In this document: piece after piece, positions 1 to 53,709 of the stretch
How the letters are laid out: every line of letters begins with the position of its first letter
How positions within the stretch are numbered: the first letter of the stretch is position 1
Source: a virus
Strand: one strand, 5' to 3'
DNA: 53,709 nucleotides
IMG/VR virus record: IMGVR_UViG_3300044999_000048
Coordinates: 1-53,709 of that record
The notes under the pieces: generated by a model
Told to the model about the DNA's origin: nothing
Seen by the model: the letters and a program-made list of their open reading frames with translations, nothing else
Database searches by the model: none
Made by a program: the position numbers and the translations under genes

Positions 1-1305
1 CTTCGCTAGTTCACGCAAAAACGCAGCACCAAGGTACTTCGAGCACTCCGCCTGGCTCTTCACAATCCGCTCGAGCGCTGAATTGTCATCCCGGTTGTCC
101 AAAATTCGCAGGAACGCCAGCAAGTCTTTGACCTCTGCGCGATTAAAAAACGAGCACGCCCCTAACACAATATAGGGAATTTCCTTCCGGAACAGCGCTT
201 CCTCGAGCAGGCACGCTTGCCGATTGGTCCGGTAAAGAACAGCAAAGTCGCCCTCGCCTTTCGCACGCCACTTAGCGATAGAGTCCGTCACCCACTCCGC
301 TTCACCGTTGTCGGTCGCAAATTCCACAAATTCCGGCATTCCTTCAGTAGGCTCTGAATGTTTGCGGAACGGAAAAATCTTCTCCAAAAACCCCGCGATC
401 AACGAAGGACAGCCCGTGATGGTTTCCTTGTAGAGGCTTACAATATGAGGCAACGACCGGTAGTTGGTTGCCAGAAAAAACTTCTGGTGCTCCGGAAAAT
501 ATTTCCCAAAGTCTAGACAGATGCGGTAGTCAGCGCCTCGCCAACTGTAGATGGCTTGGTTGCTATCACAGACCGCTAGAAAGTTATCCTGGGGAGCCGC
601 AATAGCTTTAGCCACGCCCATCTGCACTTTATCGGTGTCATGGAATTCGTCGATCATCAGGTACTCACACCGCGCCTGCTCGGCCAGGAGTACCGCGCGC
701 TTGTCGCGCAGCAGGCGCCAGGCCAGAAAAATCATGTCGTCAAAGTCTAGGATCCCCAACTTTTGTTTCTCGGCCTCGAATAACGAATAGGCCAGCGCGT
801 ACACATCATTAGGGTCCTGAGCCAACGCCTGGTCGCAATCGATATCCTCGCGCTTTTTCAGGGAAATGTACGACCGCAAAATCTTGACGTGCAGCTTGGT
901 CCCGAGCTGCTCCCGGTTGCTGGCCGTCATCCGCAGAATTCTCGACGTCGCGGCCAGATCGATCGGCGCATAGGACAGTTTGAACGGCAACTGATTGCGA
1001 TTCCGCAGAATTAGTCGATAGCCAAGGCTGTGAAACGTTGAAATAGTGGCTTTTAGATCGTCCGGCTCCATGCCAATTAGCTTGCCAACACGCACACGCA
1101 TTTCCTCAGCCGCGTTGTTGGCAAAAGTAATCGCGAGAATCGAACGTACCGGATGGCCTTCGTGGATCAACCGAGCTACGCGATGCGTTAGAAGCCTCGT
1201 TTTACCGCTGCCCGGGCCCGCAACGCAAAGAGCCGCACCTTTATCGAACAGCGCAGCCTCACGCTGGTACTGGTCCAGCCCATCGAGATTGAATGCGGCG
1301 GTCAT
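1..1305 (-). CDS. UvrD/Rep/PcrA-like superfamily 1 DNA helicase (C-terminus cut by window)
   Basis: ATP-dependent 3'-5' DNA helicase of the UvrD/Rep/PcrA type; 435 residues are visible and the C-terminal part runs off the window. I read Walker A AGPGSGKT near residue 30, motif Ia TFANNAAEEM near 66, Walker B 'YLMIDEFHD' near 217, motif III-type 'DSNQAIYSWRGA' near 250 and 'ATNYRS' near 280, in the order expected for SF1A. The ATG overlaps the TGA of the preceding gene (ATGA), so translation is probably coupled. It ends the early minus-strand operon after recombination-type genes, which suggests phage replication or repair. The family call is firm; the exact phage role is inferred. Confidence 0.93.
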   Translation of the reverse strand, partial: MTAAFNLDGLDQYQREAALFDKGAALCVAGPGSGKTRLLTHRVARLIHEGHPVRSILAITFANNAAEEMRVRVGKLIGMEPDDLKATISTFHSLGYRLILRNRNQLPFKLSYAPIDLAATSRILRMTASNREQLGTKLHVKILRSYISLKKREDIDCDQALAQDPNDVYALAYSLFEAEKQKLGILDFDDMIFLAWRLLRDKRAVLLAEQARCEYLMIDEFHDTDKVQMGVAKAIAAPQDNFLAVCDSNQAIYSWRGADYRICLDFGKYFPEHQKFFLATNYRSLPHIVSLYKETITGCPSLIAGFLEKIFPFRKHSEPTEGMPEFVEFATDNGEAEWVTDSIAKWRAKGEGDFAVLYRTNRQACLLEEALFRKEIPYIVLGACSFFNRAEVKDLLAFLRILDNRDDNSALERIVKSQAECSKYLGAAFLRELAK

Positions 1306-1883
1306 AGATCGTCTAGCGCGTCTTGCGCCTGCGACTCCAGATTTGGAGTCGCTTGCTTGATGTCCTCTTCGAGGTCAACCACCGGGCTATCCGGAACTTC
1401 GACGGTGGCTTCATTAACTTCCGGTTGCCCGTTTTTCGGCTTTCCGGCCAGCCGTTTTTCCAGTTCGTCGCCGCCCAGGTGATCAAAACCTTTTACGTCA
1501 AACCGCAGCATTCCGCTTTCATCTGGAGCAACATTCACGAGAACTTTTCCGTGCAGCCCGGCAACCTCGTTACGCCGGATCGTTGGCTTGCCAGAGGCCA
1601 GCAACTCTTCCGGATAGCCGAATTTCTTCAAAAAGTACAGGCACCAGGACTGCGCCCGCGGATTCAGGTAAATCCGGAAGTTGAATTCCGTCCCTGTATG
1701 CGGATCCGGCTGACCGTTCGGAGGATCTTCCACGATGGCGTCCAGAAGCATATAAGGCTTCGTTTCACCCTCTTTGACCGATTCTCGAAACAGGCAGTTT
1801 TTTAGATACACGGTCCAGATGTGCATCCCAACTTCTACCTGCTTTTCAGACCACTGCGGTTGAAACTCTTCACGTTCGGCCAT
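1302..1883 (-). CDS. Phage early protein, possible DUF669-like/ssDNA-binding accessory
   Basis: 193 residues. A beta-rich core at about 15-150 ('YMLLDAIVEDPP', 'FRIYLNPRAQSW', 'GKVLVNVAPDE') is followed by an acidic tail. Length, acidic tail and position beside a recombination-type gene and a helicase resemble DUF669-type or OB-fold proteins of phage recombination modules; this is inference from layout. The start has a good SD (AGGAG, 6 nt) that overlaps the TAG of the upstream gene, and the stop overlaps the helicase ATG. A copy of the dispersed palindrome lies inside the 3' end and is read as TPNLES. Confidence 0.7.
   Translation of the reverse strand: MAEREEFQPQWSEKQVEVGMHIWTVYLKNCLFRESVKEGETKPYMLLDAIVEDPPNGQPDPHTGTEFNFRIYLNPRAQSWCLYFLKKFGYPEELLASGKPTIRRNEVAGLHGKVLVNVAPDESGMLRFDVKGFDHLGGDELEKRLAGKPKNGQPEVNEATVEVPDSPVVDLEEDIKQATPNLESQAQDALDDL
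1335..1348. repeat. Dispersed palindrome copy 1 (intragenic)
   Basis: CTCCAGATTTGGAG, one mismatch to the CTCCAAATTTGGAG consensus. The flanking GCGA/TCGC extends the arms to 9 bp. It lies within the coding sequence, about 28 nt before the helicase start, so it is not an SD copy. Confidence 0.75.
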
Positions 1884-1892
1884 TTCACTCTC

Positions 1893-2222
1893 CTAAGCCG
1901 TCGGCGGCTGATCGGAAACCGTGGCGAGCAGGTCCGCGTAGGCCGTTTCTACCGCCTTAAAGTCTGCAGAAAGCCCTTCGTTGCGCACAAACGCTGTGAC
2001 CGCGTTCATCCCGGTCGGCCAAGTCATTGCTGCGACCCGTTCGAGCGCGTTCAGGGCCACGATCTTTTGCCCCTCGGGCGCGCCCTTCAGGTCTTCGACC
2101 CGCAAGATACGCTTCAGGAAGAACACGAGTTGGTCGGGCGACGATTGCACCTTCGCCGCGAGTTCCCGGGCCCAGGTCTTGAGATCTTTCTTCTGCTTGC
2201 CGTTGGTGCCGGTCGGCTCCAT
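1893..2222 (-). CDS. Hypothetical early protein; probably the distal part of the upstream frame
   Basis: 109 residues from ATG 2222, no family recognised; predicted mostly helical. The start is doubtful: no clear SD precedes it. The same frame is open back to the amber codon ending the upstream gene at 2316, and the intervening codons encode a Pro/Ala/Lys linker (PAAKKQPPKETAQPAAQAAP) that continues the linker upstream of the stop. It may therefore be the C-terminal domain of a 398-codon protein read through TAG, or a gene split by a nonsense mutation. Its own stop is TAG, merged with the SD of the next gene. Confidence 0.6.
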   Translation of the reverse strand: MEPTGTNGKQKKDLKTWARELAAKVQSSPDQLVFFLKRILRVEDLKGAPEGQKIVALNALERVAAMTWPTGMNAVTAFVRNEGLSADFKAVETAYADLLATVSDQPPTA

Positions 2223-2315
2223 GGGCGGAATATTCGCCTTGGGAGGGCCCGAGGGCGCCGCTTGCGCGGCTGGCTGGGCAGTTTCCTTGGGCGGCTGTTT
2301 CTTAGCTGCAGGAGC

Positions 2316-3089
2316 CTAGGCAGGCGGAGATGTTGCAGCTTTTGCCGGCTGCGCGGGCGCTTGGGCAGGAGCGACAGTTCTCGGCTCTTCCGCCCCGGGC
2401 TCGAGATCTTCCATATCTTGTGTGAACAGACCAGAGCTGCGTGTGGCAGAAAGAACCGCGCTGACCTTTGAGCGCTTCAAGGACATCTTCAAAATTGTAT
2501 TTTTTGAGTCGCTCATGTCAGGATTCAAGACACGGCCTATCGTTTGCTCGGTAATCCGTTTATCGCCGTCCAAAAACTTTGATCCGCAACCACCTTTTTT
2601 GGCAAAACACAGCCAACCGCCTCCGTATTCTTCCCGGCCCTTAATGATGGCTTCGGCACCACACGCCGGACATTTCCGCTTTCCTTCCCGCCAGCGATAT
2701 TTGCTTTCGTAGGAATTGCAATTTCCGAGTCCAGACGCAACAAAAATGCCGGACCCTTTTTTGGTGAGGTTGCACTTCATCGTGTAATCAAACAAGCCAC
2801 GGTCGTAGTCCTCAACTTGTTGAACGATCACGTAATCGTCGGCAAGTCCGTAAATCTCACAAAGTTTGTCCGCGCCAGGCTTGTACAAAGTCGGTTTTTG
2901 CGTTCCAGGAATCACGCCATAGTCTTCATTTTCAACAAGGTATTCCTGAACAAACTCACGAAACTCTTTCAACCGTTGCTTGGCAACTGCCAGATTCATT
3001 ACTGGAGCAATCAGGTAAGCATCGGTATCCACCATGCGCTGAAGCTGTTGTCCACCAACTTCAACGATTGCCTCTTTCGGTGTACTCAT
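2316..3089 (-). CDS. Phage recombination-module protein with internal zinc ribbon
   Basis: 257 residues. The N-terminal half carries 'GTQKPTLYKPGADKLCEIYG'. A zinc ribbon follows (CPACGAE near 138, then the C..C pair in 'WLCFAKKGGCGSKF'). The C-terminal block has the form NTxLKM..KR.KVxAVLxATxxSGLFTQDMED, a motif I remember from uncharacterised proteins of phage recombination modules. The acidic TQDMED stretch is followed by a Pro/Ala/Gln-rich linker ending in TAG, after which the frame stays open into the next gene. Strong SD (AGGAGGAGG). The leader is a pentamer repeat array. A link to strand annealing is possible but unproven. Confidence 0.72.
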   Translation of the reverse strand: MSTPKEAIVEVGGQQLQRMVDTDAYLIAPVMNLAVAKQRLKEFREFVQEYLVENEDYGVIPGTQKPTLYKPGADKLCEIYGLADDYVIVQQVEDYDRGLFDYTMKCNLTKKGSGIFVASGLGNCNSYESKYRWREGKRKCPACGAEAIIKGREEYGGGWLCFAKKGGCGSKFLDGDKRITEQTIGRVLNPDMSDSKNTILKMSLKRSKVSAVLSATRSSGLFTQDMEDLEPGAEEPRTVAPAQAPAQPAKAATSPPA

Positions 3090-3109
3090 TTCTTCCTCCT
3101 CCTATAAAT

Positions 3110-3250
3110 TAAAACCATACCTCACCAAACCTTACCGCAGCCGACCTTAGCTTGCCGCACTATGCCTTACCAAACCACACCGTGGCTTACCTTGCCACAC
3201 CTGAACTTGGCAGACCAAAGCTCACCTCACCATAGCGTGCCGCACCGAAC
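3110..3250 (-). repeat. Degenerate pentanucleotide array 1 (GGYNN), leader of the 3089 gene
   Basis: Read on the minus strand, the 140 bp between the stop of the upstream gene and the SD of the 3089 gene split without a phase break into 28 five-base units such as GGTAG, GGTTC, GGTGC and GGCAC. Positions 1-2 are almost always GG (sometimes GC, GT or AG), position 3 is usually T or C, and 4-5 are free. The units are not copies of one sequence, only of one pattern. It ends 20 bp before the start codon. Confidence 0.85.
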
Positions 3251-3251
3251 C

Positions 3252-3860
3252 CTACCGCGAAACTTCAAACCTAGTGACAGCGTAACGACCAAATGTCGGA
3301 CGAAAATCTCCAACACCGATTAATCGTCCTCCTGCCTGGATCGTCTCGTTCAGCAACGCAGGAGAAATGTATTCAGGCAGCAAAACCTGAAAATCGAAAC
3401 CCACTCTCCAGCCAGAAAGAAGCCCGGGCCGATGACGAGTAATTCCGTTGCGCTGGATCATCACGCGCCGGCGATCAACAAAATCCCATTCTTTCTTGCC
3501 GACAGAGCACAGATCGGTAAGATTTGCGATTCCGGCCTTGAACAAATCCATAGCCGACTTACGTGGCGAGCGCGGGTCTTGCTTGTATTTCGCGGCGTTG
3601 ACTACCGTCATCCGAAAATATTCGGTTGGAATCGAAAGAAATCCTCTCTCGTCTCGGTAAACGTAAGATTCAAGGTCATCTTCCTTTTTGGCCTTGGAGC
3701 CTTTCGCAGCCTTCGATTTCGCGTCAATTCCATCAACCGACCAACGATGGAAAAGAAACGCAGCCGTGCCCTCGACTTCTATGTGCGCGATGTACGGAAC
3801 TTCAATTGCGCTTGCGCCATCGTTTGAAACATCGCTCAGAATTGCCGCCTTTTGTGTCAT
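3252..3860 (-). CDS. Conserved phage early protein of unknown function
   Basis: 202 residues from the ATG at 3860, chosen because a good SD (GGAGAGG, 8 nt) precedes it; upstream in-frame codons lie in repeat array 2 and give only Trp/Cys/Gly-rich noise. Features: 'AHIEVEGTAAFLFHRWSVD' near the N-terminus, a lysine-rich insert near 55-65, 'RMTVVNAAKYKQDPRSPRK' near 95 and 'GDFRPTFGRYAVTRFEV' at the end. I recall similar proteins beside zinc-ribbon recombination genes in other phages, but no function. First gene of the early minus operon behind promoter 4068-4096. Confidence 0.72.
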   Translation of the reverse strand: MTQKAAILSDVSNDGASAIEVPYIAHIEVEGTAAFLFHRWSVDGIDAKSKAAKGSKAKKEDDLESYVYRDERGFLSIPTEYFRMTVVNAAKYKQDPRSPRKSAMDLFKAGIANLTDLCSVGKKEWDFVDRRRVMIQRNGITRHRPGLLSGWRVGFDFQVLLPEYISPALLNETIQAGGRLIGVGDFRPTFGRYAVTRFEVSR

Positions 3861-3888
3861 TTTGTGATCCTCTCCGTTTTTAATTTGA

Positions 3889-4029
3889 CCACACCTTGCC
3901 AAGCCGAACCGCAGCCCACACGACCTGACCATGCCCGACCATACCGAACCGCACCCTGCCAATGCGGGCCATGCCACACACAACCAAAACCCGCCCAACC
4001 CTACACTGCCTCGCCTTACCTAACCACGA
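3889..4029 (-). repeat. Degenerate pentanucleotide array 2 (GGYNN), leader of the 3860 gene
   Basis: On the minus strand about 28 consecutive five-base units (GGTTA, GGTAA, GGCGA, GGCAG and so on, to GGTGT) stay in strict 5-bp phase. It sits between the dispersed palindrome at 4033 and the SD of the 3860 gene, i.e. in the 5' UTR if transcription starts at the 4068-4096 promoter. Same design and nearly the same unit number as array 1, but a different sequence. Confidence 0.85.
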
Positions 4030-4032
4030 CAT

Positions 4033-4046
4033 CTCCAAATTTGGAG
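4033..4046. repeat. Dispersed palindrome copy 2 (early leader)
   Basis: Perfect CTCCAAATTTGGAG, extended by one pair to TCTCC...GGAGA. It lies about 20 nt downstream of the -10 of the early minus promoter and directly before pentamer array 2, the position of an operator or a leader RNA element. Confidence 0.85.
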
Positions 4047-4067
4047 ACTTGCCTTGTCTGAATAAGG

Positions 4068-4096
4068 TTTTTACAGTGACGCTTGCTGTTTGTCAA
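4068..4096 (-). promoter_or_regulatory. Early minus-strand promoter (sigma70-like)
   Basis: On the minus strand TTGACA (4096-4091), a 17-bp spacer and TAAAAA (4073-4068). The spacer contains the CGCTTGCTGTTT motif. It would drive the 3860, 3089, 2222, 1883 and helicase genes, with a leader containing the palindrome and array 2. Confidence 0.65.
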
Positions 4097-4173
4097 GCAA
4101 AATTATCGCGGTTGCTGTTTTTAGGAAACTACACCAATTACCCGAATTGCCAAACCGTTCTCGCTTGCTGTAT
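4080..4173. promoter_or_regulatory. Triple operator-like motif CGSTTGCTGTWT
   Basis: Three same-orientation copies on the plus strand: CGCTTGCTGTTT at 4080-4091, CGGTTGCTGTTT at 4109-4120 and CGCTTGCTGTAT at 4162-4173. The first lies in the spacer of the minus promoter and touches its -35; the third overlaps the -10 of the plus promoter. A fourth exact copy is in the promoter at 51.7 kb and a variant at 50556-50567. The layout is that of repressor operators in a divergent switch region. Confidence 0.6.
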
Positions 4174-4176
4174 ATT
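4147..4176 (+). promoter_or_regulatory. Plus-strand promoter, probably leaderless
   Basis: TTGCCA (4147-4152), 18-bp spacer, TATATT (4171-4176). The ATG of the KGG-motif gene starts only 7 nt past the -10, where transcription would begin, and there is no SD, so the mRNA is probably leaderless. Confidence 0.6.
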
Positions 4177-4182
4177 GGCCGC

Positions 4183-4389
4183 ATGAGAAAGAAACCCAAA
4201 CAAGATATGGTCAAGCTTGGCGAAAGTGGCGGTCACGCCACGCTCAAGAAACGAGGACGGAAATTCTTCTCCGAAATCTCCAAGAGGCGTAAAAACTTTA
4301 GCGGCGGGCGCCCTCCTAAAGACAAGGAAAACCATCCGTTAGAAAAAGACAAGCCCCGACCATCCCAAGTAGACGCATACGAAGATTAG
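4183..4389 (+). CDS. Small basic KGG-motif-like protein
   Basis: 68 residues, very basic. The segment 'GESGGHATLKKRGRKFFSEI' resembles one unit of the KGG stress-induced motif (GGxAT..hG..FF..I), followed by 'GGRPPKDKE'. The ATG at 4183 was chosen over upstream starts because it fits the promoter 7 nt before it; the gene is probably translated leaderless. It ends in TAG two codons before the ATG of the HTH gene and in the same frame. First gene of the divergent plus block, so perhaps a small regulator; function unknown. Confidence 0.65.
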   Translation: MRKKPKQDMVKLGESGGHATLKKRGRKFFSEISKRRKNFSGGRPPKDKENHPLEKDKPRPSQVDAYED

Positions 4390-4392
4390 GAA

Positions 4393-4983
4393 ATGGAAAG
4401 TTACACGATCCCGGAATTCGCAAAAAAATACGGCTTCACCGTTCAAACCGTTTCCCGACAAATCGCACAAAATAACCTAAGCACCGTCACCGTTGATGGC
4501 GTGCTACACGTGTGGGATCCGTGGAGCGACCCTCAAACCGGCACGAACACAGCGGAAGACATCTACATGCTCCGCGGCGTTGAGGTGGCTGAGATCCTCG
4601 GCATCACCACCCGCGCGCTACGCTACCACGTTGCCGGCGGGGGAATGCCTGGGAAGGAATGTATTGGCGGGAAAATCGCTTGTGTGTGGATTGGGAAGCA
4701 GCGACGCTACTGCCTGGCCGACGTCCGGCGTTTTATTGCCGCTCGGATGGAGAAAAGAGTTGGTCGAAGCCGGGTGCGCGCGGGAATCGTCGAGTGGGCG
4801 CTCGAGCGACTCGCGAATCCGGAACAGTCCATCCCCAAAAATCCAAGAGCCGAGCCCGGGATTACCAAGTGTTCGGAAAACCACCGCCACGTTCGAACCG
4901 GCTACATCGTTGCAAAACAAGGACACAGCAGGAAAAAAGGAAGCGGCAAACTCCGCGCCGCTCTTAACCGGCCGCCAACCTAA
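4393..4983 (+). CDS. DNA-binding protein with two helix-turn-helix segments
   Basis: 196 residues. An excisionase/MerR-type HTH is seen at 4-25 ('YTIPEFAKKYGFTVQTVSRQ') and a second at about 58-80 ('LRGVEVAEILGITTRALRYH'); a basic C-terminal third follows. The SD is weak (AGGA close to ATG), so expression may depend on coupling to the preceding gene, which ends 3 nt upstream. As the only clear DNA-binding protein beside the divergent promoters, it is my best candidate to bind either the CGSTTGCTGTWT motif or the dispersed palindrome; this is inference. Confidence 0.75.
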   Translation: MESYTIPEFAKKYGFTVQTVSRQIAQNNLSTVTVDGVLHVWDPWSDPQTGTNTAEDIYMLRGVEVAEILGITTRALRYHVAGGGMPGKECIGGKIACVWIGKQRRYCLADVRRFIAARMEKRVGRSRVRAGIVEWALERLANPEQSIPKNPRAEPGITKCSENHRHVRTGYIVAKQGHSRKKGSGKLRAALNRPPT

Positions 4984-4994
4984 AAGGAGGTCCT

Positions 4995-5426
4995 ATGAAC
5001 CGTCGAGATTTGCTGAAGTCGCTTACTGCGTTGCCGGCGCTTGCGCCCCTGATACGCCTTGAGGAAAGCCCGACCAAACCAAAAAGTGAAGCGTCCTTTG
5101 AAGACTGGAAAATTCGCTGGTACGGGTGGTCAAAACCGGTGAATCAGCACGTTTTAATTGGCTATTGGTATGCCATCAACGAAAAAAGAAAGCTAATGGC
5201 CTACTCCTCTTGCCCGGGAAATGTGGGGTACATTTTTGAACTGCAATTGATGGATACCTGCGTTCAAGAAGACCAAATCATAATCCATCCAGATACGCCA
5301 ATTTTCGTCGCCGAAGAACAACAGAAAAAAGCCCTAGAAAAACTGATTCACTTTCTCAAGACGGAACAGCCACCCAATTCAGGCTTGAGAACGCGCACCG
5401 CATCACCCTTCAGCGGGAAATACTAA
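4995..5426 (+). CDS. Small protein with twin-arginine-like signal peptide
   Basis: 143 residues with a very strong SD (AAAGGAGG, 5 nt). The N-terminus, MNRRDLLKSLTALPALAPL, matches a Tat-type leader: RRDLLK, a short hydrophobic run, then proline. The mature part ('WYGWSKPVNQHVLIGYWYAI', then an aspartate-rich stretch) belongs to no family I know. A similar leader occurs on the gene at 48597-48956. It may act in the host envelope, for instance in immunity or exclusion; that is speculation based on co-transcription with the regulator. Its stop overlaps the convergent gene at 5423. Confidence 0.65.
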   Translation: MNRRDLLKSLTALPALAPLIRLEESPTKPKSEASFEDWKIRWYGWSKPVNQHVLIGYWYAINEKRKLMAYSSCPGNVGYIFELQLMDTCVQEDQIIIHPDTPIFVAEEQQKKALEKLIHFLKTEQPPNSGLRTRTASPFSGKY

Positions 5427-5632
5427 CCGGCCGCTGACGTAGAAGGCGGTAGAACGCCCTTCGAGTTGGCGATGATCGTATCCCAGGTTCGATCTGCGTC
5501 GTCTAAGATTTGCGCCGTTGTCTGCGTGTGCGAGTTTGACATCACGCCCTTGATATCGACGACCGTTTTCGCCAGCAAGCCTGCAAGCTGTTCTGCCAAA
5601 ATCACCAAGCCCATAATTTCTTTCGGATCCAT
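5423..5632 (-). CDS. Small hypothetical protein
   Basis: 69 residues; an N-terminal hydrophobic helix ('IMGLVILAEQLAGLLAKTVV') then a polar segment. Follows the lipoprotein gene by 5 nt, with the SD (AGGA) fused to that gene's TAG. Converges with the plus-strand gene, their ends overlapping by 4 nt. Pairing with the lipoprotein suggests an envelope role; no family recognised. Confidence 0.6.
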   Translation of the reverse strand: MDPKEIMGLVILAEQLAGLLAKTVVDIKGVMSNSHTQTTAQILDDADRTWDTIIANSKGVLPPSTSAAG

Positions 5633-5637
5633 GTTTC

Positions 5638-6054
5638 CTACTTTCCGGCTATGGCGTAAATAACGCTCAGAGCCCCTTCGGTACCCGTCAAAATCGTGCT
5701 AATCGTCAAGCGTGTGTTGGGATTCGAAATCCCGACGAGGTCTCGGTCGTTCAGTTGCTTGAAAGCGTCCAGAAAAGCGTTCACGACCGGCAAAATCTCC
5801 GTCGTGGTTTGGTTCGCCCGGATCGACGCATCGAGCGTTTTTCCCACCGTGGCAATTCGCACGAGATCAGCGTTAAGTTTGGCGCAGGTTGCCCCGTCAA
5901 TTTGTGGCGGGTTAGCGCTACAGGCAAGGGCAATCCCTTGCTGCGCGTCCGCCATGGCGTGACTGATCGTGTCAGAAGCGACCGCAAGGCCCTGAGCGCC
6001 TTTCGGACAACCGGAGAGCAGCAAGACAAGCGGCAGTAAAAACAGTTTCTTCAC
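5638..6054 (-). CDS. Phage lipoprotein
   Basis: 138 residues from a GTG start with SD GGAGG. A lipoprotein signal is clear: MKKLFLLPLVLLLSGC, with the lipobox cysteine at 16. The mature part is Ala/Thr-rich and predicted helical with two further cysteines ('ALACSANPP', 'DGATCAK'). It could be an outer-membrane spanin-type or superinfection-exclusion lipoprotein. It is longer than most o-spanins and far from the lysis genes at 36-37 kb, so I leave the role open. Confidence 0.75.
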   Translation of the reverse strand: MKKLFLLPLVLLLSGCPKGAQGLAVASDTISHAMADAQQGIALACSANPPQIDGATCAKLNADLVRIATVGKTLDASIRANQTTTEILPVVNAFLDAFKQLNDRDLVGISNPNTRLTISTILTGTEGALSVIYAIAGK

Positions 6055-6114
6055 GTTTCACCTCCCGGCGCACAGTATCACAGATCTGCGCTCGGAAAGA
6101 TGGAAAACATATCG

Positions 6115-6591
6115 CTATGTGTGGATGTCGCCATTCTGGATGAAGCCGTGCCAGTGACAGGCCGGATCGCTATGTGTGACTTGCAGCGACGGAGCGGCCG
6201 TCAACGTGTTCTCTTCGGCTGAGCCCGACCAGTTCCAGCAGGAACCAACTCCGCTATGTACGCAGGACTCGTAATTCACCGTCTGACCGGTCTTTGTATC
6301 CACGTAGGACCGCTGTACCTTCTGATTGCAGTTGCCCGCGGTAGTCCAGTTGTGAACGTGCCCGCATCCTGGGCAGCAAATCGCGTAACCTGCGATCGCT
6401 CCTTCCGGCTCGCCTTCGTTGTGATGCCAATGAATACGCCACACGTCGCCGGGTTCGGCTTTAGGAACAGCTTCCCATTCTTTCCTGTCTTCCTCAGAAA
6501 TTGGGCCCCAACTGTGATATGTCTCCAAGGTGTAACCGAAATTCTTAAGGTCAGCGAAATGCCAACCGTCAGTTCTGAAACGCATTTTCAT
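6115..6591 (-). CDS. Cys/His-rich protein, DUF6527-like
   Basis: 158 residues. Metal-binding look: 'CCPGCGHVHNW' near 75, further cysteines, and a C-terminal 'APSLQVTHSDPACHWHGFIQNG'. The layout (CPGCG, then SG..E.TL...PSL...C..HGFI.NG) resembles DUF6527 proteins of phages and mobile elements, function unknown. The SD is the GGAG arm of the dispersed palindrome, 5 nt before ATG. It directly follows the giant polyvalent gene. Confidence 0.65.
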   Translation of the reverse strand: MKMRFRTDGWHFADLKNFGYTLETYHSWGPISEEDRKEWEAVPKAEPGDVWRIHWHHNEGEPEGAIAGYAICCPGCGHVHNWTTAGNCNQKVQRSYVDTKTGQTVNYESCVHSGVGSCWNWSGSAEENTLTAAPSLQVTHSDPACHWHGFIQNGDIHT

Positions 6592-6596
6592 TGGGA

Positions 6597-6610
6597 CTCC
6601 AAATCTGGAG
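6597..6610 (-). repeat. Dispersed palindrome copy 3 (Shine-Dalgarno copy)
   Basis: On the minus strand CTCCAGATTTGGAG; GGAG ends 5 nt before the ATG at 6591. It fills most of the 21-bp gap between the giant gene and the next. Confidence 0.85.
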
Positions 6611-6612
6611 TT

Positions 6613-9600
6613 TTAGAACGGTCGTGGTGTAGGTTCTAGGCCGTATTCACCTCGTCCGCCACCGCCGATCGGTGCCGGAGGATTTGCCAACCTATACGCC
6701 GGTGAAATTTCTTTTGCCAACCGGTTCAGTTCACCTGGGATTTTCTCCATCTGGCCTTTGACCACATCTTCTCCCATCGAAAGCAAGGAAGTTGCGCCTT
6801 GTAAGACGTCCCACAGATACGGCCCGAGCGCAAATCGCGCGACGGCCGAGCGCTTGTCGCCCTTGAACCGGTCAAATGACTCGATCATGTTCGATACGAG
6901 CGACGCCCCAATCGCCATGCCGGCATCCTCGGCAACCCGGCCTAGCAACGTGAGTGGGTGGTAGGTTTCCTTCTGGCCAAGTTCCTTGGTCCGTTGCGTG
7001 CGCCCGCGCGCCAGCTCCTGCAGGTCGAGGAACAACTCACCGCCAGCCGGCGCCAGCATCAGGAACGGCACCCACGGCCGGAAATTACCGCGCATCGCTT
7101 CTTTCATTAGAAGATTGCTGAAAAATTTTCCGTTTCGGTAGACGTATGCCTTGAGCATAACGGTCGTGCGCAGGAGCGCCGCTGCGTGCTGGCCAGCTTC
7201 ATCCTTAGCCCGCAGGCGCCACATGGGCGGCAGTTCGGTCGGATCATTAGTTCCCTGCGTAGCCGCGGCCCACCGGGCCCCGGCACGTTTAACCGCTTCG
7301 TCACTCCATTTTCCATTTTGAATGGCCTCGTCAATCAGTTTGTCGGGTACACCCATCAAATCACGGGCTATATGCCGGTAGGTGTGTTGCGGCTTATCCA
7401 TCAGCTTTGGCAATGCCCACCGGGTCAGGAAATTTTCCGCTACTTTGTTGGCCATCACGCGGCTGAATTGATCAAGGCCGCTTACGCCGACAAATTTCAG
7501 GGCGCGGTCCCCGATCCGGTGGCTAACGCCGTACTCGGTGGAAATAAAATCCAGGGTACGTTCTGGCGCAATCGCGCCGGATTCAATCGCCGCGCGGCGC
7601 GCGGCTGGATAATCACTCAGAATTTGGCCAAACGACCGCGCAAACTCCGGAACCCCTACCGCGTCAAACATTCCGGACTTGATGCTGTGAAACATCATCG
7701 GGATAGCCGTGAAATTCATCTTCGTCAGCGCGACCCAGTCCGACGCGAAGGTAAGAAACGACTTCGGCCCTTCGTAGAACGGCTGGCGCATCAGCAGATC
7801 GTCAAAAATCTCGCGTACCTGGCGCCGACCAGCCTCTGGAAGTTGCACAATCTTCCCGTCCAGCACGGCGCGCTTCTGGCCAAACACCTTCGTGCGCCCA
7901 ATCGCTTCGGCAGCGCCATTTAGGTAGCGATAGACCGAGTGGAGCGTCTTTTCGTACCCTTCGATGTCGTGCTCGCGCGTGCGTTCGAGGTTTCCCGATA
8001 GCGGCACGTCCGGCAAGCGCCGGGAATCCAGGAAAGTTTCCGCCGCTACACGAGAGATCCCGCGGCGCTGCATGATGCTAGAAACGATTTCTTCACGCTT
8101 TTTGCTGCCAAACTTGAACACGTCTTCGTCGTAAATGCGCGGCATGTAGCCCGGCCGGCGGTCCTTTGGGAAATCGAAAGTATCGGTTTTCCCGGTAGCT
8201 TCGTTGAACCGCTCGAGTTGCACGCCAGCCTCTACTGCTTTGTCCTGAACATCGAAAAAAAGGTTTTGGAGTTGCTGAACCGCCTTTTCTTGCCAGGAGC
8301 CCGCCTTGACTTCTCGCTCCCCTTCTTTCATTTCCCACACTTCCGTCATGTTTTCCGGCGTGATTTTGTGTTCCTTCACCCAATCGACAAGCTGCCCCAT
8401 CCAGTTGCCGGCCAGCAGCGATCGCTGCGCGTGGTATTCCTGGATGTCGTGGTTCAGTTCGCCGCCCAGTTCCGGCATCCCAGACTTTTTAGTCACCGAA
8501 TCGATGATGTCGCGCCCACTGCGCAAGGCAAACTGCCACATCGAGACGTTTCCAGTTTTTCCAGCCTGCACGAATTCGTAGGCTTCCTTCCCGCCATGCT
8601 TCTTCATCCACTCAATTTGATCTTTGAGCACGCCATGCACCACCGGAGCGTGGTTCCCATCCGTATTGGCGATCTCATCCTCGGCCAGGGCGGCTACGCC
8701 GCTGACAAACTTCTGTTTGTCCTCTGCTTTAGGTAGGGCTTTACCCAAATCGCGCTCGATTGCCTTGGGATCCAGGAAACTGTCCAGCACGTCTTGTATT
8801 TTCTTGTCCAGCGCCGGGTCAGCCGACAAGCCAGCATCACGCCGAAACGTGTCTTTCAGCTCCTTCGACACGCGCTTCGCAGCGTCAATCGGGTCCACGC
8901 CCATTAAAAATGTGCCTTTACCAGGAGGTTTGCCCTCCATATTTGGAGGCGGAGTCAGCCGGGCGCGCACCTTCATACCCTTATTAGGGCCCGTCTGGCT
9001 CTTGGCGTCCGGGATGTCAACCTGTTTGTGTGACTTGAACACTTTCGACGTGTCCAGGAAGTCGGTAAACTCTTTGCCGGCTGCCTTGACGTCGTCGCCA
9101 TGCTCGTACTGTAGCGCTTCGTTCGCGTTAGACAGCCCTTCGGTAAGTGGAGACCTGAAATCGACGCCGTTTACGACCGCGTTGAGCGCCTCCAGGCGCG
9201 GCACGATTCGACCCACCACAAGCTTCACTTCCGGCGCGACGTTGCTTAACAGAAACGCTGCGTTCGTGTCTGACTTCGTGCCGTATCGCCACGTTCGGCC
9301 GGCACCTTGCTCAAACGCATAGCCGGACCACGGCAAGCCGTGATAGATCGAGAACCGCGGAGCGTCGCCAGCCGTGTCATGCAGGCTAAGCCCAAGCCCG
9401 CCAGCAGCGTAGGTTGTGTAGAAAACCTTTTTCTGCCCGGTCTGGAAGCCTGCAAGCTGCTTTTCGCGCGCCGAGGAGTAGCCGCCGCTGTAGTCGGCAA
9501 AGTCTTCGCCAAACGCTTCCTTAAGCGCTGGAACAAACCCTTGAATGGGCGGCAAAATCTTGGAAATAAAGCCGTTCATCGAAGCGTCTGGATCAACGAG

Positions 9601-12600
9601 CGGCTTATAGAGCGTGTTGACCTCGCTGTGCGTCTCCGAGAAAATCGGTACTTGGTAACCTGCCTTCATGGCCCGTCGCGCCATCTCGATCGTGGCCGGG
9701 ATCCGTGTTGACTCGATGTAGTGCTTCAGGTAGTTCATCTTATTCGCGGACACTACCATCATCATTCGCTTGTTGCCGCGACGCTGGTAGTACTCCCTGG
9801 CCAGCGCAAACGCGCGATCGATGTTGCGCACACCTTGAACCTGCTCCGGCGTGAGCGGCACAACAGCAAAGTGAGCGTTGAAGCCGTCGAAGTTCTTCTC
9901 TTGGTTGATAAACTGCCCGCGCTCAATCAATTGCTGGCGCAGCTTTTCGAGTTTGAATGGGTTGGTATGGCCTTGCCAGGCGCCTTCGGCGCTTCGGCTA
10001 ATCCCGAATTGCCTGACCCACTGATCAAACGGCCGGCCTTTCCACAGACCAAGTTTGGTTAGGTATTGCAGTTCGGCCGCATTCGTGAACGGCGTAGCCG
10101 ACAGGTACATCACCTTCTTGGCGTTGTTGCCCATGTCGGCTACGAGGCCGCCGCGCTTAGAGGTTTCCGACCCGCGCGCCTGTCCCGCTTCGTCGACGAC
10201 TACCAAGTCCCACGGAAATTTTTCAATTCCTTCGCGGTTGCGTGCCGTATCCATCGTGGTAGCGTACACGCCCGGTTTGGGAGGCTCAGCCTTGGCTCGC
10301 GGATCGTAGTAGTGATCGGTATCAGCGTTGACACCAAAACCTTTGGCGATGTCGACCCAGTCGTCGACCAGCTTACGGCTGGCCGTCAGGTAAAGAATGT
10401 GCTTGAACTGCTCTGGCGCGCTCTCCTGGACGTGACGAATAATCGCTGATGACAGGTAGCTCTTTCCCGTACCAGTAGGCAGGCCAAGCACAACCCCGCC
10501 AGAACCATCGAGCAACTCGGAAAGCCCATAGTCCGCAATCGCGTCTTGGCCCGGGAAAATCAGTTTGTCAGCAATATGCTGAAAAACACGCTGCGTCGGA
10601 ATTCGCGCATTTGGAGGTAAACGTGCGTCGTTGACCACTTTTTTCCACGCTTCAGTTTTCCAAGCTGGTTGCCTAGAACGTTCTGGCTGGGGCGTTAATT
10701 CGGCTGGGGCGACATTTGATAGCCCTGTAGCTCGCGCTGTACGTCCTCTTCCTGCGCCAACCTTTCCACCTGCTCCCGGAACCCCTCCTGGGGCTCCTCC
10801 GGCTCCGGGCTGGACGGTGGCGGCGCCTGGTTCATCAGCTTTTCCAGTTGGCTTAACGTCTTGCAATGGAGCAGGCGCATTAGGTAAGCCTCCCTCGGCA
10901 GCGGCTTTCTCTCCACTGGTCACCTCCCTGAAAACATTCATCTTCTCTCGAACTTTTTGATCATCGGCCCCACCACGAATCGCTGCGACCGCGCGCTCCC
11001 AGGCATGATCGGTCATCATTTTCCAAGCTTCTTCCAGGTGCGGGCGCGCCCATTCGCCAACGGTTTCAATCGTCTTCTTGGCCACATCTGCGAAACTACG
11101 AATCCCGCGCTCGACGTGGTACCCCATGACCGTGGCAATGTCTTTTAGGTCTTCGGGATCAATGCCGGCCTGCAGGCGCCCGCGGCGCTTCTTCATTCGT
11201 TCAATTGCCGCATCGGCCGCGCTTTTCGGGAAAATCGTGTTCTTGTCTTCGGGCGTTGGCGCTATCTTACCTTCCATTTCGACGTTACGGGCCCGAATTC
11301 CCTGTTCGATGTTTTTAGGCATAGTTAACGACGGTGGAATTTCACCAGGAGCAGGCCCTTGCGGGGCTACTGCCTGTGCAGGCTTACGCTGCTGGACCTC
11401 GGGCGGCACAATTTCCAGAAGCCGTTGTTTTAACTCTGCTGCGCGCTGCGCGGCCATCTGGCGCTCTTCCGGAGTGGCTTTCTCATCCCGAGCAATAGCT
11501 TCTGCTTTGGTAATTTCCGCTTGCAATGGGATTTCTTGAGATTTCTGAGATAACGGCTCTGGTGGCGCAGCCATTTTCGGCGCTTCCAGCGGCGGAGGAG
11601 GCGCTGGCACCCCCTCCGGAACCTGCGCTTCCTCCGCCAGCAGGCTTGGTCCGACCACGGCGTTCATGGCACCGCGGAGCAAGCCGGCTTTATCTGGAGC
11701 TTCACCTGCGCCGCCAAACATCGTGCCCTGGTCCTTCCGCCCAGCGCGCATGGCATCGTCGGCATAGGTATTCAAAATGTCAGACACATTGGCCGGCCGG
11801 CGCGCATTTCGGCCCAAAATCGTCAATAATTCACGCGCCGCCGGGCTGATATCCTGGCCGTACAACTTTCCCTGGCTGAGGTAGTCCGCGACCGATTGGC
11901 CTTGCTCTCTCAAGGCCGACAGCTTCCGCGCAGCCTCCACTATGTCGTCAGAGAGACGCAAGTCGTGTAAGGTGCCTTCGTCGACCAACTGATTGAGTTG
12001 CGCGAACTTCGGCGCCGCCGCGAGCATCGCTTTTGTGGCCGCGCGAATATTATTGTTTGGGTCCTCAGAGAGCTTCTCCATGAGCGCTTCCGACCCCGGG
12101 AACGCTTTAGCGAAGATAGCCGCCTGGATCCGGCGCACACCGTCCTGGTTGATTTGCCCATTCGCCATCATGAACTTCGACCGGTCGGCTGGAGAGATCA
12201 CCTCGCTAAAGAATCGCTGGATAAACCCTTGATTGCCAGCCACAAACAGGTTGCCGTCCTCCGACGGCTGCAGAATGGCCATCAGGTCCGGCGTCATAGC
12301 CTGCGAATCGGCCTTGGCCGTTTCGACTTGGCTCATCGAAGCTTCAAACGGCTCGTTCAGTTCCCTGGAAAACGCTTCGGCAGTAAGTCCAATACTTTCA
12401 AGCGGCGTACGGCGTATCCGGACCAGCACCGGTTGTCGCATTTTTGCTACAGTTTCCGAGTCCACTCCAAATTTGGAGTAATTCTGCGCGAGCCACGCCT
12501 TGTACTCATCCGCTTTCTTATCACCAATTTGGTACAGGAATTTCAAGACCATCGAGCGCATGTTGCCGCCATCGACGAACAGGTCATCACCCACCACCGG

Positions 12601-15477
12601 TGCGCCGTTATTTCCCGAGAAATTCTCGCCCAGCATGGACGGATCAAATTGGGCCCCAATGCTCAGGAATTGGTCCTTGCTAAACGCTCGGTTGCGGTTC
12701 CGCGGCTGGCGCCGGGCCGGATAGTTTGGATTCGGATTCAAATCCGAGTCGTGTGACGGCTCGATTTGCTTGGCTTCCACCACGGCATATTGGAAGTCGA
12801 CCGAACTGCCGCGCGCCGTCTTGATCGTGCCGTTACTGCCAAGCTGCCGCGGCAGGATCGGGACCGCGGGGCGGTCGCGCTCCGGATCAGGCTTGGCCTC
12901 GGGCGGCAATTTGTCGTTCAAAGCATCTTGTTGCTTCGAAAGGGCTTGAATCGTCTTGTCCGCATCGTCGACAGCCTTTTCCAGACGGCCGTAATCTTCT
13001 GGGACCGACTGTCTCAAAGCTTCCTGGACGTCGTCGCGACGTTCTTGCAGCGATCGAATCGCTTCCGCCAGCGTGGTGACGAGGTGACGCGCGTCCTCGG
13101 CCTCTTGCCGTGCCTTCCTAGCCTCTTCTGGCGTCGTTTCCAGAATATATGGCTTATCCTCCAGTTGCGCTTGCCCACGGTCACGGAATTCGTCTTCTCC
13201 TGGGGTTTTAGAGAGTTCCGCTTCTTGTCGCTGCTGGCGAGCGTACTCGTCGCCGACAATTGCGCGATCGATGCGCTGCTCGTATTTTCGTTGTTCGTTG
13301 CGTCGTCGGCGCTTGTCGCCCTTGATCGCCTCGTCGATGCGTTTTTCGAGGGCTTCTTCAGCCTTCTGGGCGCGCAGGCGCGCTTCCTCAGCATCCTTAA
13401 CCATATTCTCCAAAAGCAGCGATTGCTCGCCAGGGAGCAGGCGCGGGCCGGTCGGAGCACGGTCCACCGGCGTAGTAACACTTTCAACTGGTTTAGGTGT
13501 AGCTGTGAGTACCGGTGGTCGCTCCGTGGTCTCTGGAGGCTTGGGAACACCACCCTCACCCAGGCGCGCTTGCGGCGTAGGAGCCAATCCTTGACGTATC
13601 TCCGGGCCCGGGAGCGGTGCTGGAGGCGCGGGGCGCGCAGCGAGTTCTCCAGGAGGTTGACGCACAATGGCAGTAGCTCGAGCGCGCCGATCCTCGTACT
13701 GCTGTACAACAGGATTGTTTTTAATGAATTCTTGACGAATGTTCTCGATTTCTTGACGCCTAGCAAGCATCTCTCGATCATAATCAGCTCGGAGATCGGC
13801 TAGTCTTTGCTGCTGCTGGTGCGTTACCTCATCTTCGATCAGCCGTTGCGCCTCGACTTCTTGGGCAATCATCTGGTGCCAAGCGGGCTCAACCTCTTCA
13901 ATTGTCTTGCGAGCCTCCTGCTGAGCGTTGAAAAGTTGCTCGTTAAACGCTTTGTTTTGTTCCGCAAGTTTCTTGGCCTGTTCCTCCGGATATCCCATGG
14001 CGGCAACGTCGCCGGGCTCGCCCATGACGTACTTCGCGCGCGAAAGTAGGGACTTGGCCTCGTCGACCCATCCGCGGCGCAGGAGTCCGTCCACTAACTC
14101 TGAGTAGGCTTTGATGTCGGCTTCGTTGGCGCCATAAGACTCCTTCGTGCGCGCATTGGCCCACTGACGGAAGGCCGGGTCAGAGAATTTTTCAGTTTCC
14201 TCGACAGGAACTTTCTGAAGAGCTTCTAAATCCTTTGGATTTTTTGTCTTTTCCCAGTCGGTTGTAACGCCATCGCGCGGTTTTTCGTGGATGCCAAATT
14301 GGTGCTCGAGATAAGCGGTCTGCAAAGCCTTGATTTGCGGCCCAACGCGCTCTTCGGGAGCAGCCTTTGTACCCTTTGGGACTTCTGTTGGGAATTTTTT
14401 GCCCGTAAACTTCTCGTACGCCGTTTTGATGGCTGCGAGGTCACGGTTGTTTTCAGCCTTTTGCAAGTCTTCGAGAAACGGCGCGCGGCTCTTGTTGGCT
14501 TTCAGAACTTGTTCTGACACCTCGGCGCGCTGCGCTTGTGGCAGATCCACCCAATCACGCTTGTAGGTTTTCTTCGAAACTGCGTCCAGGGTGTTTAGTG
14601 TTCCCATCGTCCGAATTTTGTGAATCGAAGAAAGCGTTCCCAAAGCACTGAAAGCGCCGTCGATGCCAGCTCCAAGCGTATCAACCGCCGCACCTTCGTA
14701 ATCTCCAGATTTGAACTTGCCCCACGCGCTTTTTGCACCCTCGTAGGCGCCGTACCCCTGCATGGCGGCAAAGCCGACGTCAGCGCCGGTGCGAAACATC
14801 CCGGCCGCACCTTTTAGGCCGGCTACGCCGCCCGTTTCTCCGCTCATCAGCAACACCAAATTGCGCGGATCAAGAGCTAAGTGTTGCACCGTGTTCATCA
14901 CCTTATCCGCTAAAGCGTTGGCAATCCTTTGCGCGGGAGTGTAGGGATGTCGACGTGCTTCTTCTTCGAGGGAAACCTGCTGGCCTTTATCCCGGTCCAT
15001 GTACTGGTAGGCTTCGAGGCGGTCTTGTTCTTGGTATTTTTTCTTGGCTGCGTCCGCCTTGTCGATGAACTCATTGATCTTGTCGAACGGCTCTACCAGG
15101 TAGTGATTGGCTCGCGTGAGCCACCACGACTGCGCTCCCATGTGCGGATCTTCATGTTTTGGCAACTCCATTTCTGGATGCCGCACGTAGAACGATTTGT
15201 CCGTCTCGCTCATCCAGGAAGGAACCTGCCGAGCCGGTTCAGGGATGGAAACGCGCTGCCCGGGCCCAAGCGTCGGCTTAGGCGGTGGCGCTGTCATCTG
15301 TGCGCGCTTGGTGGTCAGGAAGGAAGAGACTTGGCCTTTAAGGTTTTTGGGGGACGCAGGTGTGGGCGGTTTCGCGGCACGTTCCGGCACGGATGGCGGG
15401 GTAGGGGCAAGAGACGCACGGCGGGTAGTTAAAAAACTGTGGAGCTGCGTTTGAAGATCGTTGCTTTGGTCCGCCAT
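6613..15477 (-). CDS. Giant polyvalent (internal virion-type) protein with SF2 helicase domain
   Basis: 2,954 residues from ATG 15477. The N-terminal part is Pro-rich with a motif seen twice ('QLHSFLTTRRA' and 'QVSSFLTTKRA'); a long charged coiled coil covers about 550-830; Pro/Ala linkers separate blocks. An SF2 helicase lies at about 1640-2130: Walker A 'GLPTGTGKS' (about 1665), DEAG-type Walker B 'LVVVDEAGQ' (about 1762), motif III 'MYLSATPF' and motif VI 'EQGAGRTWRYG' (about 2060). The C-terminal third has helical and hydrophobic segments ('LVSNMIESF', 'FLMLAPAGG'). This fits the large polyvalent proteins of phages, thought to be ejected with DNA. A motif VI inside an internal virion protein suggests DNA remodelling early after entry. 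Confidence 0.85.
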   Translation of the reverse strand: MADQSNDLQTQLHSFLTTRRASLAPTPPSVPERAAKPPTPASPKNLKGQVSSFLTTKRAQMTAPPPKPTLGPGQRVSIPEPARQVPSWMSETDKSFYVRHPEMELPKHEDPHMGAQSWWLTRANHYLVEPFDKINEFIDKADAAKKKYQEQDRLEAYQYMDRDKGQQVSLEEEARRHPYTPAQRIANALADKVMNTVQHLALDPRNLVLLMSGETGGVAGLKGAAGMFRTGADVGFAAMQGYGAYEGAKSAWGKFKSGDYEGAAVDTLGAGIDGAFSALGTLSSIHKIRTMGTLNTLDAVSKKTYKRDWVDLPQAQRAEVSEQVLKANKSRAPFLEDLQKAENNRDLAAIKTAYEKFTGKKFPTEVPKGTKAAPEERVGPQIKALQTAYLEHQFGIHEKPRDGVTTDWEKTKNPKDLEALQKVPVEETEKFSDPAFRQWANARTKESYGANEADIKAYSELVDGLLRRGWVDEAKSLLSRAKYVMGEPGDVAAMGYPEEQAKKLAEQNKAFNEQLFNAQQEARKTIEEVEPAWHQMIAQEVEAQRLIEDEVTHQQQQRLADLRADYDREMLARRQEIENIRQEFIKNNPVVQQYEDRRARATAIVRQPPGELAARPAPPAPLPGPEIRQGLAPTPQARLGEGGVPKPPETTERPPVLTATPKPVESVTTPVDRAPTGPRLLPGEQSLLLENMVKDAEEARLRAQKAEEALEKRIDEAIKGDKRRRRNEQRKYEQRIDRAIVGDEYARQQRQEAELSKTPGEDEFRDRGQAQLEDKPYILETTPEEARKARQEAEDARHLVTTLAEAIRSLQERRDDVQEALRQSVPEDYGRLEKAVDDADKTIQALSKQQDALNDKLPPEAKPDPERDRPAVPILPRQLGSNGTIKTARGSSVDFQYAVVEAKQIEPSHDSDLNPNPNYPARRQPRNRNRAFSKDQFLSIGAQFDPSMLGENFSGNNGAPVVGDDLFVDGGNMRSMVLKFLYQIGDKKADEYKAWLAQNYSKFGVDSETVAKMRQPVLVRIRRTPLESIGLTAEAFSRELNEPFEASMSQVETAKADSQAMTPDLMAILQPSEDGNLFVAGNQGFIQRFFSEVISPADRSKFMMANGQINQDGVRRIQAAIFAKAFPGSEALMEKLSEDPNNNIRAATKAMLAAAPKFAQLNQLVDEGTLHDLRLSDDIVEAARKLSALREQGQSVADYLSQGKLYGQDISPAARELLTILGRNARRPANVSDILNTYADDAMRAGRKDQGTMFGGAGEAPDKAGLLRGAMNAVVGPSLLAEEAQVPEGVPAPPPPLEAPKMAAPPEPLSQKSQEIPLQAEITKAEAIARDEKATPEERQMAAQRAAELKQRLLEIVPPEVQQRKPAQAVAPQGPAPGEIPPSLTMPKNIEQGIRARNVEMEGKIAPTPEDKNTIFPKSAADAAIERMKKRRGRLQAGIDPEDLKDIATVMGYHVERGIRSFADVAKKTIETVGEWARPHLEEAWKMMTDHAWERAVAAIRGGADDQKVREKMNVFREVTSGEKAAAEGGLPNAPAPLQDVKPTGKADEPGAATVQPGAGGAPGGVPGAGGKVGAGRGRTARATGLSNVAPAELTPQPERSRQPAWKTEAWKKVVNDARLPPNARIPTQRVFQHIADKLIFPGQDAIADYGLSELLDGSGGVVLGLPTGTGKSYLSSAIIRHVQESAPEQFKHILYLTASRKLVDDWVDIAKGFGVNADTDHYYDPRAKAEPPKPGVYATTMDTARNREGIEKFPWDLVVVDEAGQARGSETSKRGGLVADMGNNAKKVMYLSATPFTNAAELQYLTKLGLWKGRPFDQWVRQFGISRSAEGAWQGHTNPFKLEKLRQQLIERGQFINQEKNFDGFNAHFAVVPLTPEQVQGVRNIDRAFALAREYYQRRGNKRMMMVVSANKMNYLKHYIESTRIPATIEMARRAMKAGYQVPIFSETHSEVNTLYKPLVDPDASMNGFISKILPPIQGFVPALKEAFGEDFADYSGGYSSAREKQLAGFQTGQKKVFYTTYAAGGLGLSLHDTAGDAPRFSIYHGLPWSGYAFEQGAGRTWRYGTKSDTNAAFLLSNVAPEVKLVVGRIVPRLEALNAVVNGVDFRSPLTEGLSNANEALQYEHGDDVKAAGKEFTDFLDTSKVFKSHKQVDIPDAKSQTGPNKGMKVRARLTPPPNMEGKPPGKGTFLMGVDPIDAAKRVSKELKDTFRRDAGLSADPALDKKIQDVLDSFLDPKAIERDLGKALPKAEDKQKFVSGVAALAEDEIANTDGNHAPVVHGVLKDQIEWMKKHGGKEAYEFVQAGKTGNVSMWQFALRSGRDIIDSVTKKSGMPELGGELNHDIQEYHAQRSLLAGNWMGQLVDWVKEHKITPENMTEVWEMKEGEREVKAGSWQEKAVQQLQNLFFDVQDKAVEAGVQLERFNEATGKTDTFDFPKDRRPGYMPRIYDEDVFKFGSKKREEIVSSIMQRRGISRVAAETFLDSRRLPDVPLSGNLERTREHDIEGYEKTLHSVYRYLNGAAEAIGRTKVFGQKRAVLDGKIVQLPEAGRRQVREIFDDLLMRQPFYEGPKSFLTFASDWVALTKMNFTAIPMMFHSIKSGMFDAVGVPEFARSFGQILSDYPAARRAAIESGAIAPERTLDFISTEYGVSHRIGDRALKFVGVSGLDQFSRVMANKVAENFLTRWALPKLMDKPQHTYRHIARDLMGVPDKLIDEAIQNGKWSDEAVKRAGARWAAATQGTNDPTELPPMWRLRAKDEAGQHAAALLRTTVMLKAYVYRNGKFFSNLLMKEAMRGNFRPWVPFLMLAPAGGELFLDLQELARGRTQRTKELGQKETYHPLTLLGRVAEDAGMAIGASLVSNMIESFDRFKGDKRSAVARFALGPYLWDVLQGATSLLSMGEDVVKGQMEKIPGELNRLAKEISPAYRLANPPAPIGGGGRGEYGLEPTPRPF
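8935..8948. repeat. Dispersed palindrome copy 4 (intragenic)
   Basis: CTCCATATTTGGAG with one extra pair outside, inside the giant gene; read as PPNMEG. One mismatch to consensus. Confidence 0.7.
12465..12478. repeat. Dispersed palindrome copy 5 (intragenic)
   Basis: Perfect CTCCAAATTTGGAG plus an outer A/T pair, inside the giant gene; read as YSKFGV. Confidence 0.8.
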
Positions 15478-15480
15478 CAA

Positions 15481-16008
15481 TCATTCCGCCGACTTCCCTG
15501 TAGACAGATAACGTTTCATTTTTTCAATAATCTCTAGTTGTTTAGGGGAATACCTGTCAGTCGATTTCCACTCATCCCCCTGTCCTTCAGCTAACCGCCC
15601 TCGAATATACATATCGTCGATCGAATTCTTGGATACGCCACGTTCTTTTTGTATCTTGGCGTTAAACTCCGCAATTTTTGGCGGATAGTTCTCAGTAAAC
15701 TGTTTGCGCAACGATGCAAAATAAGGATCCTTGGACATCCCGTGCAACAAATCACCATAAATCGCCTGCTTTAATTTCTCAGGGTTATTCCGTAGCTCAG
15801 GGCTGTAAATTTCAAGAACATGTTTTCCATCATGCCCTGTAGGTCTTTGAAAATCTTTGGAACCTGATTCCTCGGGAGACCAATACTCAAGCTGTCTATC
15901 ACTACCACCCTGCTTTTTAAGCGCAGCCATGCGTTCTGGTGATGCAAAAACGACACTAACATTGCCAGGCTTGTATATTTTTGCCAGCCCATGATTTTCT
16001 GACAGCAA
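15481..16008 (-). CDS. Hypothetical internal virion-type protein lacking a convincing start
   Basis: 175 residues from a TTG at 16008, the only start-like codon, with no SD. The frame is open further upstream through the G7 tract at the end of the previous gene; losing one G (or a +1 slip) there would fuse the two, giving '...AATAGG-FSATPKDEENATSQVS...' and then this protein. Sequence: 'VSVVFASPERMAALKKQ', 'AIYGDLLHGMSKDP', lysine-rich C-terminus. No family recognised. Either a frameshifted extension of the 16055 gene or a separate gene with poor initiation. Confidence 0.6.
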   Translation of the reverse strand: MLSENHGLAKIYKPGNVSVVFASPERMAALKKQGGSDRQLEYWSPEESGSKDFQRPTGHDGKHVLEIYSPELRNNPEKLKQAIYGDLLHGMSKDPYFASLRKQFTENYPPKIAEFNAKIQKERGVSKNSIDDMYIRGRLAEGQGDEWKSTDRYSPKQLEIIEKMKRYLSTGKSAE

Positions 16009-16054
16009 AGTGCTAACTTGACTGGTTGCATTTTCTTCATCTTTTGGTGTGGCG

Positions 16055-17677
16055 CTAAAGCCCCCCCGCAGTCGCTGCTTCGATCTTATAGTGCGGGTAC
16101 TTCTTCTTAAATTCGTCGGCTTCTTCTTGCGTCATTTCTTCCTGTGTCGATTGTTTGCCGTCTGTAATCGTAAACTTCTTGGTCGCGCCAACGCCTTTCG
16201 GGCCGGGCTTACCACCATTCATCGAGGGCGGCGTTGGGCTCATGCCGAAGCCGGTGCTGCCAGTTACTTCCCGAATATCTTCGGCGGAAAACCCGCGATC
16301 GGCTAGTTGGCTGCCAACGTGTTGCAGCATGTTGTCGTACTCTTTTTGATCGTCCTTGTTAACCGCGCTACGCGCCTTGATGCGCAACGAGCCTTTCCCG
16401 GCGCCCGGCTCGACAAACTCTCTCCAGCGTTTGTTGGACGACAGATCATTGTAAATACTCTGCTCTATTTGAGCCTTTTCCGGGGTTGGAATCTGCCGCG
16501 GCTTCTCGCCAGACTTGGTGGGATACGTAATGTCCATCCACTTTTGAGCCGCTTCCTGCTCGGTCGGCTCACGGCCAAGTTCTTTTTGTAGCGCAAGCTT
16601 GATGTTCTTTTTGAGGTCCGCGTTTTGCTCTTCGTACGCAGTTGGCTTTTGACCTACCTTGTTCCAGTACGCCTGGTCGGCCAGGTAGAGATCGAGCGCG
16701 TCGCGATCGTCCTTCACGTCCACAGGCCGGCCCGTCAGCTTGTTCGTTGCGCGCTTGCCGATCATGTTTTGGTAGATCGTGAACGGATCGGTCTTGCCTT
16801 CCGGCAGGTACACGGACAGCACGCGCTCTTCGGTCGGCGAAAGCGGCTGGTTGCGCTGTTTTTTCTCATACGCCGCCATGCCGTCGGTGGCCATCGTGCT
16901 TTGCAGTTTGAGCGTCGCAGTTTCCGCGTCGCGTTTCAGTTGTGTTGCGCGCGGATCGGGAATCTCTTTGAGGTTTCCAGTCAACGCCTGTTGCTGCGCG
17001 AGCAAATTTGCAGCCTTTTCCCGGTCTTCATCCGTCTTCACGCCGTTAGAAAGCAGGCCGGTAAGCTGTTTATTCACGGAATCAACCTGGTCCATTTGCT
17101 CGTTGGTCTTTTTCTCCCGCTGCAACTGAAGCTGCTGCTGTTGCTGCTCCGGGGAAGGCCCGTGAGGCTGGCTCATCATCTGCAGTATTTGCGGGCTCTT
17201 GTAGAGCTGGAGCATTTCTTCGGTCCCGAATTGCGGCTTCTGCGCTGTTAGGTTTCCGCCCATGCGCGACAGCACGCCCTTGATGCCCTTTTTCTTTGGC
17301 TGGCCACCCGGCTGCGTGTAGCGCTCTACGTTGTCAATCCACACCTGATACGCCTTGCCGAGATTGGCCGTTGCCTGCTTGCGCGCGTCTTCCGGCGCAG
17401 AGGGATCCGAGGCGGTCGCCTGAAGCTGCTGGTAGGTTTGCCAAGCAGAGGTAATAGAAAACTGCGCGGTCTGCTGCATTTTTCTTTCATGGACATCTTT
17501 GCCGGCCAGCATTCCGTGCAGAAAATTCGAAGCAATATTAGCGAATTGACCGGCGTGGCCCGTACCCGATGCCGGCGCCATCTGATTGGGCTCTGGACGC
17601 GGACCTACCGGCGTCGGCTCCGGAATTTGTATCGGGGGCGGTGAAAGGTCGTAAACCGGATTAGGTCGACCACCCAT
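16055..17677 (-). CDS. Large Gln-rich helical protein, putative internal virion protein
   Basis: 540 residues. Pro-rich N-terminus, a coiled-coil region rich in Gln at about 170-220 ('EQQQQQLQLQREKKTNEQMD'), and an acidic C-terminus ('MTQEEADEFKKKYPHYK'). It sits between a CFI-domain protein and the giant polyvalent protein, the place of internal core proteins in short-tailed phages. Overlaps the preceding gene by 17 nt. Ends in TAG immediately after GCGGGGGGGCTT, the G7 tract relevant to the next frame. Confidence 0.65.
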   Translation of the reverse strand: MGGRPNPVYDLSPPPIQIPEPTPVGPRPEPNQMAPASGTGHAGQFANIASNFLHGMLAGKDVHERKMQQTAQFSITSAWQTYQQLQATASDPSAPEDARKQATANLGKAYQVWIDNVERYTQPGGQPKKKGIKGVLSRMGGNLTAQKPQFGTEEMLQLYKSPQILQMMSQPHGPSPEQQQQQLQLQREKKTNEQMDQVDSVNKQLTGLLSNGVKTDEDREKAANLLAQQQALTGNLKEIPDPRATQLKRDAETATLKLQSTMATDGMAAYEKKQRNQPLSPTEERVLSVYLPEGKTDPFTIYQNMIGKRATNKLTGRPVDVKDDRDALDLYLADQAYWNKVGQKPTAYEEQNADLKKNIKLALQKELGREPTEQEAAQKWMDITYPTKSGEKPRQIPTPEKAQIEQSIYNDLSSNKRWREFVEPGAGKGSLRIKARSAVNKDDQKEYDNMLQHVGSQLADRGFSAEDIREVTGSTGFGMSPTPPSMNGGKPGPKGVGATKKFTITDGKQSTQEEMTQEEADEFKKKYPHYKIEAATAGGL

Positions 17678-18407
17678 GCTTATACTTTGCTTCCGCCTTC
17701 TTGAGCGCTACATCAAACAGCGCCCGGAATGCTTGCTTTAGCCAAACAGATTTACTAATCACCCTAGCAGCACGCTCGCCGTACTTGCAGTAGGCGGCCA
17801 CCACGTACTTTCCGATGAAAGTTTTTGCGTAATCGTTCGCGAGCCATCGACGTACCAGGGTTACGCGAGGCCCAGTAAAGAAGTTTTCTTTGAACACCAC
17901 GGCGGCAATCCAACAAGCAGCCATCCCCGCCCCACTCGCGAGCGACCCGAAAAAGCCCATCGTGCTGGCCTTATTAGCCGACTGGTTCTGCATCACGCTC
18001 TGATAGCCCTGCAGAGCGTTGGCCATTTCGTTTACAGAGAGCCCCAGTCCCGTCGACGCAAGGTTCGCGAGCGCGGGGAAGGACGACGTGTACGCGGACG
18101 TCTGAAGGTTCCCAATCTGCGCGGCCTTCGATATGTCTGCTTCCTCGATCGCAAGGTTCGCCTCCCCGCCGCGTGGCGCATTCGCTAGAATGTTTTTCTT
18201 TGTTGCTTCTGTATTTCCAATGATCGAATTTACCGACGGCGCAACCGCACTAAAAATGGCGCTCGGGTCACCGCTGGAAAGTTTCGTATAGTAAGCTTCT
18301 GCGGCCTTCAATCCAGGTGCAGTTGTCGCGTAAGTTTCAGCAGATTGCTGCTGTGATTGCTTCGCCGCTTCGTCTGCTTGTGTTTGAGCTGGAGGTCCGC
18401 CACCCAT
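17661..18407 (-). CDS. Putative internal virion protein with C-terminal CFI-like domain
   Basis: 248 residues. The N-terminal Ala/Gln/Ser-rich helical half (1-150) resembles phage internal core proteins. The C-terminal 85 residues begin 'GMAACWIAAVVF' and end 'YCKYGERAARVISKSVWLKQ', matching the layout of the CFI-CTERM-type domain (C[FW]IA.A.F, then Y.KY....A..I....WL). SD is the GGAG arm of a dispersed palindrome, 7 nt before ATG; the ATG overlaps the upstream TAA (TAATG). Confidence 0.65.
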   Translation of the reverse strand: MGGGPPAQTQADEAAKQSQQQSAETYATTAPGLKAAEAYYTKLSSGDPSAIFSAVAPSVNSIIGNTEATKKNILANAPRGGEANLAIEEADISKAAQIGNLQTSAYTSSFPALANLASTGLGLSVNEMANALQGYQSVMQNQSANKASTMGFFGSLASGAGMAACWIAAVVFKENFFTGPRVTLVRRWLANDYAKTFIGKYVVAAYCKYGERAARVISKSVWLKQAFRALFDVALKKAEAKYKHGWST

Positions 18408-18934
18408 TACACCACTCCAAATTTGGAGCTTCTCTTACGATTTGCCACCTGTTCTGCTTGAGTCATCCAAACGCAATTCCCTGGCTCATAGTTTCCAACG
18501 TCTCCGAAACGGCCTAAAGTTGTTCCCAAAGGGCGCGGCCCCATATCAGTCAAAAAATTCTCGAAACTTTCCCATCGTGGAGAAATTTTAACGCCTGCGC
18601 CGCCATAATACTTCCACCGTGAACTTTTTGGATTCGTGCAACGATAAAACATATGTTCCCAGCTTCGATATTCTGGTGTTTCTGTGCCATTGGATGCATG
18701 CCCATGAGTTTTACAAATCGCATTCCCAGACATTCGAGCAGACATGAGTTTTCTTCTGAGACAGCCACAACTCTTTGCGTCACCGCTTCTCAGACTTGTC
18801 CTATTAACTACCACAATTTGCTTACAAGCGCACAAGCAAAGCCAATGCACGTGTCCATGTTTCGATATTCCAGCAGGCCACTGGACAGTCAACTCACCAA
18901 ACTTTTGTCCGGTTAAATCTCTAAGTGGTGGCAC
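18407..18934 (-). CDS. Homing-endonuclease-like zinc protein (free-standing)
   Basis: 175 residues. The N-terminal half has a Cys-rich zinc site ('WLCLCACKQ' and 'KSCGCLRR') of the 'LTGQKFGELTV...CxC' type. The C-terminal half, 'YRSWEHMFYRCTNPKSSRW ... YGGAGVKISPRWESFENFL', ends 'YEPGNCVWMTQAEQVANRK', the N.xPGNC.W.T..EQ..N+ signature of phage HNH-like mobile endonucleases. It sits between two late genes with no spare bases: start GTG overlaps the upstream TAG and its TAA overlaps the downstream ATG. Probably a mobile gene captured in the operon. Confidence 0.7.
   Translation of the reverse strand: MPPLRDLTGQKFGELTVQWPAGISKHGHVHWLCLCACKQIVVVNRTSLRSGDAKSCGCLRRKLMSARMSGNAICKTHGHASNGTETPEYRSWEHMFYRCTNPKSSRWKYYGGAGVKISPRWESFENFLTDMGPRPLGTTLGRFGDVGNYEPGNCVWMTQAEQVANRKRSSKFGVV
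18415..18428 (-). repeat. Dispersed palindrome copy 6 (Shine-Dalgarno copy)
   Basis: Perfect CTCCAAATTTGGAG; GGAG ends 7 nt before ATG 18407. It lies in the 3' end of the endonuclease-like gene. Confidence 0.85.
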
Positions 18935-19557
18935 TACGTTTCCACCTTTCCAAATCTTGTGCCAAAGTGCCGTAAAAATTCTTCACGCATCAAATAAACC
19001 AACATGGCCTCTTCTGGTCCGCGCCCGGTCATAAAAAACAAAGGAAGCCTGCCAATCTCATGGAAGTAATGTTCCCGGAAGAATTGTACAGCCAATCGGT
19101 TCGATGGGAGCAAGGTTCCGTAAAGAATAGCAACCCCCTCTTTGTTGAAAAACCAGTCCAGCGCAATCCTGGTCAAATCACGAATCTCCGGTCGGCCCCA
19201 GTACTTTCTTAGAAAACAATATCCAATGTTCGCTTTCGTCCACGGTTTCGGGTTGCCATATTCTGACAAAAACGCATATCCCATCACATCACTGTCAGCT
19301 TTCGAGAACCCTATGACGAGCGGCCAGCGGCTTAGTTTTTCGATAAATTGCGGAAGCGTGATTTCTTCTTCTCCTGGGAAAATTCTACGCAGGAGACGGT
19401 CCTCTTTGGTGCGGGCGAATAAGTAGGGGATGGTCGAGTCAGGGAAAGGACTCCCCTTTCCCGACCAAAACGGCGATAGGTACACCTCGTTTGTTTCGTT
19501 AGGGCCAAGCTTCCTTGCCTCGATCGGAGGCGGTACCGCTGTGAGTGTCTGGTTCAT
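18934..19557 (-). CDS. GNAT-type N-acetyltransferase-like virion gene
   Basis: 207 residues. The core has GNAT shape: 'GYAFLSEYG' strand, 'ANIGYCFLRKYWGRPEIRDL' in place of the acetyl-CoA loop, then 'GVAILYGTLLPSNRLAVQFFREH' (the N..A..F...GF block). The P-loop R/QxxGxG is degenerate (RKYWGR). Such proteins occur beside tail genes in several short-tailed phages; substrate unknown. ATG overlaps the upstream TGA (ATGA). Confidence 0.75.
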   Translation of the reverse strand: MNQTLTAVPPPIEARKLGPNETNEVYLSPFWSGKGSPFPDSTIPYLFARTKEDRLLRRIFPGEEEITLPQFIEKLSRWPLVIGFSKADSDVMGYAFLSEYGNPKPWTKANIGYCFLRKYWGRPEIRDLTRIALDWFFNKEGVAILYGTLLPSNRLAVQFFREHYFHEIGRLPLFFMTGRGPEEAMLVYLMREEFLRHFGTRFGKVET

Positions 19558-19883
19558 GTCGTTTTATCGGTGATCAGCCCTAGCCCGGCCAGCGCCGTCA
19601 GCAAACTCGCGAGCGCGGCGTTGCCGCCCCTGCTTCCTGTAACCGCAGGCACCGTGGAAGGTACAATCTTCCCCACCGCGTTCAGGTTGTGCGTCTGCAA
19701 ATCCAAGTCTCCGCTTAGCCGTTCCCCAGCAACCAGCACCACCACACCGTTGTAGCCAATCAGGGAGTTGACTGCCTGCGCGAGTTGCAGCAATAGGTTA
19801 TTTAGCCCGGCCAGACGTGGGTCCTCCATGTCTGATTTTTTGATCTCGCGATAGGCAACTTGAGGTGCTGCGCTGACTGCCAT
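19554..19883 (-). CDS. Small tail-associated protein
   Basis: 109 residues. N-terminal polar helix, a central 'NNLLLQLAQAVNSLIGYNGVVV', beta-rich 'AGERLSGDLDLQTHNLNAVG' and an Ala/Leu-rich end. Strong SD (GGAGG) just after the nozzle gene; overlaps the GNAT gene by 4 nt. Probably a minor tail or fibre-joint protein judged by position only. Confidence 0.6.
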   Translation of the reverse strand: MAVSAAPQVAYREIKKSDMEDPRLAGLNNLLLQLAQAVNSLIGYNGVVVLVAGERLSGDLDLQTHNLNAVGKIVPSTVPAVTGSRGGNAALASLLTALAGLGLITDKTT

Positions 19884-19884
19884 T

Positions 19885-22875
19885 TCAGACGCCTCCCTGG
19901 GCCGTTATCTGCCCGAACGGGAATCTACCATAGCCCTTGTCACTGGTGATAGGTTTAACCTCAAGAAACGACTCGCCGTACAATTGAAAATCGCTCGCGC
20001 TGGTAGCCACAAGCCGCCATAGTTTGCCCTTAAAAGCAGGGAATCTCTTTTTTACCGAAGTCCGCACTACTGTTTGAGGCAGGTTGAATGAATACGACGC
20101 AGTCGCCGACCCTTCCAGGTACACATTGAACGTAATCCCGCCAGCGTCAGGACCGACATATTCAAAATAGCCTTGCTTGACGAACTTAAACTCGTCGGTT
20201 CCCATCTTAATCCAATAGCTGTCGTAGGTCTTCCGCTGCTCTGCGTCGACCGCGGCCTTGATGTGCCACTGATAAAGATGTACGGCCGCGACGGTCGGAG
20301 AAACCGAGCCCGTGATCCGCAACGCCACATTTTTAGAAACCTGTCCGTTTCCAGTATTGATTGGAAACGTAACCTGCTTCCTCCCGGCAACCCCACCCAC
20401 AGTTCCTAGACTCACCACCGTGGCAGTGTTGTCAAACAAAAGAAAAACGTTGAGCGTGCTTCCGCCCGTGTCGAGATCCAGCGTGAATTCGTTGTAGACC
20501 TTGTCGTTTCTCGGATACCCCTGATCAAGGGATGGAGTCTCTAGATTGAGTGGTATCGCTACAGATTGGCGAACGCCAACAACGAATCCTTCCTGATCCC
20601 AATCGCTGCGGCGGTCCTTGTAAATCATGCCGTCGCCCAACTCGGAAATGATCAGTTCTCCCGTGTCCTCCTCGAAAAACATCGCGTCGCAGGAGACCGA
20701 ATCGTTTCTCCAGCGTTTATTTACCGTATCGTAGATCATGCGGCGCTTGGAGCCGGAAACGCCTGTGTAACACAGGAAAAATTCACCTTTATTGTAGGCA
20801 GCAATCGTGGAGGACCGCTTGGTAGAATCCAGTGGATCAAGAGGCCCTAAATTAGGTTGCTTGTCCGAAAAGACCCACTCGATTTGCTCGCTGATGTAAG
20901 TCGAGTCATCCGCCAAAAACGAATACACGCCATCGTAAGACAGGTAAATGATCGACTGCTCGGCAATGGCCCAGGCAAAGTTTGCCGACAAGCCGTGCCG
21001 CGAGCCGGTAGGAATCGGTTGAGGCGTTCCTCCACCATAGGACAGAATGCGATAGACACGGCTCTGCGTGAACACGAACACTTGCCCGCGAATTGCCACG
21101 ACGGCCATGATCGGATCGCTCGGAACTCCAATTTCGATGTAATTCTGCGGCGGAAACGATTCCGGGTTTTGCGGCTTGGAATAGTACAGCCGGTTGGGAT
21201 TAACCGGATCTCCGGCCAAAAACGCTTGCTGAGAGCCGATCGCCGCTAGGTTCATCGCCTGTTGCGGCTTCGAATTCATAATGACAGGAACCCCACTTGC
21301 ATGGGGAAGCTGAAAAATAGCTTTAAACTGGGTCGTGCTTAAAACCTGATTGACCAAAACAAATTCTTGGTTAACTCCCGAATCCACGATCACGACTTGA
21401 TACGGATAAAAAGTCGTGGCATCGTTCACGGTCATCGTCACAAAGCCGGCAGCCGTGGCTCCATTTATCGTGGAATTGTATTGAGAAGCCAGCGTCGTCG
21501 TGCAAGGCGGATCGTTGTCGATCTGCAGAACCGGCTTAGTCGCAATTGTAGAATCCGGAAAAACATCCAAAAAAGAGCCAAACAAAAACGATACGGGCAC
21601 CGTCCCAATCAAGAGCCACGCGGCGAACAAGGTTCCACCTCGCCGATAAATCCGAAAATGGGTCGCTTGACCATCGTTGTACGAGAATGTCGTGGCCGGC
21701 CAAGTCAGCAAAACCGGTTGATTGGTCGGCGCCACCGTGTTTCGGGTAACGAAAACCGCCGTTGGATTGGATTCTCCGCCTGTATTTTGATTGTAGAGCG
21801 TCATCCGGTAGTCGTAATTGTTGGCGTTTCCCGTCACGTCGGGCCCGGGAGATATGATCGCCATGGACCCGCCGAGCGCTAGCGCTTCATTGAAAAACGG
21901 AACGGCAATCGCAAAACTCGCCGTTCCCCCCGTTCCGCTACGAACCGTCCAAGTGCTGTTGTAGGTTGCGTCCGCGTTGCCAGTAATGGTTACCTTAACC
22001 CCGGTCGGCACATCCACCGTCGGCGGAGAAAACAGAGCCACCGTGGCAAGAGACACGGCAGCCACTCCTCCATTGCTGTTGGCAAGGCCGCTCGAGCCAT
22101 GCACAAATTGAACGGTTTTCTGGGTCGGATCGGCCGGAATGGCGGTGATCGTCCAGGTCCCGTTGTAAGCCGCCACGCTGGCGCCGGCTATCCGGATTTG
22201 ATCTCCCACCTGCAACCAAGCAAAAGCTCCTGAAAAAGCAGCGGTTACCGTGACAACATTTCCAACTTCCACGCAGGCGTTTGAAGCGGCCAGGTTTTGA
22301 TCGCCGTTCGACGTCACCGAGGCAATAGGCAAACTGAAACCGACCGAGGCATTGATAAATCCAAAGGGAGGAAGAACTCCCCAGAATTGAAGAGTGGAAA
22401 ACAGCCCATTGTCCTTGTACATCGCGCTCTGGTCCGCGAGAAAGATGTAAGGTGTTGAAGAAAAAGCTGGGCGGTAGGTAACAGCACTTAGAGCATTTCC
22501 ACTAATATTTGTGCCAGGAAGTAAAATCTGTGTGTAGGCGCCGTTTGTATCTCCCGTACGCCTCCAGGCTGGCCGGCCAGGGCCGGAAACATCATGGCCA
22601 AAAGCGTAACGGTATGTATTTGTTCCAGTTGCCTTCAAACGGCCAAACGAAGTAATCGTCAGAGGGTTAGGACCGTTTACCAACGGAAAATTATTTGTTC
22701 CATTCGTGGTGATCGCCGTACGGCCTAGCCGGCTGCTGAGCGCACCCTCTTGCCGCACCTCGAAACCATCTAAATTGAAATAGGTGCCTTCCGGGGCGCG
22801 ATCCCGCGCAAACAAGGCCACAAGCCCTTTGGACGTAAAGGCGTAAGGATATGGGACATAGGACTGCTCGCTCAT
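19885..22875 (-). CDS. Tail nozzle/tail tubular protein B-like
   Basis: 996 residues, beta-rich. The N-terminus 'FARDRAPEGTYFNLDGFEV' and central 'QQAFLAGDPVNPNRLYYSKP ... IEIGVPSDPIMAVV...RGQVFVFTQSRVYRILS' match the beta-propeller tail nozzle (gp12/tail tubular B or stabilisation-type proteins) of podoviruses. Two insertions of about 80 residues between 190 and 340 look like immunoglobulin-like repeats ('YNGTWTITAIP', 'YNSTWTVRSG'). ATG overlaps the upstream TGA. Confident as a tail protein, moderately so for the nozzle. Confidence 0.8.
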   Translation of the reverse strand: MSEQSYVPYPYAFTSKGLVALFARDRAPEGTYFNLDGFEVRQEGALSSRLGRTAITTNGTNNFPLVNGPNPLTITSFGRLKATGTNTYRYAFGHDVSGPGRPAWRRTGDTNGAYTQILLPGTNISGNALSAVTYRPAFSSTPYIFLADQSAMYKDNGLFSTLQFWGVLPPFGFINASVGFSLPIASVTSNGDQNLAASNACVEVGNVVTVTAAFSGAFAWLQVGDQIRIAGASVAAYNGTWTITAIPADPTQKTVQFVHGSSGLANSNGGVAAVSLATVALFSPPTVDVPTGVKVTITGNADATYNSTWTVRSGTGGTASFAIAVPFFNEALALGGSMAIISPGPDVTGNANNYDYRMTLYNQNTGGESNPTAVFVTRNTVAPTNQPVLLTWPATTFSYNDGQATHFRIYRRGGTLFAAWLLIGTVPVSFLFGSFLDVFPDSTIATKPVLQIDNDPPCTTTLASQYNSTINGATAAGFVTMTVNDATTFYPYQVVIVDSGVNQEFVLVNQVLSTTQFKAIFQLPHASGVPVIMNSKPQQAMNLAAIGSQQAFLAGDPVNPNRLYYSKPQNPESFPPQNYIEIGVPSDPIMAVVAIRGQVFVFTQSRVYRILSYGGGTPQPIPTGSRHGLSANFAWAIAEQSIIYLSYDGVYSFLADDSTYISEQIEWVFSDKQPNLGPLDPLDSTKRSSTIAAYNKGEFFLCYTGVSGSKRRMIYDTVNKRWRNDSVSCDAMFFEEDTGELIISELGDGMIYKDRRSDWDQEGFVVGVRQSVAIPLNLETPSLDQGYPRNDKVYNEFTLDLDTGGSTLNVFLLFDNTATVVSLGTVGGVAGRKQVTFPINTGNGQVSKNVALRITGSVSPTVAAVHLYQWHIKAAVDAEQRKTYDSYWIKMGTDEFKFVKQGYFEYVGPDAGGITFNVYLEGSATASYSFNLPQTVVRTSVKKRFPAFKGKLWRLVATSASDFQLYGESFLEVKPITSDKGYGRFPFGQITAQGGV

Positions 22876-23297
22876 TGATTGACCATCATAGGCGAGAATT
22901 TGGAGGCTTGCATTTGGTCTGCTTCCATCTCCGCCGCCAAGGTTTCCGACGCCAGCAAGAACATCCGCGCCAGCATAACCCCAAAATCCACTTTTTTCTG
23001 GCAGAATTTCGCACGTAAATCGTCGCGCTGCTCGCCATCTTTGGAAAACGCTCGAGCGAGCGTCCCGTATTTCAGGTACATCGTAAAAATATCCGGCAGT
23101 ACAAACGGCGTCAGAAACGTCAACGGATTGACAGTCTCCTTCACCGAGTACCAGAGCTGGGCGGTAATGCCGTTGATGTCCACGAGGGGCCAGATCCCAA
23201 AGTTGTCGAGCCCGATTTCATCCTGAAACCACGCTTTTGGGTCGTCGGTCGCGTGATCGGACTGCCAATTTGGATTATCGAGGTCCAAAGTCAGCAT
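22872..23297 (-). CDS. Tail protein, distal part; frame continues upstream to amber at 23442
   Basis: 141 residues from the first in-frame ATG, which has no SD. The frame is open for a further 48 codons upstream (23298-23441) with sensible protein ('NEFLIKVRPVYSSATQALSI', 'YPQPASAIRIERISST') and no start codon, up to the TAG ending the 23774 gene. In podovirus homologues as I remember them, the sequence runs '...YLN.AQ.EFL...', so TAG stands where Gln is expected. I think 23774-22872 is one protein of about 300 residues read through, or disrupted by, an amber codon. Confidence 0.7.
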   Translation of the reverse strand: MLTLDLDNPNWQSDHATDDPKAWFQDEIGLDNFGIWPLVDINGITAQLWYSVKETVNPLTFLTPFVLPDIFTMYLKYGTLARAFSKDGEQRDDLRAKFCQKKVDFGVMLARMFLLASETLAAEMEADQMQASKFSPMMVNQ

Positions 23298-23441
23298 CGA
23301 GGTGTTGGTCCAGGCTTTCTTTGTGGAAGATATCCGCTCGATCCGGATGGCGCTCGCTGGCTGCGGATAGACCCTCGTAGCAATGCTCAGCGCTTGCGTG
23401 GCACTGCTGTATACGGGGCGAACTTTGATGAGAAATTCATT

Positions 23442-23774
23442 CTAGGCGTTGGCGAGGTATCCGAGCATCTCTTGCTGCGTGAACAGCCCACTTGGGAAGG
23501 TAGCTCCGCTCACTGTATCGGCGGCTAGGTGGGTACTCGCAAACGTGGCTGTAAACGTCGTGGCAGTCACAGCGGTCACCGTCACCGCCTCCACATTTGG
23601 AGTTCCGCGGCCAATCACGAGGACGGCGCCGACGTAGATCCCGGTCATCACGGGCGGGCTCACCATCACGCTTCCGGGCGCGCCCACGGCCGTACCAAGG
23701 GTGGTATCGACGAATGGCTCAATGAGAACGAAGCTGACGTCTTGAAGAATGTCGATCGGTAAAACAAGCCCCAT
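23442..23774 (-). CDS. Tail protein, proximal part ending in in-frame amber
   Basis: 110 residues ending 'LFTQQEMLGYLANA' then TAG, with the frame continuing 'NEFLIK...'. A beta-rich insert ('GAPGSVMVSPPVMTGIYVG', 'TVTATTFTATF') interrupts the N-terminal helix. The segment before the stop is half of a motif (QxEhLxYLxxAQxxFL) common in a tail-completion-type protein of short-tailed phages. Starts by TGATG overlap with the preceding gene. Contains palindrome copy 7 read as TPNVEA. See the paired distal part 22872-23297. Confidence 0.7.
   Translation of the reverse strand: MGLVLPIDILQDVSFVLIEPFVDTTLGTAVGAPGSVMVSPPVMTGIYVGAVLVIGRGTPNVEAVTVTAVTATTFTATFASTHLAADTVSGATFPSGLFTQQEMLGYLANA
23589..23602. 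repeat. Dispersed palindrome copy 7 (intragenic)
   Basis: CTCCACATTTGGAG, one mismatch, read as TPNVEA. Confidence 0.65.
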
Positions 23775-24448
23775 CAGCGCACCTGCGTGTCACTGGCCTG
23801 CGCCGGAACGCCCGCAGACCGAGTAAAGCGCAATTTCCCGATCCGGTCTCCAAATTTGGAAAGCTCTCCCATCTTTGAAAGAAACCGCTCATACTGCACC
23901 AACCCGTTCACGAAATCAGAACCGCTTTCCTTTAGCCTAGCCATCGAAGCTGCATAGCTAGCGAGCGATTCCTGGAAACCTACGCTGAACGGAACCGTCT
24001 CTGTCCCGGTGTACGGACTCGAAACAGACACAGGAAAATTCAAAGTAGTTAGAAAAACCTGCACAGGTGCAGTCAGCGTCGGGTAGATCCCAAACTGTCC
24101 AACCCCAAATGGGAACCAACGGAGCGGCAATGGTCCGGAATCAGCTTCCCAATTGTGGCGGTCCTGGTCTAACGCCCAGAACGAGGTTTTCTCAATCGTT
24201 GTCGCGCCGTCCATCCGGGTAACCACGAATGCCGGGGAAACGAGCGAGAACAGCCGGGTATTGGCCGCGAGCGTGAAGGGTGTGCCAGCCCGGACCTGGG
24301 GAAGCCCAGTGATAAGAATCGCCTCCGACATGGCCTCGACAAGCAGAGGCCGTAGCTCGTTTTTCAAATTCCAAAACACACCTACACCATCTCTTGTTTC
24401 CTCAAGGCGATCCTGCACCAAAACCTCGAGATCTGAAATCGTACTCAC
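23774..24448 (-). CDS. Virion/tail-associated protein
   Basis: 224 residues from GTG 24448. Helical N-terminus ('DLEVLVQDRLEETRDGVGVF'), a beta core, and a helical C-terminus with palindrome copy 8 read as LSKFGD. Its position among tail-tube genes and the layout 'FWNLKNELRPLLVEAMSEAI' suggest a tail-completion or head-tail joining protein. No specific family recognised. Confidence 0.6.
   Translation of the reverse strand: MSTISDLEVLVQDRLEETRDGVGVFWNLKNELRPLLVEAMSEAILITGLPQVRAGTPFTLAANTRLFSLVSPAFVVTRMDGATTIEKTSFWALDQDRHNWEADSGPLPLRWFPFGVGQFGIYPTLTAPVQVFLTTLNFPVSVSSPYTGTETVPFSVGFQESLASYAASMARLKESGSDFVNGLVQYERFLSKMGELSKFGDRIGKLRFTRSAGVPAQASDTQVR
23848..23861. repeat. Dispersed palindrome copy 8 (intragenic, last base altered)
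   Basis: CTCCAAATTTGGAA, inside a coding sequence; 13 of 14 bases match. Confidence 0.6.
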
Positions 24449-24449
24449 C

Positions 24450-25403
24450 TTAATTTATCCATTCAAAGATCACGATCCCATTGCCACCATTCCCACCTGC
24501 CGCATTTCCCCCAGCCCCAGCCCCCCCTCCGCCCGCTCCTGCGCCTGTGGCAATATTCCCCACAGCCCCAATAGCAGATTGGCCGCCTCCGCCAAAGATT
24601 CCAGGAGCACCCGTACCGCCCACTGTGCCTGCATAGGTAGAACCACCACCCGTCCCACCACTTCCAGTATCCTGATTGGTCGGAGTTGCACCCGCCCCTC
24701 CTCCTGCACTTATAACACCTATCGAAAATCCGCCGCCGCCGCCCGGTGCGGTAACCGTGGCAATCGCTTGCGTGCCAGATGAAATAGAGGAATTGGCCCC
24801 TGGATTTCCTGCTGATGCGGACACGCCCGTCCCAAACGTTCCCACCGTCACCGTAATTGTGTTTCCTGGCGTCAACGAGGAAAACCATTTAATTGCGACA
24901 CTTCCTGATCCGCCACCGCCACCATTGATTATCGCTGTTGATCCACCTCCCGCACCACCACCACCGACAACCGTCGCCTTCACTGCTGTTACGCCAGCAG
25001 GAATCGTGAACATGCCGTTTAACAAGAATTGTTGAAAGTTTAGATGTGCTCCACCAACGGCAAAAGAAACATTGGTCTGCGTGTAGACAGCAACCCCGGT
25101 CCCCGAAATCTGGATGTCGTATACTCCCGGCACGGCGTAAAAATGGTAGTTCCCATTCGCGTCGGCGCTTGTCGGGTTCGCCAGCACCATCGTTAAAGCA
25201 ATGTCCGAATAAATATTCGCTAGCGGAGTACATGGGCTTCCCGTCGAGTTGGCGCTGCATACCCGCACCGTAGCGTTAGCGACCGGGCGCAGGGTTCCAG
25301 CAACATTCACCATAGCCGTGTCGTACTTTTGCACGCCTTGCGCGAACCCGGTCGACACCAGTACGAGCAAAGCAGAGATCAAGAATAGGACGCGCCGGAT
25401 CAA
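24450..25403 (-). CDS. Secreted glycine-rich adhesin/fibre-like protein
   Basis: 317 residues from a TTG start overlapping the upstream TGA. A Sec signal is plain (MIRRVLFLISALLVLVSTGFAQ). A carboxypeptidase-regulatory/Ig-like domain follows (about 25-115: 'PVANATVRVCSANSTGSPC', 'ADANGNYHFYAVPGVYDIQI'). The C-terminal 180 residues are dominated by Gly runs separated by short beta motifs, like Gly-rich distal domains of phage adhesins. A signal peptide on such a protein inside the tail operon is odd. It may be exported to modify the host surface or may be a captured host gene. Confidence 0.7.
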   Translation of the reverse strand: MIRRVLFLISALLVLVSTGFAQGVQKYDTAMVNVAGTLRPVANATVRVCSANSTGSPCTPLANIYSDIALTMVLANPTSADANGNYHFYAVPGVYDIQISGTGVAVYTQTNVSFAVGGAHLNFQQFLLNGMFTIPAGVTAVKATVVGGGGAGGGSTAIINGGGGGSGSVAIKWFSSLTPGNTITVTVGTFGTGVSASAGNPGANSSISSGTQAIATVTAPGGGGGFSIGVISAGGGAGATPTNQDTGSGGTGGGSTYAGTVGGTGAPGIFGGGGQSAIGAVGNIATGAGAGGGGAGAGGNAAGGNGGNGIVIFEWIN

Positions 25404-25624
25404 TCGCGACCTTCTTTCTTACCTCTCGTCGTACTCTTGTACATGAACGACTCATGGCCCGAAGACGCCTGCGTGATCTGAAACTCCTCATCAGAGTCCG
25501 TTTCGTAGTCAACATAGCTGGCCGTCGGCCGAGCTGTCCCGTCTACATCCCCGCGCACACCGGGATACCGCCTCTGTTGCGGCGGGCAGTCGTCAATCCC
25601 ACTGCCCTTCTTTTTGAACGCCAT
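25400..25624 (-). CDS. Small basic/acidic linker protein
   Basis: 74 residues from ATG 25624 with SD AGGAGG. Lys-rich ends with an acidic centre ('YETDSDEEFQITQ'). Probably intrinsically disordered; no family. Confidence 0.6.
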   Translation of the reverse strand: MAFKKKGSGIDDCPPQQRRYPGVRGDVDGTARPTASYVDYETDSDEEFQITQASSGHESFMYKSTTRGKKEGRD

Positions 25625-25632
25625 AGCGCCTC

Positions 25633-25872
25633 CTAATTCCATGCTCCTGATTGAACACCAAACTTGTTTTCGAGCCGTCTGAGATGCCGCAATGACTTTA
25701 CCTCAACCGCTTTTCCTTCTGGATGCATGTTTCGCGTAACGAACGGAAAGTGCCCAGGATTTGCATTCTGAATAGGCTTGGCCGTGTAGGGAGCGCAGTT
25801 GTAGCACAACCATTCCCCACTCTCAGTGAAACGAAGCCGACCAACCGTCTGATCACATCCAGGACAAAGCAT
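25633..25872 (-). CDS. Small zinc-ribbon protein
   Basis: 79 residues. An N-terminal zinc ribbon is clear: 'MLCPGCDQTV' and 'WLCYNCAP'. Then a basic part. ATG overlaps the preceding TGA; stop TAG is fused to the SD of the next gene. Function unknown. Confidence 0.65.
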   Translation of the reverse strand: MLCPGCDQTVGRLRFTESGEWLCYNCAPYTAKPIQNANPGHFPFVTRNMHPEGKAVEVKSLRHLRRLENKFGVQSGAWN

Positions 25873-26822
25873 CACCAATCTCCACCGACATCATGTGACT
25901 GCATAAACTGCGACCCAAATTGTGACATTGGTGCGCGAGAAAATTCCCAAATGAGCCCACGCATAGCCGAATTGTCATCATTGCGACCCATTTTCTGTAT
26001 CTCCTCCTGATACTGGCTCTGCTTATACTTCGCCGTCTGCGGATCGTAATAGCGGCTGTTCTTGCCGCGGTGCAGCAAAGCATCCGGCAGCGCCCCCAAA
26101 ACGACCACATCCGAACGAATCCACAGTGGCGGAGCGTCTGCGTCGTTCACGAAGTCTGGTGGCTGCGTATAGGCCAGGAATGGAAACCCTTGCTGTGTGA
26201 TCGGGATTGGGTAAAGCTCGTAGAGGGGCTCTCCGGACGCCGACGGCGTGTAGTCCGCGACGGTGTGGGTAAACCCCACGGTCGCGCGCCAGGCGTCCCA
26301 CGCATTCAGCGCCGCCTGGGGAATGTGCAGCGCCATCCGGTAGCCCTGAAACTGGTTCACTACGTACAACAACATCTTGATGTTCGGTCCAAAACTGACG
26401 TAGCGCTGAAAAATCTGGTAGCCGACACCCGTCATCGTCGCTGGCGCCCAGGGAAGATCGATCGTCAGATCGGTTGCGCTGTTTACTGCCGTGATTGTGG
26501 AGGTTGGGGTAGAGAATCCTACCCGGATTTGCCGGCCCACCATCGTGGCGTCCCAGGAGGTCCCTACGCCAACGACGTCGGTGCTGCCGGTAGTGAACGT
26601 GGCCGTCCCGGTCGAGTACAAATTCGCGATCGGGAGCGTCCCATGCAGGACACAACCGTACCAGCGGCGATGGTCCAGGATCCTGCGGAAGCTGTTGCAT
26701 ATCATCCGGCCCGCCTGAACCGGGTCCAAATCTGGATTCCACTGAAGTAGCTCATTTTTCATTTGGCGAAAATTGAGCTGCGCGGTGGCTGGAGCAGATG
26801 ATTGCGCGACCGTTGTTGGCAT
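25872..26822 (-). CDS. Tail tubular protein A/adaptor-like
   Basis: 316 residues. Helical N-terminus 'LNFRQMKNELLQWNPDLDPV ... NSFRRILDHRRWYG', a beta insert with phage Ig-like pattern ('TGTATFTTGSTDVVGVGTSW', about 70-140), then 'YELYPIPITQQGFPFLAY' and a C-terminal helical part that resembles connector/gatekeeper proteins of podoviruses. SD is the GGAG arm of palindrome copy 9. Adaptor role is inferred from fold pattern and place. Confidence 0.65.
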   Translation of the reverse strand: MPTTVAQSSAPATAQLNFRQMKNELLQWNPDLDPVQAGRMICNSFRRILDHRRWYGCVLHGTLPIANLYSTGTATFTTGSTDVVGVGTSWDATMVGRQIRVGFSTPTSTITAVNSATDLTIDLPWAPATMTGVGYQIFQRYVSFGPNIKMLLYVVNQFQGYRMALHIPQAALNAWDAWRATVGFTHTVADYTPSASGEPLYELYPIPITQQGFPFLAYTQPPDFVNDADAPPLWIRSDVVVLGALPDALLHRGKNSRYYDPQTAKYKQSQYQEEIQKMGRNDDNSAMRGLIWEFSRAPMSQFGSQFMQSHDVGGDW

Positions 26823-26828
26823 TTAAGA

Positions 26829-26842
26829 CTCCAGATTTGGAA
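26829..26842 (-). repeat. Dispersed palindrome copy 9 (Shine-Dalgarno copy)
   Basis: Minus strand TTCCAAATCTGGAG, two changes from consensus; GGAG ends 6 nt before ATG 26822. Confidence 0.8.
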
Positions 26843-26857
26843 TCCTGAAAAATCTAT

Positions 26858-26954
26858 TTACGGCATCTTGGCCTTCTTACTCAAAACCGAGCGTCCTTTG
26901 TGATCTTGGGAGCCTATAACTGTTCCTGGGTTTCTGAACTCATTTTATGCTCAT
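26858..26954 (-). pseudogene. Frame-broken 31-codon ORF in the 154-bp gap
   Basis: From ATG 26954 the frame stops after ATG AGC ATA AAA. Removing one A from the A4 run gives 'MSIN-EFRNPGTVIGSQDHK' and 'GRSVLSKKAKMP' to TAA, which looks like real protein. Either a small gene broken by a one-base insertion or an overcalled homopolymer. The rest of the gap holds only palindrome copy 9. Confidence 0.4.
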
Positions 26955-26976
26955 CCCCAATGTCACCATAAAAGAT

Positions 26977-29106
26977 TCACGGTACGTGCCTGCCGCTAGA
27001 TGACGCCGTAGGGTAAGAAAGAATGTGCATGGCATCGCCAAGCGCCCGTCGCGCCGCTTGCAAGCCCGCGCCACTAGTTTCAAACGTATAAGAGTTCGTT
27101 ACCCAAGTTGCGAGTTGCGTGTTGGTAAAAGTTCCCTGCCCAGAATTCGTCAGCTTGTTCAGGTACTCATAGTCCTGCACGCCGTCTCGGATGTGCTTGA
27201 GGCGAATGCTCGGTAAAATGAGCGGTATCGTCACACTGGCGCCCATGTAGTTGATTTTTCCGGCCATGACTCCACCGGCATAGACCAGTGTTCCGTCGCC
27301 CCAATTTCCAGAGTAGTAGATACCATTCCAGGGATCGTAGTTAGCAGCCAACTGTGATGGGGTACAGTTATTATTGCTATTGATTGTAGCAAAAGAACAA
27401 ACATCGCCCGCGTAATAAAGCTCTCCCGTCTGACCGTGCAAAAACGTGAGCCACTCCATAACACGATGCGCTGCGGGCTTGCCGTCCACATTGTAGTTCG
27501 GCCAACCCACGTAGGTATACCCTGACGCTCCAGGTCCAGGGTGTGTATTGCCGCAAGTTCCCGAACTAGAGCAGGCTAAATAGGACCACCACTGACGCGG
27601 GATTCCAACTGTTGAGCCGGTCAGCCAAGTTCGATAGGTCGAAAGAGGTTGGATCGGCCCGCCCATCGGTTCCAGTTGGTTGATAACTGGGACTAAAATG
27701 TCAATGTCATTCAAGATGCAGGTATTGGAGCCGCAAGTGGTCGTGCTGAACGTATTAGCTGCTGTTTGGTTTCCTTGTCCCCAGAAAATCTCAGTCGTTA
27801 CCAATTCAGGAATGCCTGGATTCAAGTATCCATGACGCGTTGCGGCATTCGTTGTGAGTTGCGAGAACGCCTGAGACGGCATGGCCGCGCCACAAGTACC
27901 TTGCCCCACGGGAAAGGGTTCATCGCAGAGATAATCAAAGAGAGGTAAAGTTCCAGCCGTTCCGTAGCCTTGTATGATGAAATGTGTCTGCCAATTGCTC
28001 CAGATCGCGACGCTGGCTATTTGCGACAGGAAATCTATCGTTTTCGTCGTCTGTTTGGAATTAGTAAGGATTGGACAGGTCGTCCCAGCGCCTCCGTGAA
28101 GATTGCAGGTCGTTCCAGTCATCATCGGACCATAAATCGTATCCCATGTCGCAAACGACCCTGATTGGGGATAAACATTACCTAGACCACCCATATTGAA
28201 ACGGTGATCTTTCATGAGCAGCGAGGCATCGTTCCACTGATAGGTAACACCAGCATCGTTGCCACCACCAGAACCAGGGTAGCTTGTACATAAGTCTGTA
28301 GTTGTGCCTCCTGGGTTGTACATTTGATCGCAAAGGCCGTTGTAGACCCAGTTGGAAAGTTCCGCTTTGAGCGTCGGCGTCGCAGGCATGAAGCTGGCGG
28401 AGGGCCATTGCCAAACGGCGAGAGTCACAGGCATCGTGGCCAGCGTTGTCGTGCTGTCTTTGACCGTGATCGTGCCAAGGTAGTAGCCAGAGGGCGCTGC
28501 TGGGGGGATCAGGATGTCGATCCAGAAACTTTGATTGTTTCCTGCTGTTTCCGCGAACGGTTGCGCGTTGGTCGTTTGGCCCCAGTAGGGATCGACAGTC
28601 GGGATCAGGATATCGGGATAATAGCCGAGAGCACCTTGGTAAAAGGTATTGAAATTCGCCCCGCCAGGGACCGCTGAATCGAGTTGGTTGTTGGACGGAT
28701 ACATTTGCACGTTGATATAAGCTTCGCGGTAGACGATGATGTTGGGCGGGGGAGCGGTAGCCGCAGAGATCGTAGAGCTACTTGGAGAGGTTTGCACGAA
28801 ATTGCTGGCCGCCACCGTCAGCGCGGAATAGCCGCCACCGGGAGCCTGTATGTGAACCTGGAAGTCCACGAACTCGTTCTGCGTGCCCCGTATCGTGAGC
28901 GTGCAGGCGTTGGCGGCTGGCGAGCCGCTATCCTGCCGCACCTTTTGTAGTGAATCCGTCATCCAGATATTCGAGGCATACTGGGAGTGGGCACAGTTCG
29001 TGTCCATGGCGGGCACGTAAGCAGGGCCGAGAGGATTAGTGGCCGCGTGTGTGGTCATCGCGGAAGTCACTATGAGTAAGGCTAGATAGAGGATTAGGCG
29101 TTTCAT
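26977..29106 (-). CDS. Secreted glycoside hydrolase-like protein (DUF4091/GH123-like)
   Basis: 709 residues. Sec signal (MKRLILYLALLIVTSAMTTHA). Beta-rich N-terminal region, then a probable TIM-barrel-like region and a C-terminal block 'YYSGNWGDGTLVYAGG ... SIRLKHIRDGVQDYEYLNKL' that is the hallmark of DUF4091/GH123-type glycosidases (the R.KhIRDG.qDYEYL helix). Many cysteines suit an extracytoplasmic protein. Probably acts on host or environmental polysaccharide, perhaps as a depolymerase. Starts by TAATG overlap with the preceding secreted protein. Family by motif memory only. Confidence 0.75.
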   Translation of the reverse strand: MKRLILYLALLIVTSAMTTHAATNPLGPAYVPAMDTNCAHSQYASNIWMTDSLQKVRQDSGSPAANACTLTIRGTQNEFVDFQVHIQAPGGGYSALTVAASNFVQTSPSSSTISAATAPPPNIIVYREAYINVQMYPSNNQLDSAVPGGANFNTFYQGALGYYPDILIPTVDPYWGQTTNAQPFAETAGNNQSFWIDILIPPAAPSGYYLGTITVKDSTTTLATMPVTLAVWQWPSASFMPATPTLKAELSNWVYNGLCDQMYNPGGTTTDLCTSYPGSGGGNDAGVTYQWNDASLLMKDHRFNMGGLGNVYPQSGSFATWDTIYGPMMTGTTCNLHGGAGTTCPILTNSKQTTKTIDFLSQIASVAIWSNWQTHFIIQGYGTAGTLPLFDYLCDEPFPVGQGTCGAAMPSQAFSQLTTNAATRHGYLNPGIPELVTTEIFWGQGNQTAANTFSTTTCGSNTCILNDIDILVPVINQLEPMGGPIQPLSTYRTWLTGSTVGIPRQWWSYLACSSSGTCGNTHPGPGASGYTYVGWPNYNVDGKPAAHRVMEWLTFLHGQTGELYYAGDVCSFATINSNNNCTPSQLAANYDPWNGIYYSGNWGDGTLVYAGGVMAGKINYMGASVTIPLILPSIRLKHIRDGVQDYEYLNKLTNSGQGTFTNTQLATWVTNSYTFETSGAGLQAARRALGDAMHILSYPTASSSGRHVP

Positions 29107-30686
29107 TACAATGTCCTCGTGACCCAGGCATCAATTTGATAACTCCCAGTCCCAACGCCGCAGGCTGTATATCCGGTCGCGTATTGAATAATCGAGCCAT
29201 TTGATGAGATGTTAAACTGGCCGCTCGCCCACGCGGTCGCGTTGGATGTAGTAAAATGGAAAGTTCCGGTCGTGGCCACCAAGCTGGCCGAATCATCCAT
29301 TGCCAAGCTAGTAGCTGAGTGCGCTGTTCCGTTCTGATCGGTCCAGGTCAACAAAAATGTCACACCGCCCGCGCCGGGCGTTCCACAGGCTGTGCCTGTT
29401 TGCGTAAAGGCCCACTCCACCGTGTAATTGCCCGCCTTGTTGCAGTTGCCCGCCGTAGCTGCGCAGAGTGTGGCTGTTGAAATTGCCGCTGTTTGCGCGG
29501 TCAAATGGATTGGCGTGGTCTGCCGGATGATGAAAGTGCCGCCCATGTCCGGGAGATTGTGGGTAAGGGAACTCGTCTCGTTTGCGGCGATGTAATCGGT
29601 AAATTGATTAGTATCTAAGCCTATCGCATTGGCACCCACGTTAAAACCACTGGCCACAGCGACGCCCTGATTACTAGCAACTTTTAATATTTTCGATCCG
29701 CAGGCTCCCGCCACATTCGTGCAGACATCGAAAATGTCGGAAGCGGGAGCCCCAGCAGTTGTCCCAAGAACCGTCATTCCAACAATATCCGTGGTCGGCG
29801 CAACCGTGTTCGCTGCTGTCGTGGCCGGAACCTGGACGAGAGCGCCCGCTGCGGCACTACCCACTACCGTACATTGGAAATTCGTGTTAGTGACATCGGC
29901 GTAGCAGTAAGCAGTCTGGGCCGTTGTCACGGCAAGCGAGGCCCCAAGGACACCATTGTTCCCGGCAATCTGAGCGCCGCCTGTTGGGGTAATCGTCGCT
30001 GTCCCAGCACCGATATCTTTTAAGAAGAAGAAAAAGTTCTTATCAAGAGGCGCAGTCCCAAGTGTACTGACCGTCGTGACAACGATAGCCCCCGCGTTAT
30101 TCTCGATGATCCCATTGCCGCGATCCGTTCCTACGATGGTATCGCTGGTGGTCGTCTGAGAGCGTGGAACAACGCCCGTTGCCCAGCCCGTCTGCGGATT
30201 AAGAAGCTGAAACTCAACCCCATCGTATCTTGCGCAAGCGATGGAACCATTGGTGCCCGAAATGTCGCCAGCGACTAGGGCGCTTGTTCCTGGATATTTA
30301 GTGATAGGCTTGGCGCTAAAAGTACTCGTGCCACTGCCCGCCAGTGTCGGAGCCGCTCCCGTGTTATCCGCAATCGGCAACCAACACATTTCATAGTTTG
30401 GCACGAGCGTTACATTCGTCACCGCCGTCGTTGGCGCTACCGTTTGCGCTTGCGTCGTGCCACCGCCGACGGAGTAGTTGGGGCCGAAAGCTCCACCCCC
30501 GCCGCCAGCCAGCATCCACGTCCCAACTCCTGCGGTAATCTTGCAGGAGTACACATTCCCCGTGGTGACATCCGTGTAAACCTGAATCGACTTGCTGCAA
30601 TCAAACGTGGGAACCTGCGCCTTGGCAGAATGCGGCAAGAACACAAACAGAAACGCGAACAACGCGAGCAGTTTAATTTTTTTCAT
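29106..30686 (-). CDS. Secreted fibre-like protein
   Basis: 526 residues from ATG 30686. A Sec signal is clear (MKKIKLLALFAFLFVFLPHSAKAQ). The body is Ala/Thr/Gly-rich beta repeats ('NNAGAIVVTTVSTLGTAPLD', 'GNNGVLGASLAVTTAQTAYC') and a C-terminal receptor-binding-like beta domain with cysteines. Overlaps the glycosidase-like gene. It lies between capsid decoration and tail-tube genes, so a fibre or surface-modifying protein; the signal peptide argues for export. Confidence 0.65.
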   Translation of the reverse strand: MKKIKLLALFAFLFVFLPHSAKAQVPTFDCSKSIQVYTDVTTGNVYSCKITAGVGTWMLAGGGGGAFGPNYSVGGGTTQAQTVAPTTAVTNVTLVPNYEMCWLPIADNTGAAPTLAGSGTSTFSAKPITKYPGTSALVAGDISGTNGSIACARYDGVEFQLLNPQTGWATGVVPRSQTTTSDTIVGTDRGNGIIENNAGAIVVTTVSTLGTAPLDKNFFFFLKDIGAGTATITPTGGAQIAGNNGVLGASLAVTTAQTAYCYADVTNTNFQCTVVGSAAAGALVQVPATTAANTVAPTTDIVGMTVLGTTAGAPASDIFDVCTNVAGACGSKILKVASNQGVAVASGFNVGANAIGLDTNQFTDYIAANETSSLTHNLPDMGGTFIIRQTTPIHLTAQTAAISTATLCAATAGNCNKAGNYTVEWAFTQTGTACGTPGAGGVTFLLTWTDQNGTAHSATSLAMDDSASLVATTGTFHFTTSNATAWASGQFNISSNGSIIQYATGYTACGVGTGSYQIDAWVTRTL

Positions 30687-30690
30687 AGAT

Positions 30691-31083
30691 TTAATTTCCA
30701 GCAACCTCCACGTCAAACGTCGCGCTCAAGACTCCGCCCGACAAGAAGACCAGCACGGAAACGGAACTCAAATTAATGTCCACGTTGAACGGAAGCAACC
30801 AATCAATCACGTCACCAGCTCCGGCTGCCGGAAATGATCCGAGCGTGATGGTCTTGGTTCCGTCCGTGCCAGTCACCTTCAGCGCGGTAATCGTGGCGGC
30901 GTTGACCGCAGACGAGCGTACGCGGCAGTAGCCGGCCCGGCAAGTCAGGCGGTTCACCCCTGCCAGCGAAACGGTAATAGTGGAAAAGGCAACCGTCGTC
31001 AGATTTGCTAGACTTTGCGCTTCCACTTGTGCCAGCCCAAACCCTGGAATGATGCGCGCGATCGGATTTGCAAAGGCTCCCAT
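30691..31083 (-). CDS. Small beta-rich virion protein
   Basis: 130 residues, Val/Thr/Ala-rich ('VSLAGVNRLTCRAGYCRVRS', 'NVDINLSSVSVLVFLSGGVL'), no signal peptide. Pattern of decoration or tail-spike base proteins. SD is the GGAG arm of palindrome copy 10, 5 nt from ATG. Confidence 0.55.
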   Translation of the reverse strand: MGAFANPIARIIPGFGLAQVEAQSLANLTTVAFSTITVSLAGVNRLTCRAGYCRVRSSAVNAATITALKVTGTDGTKTITLGSFPAAGAGDVIDWLLPFNVDINLSSVSVLVFLSGGVLSATFDVEVAGN

Positions 31084-31088
31084 AAGAA

Positions 31089-31102
31089 CTCCATATTTGG
31101 AA
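31089..31102 (-). repeat. Dispersed palindrome copy 10 (Shine-Dalgarno copy)
   Basis: Minus strand TTCCAAATATGGAG, two changes; GGAG ends 5 nt before ATG 31083. A second small palindrome, TCCAAAGTTTGGA, lies 5 bp further upstream of the gene (31107-31119). Confidence 0.8.
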
Positions 31103-31122
31103 TTTTTCCAAAGTTTGGATCA

Positions 31123-31163
31123 CTGGCGGACTGTTGAGACGGAGAGACCCAACAATCCGCCAG
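31123..31163 (-). terminator. 14-bp perfect hairpin between virion genes (terminator-like or processing site)
   Basis: Arms 31123-31136 and 31150-31163 pair over all 14 positions (one G-U on the minus RNA) with a 13-nt loop. No U-run follows directly, so termination may be partial; an RNase III-type processing site is the alternative. It follows the decoration-like gene. Confidence 0.5.
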
Positions 31164-31203
31164 CTTCGCCATACCGCCCACCTAAGTAAGCGGATCTCGT
31201 GGA

Positions 31204-31515
31204 TTAATCGTCGAGGCTGTAGGCAAGCCCCCGGTACGTGAACGTGGAAACGTTCGTCGCAGGGGTTTCATCCGCCCCGCTAACCTCGAACATCACTTTC
31301 CCGGTCTGGCTGTTGTAGTAAGGATTGGTGGCAATGCCGGCCGTATTGCCGGCGATGAATTCGATTCCAAGAATGTTGCGGAGCCCAAGCGCCGCGGCCG
31401 TGACGGCGTATCCACCGGCTGGATAGGAAGTATCTCCGGTGATGTCAAACGCCACGGCGCGCAGTTTTCCGACAACATTCTCCGACCCAACAACTCGTGT
31501 GATGGTGGCTGCCAA
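31204..31515 (-). CDS. Decoration-like virion protein
   Basis: 103 residues from a TTG start with SD GGGAGG. Beta pattern 'LRAVAFDITGDTSYPAGGYA ... FIAGNTAGIATNPYYNSQTG', the type found after capsid genes in podoviruses. Probably a capsid decoration or head protein. Confidence 0.6.
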   Translation of the reverse strand: MAATITRVVGSENVVGKLRAVAFDITGDTSYPAGGYAVTAAALGLRNILGIEFIAGNTAGIATNPYYNSQTGKVMFEVSGADETPATNVSTFTYRGLAYSLDD

Positions 31516-31527
31516 AGATCACCTCCC

Positions 31528-32082
31528 CTAAAATCCCTGATCTTCAACGCAGACTCGCAAGTCGGATTTTCCGCCCGAAACGGCGGTTTCCGCCATTGCC
31601 AGAACCGTGTTGGTTGGAGCGGTGCCTTTGGCTACACGAGCGGTTAATTGGGTTCCCGTGGCGCCGATAATGGAATCCCCGGCAGCCGTCGAGGCGGCAA
31701 TCGGAACGGCGGCAATGTGCCCGGAAACCAGAATGAACACGAAGTTTCCATTTGTGGCGCTGGTATTGGCTAAAATTCCGGCAATACCGTTGAGCGCCAT
31801 GAGAGCTTCCGTGTCTTTTTGGGTCACGACCTGGTAGGTGTTGTCCTTCCAGTAGACCGGGCCAAACACTTTGGTCGCGTCCACCGTGGTGTTGAGCCGA
31901 ACGTAGCGCCACTTCTGCACTCCACCCGTCACGGACTCGATAACGTAAACAGCAACCCCCAGGGCGATGCGCGCGCCATTGTTCAGCTTCGTTGTGTCGT
32001 ACGCATCGTTAACCGTCGCCGGGTTGCCAGTGAAAATTTCCGCCGTCAAGCTAGATTGTATGGGTGATCCAGGTGTCGCCAT
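31528..32082 (-). CDS. Decoration-like virion protein
   Basis: 184 residues. 'GARIALGVAVYVIESVTGGV QKW' and 'NGNFVFILVSGHIAAVPIA' indicate a beta-barrel head-decoration type protein. Directly after the capsid gene; stop TAG is followed in frame by TGA two codons later. Confidence 0.6.
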   Translation of the reverse strand: MATPGSPIQSSLTAEIFTGNPATVNDAYDTTKLNNGARIALGVAVYVIESVTGGVQKWRYVRLNTTVDATKVFGPVYWKDNTYQVVTQKDTEALMALNGIAGILANTSATNGNFVFILVSGHIAAVPIAASTAAGDSIIGATGTQLTARVAKGTAPTNTVLAMAETAVSGGKSDLRVCVEDQGF

Positions 32083-32094
32083 GTCAAGATCCCC

Positions 32095-32604
32095 CTATCC
32101 TGTGATCCCGGTGAGCCTGAACATCAGCCGGGGCGCACGGTTAAGCAAGTTGCCGCCAAACAAATATTGACCCGCTACGTCGTCGGTGTTCTGAGCCTCT
32201 TTCCAGCCCGTAAAGCCAAACTGGTACTTGCGCTCAGTCGTAACGTAGAGGTCGATATAGTTGGTGTTAAGCCCGTAAACTGTCTGGGCCGGAATGTACA
32301 TGTCAACGGTCAGGCTGCTCCCGTTAAATCGCAAAACCTGGAAGCCGAGTTTCCCAACGTCGCTGGATTCCTCGTTGAACCGCTGTTGTGGCTGCATCTT
32401 GTTCCAGATGACGTTCCAAGTCCCCTGGTCGGTGCAGAGCAGATCGGGCCGCTCCGGGCCGAACCAGCAGGAACCGTAAGCCGTCTGGAGTTGCGACAGC
32501 GCGAGGTTGCCGATAGTGCCGAGGAAATATCCGTTGATTCCAACGTTGGCGCCCGAGGCGATGTCGGAACGGGTGATGCCGCCGTAGGTTGTGAAATTGG
32601 TCAG
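32095..32604 (-). CDS. Major capsid protein, exon 2
   Basis: 169 codons and stop after removal of the intron. Begins 'LTNFTTYGGITRSDIASG' and continues 'LLCTDQGTWNVIWNKMQPQQ' and 'GKLGFQVLRFNGSSLTVDMY', the C-terminal half of an HK97-type capsid protein of the podovirus kind. Only its last 100 residues have an ATG of their own, without an SD, so it needs exon 1. Joined product: 321 residues, a normal capsid size. Confidence 0.85.
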   Translation of the reverse strand: MTNFTTYGGITRSDIASGANVGINGYFLGTIGNLALSQLQTAYGSCWFGPERPDLLCTDQGTWNVIWNKMQPQQRFNEESSDVGKLGFQVLRFNGSSLTVDMYIPAQTVYGLNTNYIDLYVTTERKYQFGFTGWKEAQNTDDVAGQYLFGGNLLNRAPRLMFRLTGITG

Positions 32605-33423
32605 CTTTGTTACTCGCAGCTTACGCTGCGGGGCTGTACATTTCTGACAGCCTCTTCATGTCGCCATGAAGCTCGGACTTTATCTTTACGATGTCCATAG
32701 GGACTCTCGTATCTGACGTGAAGTCTCTGAGGATTCGACTGCGAATAAGATCTTCAAAATGTTCTTCGAGTTTGCAAGTTTGCTTGTGGCACGGGGCACA
32801 AAGCGTCGCGCCATTTTCCACATCATAGCGAAGCCCTGGGAAATCAGAGAACCGCTTAATGTGGTGAGCGTGCAATTTCTTAAGGTGACGAAGGCAGAGC
32901 ACGCACGTAAAATGGTCCCGTTGATAAACTGCAAGACGCCAATCAGCATACTGTTGAGATGCCTTAGCAACATCCCGTTCACTCGAAATGCCACCCTTCC
33001 ATTTGTTGTTGTTTGAACCTGTGCGGGTAGCACCGTAGCATTCTCTGCTACAAAACTTTCTGAAGTCGGCCTGATAGTTTCTGCCAACAAAAAACAAAGA
33101 ACCACATTGCTGACAGACTTTCTCAATCTTTCCACCCTTCCATGAGCGATGTCTTTCTCCAACTTGTCCACCTGGAAGCGCAGAAGACCACCATGTCTCA
33201 TAGCATTTCCTAGAGCAGTAAACTGTGGGACGCACGCGATCTTGCCACGCAGCCCGGTATACTGGCTCTCCACATACTGAACATGGTTTGTATCGGCCAT
33301 TCTTTCGCATTCGTCTTTCCTGCGGATTGTCCGCGACTAGAGGTTTTTACGCTAACAGCAAGCGTACCCTAGTATACCCGGAGTTTCCCGCATATAGTCA
33401 GATTTTTCGACAGCAACATGTTT
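32605..33423 (-). ncRNA. Group I intron (819 nt) in the capsid gene
   Basis: Core elements are readable on the minus strand. P1: exon end CGACGGU pairs with GCUGUCG (33414-33408), with the expected U-G at the 5' splice site. P4: UGCGGG (element P, 33380-33396) pairs with UCCGCA (element Q, about 33316-33332). P7: GACU of element R (32715-32732, CAGAGACUUCAC) pairs with AGUC of element S (32671-32689, AAGAUAAAGUCC). A GNRA-capped hairpin (CGCAGC-GUAA-GCUGCG) lies near the 3' end. The 3' site after AAAG at 32605 restores the capsid frame; it is the less certain boundary. Confidence 0.88.
32621..33310 (-). CDS. HNH homing endonuclease inside the intron
   Basis: 229 residues. Two Cys4 zinc motifs (CSVCGEP...YCSRKC and CQQCGSL...FCSREC), then an HNH nuclease: 'CVLCLRHLKKLHAHHIKRFS ... 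NGATLCAPCHKQ'. The start codon lies just after element Q and the last 40 codons run through core elements R and S, with TAA in the GNRA-capped hairpin, so gene and ribozyme share sequence. It presumably cuts intronless capsid alleles to spread the intron. Confidence 0.9.
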   Translation of the reverse strand: MRKNGRYKPCSVCGEPVYRAAWQDRVRPTVYCSRKCYETWWSSALPGGQVGERHRSWKGGKIEKVCQQCGSLFFVGRNYQADFRKFCSRECYGATRTGSNNNKWKGGISSERDVAKASQQYADWRLAVYQRDHFTCVLCLRHLKKLHAHHIKRFSDFPGLRYDVENGATLCAPCHKQTCKLEEHFEDLIRSRILRDFTSDTRVPMDIVKIKSELHGDMKRLSEMYSPAA

Positions 33424-33879
33424 ACCGTCGTCGACCGAAGCTTGAAAACCATCCAAGTTAATGATCGAACTGTTTGTCCCTTGGCCATCCAGATACATAT
33501 CAGTTGCCAAGAGTTCCGCCATACGACCTGCTGCGTTCGCCATCTTTGATTCAATCAAAGACATCGCAGCCTCCGGACCCCTATTAAGAATGTGGTCCGT
33601 TCCGTAAAGCGTGATGTTCACATAGTATTGCTTGATGAGCACTTCAAGGCTTGTGTCCGTCTGAACGTACGTTACGTCGAACGCCTGCCCGCGAGCAAAC
33701 GCGCCGCCTTTCAGCCGGGCGTACATCAACGGCTGAACGATGGAACGTCCGCCCTCAAACTTCATTCGATTACGTGTGCGCAGCCTCGTCAGAACTGGAC
33801 TCACCTTGTAGACGCTGTCGACCAGGGCGGGAACGATAAAGCGATTCGTTTTACCCGTGAGGTCGTCGTAGGTCAACAT
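33424..33879 (-). CDS. Major capsid protein, exon 1
   Basis: 152 codons from ATG 33879. 'MLTYDDLTGKTNRFIVPALV', 'GRSIVQPLMYARLKGGAFAR', 'NVITLYGTD'-type N-terminal arm and 'ESKMANAAGRMAELLATDMY' helix, ending '...FQASVDDG'. If unspliced, translation runs 23 codons into the intron to a stop, giving a truncated 175-residue protein. Follows the scaffold gene as in most podoviruses. Confidence 0.88.
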
Positions 33880-34005
33880 TCAGGTTTGTTTCCTTTCCTA
33901 AGATTTGACTCCAACCTTCGGTCTTAGGGCCTTCGAGGCTGCGCCAAATGGCTTCCCGTAGGGCCTTGTCGTGCCTGCGGCTGCGGCCGTAGCCTTCCGC
34001 TACTA

Positions 34006-34881
34006 CTAAACTTTTCCCTCCTGCCGTAATTCTTGTGCGGCAAGCGAGGCCATTCGGCCATCCCCCGGCATCGTGCCTTCCGGGATGTCGACGGGCGGTT
34101 TCCCCTGTAAACGAAGCTGCAAAGGACCCATTTCCGGAGCCGGCGCGGCGCCCGTTCCGGGAATACCCATCTTGCTGCGCAAGTCTTTCTCAATTTCCTC
34201 GCGCAGTTTGGCCTCGTGGATTTTCGAGCGGTCCTCACCGACAAAGAGTTCATAGCCCTGTTTCGGATCGGCGATTTTCTTCTCCACCAAAAACTTGGAA
34301 AAAGCGATGGGGTCAAGCGGTTTCTTGAATTCGTCCCGATGCTGGAACTGCAACTCGATCATGGCGTTGGTCCAGGCCATAGTGCTCGGAAAGGTTTGCT
34401 CCATAAACTGTTTCTGACGATCGTCGGCCATCGCCTTGATCGCCGTGTCCATGTCGGCCTTGGAGATGTACCCTTTGCTGGCGATTTCCGCGTTCACTTT
34501 TTTCATGATTTCGTCAGCGTTCAAGCCCTTGTACTCCTCTCCGCCACCGCCGTTGTTTCCGCCGCCTGCCGCTGCCGCCTTGGCTTTCGCTTCCTCGAGT
34601 TCCTTTTCCTTAGCGGCAAAATCGGTAACCAGCTTCTCATGCTTCGGAACGTTTTCTTTGGCCCAGGTGTCCCACTTCTTGGCGGTTTCCTCGAGCGCTT
34701 TTAGGCGCTCGAATTCCGTCTTGTTCGCGTTCATTTGCCGATCGTAATCGGCTTGCCGCAAGTTTCCTTCGAAATGCTCGCGAACGGACGGATCGGCTTC
34801 GAGTTGCGCGCGAAACACTTCTCGCGCCTTCTCGTCCTTCATCGTGGAAAGCATTTCCTCCATACTTTTTGATAGTGCCAT
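34006..34881 (-). CDS. Capsid scaffolding protein
   Basis: 291 residues, Lys/Glu/Ala-rich and highly helical, a Gly/Asn-rich hinge near 105-117 ('AGGGNNGGGGEE'), and a Pro-rich C-terminal part: the standard look of a scaffold upstream of the capsid gene. It ends in three consecutive TAG codons, after which the frame is open for 33 codons to another TAG and a TGA touching the capsid ATG. Whether that extension is ever read is unknown. Confidence 0.8.
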   Translation of the reverse strand: MALSKSMEEMLSTMKDEKAREVFRAQLEADPSVREHFEGNLRQADYDRQMNANKTEFERLKALEETAKKWDTWAKENVPKHEKLVTDFAAKEKELEEAKAKAAAAGGGNNGGGGEEYKGLNADEIMKKVNAEIASKGYISKADMDTAIKAMADDRQKQFMEQTFPSTMAWTNAMIELQFQHRDEFKKPLDPIAFSKFLVEKKIADPKQGYELFVGEDRSKIHEAKLREEIEKDLRSKMGIPGTGAAPAPEMGPLQLRLQGKPPVDIPEGTMPGDGRMASLAAQELRQEGKV

Positions 34882-34948
34882 CGTGTCCTTCCCTTCTCCT
34901 CTTTTAGAGAAGCTGCGGGCTGCGGACTTGTCCGCCGTGGCGGATTAA

Positions 34949-35365
34949 CTATCCGACAAAACCCTTATTCATATCTTTGTCGGGAGATTGCACGTCCGGT
35001 GAGCCAGAACCTTTCTCGCCCGAACCTCCCACCATGCCTGGCTGCGAGGATTTCAGTTCCGCCGCCAAGCCTTGTTGCAAAAGGTCCGAGGCTTGCCGCG
35101 CATACGTGGACATGGACTTCCCCATCTGCGCGATTTCCTCGAGCACTTTTTTGACTGCATTCACTTTGACAATGAGAGCGCCTTGCGGGTGGGCCTTCTC
35201 GATCGCGGAAAATCCCTGTGAGTCGTCCTCCTCGCCCTTTTGGCCTTGCAGCATCTTGCCAATGCCGGCGTAAGGAGACCCGGCCTCCGGGCCAGCGCCC
35301 ATTTGAGACGAGGTATCGGGAGGAAGAGGTGGCGTGGCGCCCAACGTCATGGGGTTGGAAGCCAT
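34949..35365 (-). CDS. Small head-assembly-type protein
   Basis: 138 residues with Gly/Pro/Ser-rich ends and a central helix ('VNAVKKVLEEIAQMGKSMST'). Position between tiny basic proteins and the scaffold suggests head assembly. No family recognised. SD weak (AGGTAG). Confidence 0.55.
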   Translation of the reverse strand: MASNPMTLGATPPLPPDTSSQMGAGPEAGSPYAGIGKMLQGQKGEEDDSQGFSAIEKAHPQGALIVKVNAVKKVLEEIAQMGKSMSTYARQASDLLQQGLAAELKSSQPGMVGGSGEKGSGSPDVQSPDKDMNKGFVG

Positions 35366-35369
35366 CTAC

Positions 35370-35552
35370 CTACTCTTCTCCGCCACCCGTGTGTCCCGAC
35401 TTCTGATTGACCGACGTTGCTTGATGATTTAACGGCGCGTGCGACCCGACCGGTTGCAACTGGCCCTTGCTGAGCTTCATAACGTCGTTGATCGAGGAAT
35501 CGTCGTGCCCCTCATTGTCGAACGCGCTGCCTGCTTTTTTCTTGTCTGCCAC
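35370..35552 (-). CDS. Small hydrophilic protein
   Basis: 60 residues from GTG with SD AAGGAG. Gly/His/Asp-rich and probably disordered ('EGHDDSSINDVMKLSKGQLQ'). Function unknown. Confidence 0.55.
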   Translation of the reverse strand: MADKKKAGSAFDNEGHDDSSINDVMKLSKGQLQPVGSHAPLNHQATSVNQKSGHTGGGEE

Positions 35553-35580
35553 GGTAGTACTCCTTTCAGGTGAGAATAAA

Positions 35581-35594
35581 CTCCAAATATGGAG
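35581..35594. repeat. Dispersed palindrome copy 11 (intergenic, not an SD)
   Basis: CTCCAAATATGGAG with an outer A/T pair. It lies directly after the 22-codon gene; the next gene has its own SD 20 bp downstream. Confidence 0.75.
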
Positions 35595-35596
35595 TT

Positions 35597-35665
35597 CTAG
35601 TACCGGCCCTTCATTTTCTCTTCCTTGCGGCCCTTCTTCCTGCCCTTGCCCTTACGTTTCGCCAT
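35597..35665 (-). CDS. Tiny basic peptide (22 residues)
   Basis: MAKRKGKGRKKGRKEEKMKG plus RY, with ATG overlapping the upstream TGA (TGATG). About half the residues are Lys/Arg. Could bind nucleic acid or be packaged near DNA. Supported by coupling and codon pattern only. Confidence 0.5.
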   Translation of the reverse strand: MAKRKGKGRKKGRKEEKMKGRY

Positions 35666-35844
35666 CACGACCTCCCTCCGCCGGAAGACCGGCGACGCTT
35701 AGTACCACGCTTACTGTGCTGAACCTTGTGCCGTTTTCCAGCAACTACGACCGTATCTAGGTTCGGAGCAGCAATTCCATGAATGTGTCGGTAAGCATTC
35801 CACTTGCGATAGTCTTCTTTCGACTTAAAGTGTTCCGTTGGCAC
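35665..35844 (-). CDS. Small basic protein
   Basis: 59 residues from GTG 35844 (SD-like GAGG 9 nt upstream). 'PTEHFKSKEDYRKWNAYRHI' then a Lys/Arg-rich C-terminus ('GKRHKVQHSKRGTKRRRSS'). Looks like a nucleic-acid-binding small protein. It starts right after the rho-independent terminator at 35858-35894, so its mRNA needs readthrough or another promoter. Confidence 0.55.
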   Translation of the reverse strand: MPTEHFKSKEDYRKWNAYRHIHGIAAPNLDTVVVAGKRHKVQHSKRGTKRRRSSGGGRS

Positions 35845-35857
35845 AAAAACCAACCTC

Positions 35858-35894
35858 AAAAAAAAGGCCCGCAGCGGGTTGTCCGCTGCAGGCC
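35858..35894 (-). terminator. Rho-independent terminator
   Basis: On the minus RNA GGCCUGCAGCGG, loop ACAA, CCGCUGCGGGCC, then eight U. Twelve pairs with one U-G. One of the best terminators in the window. Confidence 0.88.
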
Positions 35895-35960
35895 GAACCG
35901 CGATACATGCCTGAGTTGTTACATCAGGGGTTCACGGTCTCTTGACCGAATCTATTTTCA
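35866..35960 (-). ncRNA. Candidate small RNA or attenuated leader, about 95-100 nt
   Basis: Between a sigma70-like promoter (35967-35996) and the terminator lie two further hairpins: CGGUC-AAGA-GACCG and CCUGA-(9 nt)-UCAGG. No ORF fits. This is either an independent small RNA or the leader of the head-gene mRNA with terminator control. Confidence 0.5.
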
Positions 35961-35966
35961 CCGGGG

Positions 35967-35996
35967 AGTATGGTCACTTACGCATACGCTTGTCAA
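35967..35996 (-). promoter_or_regulatory. Promoter upstream of the candidate small RNA
   Basis: Minus strand TTGACA (35996-35991), 18-bp spacer, CATACT (35972-35967). The region between the endolysin stop (36086) and this promoter has no gene. Confidence 0.5.
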
Positions 35997-36085
35997 ATAC
36001 TTTCGGTTTTTGGGTTTACAAGGTGGGATGGGCGGCAGGACTTAGGGGAACAAATCTCACCGCCCATGTGTGTGTGGTAGGACCG

Positions 36086-36580
36086 TCATCCTGCATCGAG
36101 CCCGGTTACATCCCAAACTCCCTGAACACCGCTCGTCTTGTAAGCGGTACGGACTGCATCGTCAGGAGAAATAGGAAGCAAACCTGTCAGTTGAAAATGA
36201 GGAAAATCTGGAAACGTTCTGAATTCAGCACCGGAGTAAAGCCCCAAAGACTCCCCCACTTGGACAATTCGTTTCCAGTCCGGGTGCGAGCTATTCCAAT
36301 CAGGAACTCCCTCATTGAACGGAGACACGTCAACCGCTAGCCCAACTTGGTGATAAGAGTGCCCCGGCTTTGCCTTCGTCACTACCTGCGACATATCTAC
36401 AATGTTTCCGTTTGCGTCTCGCCCTTTCGCATACAGTGCCGCTTGCTCAGTCCAGGATCGCAACGCCTGCACCACACGGATCTCGATCCCCTCTTCTAGC
36501 AGCATCGTCGCCATCCTTCGCACGCGGGATGCGAGTTGAGGGTGAACTTCTCCGAGCCTGGTTTCAGAAATTGAATTCAT
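36086..36580 (-). CDS. Endolysin, M15 family L-Ala-D-Glu peptidase-like
   Basis: 164 residues. The zinc-peptidase motifs of M15 (VanY/T5 endolysin type) are present: 'ALRSWTEQAALYAKGR' (R.. QA.LYA.GR), 'GHSYHQVGLAVDV' (first His and Asp ligands) and 'DFPHFQL' (last His). Cuts peptidoglycan cross-links at lysis. ATG overlaps the stop of the holin-like gene, forming a lysis cassette with the two genes upstream. Confidence 0.9.
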   Translation of the reverse strand: MNSISETRLGEVHPQLASRVRRMATMLLEEGIEIRVVQALRSWTEQAALYAKGRDANGNIVDMSQVVTKAKPGHSYHQVGLAVDVSPFNEGVPDWNSSHPDWKRIVQVGESLGLYSGAEFRTFPDFPHFQLTGLLPISPDDAVRTAYKTSGVQGVWDVTGLDAG

Positions 36581-37029
36581 GGCTTTATAGGAGTTGGTTC
36601 AGGAACTGGCGACGGCCCACTTTGCGGCACCTCGGGAATGCGCTCCTGAATCCATTGACGAAGTTTTCCTGGAAGCTTGTCCCAATGAGACGCCACGCCA
36701 ATCAACGAATCCGCGCCAAACCCCAGAAAGAAAGCGGCTACGGGCCCCCCAGCTCCCGGGCCACCCGACTGCGCTGGAAGCTGGTAGGGTATCTTCGTCA
36801 AAGTCAAAATTTCATTCAGGCTCACATGCCGCCAAATCGCGTAGAATGAAATCTCTACGGCGAAACGAATTAAAAACACGTCCCAGTTCTGGCGAACGTA
36901 CTCGCGGCGCGACTTGATCGGGTTGTACTTGCTGCGGATCGCGGCCGCGGCACAGACCAGCACCCACAGGCACTCGCCTAGAAAAAAGACGGCCCAATAG
37001 GCCAGGTCTCCCAAGTGATGTATTGACAT
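36577..37029 (-). CDS. Membrane protein, holin-like
   Basis: 150 residues. Hydrophobic segments at about 8-30 ('LAYWAVFFLGECLWVLVCAA'), 50-70 and 90-108 ('GPVAAFFLGFGADSLIGV'), Pro-rich tail. Position next to the endolysin makes it the holin candidate; the fold (three weak membrane segments with a Gly-rich third) resembles several phage holin-type proteins of unknown family. Confidence 0.6.
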   Translation of the reverse strand: MSIHHLGDLAYWAVFFLGECLWVLVCAAAAIRSKYNPIKSRREYVRQNWDVFLIRFAVEISFYAIWRHVSLNEILTLTKIPYQLPAQSGGPGAGGPVAAFFLGFGADSLIGVASHWDKLPGKLRQWIQERIPEVPQSGPSPVPEPTPIKP

Positions 37030-37052
37030 TTGTAGTCCTCTTACTTTTAAGC

Positions 37053-37334
37053 CTAGTCCATCAGCAATCTGCGCACAACACGTTCTAGCTCGCTGTGATC
37101 CTTACCCGTCATTAGCCGGGCCGCTACCTCCAGAATCAGGCAGCCGGCCATGCGATCGTACTGCACGGCGCGCTCGATCATGTCGTCCCGCAGTTTTTGA
37201 CCGATTCCCTGCACGTCTTTTTTTAACTGTGCTTCGGTTTCCCGGTGGTTGGCTTCCGACCGTCCTGCTTTGAAAATTAGACCAGCGATTGCCAAGAGAA
37301 TGCTCACAGCCGCGATGGCTTCCGCTAGGGTCAT
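37053..37334 (-). CDS. Putative inner-membrane spanin-like protein
   Basis: 93 residues. One N-terminal membrane helix (3-22, 'LAEAIAAVSILLAIAGLIFK') and a charged periplasmic coiled coil: the form of Rz-type i-spanins, though short. In the lysis cassette. Starts by ATGA overlap. Inference from shape and place. Confidence 0.5.
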   Translation of the reverse strand: MTLAEAIAAVSILLAIAGLIFKAGRSEANHRETEAQLKKDVQGIGQKLRDDMIERAVQYDRMAGCLILEVAARLMTGKDHSELERVVRRLLMD

Positions 37335-37618
37335 GGATTCTCTAAACCTTTTATTCTTCTAGACTCCATGTAGTCCCCATTTACGGCAGTGTCTTGCTCC
37401 GTGAGAATCTTTTTCCAGCCATCTAGCTGATTTTGCGGAACGATCGCCCAACCGGCATTCGCTAGGGCCGCAAGGACCTGCCGAACATCGGTCCAGTCCT
37501 CCGCAGATACGATTCCTTCTGTTTTTAGGGTGCCTCGAACTTGAGCGAGAAATACAGCCACGATTTCAGCTTGTTCTTCCGTCAGGATTGTCCTACCCCT
37601 GCTATCAGTAGCTACCAT
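37331..37618 (-). CDS. Small soluble protein in the lysis cassette
   Basis: 95 residues, helical, no membrane segment ('EEQAEIVAVFLAQVRGTLK'). No family known. ATG 37618 follows the fibre-like gene by 20 nt. Confidence 0.5.
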   Translation of the reverse strand: MVATDSRGRTILTEEQAEIVAVFLAQVRGTLKTEGIVSAEDWTDVRQVLAALANAGWAIVPQNQLDGWKKILTEQDTAVNGDYMESRRIKGLENP

Positions 37619-37638
37619 GGCCCTATCCTGACTTCAGA

Positions 37639-38967
37639 CTAATTCACTCCAAATGCCTGCGCCTGCACCAGATCGACAATGAACGTAGGCGTTCCCGTTG
37701 TGAAAATCACGCTAAGGCCATACTTATCGCTGGCCGTCGTGGTTGTTTGGCCAGAAATGGTTCCGTTGAATTGCGCGGCTACGGCGGGATAGACAAGGCC
37801 AAATCCAGTACCCGTCGCCGCAGACTGACGCGGGATAATCGTCCAATACGCAGCCGTGGCGCTCGTCCACACAAGTTGAATATCCGCTTCCATGTTGTCG
37901 GCGGCAGCGGTCTGTGTGCCAATGGTCTGCGTCACAATCGAAGTATCTGCTATCGATCCGTTGGTGCCTTTTTTCAAAAGAATCTGGAAGGTCCCTGTCC
38001 CCGCCGCCGTTTTGTTTAAAGCAATACGCCACTTCATGGTCGTGCCCGCCCCAATCGCCGTGGTGTACGCGGCAGGCATGTCGAGATCGGAACGGGTGAT
38101 GTAGTATTCGGTGGCGGAGACTACAACCTGCGATTGCGCAGATTGATTGAAATTATAAATACCAATAGGATTATTGACCTTCGCAAGAGTTCCAGTAATG
38201 CCGCCGTTGCCACTTGCACCTACGTTGATCGCTGGAACTTGCGCTGCAGTCGAAAGCGTTAGATTCGCCACAGGTGTCACGCTCGCAATGGTGAGCGGAG
38301 CCGTACCTGTGGCAATCGTTGATTTCACCGGCCCATCAAATACTGCTGAAAAAGCGGCATTGCTTTGCGCAGCAACATGAATACCGGTACAGGTAGTCGC
38401 CGGGAACCCTCCCGCACATTGATCGTCCACGATGATTCCATCATGCGTCGTGGGAGAGGTTCCGGTAGGGAAGGATACCCCGCCAACGTGAATGCCGCGC
38501 GAGGTGGTGATGACTCCCGCTCCACCGGCTACGATTGCATTCACATCCAAACCTACAAATGTTCCAAGTGTTCCTGCGGCCAAATGACTTGGTACGAAAG
38601 CAGCACCAATCACCGAACCGATAGGTCCAGCACCAGAGTCAGAGGCTGTAAACTGACCCCCTTCACAAAAGGCATTCGCTAATTGCTGACACGACGCTAC
38701 AATTCCTGCTTCATTGACGGTCACCCCTGACGCTAGAGCGTAGATCGGGGCGGTGCCGCTCAAACCCGTATTCGTTACAGTAAGGCTCTTATTTGTGTTA
38801 TCCCAGGTAAAATTGGCGCTGCCTGCAATAGCATTTGCTCCAGACCCAAAGGGTACTTGCTGATTGGCAACGCTGCCGCTAATCATTCCACCACCCGTAC
38901 GCGTCTGCGAAAAAGCCGGCACAGCCAGAACCAGCAACACACTCATCCACAAAAAGTGCTTTTTCAT
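37639..38967 (-). CDS. Secreted fibre-like beta-repeat protein
   Basis: 442 residues from ATG 38967 (SD GGAGAG). Sec signal MKKHFLWMSVLLVLAVPAFSQ. Then 'SANFTWDNTNKSLTVTNTGL' and Gly/Ala/Thr beta repeats of the pectin-lyase-fold or tail-fibre kind, ending in a compact beta domain ('TTTASDKYGLSVIFTTGTPT'). The 'NFTWDNTNKSLTV' motif is common in phage fibres. The signal peptide is unexpected for a virion protein. One of four such proteins here. Confidence 0.65.
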   Translation of the reverse strand: MKKHFLWMSVLLVLAVPAFSQTRTGGGMISGSVANQQVPFGSGANAIAGSANFTWDNTNKSLTVTNTGLSGTAPIYALASGVTVNEAGIVASCQQLANAFCEGGQFTASDSGAGPIGSVIGAAFVPSHLAAGTLGTFVGLDVNAIVAGGAGVITTSRGIHVGGVSFPTGTSPTTHDGIIVDDQCAGGFPATTCTGIHVAAQSNAAFSAVFDGPVKSTIATGTAPLTIASVTPVANLTLSTAAQVPAINVGASGNGGITGTLAKVNNPIGIYNFNQSAQSQVVVSATEYYITRSDLDMPAAYTTAIGAGTTMKWRIALNKTAAGTGTFQILLKKGTNGSIADTSIVTQTIGTQTAAADNMEADIQLVWTSATAAYWTIIPRQSAATGTGFGLVYPAVAAQFNGTISGQTTTTASDKYGLSVIFTTGTPTFIVDLVQAQAFGVN

Positions 38968-38980
38968 GCGCTCTCCATTC

Positions 38981-39502
38981 TCAGTCCACGGATACCGATG
39001 GCAAGATAGAATCAGCATTCGTCGTGCCGTCAAACCACCACTCACCATAACTTAAAGGACCTGGGAAGCCGGCTATCGTAGAACTAAAATCAACCGGCGA
39101 AGCCCCCGCACCAACCTGAACCAGTTTGGCAATACACCCCACTCCGGTTGCCTTGACCATCGTGGGCTTGTTCCCGATGAAGATCGGACTCGTGTTCCCG
39201 TCTTTCGTTTGTATGTAAACCGCGCTAACCGCCCCGGAAAGCCGAACGTAGGTCCCGTTCGCGTGAGCCAGCGTAAGGTTCACAACAATATGCGTGCTGT
39301 CCGGGACCGAGGCCACGATCGCCCTTTCCTCGTTGGCGCCCACATCGAAGTTCACGATATCCGCTTTTAGGAAAATACTGGAGTCCGTCACTGGAACGCT
39401 CACCTGAGATCCCGGAGAGACCGCCGCGGTGAGAGTCGTTCCGAAGACCGGTTGCGGTACTCCGTTGGTGGTCAGAGCTACGTATTTGAATGTACGAATC
39501 AT
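38981..39502 (-). CDS. Virion-associated protein
   Basis: 173 residues from ATG 39502 (SD AGGAG). Beta-rich with Ig-like pattern 'SSIFLKADIVNFDVGANEER'. Starts 20 nt after a terminator hairpin, so it may have reduced expression. No family recognised. Confidence 0.55.
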   Translation of the reverse strand: MIRTFKYVALTTNGVPQPVFGTTLTAAVSPGSQVSVPVTDSSIFLKADIVNFDVGANEERAIVASVPDSTHIVVNLTLAHANGTYVRLSGAVSAVYIQTKDGNTSPIFIGNKPTMVKATGVGCIAKLVQVGAGASPVDFSSTIAGFPGPLSYGEWWFDGTTNADSILPSVSVD

Positions 39503-39514
39503 TGTCAACTCCTA

Positions 39515-39550
39515 AAAAGAAAAGCTCTCCGGAGATTTCTCTCGGAGAGC
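39515..39550 (-). terminator. Rho-independent terminator inside the structural operon
   Basis: Minus RNA GCUCUCCG (39550-39543), 11-nt loop, CGGAGAGC (39531-39524), then UUUUCUUUUU. Lies in the 132-bp gap before the 39502 gene, together with palindrome copy 12. Confidence 0.75.
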
Positions 39551-39567
39551 CGAATTGCATCTTAAAA

Positions 39568-39581
39568 CTCCAAATTTGGAG
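39568..39581. repeat. Dispersed palindrome copy 12 (intergenic, not an SD)
   Basis: Perfect CTCCAAATTTGGAG, 17 bp upstream of the terminator hairpin on the minus strand, followed there by TTTT. The rest of this gap holds no gene. Confidence 0.8.
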
Positions 39582-39634
39582 GGTCTGCAATCCATGGCCC
39601 TGAGCAAATTGTGTCCAGCGAAGATTATCTTACG

Positions 39635-39973
39635 TCACGCCACAATACAACTCACAATCACGCCTTCGTTTCCAACTTCCACATCAATAAAAATATCCGC
39701 GAGATTGAATTCCGCTGTTGCGTAGGAAACCGTGGCGGTAAATGCCGGAATCACATTCTGCGTGGGAACTCCAAGAACTGCCAGAACGCCAGCCTTTGTC
39801 GTTTTATTCATACCCAAAAGCCCCACGTAAACCCGGCCAGAATTCATCGGTAAAACCTGGACCATGTAAGAGTGAACGGAAAGGCGAGCGTTAGGGTTTA
39901 CCTGCGTGGAAGTAACCTGCACAGGAGTCCCGGGAACGGGAACCGTGATTGCCCCTAGTGAAAGCTGTGACAT
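39635..39973 (-). CDS. Small beta-rich virion protein
   Basis: 112 residues, 'LGAITVPVPGTPVQVTSTQV ... GRVYVGLLGMNKTTKAGVLA'. This pattern is seen in small proteins of phage heads with beta-sandwich fold. Overlaps the TAA of the upstream repeat protein. Function unknown. Confidence 0.55.
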   Translation of the reverse strand: MSQLSLGAITVPVPGTPVQVTSTQVNPNARLSVHSYMVQVLPMNSGRVYVGLLGMNKTTKAGVLAVLGVPTQNVIPAFTATVSYATAEFNLADIFIDVEVGNEGVIVSCIVA

Positions 39974-40893
39974 TACTCAGACCCGCCTACGAACGGATTC
40001 CCTTCCCCCAAACCATGCCCATGCTTAGAATCTCCAACCCGCGGCCTGTTTTCATCGGTTGAGAAAGGTCTAGCTGGCGATTCCGCCTCCTGCGGTGGCA
40101 TCGCCAAATCTTTTCTCTTCAATATTGTGGACTCAATATCGTCAATGCCAATGTTCGGTGCAACCACTGGAGGAATAGGCACAAGATAGTTGTCCAAATC
40201 TCCTGGTTGCCGCCACATCAGCGCCGACCACACTTGTAAACTATCATCAAACTGAAAAACAGAAGGTGGAACCGGCGGAAAGTAACTTTCAGAGTCATCC
40301 GGTTGCCGCCAAGACAAACCCGTCCAAACACTGAAGTTACTATCCGGCTGAATCACAAACGGAGGAACTGGTGACAAAATAATGTCCACATCCTCGGGCT
40401 GAGAAAACACACGCTCGTACACTTTAAACTGCACGTCTAAATCGTCTAGTCCGGAGGTAGGAACCAGCGGAGGTGACGGCGGAAAAAAACTGTCTGGATC
40501 GTCAGGCTGCCGCCAAACGCTTGCCGTCCAAACCGATTCATCGTCGGCCTGTACCACCGTAGGCGGGACAGGCGGCAGATTCCGTTGTGTTTCCTGATCT
40601 TCGTGCTGCAGAACCCGCCAATCTAGTGTGCGCTCTTGTTCGCCATCTTCCTGAATGGCGGCCGGCGGCGCCGGAACAAGAGAAGATTCCTGTCCATCAT
40701 CTACGATAAATTGCGTGGCCTGGATCCATCGTTCGAGGTCGTCATCTTGAAAAGAGGCAGGCGGCAGAGAAGGCGGAACAACTTGTAGATAAGACTCATC
40801 CCACTGTGGGAGAGCGAGCGCGAGTGTCAAAACAGCTTCGGCAGGTTCCGGATTGCTACCTTCCACTGCGGCAAGAATGACTGCCAACGGCAT
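39973..40893 (-). CDS. Acidic tandem-repeat protein
   Basis: 306 residues built of about six to seven imperfect repeats of 35-40 residues with the core W+QPDD..S.FPP.PP.V.Q.DD...VW (for example near 120, 190 and 225), rich in Pro, Asp and Trp, ending in a basic Gly/His tail. The regular spacing of PPxPP and aromatic residues suggests an extended rod or ligand-binding array. Located among small virion genes. I know no matching family. Confidence 0.6.
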   Translation of the reverse strand: MPLAVILAAVEGSNPEPAEAVLTLALALPQWDESYLQVVPPSLPPASFQDDDLERWIQATQFIVDDGQESSLVPAPPAAIQEDGEQERTLDWRVLQHEDQETQRNLPPVPPTVVQADDESVWTASVWRQPDDPDSFFPPSPPLVPTSGLDDLDVQFKVYERVFSQPEDVDIILSPVPPFVIQPDSNFSVWTGLSWRQPDDSESYFPPVPPSVFQFDDSLQVWSALMWRQPGDLDNYLVPIPPVVAPNIGIDDIESTILKRKDLAMPPQEAESPARPFSTDENRPRVGDSKHGHGLGEGNPFVGGSE

Positions 40894-41186
40894 CAAAACA
40901 ACATTTTCCCGTAGATATAGACATTTGTTCCGGCTGGAATCACATCGCTAAATGTAAACGTAGCCACATTCAGGAGATGAGTCGCTGTAACCGTTTGACC
41001 ACCAGTGCAGACCAATTCATCAAATCCAGAAAGCATCAGGCTTCCCACACTAAAATTCGGAGCAATAGGAGAACTGGAAGGTCCGCTATAACAAATAGGC
41101 GCTGCATTACAGTCCACCACGAGCGTGGTACTTGTTCCATCGCCGTGAACGTAAAGAAAAAATTCAATCGCTGTTTTATTTGCCAT
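40893..41186 (-). CDS. Small beta-rich virion protein
   Basis: 97 residues from ATG 41186 (SD AAGGA). 'AIEFFLYVHGDGTSTTLVVD' and 'NVATFTFSDVIPAGTNVYIY' indicate a beta sandwich. ATG/TGA overlap with the repeat-protein gene downstream. Function unknown. Confidence 0.55.
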   Translation of the reverse strand: MANKTAIEFFLYVHGDGTSTTLVVDCNAAPICYSGPSSSPIAPNFSVGSLMLSGFDELVCTGGQTVTATHLLNVATFTFSDVIPAGTNVYIYGKMLF

Positions 41187-41197
41187 TGGCGTTTCCT

Positions 41198-41872
41198 TTA
41201 GGTAGGTACTTCCTCCCACATCAAACGTGCAGCAACGCTATGTGTGACAGAAGACACGGTATTTAACAGCGCCAACACTCCGCCAGGAGGCACAATCAAG
41301 CTACCGTCAAAGTTTTGCACTCCGCTAACAGAAGGAGTCGGAGTAGCTGCTGCAACGGTCGTAGTCAACAATCCAGACGCCGTATTAAATTCTGCGGCAT
41401 CAAAAAAAACCAGGTTATTGGTCAATCCAGTTAGAAGACTGGCCGTAGAAAGAGAAAACGCCTTCGCTTGCGACCCAACGTTAGAAAGAGTTTTTCGATT
41501 GAACGGCGCAAGGCCCGCGGTTAATGCTCCGTTCCCCACCGAAGATGCCCAGATGAATGCACCCATTGCCACAGAAGTTACGTTATTAATTTCATCTAGC
41601 AGCATGGCTTGCAGTATAGATAAATTTACCGTCGAGGTCAGCGGATTCCAAACTCCAACAATCGGTTGCGCCGAGGCAGTCAAAAGAATCGTGGCAGCGG
41701 ATAGCGCGGTAAGTTGACAGCCAATCGAAAACACGTTTCCACGATAGGTCTGCTGGTAAAAACGTGGCTGAAGCTCTGTAACCAACAGCTCAGAAAACTC
41801 ACCAGCACTGGCAACGATATTCTGACCCACTTGCTTTCCTGTCTGCCCCTGGTTGATCTGTAAAACCGGCAT
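41198..41872 (-). CDS. Virion protein, Ala/Thr/Leu-rich
   Basis: 224 residues with mixed beta and hydrophobic segments ('GCQLTALSAATILLTASAQP', 'GTLALLNTVSS'-like end). Its neighbours are similar small virion genes. Possibly a head fibre or spike component; no family recognised. Confidence 0.55.
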   Translation of the reverse strand: MPVLQINQGQTGKQVGQNIVASAGEFSELLVTELQPRFYQQTYRGNVFSIGCQLTALSAATILLTASAQPIVGVWNPLTSTVNLSILQAMLLDEINNVTSVAMGAFIWASSVGNGALTAGLAPFNRKTLSNVGSQAKAFSLSTASLLTGLTNNLVFFDAAEFNTASGLLTTTVAAATPTPSVSGVQNFDGSLIVPPGGVLALLNTVSSVTHSVAARLMWEEVPT

Positions 41873-41881
41873 AAACTCTCC

Positions 41882-42199
41882 TTACACCCGAATCGAATCA
41901 AATTCAGGATTATTCGGATCGAAGTCACTTTCCTCGGCGCGTCCACCATCTACCGCCATGAACACAGCAGCCTTCCGTAACGCTCTAACCTCTCGAATAA
42001 GCGTTTGCAGCAAATCTTCCACACTAACCTCTTGCACCGTACCAGGATTGGAAAGCGTCAATTTTTCAATTCCGGTCGAATCCGTAACCGTCACCGCTTC
42101 CGTAATAACCGGCTGCGCATTAATGGTGTTCAGCCATCCCTGCAATTGCTCGGCACCGGCCGAGGACGCAATAATGATAAAGGTAGGTGTTGCTGACAT
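41882..42199 (-). CDS. Small hypothetical protein
   Basis: 105 residues. 'SVEDLLQTLIREVRALRKAA' helix and acidic end. Preceded by two in-frame ambers of the upstream gene region (TAG GTT TAG ATG). Function unknown. Confidence 0.55.
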   Translation of the reverse strand: MSATPTFIIIASSAGAEQLQGWLNTINAQPVITEAVTVTDSTGIEKLTLSNPGTVQEVSVEDLLQTLIREVRALRKAAVFMAVDGGRAEESDFDPNNPEFDSIRV

Positions 42200-42205
42200 C
42201 TAAAC

Positions 42206-42670
42206 CTACTCGCTATGGCTCAAAAGTACGTCAACTGGAACAGCCACTGAACCAGACTGTGCAGAGTCTACTACAAGTTCTCCGTTAGGAGCCGTAGCTC
42301 CAGAGAAACTCTTAGCCTCATCCTCGACGGTCGCAAACCAGAGCCCCGTTCCGCGTGAGTTGAACGTCGTCTGCGCAGCAAACACTGCTGCCAAGGTTCC
42401 ACCGGTCGGCAAGCTGGTCGGCAACGCCGCCGCAGCCGGACCTTCAATGAGTGCCTTGGCAGGAACAATCGCTGCGCCAGGTGTGGTCAGCACCGTGGTG
42501 CGCGCGAGCATGATACGAATCTGGACATCGACGGCATTCGCGTTCGGACCGCATTGCAAGCGTCGAACGTATCCACGCATCCCAGCGATGCCAACGATGT
42601 TCATAAGGTGAAGCTTAGTTCCCGCTACAGCGCTTGTGGATTGCTCGGTTGATGTGTCATACCACAACAT
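42206..42670 (-). CDS. Virion protein, beta-rich
   Basis: 154 residues. 'GTKLHLMNIVGIAGMRGYVR' and 'FNSRGTGLWFATVEDEAKSF' suggest a small beta-sandwich virion protein. Follows the 42967 gene by 3 nt. Stop TAG is followed by a second in-frame TAG one codon later. Confidence 0.55.
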   Translation of the reverse strand: MLWYDTSTEQSTSAVAGTKLHLMNIVGIAGMRGYVRRLQCGPNANAVDVQIRIMLARTTVLTTPGAAIVPAKALIEGPAAAALPTSLPTGGTLAAVFAAQTTFNSRGTGLWFATVEDEAKSFSGATAPNGELVVDSAQSGSVAVPVDVLLSHSE

Positions 42671-42673
42671 GGA

Positions 42674-42967
42674 TCACCCCTTTTTCTCTGGCACATAGCC
42701 AAAGGCGTCAAAATATTGCGTTGGAATTTGCTCCAAAGAAAGGCTTCCATATTTCTGAATGATGTTCAAGTCACAGTCATCACAGGTCACAACAACGTGT
42801 TGCGGCGCAATTAGTTGACTCGATTCTTTCGATACCCATCCGGCAGGTCTTCCACACAAAAAACAGTAAGCCCGCTCGAATAGCCCAGAGGGATCACTCA
42901 CCCGAACTGTATTGAGCGTCAAGCGGCTATCCGCATCCCGAAAAAGTTTCCCGTCGTGCTCGGCCAT
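42674..42967 (-). CDS. Zinc-ribbon-containing small protein
   Basis: 97 residues from ATG 42967. A Cys4 site is visible: 'AYCFLCGRPAGW' and 'VVTCDDCDLNI'. ATG overlaps the upstream TGA (TGATG). Unknown role, perhaps nucleic-acid binding. Confidence 0.6.
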   Translation of the reverse strand: MAEHDGKLFRDADSRLTLNTVRVSDPSGLFERAYCFLCGRPAGWVSKESSQLIAPQHVVVTCDDCDLNIIQKYGSLSLEQIPTQYFDAFGYVPEKKG

Positions 42968-43128
42968 CACTTTCCTCGCAGGTAGTTCTTTGCTCGATTC
43001 AAAAGCAAGAAAAGCGCCGTCACCCAAGCCCAACGTTTTTTCCCGGCACTCGCGCCTAAGTAGGTAATACCCGGTCCAGACGGACCCAGCTTCGGCATGT
43101 CGGTAATTTCCATCATCAACCTAATCAC
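42967..43128 (-). CDS. Small membrane protein
   Basis: 53 residues if it starts at GTG 43128, preferred because palindrome copy 13 then supplies the SD (GGAG, 7 nt); an ATG five codons later lacks one. One short hydrophobic segment ('KRWAWVTALFLLLNRAKN'). Function unknown. Confidence 0.5.
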   Translation of the reverse strand: MIRLMMEITDMPKLGPSGPGITYLGASAGKKRWAWVTALFLLLNRAKNYLRGK

Positions 43129-43360
43129 TTCCCTTCTCCAAATTTGGAGTCGCGACATTCATCAAATGTTCCGTACAAGTTATATCGCAAATCGCACCGT
43201 TTTTGAAAACAACTTCCATCCTGCCAAATCTTCGATTCGGCTTCGTGAACCGAGACACGGCTTCAAACAATGCACGATTAACAAGAATTACCTGCTTCTC
43301 GGGCCCCACCAGAAAATAGCGCCCAGGTTCCGCCTTCAAAGCTGCTTCAGCCGTGCTCAT
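43121..43360 (-). CDS. Small hypothetical protein
   Basis: 79 residues with 'GRYFLVGPEKQVILVNRALF' and two cysteines ('ICDITCTE'). ATGA overlap with the portal gene. Its last codons contain palindrome copy 13 read as ATPNLEK. Unknown function. Confidence 0.55.
   Translation of the reverse strand: MSTAEAALKAEPGRYFLVGPEKQVILVNRALFEAVSRFTKPNRRFGRMEVVFKNGAICDITCTEHLMNVATPNLEKGSD
43136..43149 (-). repeat. Dispersed palindrome copy 13 (Shine-Dalgarno copy inside upstream gene)
   Basis: Perfect CTCCAAATTTGGAG; GGAG ends 7 nt before GTG 43128, and the site also codes for PNLE in the upstream gene. Confidence 0.75.
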
Positions 43361-45210
43361 ATTTTTGGAAGCCCCGCCATTGCCTGCCGGCCAGCTCCTC
43401 TTCCCGGAGGCATAGGCGGCGGAGGCTCCGCCTTCAGCCGCTTCTCGATTTCGTCCACGTTCAACCCCAAATCTAGGTTCTCGATCAAGGTCCGGCGATC
43501 GATGTCGCGCATGACGCGCAAGCGCGCAAGCGTAGCGATCCGCTCCATGCGGTTCAAGTTCAGCAGCGTTCCACCTTCCAGCAAAAATTCGAATTGATGA
43601 GCCAGCCGGGACTGGTCCATATCTTTCTGGTCTTCTTGCGGGTTCCAGTCCACTTCCCGGAAAATTCCCTCCTTCGCGCCTGGAAGATAAAGCTGCCGCC
43701 GGTCAGTGTAGAACTGAAAGAAATTGTGAATCTGCATGGATCCCAAGTCACGTAACATGACCTCGATGTTACGCCCCTTCAGGCGCAACGGAGTCTGCTG
43801 CGTTTGACGCATGTTTTCAAGTGTGTCACCCCCGGGAACCTGCTTCTTGTGCAGCGCTTCAGACACGGCCGCAATGCCGGATCCGCGGTCCATTTCCTTG
43901 CTCGCCCAACTGAGCATTTGAAAAACAAACGATGGCAGGTTTGGTGTGGGACCAAACGCCGGCGGGTTCGGGGAAATCGGGCTGTACTGCGCCTTGGCGC
44001 CCGGCATTCCCCAATCGATTGAATCCCAAACCGAGTCACTAAACGCATTCTCCGGAGCATAAAAGATCGGGTTAACCGCTTTTTTGATCATGTCCAGAAT
44101 GCCCGCGAGCACGTTGTTGATCACATCCTGCATCGGCATCATAGGCCGAATTTCAGAAAGCCCCGTAAACTGCCACGGCACCGCATTCAAACGCAGCGCT
44201 CCGAACGGATGTTTTCCATGCAAATAAGGATTGGGAATGTCGGCCATCCACTCGTCGCCGCCCATCACGATCAGCCGACCGCGCGGGTAGAGCGGCTCGC
44301 CCGGGCCGACCATGTAAGACCAATTCGACTTCGGACGTCCCATCAAGACTGGTTTATTGCTTGTGTTGTAAGAATAATCCTTGAACCAGAATTCCCGGTA
44401 CAGCGCCATCGGATAAACGCTCGAGCGGGCTTGCTGCTCGATTCCCATAACGCGCCGCATCTGCGGAGAAATGGAATCCCAAAGCGTCTGCGTGAAGTAG
44501 GAAGGCCGGTTGTTGCCGCCCATGGAAAAATTCGAGTAGTTTGTGTCCGGCTTGACCAGTTCCCCGCGCAGCTTAAATTTTCTGCGGAACCAGCCGAGCG
44601 ATTGCACGCTGCGGTAGATGATGCATTCGGACTGCTGAATGTCCGTCCGCGCCTTGAGCGGCAGCACGTCGTGCGGCCCGAGCGGTAAAACTTCGAAGTC
44701 CCCGCGGCCCATCTTCAACTCTTCGTTCCAGGAAAGCTTGAAATACCCCATGCAGAGCAAACCGTAGACAATCCCCATGGCGAGCGACAGATCGATGTTG
44801 TTCGACAGCCACCAGGAGCGGGTTACTTGCGTCAGTTTTCGGGCAATGTTCTTTTTTTTCTGGTCGTCCGGATCGCTTTCGCGGACTTCAAAGACCGGGC
44901 GAATGTCGGTCAGAGTCGAAACCAGTTCCCAAACCAACCCCCAAACGCGATTGTCAACAGGAGAAGCCCTGTAGGTAGGACGCTTCTTGGTCCACTGCTT
45001 TCCCATGATGTAGTCAATTTGCTGCGAGACTTTCTGGATTTCCTCGTTTTGCGAGTGTTCGTACACAGCCTCTTCATAGGCCGCGCCGGTCCACTTTTTT
45101 ACTTGGCTATCATAGGAAGGAAATCCAGTCGCGGAAGACGGTGAATATTCACTCCCGGTATCGGGATGCAGGCCGTACTGTGGTCCCACTTGGAAAGGGA
45201 GACTGCTCAT
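43357..45210 (-). CDS. Portal protein
   Basis: 617 residues. Typical podovirus portal text: 'YEHSQNEEIQKVSQQIDYIM', 'ASPVDNRVWGLVWELVSTLT' (about 85), 'LCMGYFKLSWNEE', and the C-terminal helical part '...MRQTQQTPLRLKGRNIEV' with 'RDLGSMQIHNFFQFYTDRRQ'. Forms the dodecameric DNA gateway. ATG overlaps the preceding TGA. Pro/Gly-rich C-terminus. Confidence 0.88.
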   Translation of the reverse strand: MSSLPFQVGPQYGLHPDTGSEYSPSSATGFPSYDSQVKKWTGAAYEEAVYEHSQNEEIQKVSQQIDYIMGKQWTKKRPTYRASPVDNRVWGLVWELVSTLTDIRPVFEVRESDPDDQKKKNIARKLTQVTRSWWLSNNIDLSLAMGIVYGLLCMGYFKLSWNEELKMGRGDFEVLPLGPHDVLPLKARTDIQQSECIIYRSVQSLGWFRRKFKLRGELVKPDTNYSNFSMGGNNRPSYFTQTLWDSISPQMRRVMGIEQQARSSVYPMALYREFWFKDYSYNTSNKPVLMGRPKSNWSYMVGPGEPLYPRGRLIVMGGDEWMADIPNPYLHGKHPFGALRLNAVPWQFTGLSEIRPMMPMQDVINNVLAGILDMIKKAVNPIFYAPENAFSDSVWDSIDWGMPGAKAQYSPISPNPPAFGPTPNLPSFVFQMLSWASKEMDRGSGIAAVSEALHKKQVPGGDTLENMRQTQQTPLRLKGRNIEVMLRDLGSMQIHNFFQFYTDRRQLYLPGAKEGIFREVDWNPQEDQKDMDQSRLAHQFEFLLEGGTLLNLNRMERIATLARLRVMRDIDRRTLIENLDLGLNVDEIEKRLKAEPPPPMPPGRGAGRQAMAGLPKI

Positions 45211-45386
45211 TGATCCTCGAAGTCAGTGCCATCGTCTTTTAGAGCGATCCCATGCATGTCGATCACGACGCCATCGCCGTTCTTGTAGTCACGAAAAGCG
45301 TGCTCGTAGCCGGCTGCTTCCAGTTTTTCCTTAATCTCCTTGTAAGCAGCGGTGCTGATTTCGAGAATAGCGTAGGTATGAGTCAC
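45207..45386 (-). CDS. Small hypothetical protein between terminase-side and portal genes
   Basis: 59 residues from GTG 45386, joined to both neighbours by 4-nt overlaps (GTGA and ATGA), which is strong support. Sequence begins MTHTYAILEISTAAYKEIKE and includes 'YEHAFRDYKNGDGVVIDMHG'. Function unknown. Confidence 0.7.
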   Translation of the reverse strand: MTHTYAILEISTAAYKEIKEKLEAAGYEHAFRDYKNGDGVVIDMHGIALKDDGTDFEDQ

Positions 45387-45988
45387 AGCCAGTTATTTTT
45401 CACCGCCGTTTCTAAACACTCCCCTGCAATTTGCGAGGCCGATTTCCCGTGGTTCGCGGCAATCTGCTTCAGCGCCGCCAGCGTCTCCGGTGACGGGCGC
45501 ACCATCAGTCCGCCACTAAACGAAACAGATTCCTTCTTTTCCAGTTGCTCCCTCAAATTTGTACGCTCTTGAAAGATGGCGAATACTTCGCCGAGCAATT
45601 CCGAACCATGCCGCACACGTTTCCCGGCGACATATTTTGACATTTGCTCGACGTCTTCCGACGAGAGAACGAACGCTCCCGGGTCCATTAGTGTGGTGCA
45701 AATCGCCACGATTGTAGCGTCGAGCCTGGCTCCAAATTTGGAGTCGAGCGCCTGCTTCAGATTGCCGGGGATAAAAATCTCGGTCTTTACGTAGCCGGGC
45801 AGCATCCGTACGGGAGCCTTGGGAGGCAAGGGCATCCTCGACGGCTGCGCGGCCATCAGTTCGCCCGTGTCCATAAAACGATGCCCGTGGGAACAGGAGT
45901 AGCCAGAACCGGTATCGGTCAAGCGCTCCATCACAGGCGGGTTGCTTCTTGCACAGGCCGGACAGCCGAGGTCCGTAGCAGTCGGCAT
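45383..45988 (-). CDS. Zinc-ribbon protein with C-terminal helical domain
   Basis: 201 residues from ATG 45988 (SD GGAG, 7 nt). An N-terminal zinc ribbon is clear (CPACARSN...YSCSHGHRF), then 'GYVKTEIFIPGNLKQALDSK' and a ribbon-helix-helix-like C-terminus ('VSFSGGLMVRPSPETLAALK ... GKSASQIAGECLETAV'). Could be a small DNA-binding regulator or packaging accessory. Contains palindrome copy 14. Confidence 0.6.
   Translation of the reverse strand: MPTATDLGCPACARSNPPVMERLTDTGSGYSCSHGHRFMDTGELMAAQPSRMPLPPKAPVRMLPGYVKTEIFIPGNLKQALDSKFGARLDATIVAICTTLMDPGAFVLSSEDVEQMSKYVAGKRVRHGSELLGEVFAIFQERTNLREQLEKKESVSFSGGLMVRPSPETLAALKQIAANHGKSASQIAGECLETAVKNNWL
45730..45743. repeat. Dispersed palindrome copy 14 (intragenic)
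   Basis: Perfect CTCCAAATTTGGAG, read as DSKFGA. Confidence 0.8.
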
Positions 45989-46003
45989 CGTCAATCTCCC
46001 CGT

Positions 46004-48031
46004 CTAAAAAGTTTTCCAATCATCAGCAGCCGTGTCCTCATCGCCTGGCGGTTGCCGCTCGGTGCCTTCCAGTTGAGAATACAAAATCAACTCAGCCGGA
46101 ATCTCGCGGTCGTAATGTAGCACACCTCGCGCACTATGTGGATGGTCGTGTATAGGAGAAGCATCCGTATTGAAATAATCGCGCTTCTTCCGTTCTTCCT
46201 CGGAAACCTTGTCTCCACGAACCTCAAGCGAAGCTTTCTTGCCATAATCTGAATCATGGGCGCAAAACAAGGCGATCATGGCTGAAAAAATTCTGTCATC
46301 GTGATTTCCTTGCCCCTCAAACCTGGCACTTCCTTCTTCCGCAGCGAAGTCCAAGCACTCATCGATGAGCCACTTGCTACGAATAATGACGGATCGATCG
46401 TCGAGTGCTTCGGAAAATTTTGTAATCAGCGAATCTCGAGTCTTGATGTTGGTCCACCAACCAAGCAGGTCGGTCATGAAATTCTTGATCTTGTCGTAGT
46501 GCTTCCACCTAAAAATGTTGTAGTATCCCAACTCGCGGAAAATATGGCTATTCGTTGTCAAGCCTGGGCCGTTGCACTCCACGGCAATTTGGCAGTTGTT
46601 GTACCACTTCGCCAAGGCGCACACGACATCCCCGAGCGGCGTTGGATTGATCCATCCATGCCACTCGGCCACATACTCATCCGGCTCCACGCGCTTGCCG
46701 ATCTTGAGAACGTACGCGCTCGAGAAATCTCCGCCTTCCGCTCCTAGTGCAACGTCCACCCCGATGAAATACTTTTCTTCCTCTTGCGGCTGTTCCCAAA
46801 CAAGCAGCCGGGCACCAGGACCCTCCGCCACCGGCAAGAACTCCGCTTGCTTGGTTTCCTGCAGCCGGATGTTTGGGATTCTGGCCGAAGTCAGTGAAAT
46901 TTCGCCAAACCAAAGCGGATCACAGCACTGCAATTGCAGCACTTCGTACAGACGTTCCTTGTTGAACGCCGTGATGCCGCTGCCCTGAAACGCCTCCATC
47001 CAATCAACGCTCGGGTACTCCTGAAAAAACGCCCAAGGGTTTTTGTTGATGGCGATTGATTCCTGAATTTTTTTCCTTCGCCACAGGAAATGCCCGTTCG
47101 GAATCTCGACACTCTTTTCCTTGAGAATTTTGTCGTGAATTTCCTTTTCCTGAACCGTCAACTCGAATTTCTCTCCCGCAGGAACCGGGATGAAATACTT
47201 CCTTACCCGGTAGGATTCAATAAATACCGGACGCCAATCCACATGCCCTTCCATGGCGCCAATCCAGAGGTGGTGCCAGGCATTGTTACGGCCGCGCGCC
47301 GTCGATTCCATGACGCCCAAGGTGTCCGGAGCGTTCATGGTAGGGAAAATATGTTTGGTAAGAACATCTGGATTATCCCAAAGAGAAATTTCAGACAGTA
47401 AAACACAACGCAAGGTCTTGCCAACACCCACGCCGGTTGCCTTGTTGGCCGCCTGACAAAGAATCTGGGACCGCAAACCAGGGTTTGTGAGCCGATCCTC
47501 CGGCCGCTTGCGGTCAAACACCAGATAGGTTCCCTTGGCTTCGTAGCGCGCTTCCGGACGCATCCACCACGGCAGGCACTCGTACGCCGTGCGCGACATA
47601 TTAAATAGGTAGTCGACTTGGTCGGGATCCTGAGCAACCACGAGCGAGTTACACGCTTCCGTGAAAATGGTTTTGTGAAGAAGCCGAGCTGCTCCGTAAG
47701 TAGAAATTCCCAACTGCCTTGCTTTGAGTATGATGACCTTGGCTTTCCCGTTTTTCCTTTGTTCTTCCAGAACGATATCGTCAATGATGATTTGGCTGTC
47801 CCAAAAAACGATGACGGCCAGCCCTTCACCTTCGGTAGGAATGACGTGGTAATTCTCGGCGTAGTACCGGAAGTCCTTCATGCAGCGTTCAATTTCTATG
47901 TTGATGAAGGATTGCTCGAACGCGGTTAGGAGGGTATAGGCCGCGCGGAGGTCGTGCCCCGCACGCTCGTAATAGCTATCCAGCACTTCAATGGCTTCGT
48001 CAAGGTAAGGGTCCTTCCGTTTCAAACGCAT
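46004..48031 (-). CDS. terL: Terminase large subunit
   Basis: 675 residues. ATPase part: 'VIILKARQLGISTYGAARLL' (Walker A of the ARQxG type, about 98), 'RCVLLSEISLWDN' in the Walker B place, 'VMESTARGRNN'. Nuclease part: 'YFIGVDVALGAEGGDFSSAY' (first Asp), 'IAVECNGPGLTTN' (Glu), 'GNHDDRIFSAMIALF' (last Asp). Cuts and pumps phage DNA into the prohead. Overlaps the small-subunit gene by 32 nt. Confidence 0.93.
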   Translation of the reverse strand: MRLKRKDPYLDEAIEVLDSYYERAGHDLRAAYTLLTAFEQSFINIEIERCMKDFRYYAENYHVIPTEGEGLAVIVFWDSQIIIDDIVLEEQRKNGKAKVIILKARQLGISTYGAARLLHKTIFTEACNSLVVAQDPDQVDYLFNMSRTAYECLPWWMRPEARYEAKGTYLVFDRKRPEDRLTNPGLRSQILCQAANKATGVGVGKTLRCVLLSEISLWDNPDVLTKHIFPTMNAPDTLGVMESTARGRNNAWHHLWIGAMEGHVDWRPVFIESYRVRKYFIPVPAGEKFELTVQEKEIHDKILKEKSVEIPNGHFLWRRKKIQESIAINKNPWAFFQEYPSVDWMEAFQGSGITAFNKERLYEVLQLQCCDPLWFGEISLTSARIPNIRLQETKQAEFLPVAEGPGARLLVWEQPQEEEKYFIGVDVALGAEGGDFSSAYVLKIGKRVEPDEYVAEWHGWINPTPLGDVVCALAKWYNNCQIAVECNGPGLTTNSHIFRELGYYNIFRWKHYDKIKNFMTDLLGWWTNIKTRDSLITKFSEALDDRSVIIRSKWLIDECLDFAAEEGSARFEGQGNHDDRIFSAMIALFCAHDSDYGKKASLEVRGDKVSEEERKKRDYFNTDASPIHDHPHSARGVLHYDREIPAELILYSQLEGTERQPPGDEDTAADDWKTF

Positions 48032-48575
48032 CGTCGAGAGGGTCTTCGCTATCTGCCGCCGGCGAAGACGCGCCTTCCCCAGGAATCAAGCCTCTCCGTT
48101 GCTGGATTTCCCGTAATCTATCCTCGAACGTAATAACCGACCGCCCCAAAACGCCAACGTTGTTTTGCACGTTAACGTTCACTCCGCCACCTGCGCCGCC
48201 ATTTTTCTTGCCAATCAAGATTTCCGTCCGCTTGGTCACTTCTTTCATGGCTTCGCCCTGCACCGTGTAATCCGGCTCTACCCCTACTTTCTTGCCCTTC
48301 GAATCGTAAACATTGTGGTGCGCATTGAGAGCCCGGGAGAGCGCCGATTCATCCTGGTCGGCAATCACCATCATGGTTTCTATTTGCCGGAGTTCCAGTT
48401 CCGACGGAGCGCAAGTCAAACGGAAAAGTTCCACCATGCGAAGCGACAGATCAACGGTTTCCTTTTGCACATTATCTTGTCTGGCGATTTCTTCGATGGA
48501 AAGCCCTTGCCGCGCGCGGTCCCACCGCGACTTGTGAATGGTGCGGGAAAGCCGGCGAAGGGAAGTGATAGCCAT
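48000..48575 (-). CDS. Terminase small subunit-like protein
   Basis: 191 residues with an N-terminal HTH ('RQGLSIEEIARQDNVQKETV', about 23-45), a helical centre and a Gly/Asn-rich then acidic C-terminus ('GGAGGGVNVNVQNNVGVLGR'). Length, HTH and place directly before terL match TerS. Its SD is the GGAG arm of palindrome copy 15, 5 nt before ATG. Confidence 0.75.
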   Translation of the reverse strand: MAITSLRRLSRTIHKSRWDRARQGLSIEEIARQDNVQKETVDLSLRMVELFRLTCAPSELELRQIETMMVIADQDESALSRALNAHHNVYDSKGKKVGVEPDYTVQGEAMKEVTKRTEILIGKKNGGAGGGVNVNVQNNVGVLGRSVITFEDRLREIQQRRGLIPGEGASSPAADSEDPLDDAFETEGPLP

Positions 48576-48580
48576 GCAGA

Positions 48581-48594
48581 CTCCAAATCTGGAG
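48581..48594 (-). repeat. Dispersed palindrome copy 15 (Shine-Dalgarno copy)
   Basis: Minus strand CTCCAGATTTGGAG with an outer A/T pair; GGAG ends 5 nt before ATG 48575 of the TerS-like gene. Confidence 0.85.
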
Positions 48595-48596
48595 TT

Positions 48597-48956
48597 TCAA
48601 TTTTCGGTTAAGAATCGCTCAATAAGATGCTTTGCTGCACTCTCTTTATCGCTCATATGCTTACTTCCAGGATCGTACACTTGATAAAACCCTTCATCAA
48701 ACTTTCCAGGACTCTCACACACAACAGCCTGTCTCTTCCAACGCTCTTTAGGACATCCAGGGTAAGGACACTTCCCATCCGATATATCCTCAGTGATATG
48801 ACGGAAGGTTAGACCTTCAAAAACAAAAGTCTCGGTGGATGGCAAAGCCAAATATTCACGGATAGTTCGCCTCTTTGGTGTAACAGAAAATTTAAGCAAT
48901 GGCGAAACCACAGGCAAACTTGAAATGTATTTCAGGATGCTTCTACGGCCATTCAT
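48597..48956 (-). CDS. Small protein with twin-arginine-like N-terminus
   Basis: 119 residues, SD AGGAGGAG. The N-terminus, MNGRRSILKYISSLPVVSPL, is Tat-like (GRRSILK, short hydrophobic stretch, Pro). The mature part has 'CPYPGCPKERW' and 'VVCESPGKF'. Its leader resembles that of 4995-5426. Function unknown. Confidence 0.55.
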   Translation of the reverse strand: MNGRRSILKYISSLPVVSPLLKFSVTPKRRTIREYLALPSTETFVFEGLTFRHITEDISDGKCPYPGCPKERWKRQAVVCESPGKFDEGFYQVYDPGSKHMSDKESAAKHLIERFLTEN

Positions 48957-48966
48957 AAAACTCCTC

Positions 48967-49398
48967 CTAAATCGGTTCCTCGAGTGCTACTTCCGCAGCA
49001 GCTTCTCGCGCCGCGGCTTTTTCTTCCGAGTATCCAGAAAAACGGCCGGAGCCGGTAGGCGGCGCTACGGCAGAGGTACGCATCGCGCCGTCCATTTCAT
49101 TCTTGCTCACCGCGAACTGGTAGAACAGTCCAATGGTTTTATCGAGGGCTTCCATCTTTTGCAGCATCGCGGCCCCTTGCTTGCCCATCAGGATCATAGC
49201 ATTGCCCAGGCGAGTAAACTCCTCGCTCTTGAGCAAAGGAGCAACAGCACGGAGCGCCTCGGTGGCGGACTCCAGGGATTTCCTGAAACTATGAACCGTT
49301 TGCACGAGTTTTACGGCGAGGTAGATGGCTCCGCCAAAAATGATGACGAAGAAGAAAGTGCCGATCACACCGAACACGGCGTAAAGCGCAGGAGTCAT
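48967..49398 (-). CDS. Single-pass membrane protein
   Basis: 143 residues from ATG 49398, chosen because palindrome copy 16 provides the SD (6 nt); an ATG 12 nt upstream lies inside the palindrome and lacks one. One N-terminal membrane helix ('LYAVFGVIGTFFFVIIFGGA') followed by a cytoplasmic or periplasmic helical tail of about 110 residues. Function unknown. Confidence 0.6.
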   Translation of the reverse strand: MTPALYAVFGVIGTFFFVIIFGGAIYLAVKLVQTVHSFRKSLESATEALRAVAPLLKSEEFTRLGNAMILMGKQGAAMLQKMEALDKTIGLFYQFAVSKNEMDGAMRTSAVAPPTGSGRFSGYSEEKAAAREAAAEVALEEPI

Positions 49399-49404
49399 CC
49401 ACGT

Positions 49405-49418
49405 CTCCATATTTGGAG
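49405..49418 (-). repeat. Dispersed palindrome copy 16 (Shine-Dalgarno copy)
   Basis: Minus strand CTCCAAATATGGAG; GGAG ends 6 nt before ATG 49398. Confidence 0.85.
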
Positions 49419-49422
49419 TTTT

Positions 49423-49644
49423 TCAAACATCGAACTGGTCCCGGTGGTGCTCGCAGGAACATCGCACCCGGCGAGAAACGCCGGCATTGGTCCCGGTACG
49501 CCCTTCTCCTGTGTTCACCAGGCCGTACAAGCCGCACCGCGCGTGCTCCCCAATCGCGCAATAGTACAAAAGTTGCCGCGGCAAAAGATTCTTCGGCGCT
49601 CGCAGTGGCGCAGGATCTCCAAAAATCTCATCCAGATCGTCCAC
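49423..49644 (-). CDS. Small Cys-rich protein
   Basis: 73 residues from GTG. Cys/His set (YYCAIGEHARCG ... RVRCSCEHH) suggests a zinc site. Overlaps the upstream gene. Function unknown. Confidence 0.55.
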   Translation of the reverse strand: MDDLDEIFGDPAPLRAPKNLLPRQLLYYCAIGEHARCGLYGLVNTGEGRTGTNAGVSRRVRCSCEHHRDQFDV

Positions 49645-49924
49645 GGTTTTTTGCGTCCTCGTAGTGAATATTCATCCCGTTGTAGTAAATCAACTGTGCT
49701 TCAAAACCACACTCACAGGTATCGCAAAAAAACTTCACCTTGTTTTGCTCAACGCGGCCTTTCTTGTCCCGAACCGGCACACAGGCCATCCGGCTTCCAC
49801 AGTCCGAGCAAATCGCTTGCGGAAGCTGCAAGGGCGCCAGGTCTAGAAAGGTTTTCTTCTTTTTGGCCGGAGCTGTGGCAGATGCAGACGTTTGCGCCTC
49901 GCTCGCGGCCGGTTGATCGCTCAT
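49628..49924 (-). CDS. Zinc-ribbon protein
   Basis: 98 residues. Disordered Ala/Ser/Thr-rich N-terminus, a Lys run, then a zinc ribbon ('AICSDCGSRMACV', 'VKFFCDTCECGFEA'). ATGA overlap with the preceding gene. Perhaps nucleic-acid binding. Confidence 0.6.
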   Translation of the reverse strand: MSDQPAASEAQTSASATAPAKKKKTFLDLAPLQLPQAICSDCGSRMACVPVRDKKGRVEQNKVKFFCDTCECGFEAQLIYYNGMNIHYEDAKNRGRSG

Positions 49925-50217
49925 GCCAGCTCCTCCTCGGCCCCATCAGAAATAGGCGGTGGCGGGGACGACAGTGTCGGCTCAGCCCTTGTGTTCGACC
50001 TTCTTACGGGCAAGCGTGCCACCACACGCTCCGCCTTGCGGGCGCGCACGTCCTGAGAAATTTCCTCGAGGCTGCCTCCGCACTTCCGGCAGAGGATTTT
50101 CATTAACGGAACCAGCGCGCCGCTTTTTGGCTCGACCGCTTCCGACTCCATTAAACTGACAATGTCGTGCCCATGCACCCGGCAAACAGCCGTCATCGTA
50201 ACCCTATCCATCGGCAT
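49921..50217 (-). CDS. Small Cys/His protein
   Basis: 98 residues from ATG 50217 (SD GAGAGG, 2-3 nt). 'AVCRVHGHDIVSL' and 'KILCRKCGGSLEEIS' form a probable zinc site; basic then acidic tail. Function unknown. Confidence 0.6.
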   Translation of the reverse strand: MPMDRVTMTAVCRVHGHDIVSLMESEAVEPKSGALVPLMKILCRKCGGSLEEISQDVRARKAERVVARLPVRRSNTRAEPTLSSPPPPISDGAEEELA

Positions 50218-50225
50218 AACCTCTC

Positions 50226-50528
50226 CTAGTTGCGCCAATTGGTTGGCGGAGATTTTTCAGGTTCTTTTTCCGGCTCGCAAAAATTCGGATTGTCCATCAT
50301 GGCTTCGAGCACCACGTCCATGAGCATACCCGGCGTTGCGGGGACCATAGTTCCTTCCGCATTCCGGTAGCTAAGATTGGAAAGCAGGCCGGTCAGCAGC
50401 CGTTGCGTTTCCGCATCCCGCAGCCGCACGCACACGAGATAAACCACATCGCCGTTGCTGCGAATCAGTTCGATCGCCTGGTGCAAGCTTTTGAGAAGTT
50501 GCTGACGTCTCTCTTCTGCGGGATCCAT
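50226..50528 (-). CDS. Small helical protein
   Basis: 100 residues from ATG 50528; an upstream in-frame ATG at 50561 would add 12 residues and neither has a clear SD. 'EERRQQLLKSLHQAIELIRS' helix, 'VVYLVCVRLRDAETQRLLTG'. Ends with TAG fused to the next SD. Function unknown. Confidence 0.55.
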   Translation of the reverse strand: MDPAEERRQQLLKSLHQAIELIRSNGDVVYLVCVRLRDAETQRLLTGLLSNLSYRNAEGTMVPATPGMLMDVVLEAMMDNPNFCEPEKEPEKSPPTNWRN

Positions 50529-50555
50529 GGGGAAGTTTCTACCACAACATAAAAT

Positions 50556-50567
50556 AAACAACAAGCG
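50556..50567 (-). promoter_or_regulatory. Variant of the CGSTTGCTGTWT motif in an AT-rich gap
   Basis: Minus strand CGCTTGTTGTTT, one mismatch. It lies in the 47-bp AT-rich gap upstream of the 50528 gene, where a promoter would be expected; I see no convincing -35/-10 pair. Confidence 0.4.
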
Positions 50568-50575
50568 TTTAATTT

Positions 50576-50860
50576 TTATGCGATGAAGGTGAAGGCATCC
50601 GAATCAAACTGAGCCACCGGCAGAATAGCTTGAACGTAGCCACACATCGGACAGACCGCCAATTTTTTAGGCACCCCACCCACAGAAGCTTGTTTTATGT
50701 CGTAAGAATTGATGGAGTGCGAACAGCCAGGCGCGAACATACCATTCTTCTCGCCCACTGTTTGGGTTGGGTCCGTAACGATGTGCCCGATCCCGCCGGG
50801 CTGCTTCGGCACCGGCTGGTACGGTTCCGGTAAAAGCTGTCCCAATGCTGGATCGGCCAT
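50576..50860 (-). CDS. Small Cys-containing protein
   Basis: 94 residues. 'GMFAPGCSHSINSYD' and 'LAVCPMCGYVQAI' could bind zinc. Start ATG 50860 just after the tRNA-Met gene; SD weak. Unknown function. Confidence 0.55.
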   Translation of the reverse strand: MADPALGQLLPEPYQPVPKQPGGIGHIVTDPTQTVGEKNGMFAPGCSHSINSYDIKQASVGGVPKKLAVCPMCGYVQAILPVAQFDSDAFTFIA

Positions 50861-50881
50861 GCGGGAATACTATCACGAAGA

Positions 50882-50955
50882 TGGTAGCGGGGCTCAGAAT
50901 TGAACTGAGGTCTGTGGCTTATGAGGCCACCGGATTACCGCTTTCCTACCCCGCG
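50882..50955 (-). tRNA. tRNA-Met(CAT), initiator-like acceptor end
   Basis: Cloverleaf with encoded CCA: acceptor CGCGGGG/CCCCGCT, anticodon stem GTGGC/GCCAC with loop CTCATAA, T arm CTCAG-TTCAATT-CTGAG. Position 1 is C opposite U72, i.e. unpaired as in initiator tRNAs, although the anticodon stem lacks the three G-C pairs. D stem has only three good pairs. Confidence 0.8.
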
Positions 50956-50966
50956 TCCGAAGTCTA

Positions 50967-51134
50967 CTATAGATCGTCCCGTTTCGCCTTCCGAAGTTCC
51001 TCACTGATCATTCTCAACACTTCCGGGACCACAGCGTTGAGCATCGGCACGGAGAACCGTTCCTGGTCGGGCGACATCCCTTGTCGCTCGATCGCCGCCT
51101 TCAGGCGCTTGCGGATTTCGATAACTCCAATCAC
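50967..51134 (-). CDS. Small protein between tRNA genes
   Basis: 55 residues from GTG 51134 (SD GGAG, 6 nt). MIGVIEIRKRLKAAIERQGM then 'PDQERFSVPMLNAVVPEVL' and a charged tail, ending in two consecutive TAG codons. Mostly helical, basic. Probably real, given SD and codon pattern; no family. Confidence 0.6.
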   Translation of the reverse strand: MIGVIEIRKRLKAAIERQGMSPDQERFSVPMLNAVVPEVLRMISEELRKAKRDDL

Positions 51135-51147
51135 TGGCAACTCCAAC

Positions 51148-51223
51148 TGGTGTGCCCGGTGGGACTTGAACCCACAACACCTTGCTTAAAAGGCAAGTGC
51201 GCTGCCAATTGCGCCACGAGCAC
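51148..51223 (-). tRNA. tRNA-Lys(TTT)
   Basis: Full cloverleaf: acceptor GTGCTCG/CGGGCAC, D stem GCGC/GCGC, anticodon stem CTTGC/GCAAG with loop CTTTTAA, T arm GTGGG-TTCAAGT-CCCAC, encoded CCA. Confidence 0.95.
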
Positions 51224-51234
51224 AAAATTTAATG

Positions 51235-51311
51235 TGGAGCCCCTGGATAGCGTCCAGCTACCGCCCCCCCGGTTATATGCCGGGTGCTCTTATGGGCTGA
51301 GCTACAGGGGC
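51235..51311 (-). tRNA. tRNA-like gene, nominal Ile(TAT), with non-canonical loops
   Basis: All four stems are intact: acceptor GCCCCTG/CAGGGGC, D stem GCTC/GAGC, anticodon stem CCCGG/CCGGG, T stem GGTAG/CTATC (one G-U), and CCA is encoded. But each loop departs from the rule: the D loop AGCCCATAA lacks GG, the anticodon loop CATATAA has A at 33 instead of U, and the T loop is CTGGACG instead of TTCxAxx. Either a decayed tRNA or a tRNA mimic. Confidence 0.6.
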
Positions 51312-51313
51312 AC

Positions 51314-51400
51314 TGGAGTGCGAGTGATTGCCTGTGCAGAACCTCCGTTGCGTACCCTTCTGCCAAGGGCCGCATATAGTTTTCAGGTTTACACTCGCAC
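51314..51400 (-). ncRNA. Structured 87-nt RNA hairpin with CCA-like end
   Basis: On the minus strand nested pairings can be read: GTGCGAGTG/CACTCGCAC (9 bp, outer), AACCT/AGGTT, TGCG/CGCA, CCCTT/AAGGG. The 3' end is T-CCA, as in the adjacent tRNA-like gene 2 bp away. No cloverleaf fits. A separate small hairpin, CTTGGC/GCCAAG (51401-51418), precedes it. Confidence 0.5.
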
Positions 51401-51422
51401 CTTGGCCGTGAAGCCAAGATCG

Positions 51423-51641
51423 TTACGCGCTGGCTGCTTCTTCGGTGGGCGCCTCATCGGTCGCGGGCGTTTCGTCGACCACCGCGGGCGCTTCGACGGC
51501 AGGCTTGCCAAAATCCACTTCGATCGCTTCGCGCCGGCGCTGCACGTAGCCCGGCACCGCCCCGCCTGTAATCCCATGCCCGGTCAGGAATTTTTCGAGC
51601 AGGTCCATTTCTTCCAGCCGAATTTGCTTTTCATCGTTCAT
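51423..51641 (-). CDS. Small acidic protein
   Basis: 72 residues from ATG 51641. 'IRLEEMDLLEKFLTGHGITG' helix, then an Ala/Glu/Pro/Thr-rich tail. SD is the GGAG arm of palindrome copy 17 (6 nt). It is the first gene behind promoter 51679-51707. Unknown function. Confidence 0.6.
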   Translation of the reverse strand: MNDEKQIRLEEMDLLEKFLTGHGITGGAVPGYVQRRREAIEVDFGKPAVEAPAVVDETPATDEAPTEEAASA

Positions 51642-51647
51642 CGTCGT

Positions 51648-51661
51648 CTCCAAATTTGGAA
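51648..51661 (-). repeat. Dispersed palindrome copy 17 (Shine-Dalgarno copy)
   Basis: Minus strand TTCCAAATTTGGAG; GGAG ends 6 nt before ATG 51641. It begins 17 nt after the -10 of the 51.7 kb promoter, i.e. near +11 of the mRNA. Confidence 0.85.
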
Positions 51662-51678
51662 TCCTCGAAACCGCAGGC

Positions 51679-51707
51679 AGTATACACGCGCTTGCTGTTT
51701 GGTGCAA
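51679..51707 (-). promoter_or_regulatory. Promoter with operator-like motif in the spacer
   Basis: Minus strand TTGCAC (51707-51702), 17-bp spacer, TATACT (51684-51679). The spacer holds CGCTTGCTGTTT (plus 51689-51700), identical to the copy in the early promoter at 4.08 kb and in the same place relative to -35. Confidence 0.75.
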
Positions 51708-51710
51708 GAT

Positions 51711-51830
51711 TTATTGCAACACCCTGTCCACGACCCGCCAAGCCCAGTAGGCTGCTCCTAAAGCCAAAGCCAGCAGCAGGAGCCACAAAATCGCAGCCCG
51801 GACATACGTTCTTTGTCTAGGATCGCTCAT
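51711..51830 (-). CDS. Small single-pass membrane protein
   Basis: 39 residues: MSDPRQRTYVRAAILWLLLL then 'ALALGAAYWAWRVVDRV'. One central membrane helix with a basic N-terminus. SD-like AAGGA upstream. Could be a small holin- or antiholin-like peptide; no proof. Confidence 0.5.
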   Translation of the reverse strand: MSDPRQRTYVRAAILWLLLLALALGAAYWAWRVVDRVLQ

Positions 51831-51852
51831 TGGGGGATTTTCCTTTTTTTTT

Positions 51853-52242
51853 CTAAAGATCTTCCCAGGGCGGCGTCCACTCCCAAATCGCTTGATGGCC
51901 AGTCGCTACAATAGGCTCATCGAACCGGCGAACCCTCCGCAACTTCCAGCCCCACCGCCCAGGATAGAAATCCCCATAATCATCCTTGATGCCGCGAACG
52001 TTTTCCTCTGTAAATTGCAGGTATTGTTCCAAGATGTGCGTCGAGACTACCGCGCCCCGCGGAATATAGTCAGGATCGTAGCCGAAATCCACACAGGCAG
52101 ACTTGTCTACCGTCTTCGCGGCGTGAATGGCAATCTCCCGTCCGAGCAAGAAATCCGAACCCTTCCAGTGCCGTGTCTCCCACAGCTTGCGGCCGTCCGC
52201 CATCAGGGAAGCCCAGGGTTGATGAAGCGAAAGAGTCCTCAT
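51853..52242 (-). CDS. ASCH/PUA-like domain protein
   Basis: 129 residues from ATG 52242, overlapping the upstream TGA. 'MRTLSLHQPWASLMADGRKL WETRHW' is the classic ASCH opening (S..QPWA.L...G.K..E.R.W), followed by 'GREIAIHAAKTV' and 'GRWGWKL'. ASCH domains are thought to bind RN A. Probable RNA-linked role in the phage; coupled to a Gp37/Gp68-type gene. Confidence 0.82.
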   Translation of the reverse strand: MRTLSLHQPWASLMADGRKLWETRHWKGSDFLLGREIAIHAAKTVDKSACVDFGYDPDYIPRGAVVSTHILEQYLQFTEENVRGIKDDYGDFYPGRWGWKLRRVRRFDEPIVATGHQAIWEWTPPWEDL

Positions 52243-53189
52243 AAGATTGGGAACTGGTTCCATTCCCGGCCATCGAGCGCGCGTCCCGCCGCCCGCTTCC
52301 CAACCCACTCTAGAACGGCGGAGCCGAATGAATCGAAATGCCGTGGATATTCAGACACTTCCACGGCATGGCCTCCCCTCTCCGGCACGATCGCGAACCG
52401 TCCTGGAGTTCCAGTCGGCTTTCCGTAACTCCAACCCCACTCGCCGACCTGTTTGAAGTGAAACGCGACACCCGCCGCCACACATTGATCCCTGACAGCA
52501 CGCGCCCAGCTAGGGTGCATCGGTCGCGCGTTAGGTCCGCTCTCACCACCACAGACGATCCAATCAAGATTTGGTAACCCAAAGCTGTGACCAAACGCAT
52601 TCGTGAAGTTAGGGGAACAAAGATTCGTGAAATCCACCGGGCCAAGCGCCGGTTCGTAAGACACCCAGCGAATCGCCGCCGGCGTCTGCAAGAGAAGAGG
52701 AATGCGCTCGTCGGCAGTCTTTTGATCTTCGACGGATACACCCATCCAAACATTGTGCGGTGGCGCTGGGGAGATCCGCCCTTCATACAGATGCCGCATC
52801 CATGCAAGCATTCGCTCCGGTCGCTTTGTCAAACACTGAAACGTATGCTGCTCGGACTGAATCATCACGTTGAAAATCTTGACGAGCCATTCATCGGAGA
52901 CTTTTTCGTGGAACAGATCACTCATAGAATTGACAAAAATCATGCGCGGACGCTTCCAGTGGATTGGGTCTTCCAGGTGTTCCTCAATAAATTTAATTTC
53001 ACCGGTCCAATGCGGATTGCTATTTTTGTAGATCGCTAACCCTTCGTATGGCCGTCCGGAACCTGAAAATCGTGCAGCAACGCGTTCCGCATAACAATTG
53101 CGGCATCCTTCAGATACGCGCGAGCAGCCGCGGATCGGATTCCAGGTTTCTTCACACCAACTAATCCCATGCTTGCCTTGCTTCGCCAT
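52239..53189 (-). CDS. Gp37/Gp68-type (DUF5131) protein, radical-SAM-like
   Basis: 316 residues from ATG 53189. 'ISWCEETWNPIRGCSRVSEG CRNCYAE' gives the Cys cluster of the phage Gp37/Gp68 family (C..VS.GC.NCYA); then 'IFVNSMSDLFHEKVSDEWL', 'QCLTKRPERM', 'VWMGVSVEDQKTADERIPLL' and 'DWIVCGGESGPNARPM'. The order matches full-length members. The cluster suggests an Fe-S radical enzyme; substrate unknown. Follows a 60-residue gene. Confidence 0.88.
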   Translation of the reverse strand: MAKQGKHGISWCEETWNPIRGCSRVSEGCRNCYAERVAARFSGSGRPYEGLAIYKNSNPHWTGEIKFIEEHLEDPIHWKRPRMIFVNSMSDLFHEKVSDEWLVKIFNVMIQSEQHTFQCLTKRPERMLAWMRHLYEGRISPAPPHNVWMGVSVEDQKTADERIPLLLQTPAAIRWVSYEPALGPVDFTNLCSPNFTNAFGHSFGLPNLDWIVCGGESGPNARPMHPSWARAVRDQCVAAGVAFHFKQVGEWGWSYGKPTGTPGRFAIVPERGGHAVEVSEYPRHFDSFGSAVLEWVGKRAAGRALDGREWNQFPIL

Positions 53190-53190
53190 C

Positions 53191-53373
53191 TCAAAAAATC
53201 TCCACTTCTTCGGCCATCTGCTTCGCGGTTTGCGCGAACTGCTCGAGCCACTGCCAGTTCTCAAGCTCCCGCCACACCGGGTCACCAGGATCTTCCGGAA
53301 TGCCGCCACCAATCAGTTCGCCACGTTTCCGATCGATCGCGGCAAGCGCGCGGCCCCAGTAGTAGGCGCTCAC
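53191..53373 (-). CDS. Small hypothetical protein
   Basis: 60 residues from GTG overlapping the upstream TGA. 'YYWGRALAAIDRKRGELIGG' then acidic helix 'WRELENWQWLEQFAQTAKQM'. Unknown function. Confidence 0.6.
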   Translation of the reverse strand: MSAYYWGRALAAIDRKRGELIGGGIPEDPGDPVWRELENWQWLEQFAQTAKQMAEEVEIF

Positions 53374-53531
53374 TTGGTGCCCCGGCTAGCCCGGTCTTTC
53401 TCAATCGCTATTTGTTCACAACGCAGACAAATCTCACGACCTTCAAAATACCCCGTCACAAATCGATCACCGCAAATTTTGCACTTCCTTTCTCGCGTAG
53501 CAGCATCACCTATGCCACCAGTCCCTGTCAT
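53370..53531 (-). CDS. Small zinc-ribbon protein
   Basis: 53 residues from ATG 53531 (SD AGGAAG). A Cys4 ribbon is plain: 'RKCKICGDRFVTG' and 'ICLRCEQI'. Stop overlaps the next GTG (GTGA). Unknown function. Confidence 0.65.
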   Translation of the reverse strand: MTGTGGIGDAATRERKCKICGDRFVTGYFEGREICLRCEQIAIEKDRASRGTK

Positions 53532-53540
53532 AAAAACTTC

Positions 53541-53709
53541 CTAGACTACCCTCACCCAGCCGGCCCGCACGGCGTAGAGCGTTAGCTCGGCAATATGATG
53601 AATCCCAAGCGCGCGGTAGATCAGCGTCCGGTGCGTCTCCACCGTCTTCACACTTAATTCTAAATCGCCCGCTACCTGTTTCGAGCTTTTCCCGCACGCT
53701 AGCAGCGTC
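53541..53709 (-). CDS. LuxR-type HTH regulator (N-terminus outside window)
   Basis: Fifty-five C-terminal codons visible. They encode a LuxR/GerE HTH: 'LACGKSSKQVAGDLELSVKT' then 'VETHRTLIYRALGIHHIAEL' and 'TLYAVRAGWV'. The KTVETHR recognition helix is textbook. A response-regulator-type or autoinducer-type N-terminal domain would lie beyond the window. Ends with TAG, three codons before the ATG of the zinc-ribbon gene. Confidence 0.85.
   Translation of the reverse strand, partial: TLLACGKSSKQVAGDLELSVKTVETHRTLIYRALGIHHIAELTLYAVRAGWVRVV

Follow-up and report, generated by a model that had tools for sequence, protein, structure and literature searches.

In an uncultured tailed phage from soil, represented by an IMG/VR virus record, the gene for the major capsid protein (MCP) is interrupted by an 822-nt segment, which we consider, with a probability of about 0.95, to be a mobile group I intron containing an ORF for an HNH endonuclease. 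Splicing of this element would yield an intact capsid protein of 320 residues, and the HNH enzyme would promote its homing. The anatomy of the insert, the reading frame restored by its removal and the empty sites in related genes were observed directly. A reading of the DNA letters without database searches (the sequence-only reading) had already placed a group I intron with an HNH endonuclease in the capsid gene, and this is supported by the core helices, the PF01844 domain and the assignment of the joined protein to PHROG 9953.

The interrupted gene, the RNA core and the HNH ORF

The window, i.e. the whole 53,709-nt stretch of DNA that was analyzed, contains the MCP gene on the minus strand (33879..32095), with portal and large terminase genes further along the same strand. 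In the unspliced sequence the frame of the 5′ exon extends 23 residues into the insert and then reaches a stop codon (ORF 33879..33352), while the MCP frame resumes downstream. Both the reading frame and homology bear out the previously proposed break after residue 152 (position 33424). The joined protein matches the major head protein family PHROG 9953 (E 1.5e-40), and its closest annotated relatives from cultured phages, at about 27-29% identity, are those of Myxococcus phages Mx8 and Mx9, Stenotrophomonas phage BUCT555 and a Bradyrhizobium phage. The coordinates of the identified features are summarized in the table.

Elsewhere in the window, a single ORF of 2955 residues (6613-15480, minus strand) contains regions resembling the DarB antirestriction and DNA helicase families (PHROG 10089, 62, 16), as well as phage families of unknown function; it possibly encodes a giant virion-borne protein. 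Two tRNA genes were detected with Rfam (50885-50955 and 51151-51223, minus strand).

Table. Features of the interrupted MCP gene and of the predicted intron (window coordinates)
Feature	Position	Strand	Details	Evidence
MCP 5′ exon	33424..33879	-	residues 1-152; ends ..GAC GAC GGU, U at 5′ splice site	ORF, homology, PHROG 9953
MCP 3′ exon	32095..32601	-	residues 153-320 and stop; starts ACC AAU UUC	ORF, homology, spliced alignment
Group I intron	32602..33423	-	822 nt; omega-G at 32602 is the last nt	spliced alignment, intronless relatives, helices, RF00028
HNH endonuclease ORF	32621..33310	-	229 aa; starts in P6, ends near intron 3′ end	PF01844, E 5.5e-7, residues 136-177
P1	33408..33430	-	exon CGACGGU (33430-33424) / internal guide GCUGUCG (33414-33408), U.G at cut	sequence, shuffles
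P3, 5′ strand	33397..33403	-	AUCUGAC, pairs with GUCAGAU 32717-32711, 7/7	
P4 around P5	33321..33392	-	P4 33392-33387 / 33326-33321; P5 33382-33379 / 33333-33330	
P6, P6a, P6b	32731..33320	-	P6 33320-33318 / 32733-32731; P6a 33315-33313 / 32739-32737; P6b 33309-33306 / 32743-32740; ORF fills P6 loop	
P7	32676..32725	-	GACU 32725-32722 / AGUC 32679-32676; inside: P3 3′ strand 32717-32711, P8 32710-32707 / 32691-32688	
P9, P9.1, P9.2 hairpins	32616..32671	-	P9 with GCGA tetraloop, P9.2 with GUAA tetraloop	
P9.0 3′ strand and omega-G	32602..32604	-	CU pairs with AG 32673-32672; omega-G 32602	

The insert can form the full series of pairings P1, P3, P4, P5, P6/P6a/P6b, P7, P8, P9, P9.1, P9.2 and P9.0, each of them fully paired, with a guanosine-binding P7 and the helix order P3-P4-P5-P6-P7-P3′-P8-P7′ of a group I core. 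P1, P4 (UGCGGG/UCCGCA) and P7 lie exactly where they had been placed from the letters. A pairing that could constitute P10 was recognized by eye (A-U, one mismatch, C-G, A-U) and is weak; P10 is not universal in group I introns. The layout of P1 with P3, P4, P7 and P8 occurred in 1 of 6000 dinucleotide shuffles, a rate that is indicative, as the descriptor was composed with the real structure in view. It supersedes two earlier descriptors that did not include P1 and P8, of which the loose one was uninformative (260 of 300 shuffles) and the stricter one was found in 31 of 1000.

The covariance-model search named as a check in the sequence-only reading gave a match to the group I model of Rfam (RF00028; 21.9 bits, with an E-value of 0.0093 on 2.2 kb and 5e-5 in a search of the phage's own genome), but one that lies under the gathering score of 50. 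In this alignment the R and S elements are correctly positioned and the 5′ half, which is separated from the rest by the ORF, is misplaced. The intron DNA had no match among cultured phages, and since a close relative of the window intron was not found, there is no covariation for this intron alone.

The predicted product of the ORF contains an HNH domain, placed after two Cys-rich stretches, with the catalytic motif LHAHHIKRF..N..LCAPCH. As had been proposed, the 3′ part of the ORF overlaps the R and S elements; it spans P7, P3′, P8 and P9. The best of the matches listed for this protein among cultured phages are 28-40% identical, and its relatives in viral contigs are distant (32-46%). Two of the contigs encoding such relatives were searched with Rfam and no intron was found in them.

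Splice boundaries and competing explanations

A homology search yielded 65 MCP relatives, which were used to define the boundaries of the element. They span the insertion site without any insert, typically reading ..DDG-TNF/Y.., so the comparison with intronless relatives suggested in the sequence-only reading revealed the expected empty site, but moved the 3′ boundary by 3 nt. That reading had assumed an insert of 819 bp (33423..32605), giving in frame a protein of 321 residues. The frame is indeed restored, but the MCP coding sequence resumes 822 bp after the break, and the product has 320 aa.

The difference amounts to one codon. An intron ending at 32605 would also terminate with a G (CAAAG) and would keep the frame, but the junction would retain an additional CTG (Leu), which is absent from the relatives: all of those spanning the site, except the distant L065 and L066, are one residue shorter than the 321-aa join. 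A purpose-written spliced aligner, using a profile of 18 relatives from which the window had been left out, placed the intron at 33423..32602, whether or not a U before the intron and a G at its end were demanded, and the resulting 320-aa MCP aligns to these 18 relatives with a gap-free junction. On these two grounds, the missing residue and the spliced alignment, we place the 3′ splice site 3 nt beyond the proposed one. P9.0 agrees with this position, since its AG/CU pairing immediately precedes the G at 32602. The shorter version therefore has only a small chance of being correct. With the 822-nt version, a U ends the 5′ exon and forms the U.G pair in P1, a G ends the intron although neither was imposed, and removal of the element restores the MCP as found in intronless relatives. 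The predicted junction is GTCGACGACGGT joined to ACCAATTTCAC or, in short form, GGU joined to ACC.

It is very improbable that no splicing takes place at all, the insert being either an assembly error or a free-standing HNH gene that has lodged in a dead phage's MCP gene. That the window is a single metagenomic contig would speak for such an explanation; against it, the insert lies exactly at a codon junction between two intact exons, carries a complete group I core including a P1 that pairs with the exon, and has comparable counterparts in the MCP genes of relatives from different samples. An intein with an HNH domain, which the length of the insert (a multiple of three) and the presence of the domain might suggest, has a negligible probability: stop codons in the exon frame already refute it, no intein domain was found in the Pfam search, and an RNA core is present.

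For the mobile group I intron, a course of events may be proposed by analogy with other members of the family. The transcript would fold into the P3-P9 core, with the guanosine site in P7, and P1 would present the 5′ splice site. Two guanosine-initiated transesterifications would then excise the intron and join ..GACGACGGU to ACCAAUUUC.., producing the intact 320-residue MCP. The HNH protein encoded within the P6 loop would act near codon 152/153 on capsid alleles that lack the intron, brought in by co-infecting relatives, and repair of the cut allele would copy the intron into it.

Introns in related capsid genes

We also surveyed 90 complete MCP genes, including that of the window, obtained by scans in which the MCP alignment and other members served as queries (48 distinct at 97%). 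The spliced aligner identified introns in 9 of the 90 (8 once near-copies are removed), at 11 different sites, and none in the remaining complete genes, one artefact being discounted. The artefact concerns L058, which was rejected as intron-bearing: it contains a small deletion and a frameshift around residues 257-271 (2484-2489), and represents a broken gene or a sequencing error. In the numbering of the L002 profile (window numbering is higher by one), the single-intron sites lie between codons 6 and 7 (L029), in codon 13 (L026), codon 22 (common to L041 and L061) and codon 84 (L110), between codons 151 and 152 (window) and in codon 284 (L044/L059).

The introns of the related genes, at ten sites other than that of the window, are group I-like, have a U before the 5′ splice site and a G at the intron end, and restore the same MCP; they count in favor of the group I reading of the window insert. 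With the splice rule switched off, all seven single-intron genes tested (the window and six others) kept these T and G boundaries. In most of the sister introns P3 is spelled differently yet remains paired (for example CCCTTTC/GAAAGGG, ACGATGCC/GGCATCGT, TGACTGG/CCAGTCA, TGTTCGG/CCGAACA); the automatic search was unsuccessful for L061 and returned doubtful pairs for L110 and the fourth intron of L096. By eye, the P7 strands of L026 (2865-2990) appear to be GACT and AGCC, with an A.C mismatch in the core; this mismatch apparently recurs in L061, together with a compensating change at another pair.

HNH was found in the window intron only; where recognizable, the ORFs of the sister introns are of the LAGLIDADG type. 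The Pfam match exceeds the cut-off for L026, L029, L041, L044 and the first and fifth introns of L096, and is below the threshold for L110. Rfam detected the introns of the window and L029, the third intron of L096 and part of that of L044. It found none in L026, L041, L061 and L110, which were identified by their exact splice boundaries, P3/P7 pairing and endonuclease ORFs. In the clade, RF00028 reports at most one intron per record, but it overlooks the majority of the MCP introns identified in this survey.

The most extensively interrupted gene is that of L096 (IMGVR_UViG_3300036761_003996, 303-3714), which reads as six exons and five group I-like introns of 678, 181, 215, 281 and 1089 nt, located in codons 15 and 45, between codons 67 and 68 and codons 76 and 77, and in codon 90. 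Their removal restores a full-length MCP. The two LAGLIDADG ORFs are in the outermost introns; the short introns 2-4 contain no long ORF. Without the splice rule the T and G boundaries are kept in two of the five introns and move by 2 to 4 nt in the other three, the exact ends of which therefore depend on the rule.

On the MCP tree the intron label requires 7 changes, at least 5 of them forced by well-supported branches, which points to frequent gains and losses. The introns of L041 (1948-3032) and L061 (2202-3008) have similar 5′ ends and occupy the same codon in MCPs placed apart on the tree, which suggests that homing has taken place from one lineage to another. The L061 intron, with little sequence after P7 and an ORF without any Pfam match, may be degenerating. 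It is likely that group I introns have repeatedly targeted the MCP gene in this uncultured phage clade: 8 distinct genes would hold at least 12 introns at 11 sites, with an HNH ORF, a LAGLIDADG ORF or no ORF, and in one of these genes a virion could form only if all five introns were spliced.

Significance and comparison with known systems

As few phage products are usually expressed as strongly as the capsid protein, each interruption of its gene must be spliced efficiently. A capsid gene with eleven intron sites, in one case interrupted five-fold, constitutes a natural test of the self-splicing load that is tolerable in an essential late gene. The same MCP family may be used to determine whether intron endonucleases serve competition among co-infecting phages. 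In practical terms, some MCPs of this clade will be overlooked or predicted in truncated form by gene callers.

Among phages, group I introns that encode homing endonucleases have been described in the DNA polymerase, nrd, td and terL genes of T4, SPO1, Bastille and Twort (PMC2988022, PMC11878797); these share with the window a group I core and an intron-encoded homing endonuclease, but reside in different host genes. The putative five introns of L096 would exceed the two or three per phage gene that were the most encountered in the open-access literature searched, namely in a survey of Bastillevirinae (PMC11878797, with Twort in its references). In the Jug phages, essential genes including terL are split by several group I introns, whose splicing is supported by metatranscriptomes; these are huge gut phages with many introns throughout the genome (PMC12363816), against at most one per record detected with RF00028 in the clade of the window.

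The closest parallel is mycobacteriophage LittleE (Cluster J), whose MCP gene contains an endonuclease-bearing intron, described as most likely group I, with in vivo splicing demonstrated by RT-PCR and protein sequencing (PMC3706429). Both introns are approximately 820 nt long and interrupt a siphovirus MCP gene, with a U before the 5′ site, a G at the intron end and an endonuclease ORF. The phages are unrelated, however, and the LittleE ORF is described as LAGLIDADG-like and encoded on the opposite strand, whereas that of the window is of the HNH type, on the same strand, and located in P6 with an overlap of P7-P9. In addition, the LittleE report refers to a capsid gene in lactococcal phage Tuc2009 (PMC3706429). 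The earlier remark that introns in phage capsid genes are uncommon compared with those in replication genes has to be amended in view of the LittleE precedent and of the 9 interrupted genes among 90, a proportion that makes such introns common in this MCP family. That a phage capsid gene can carry an intron with an endonuclease is already known; what is less ordinary is the invasion of the MCP genes of relatives at many sites.
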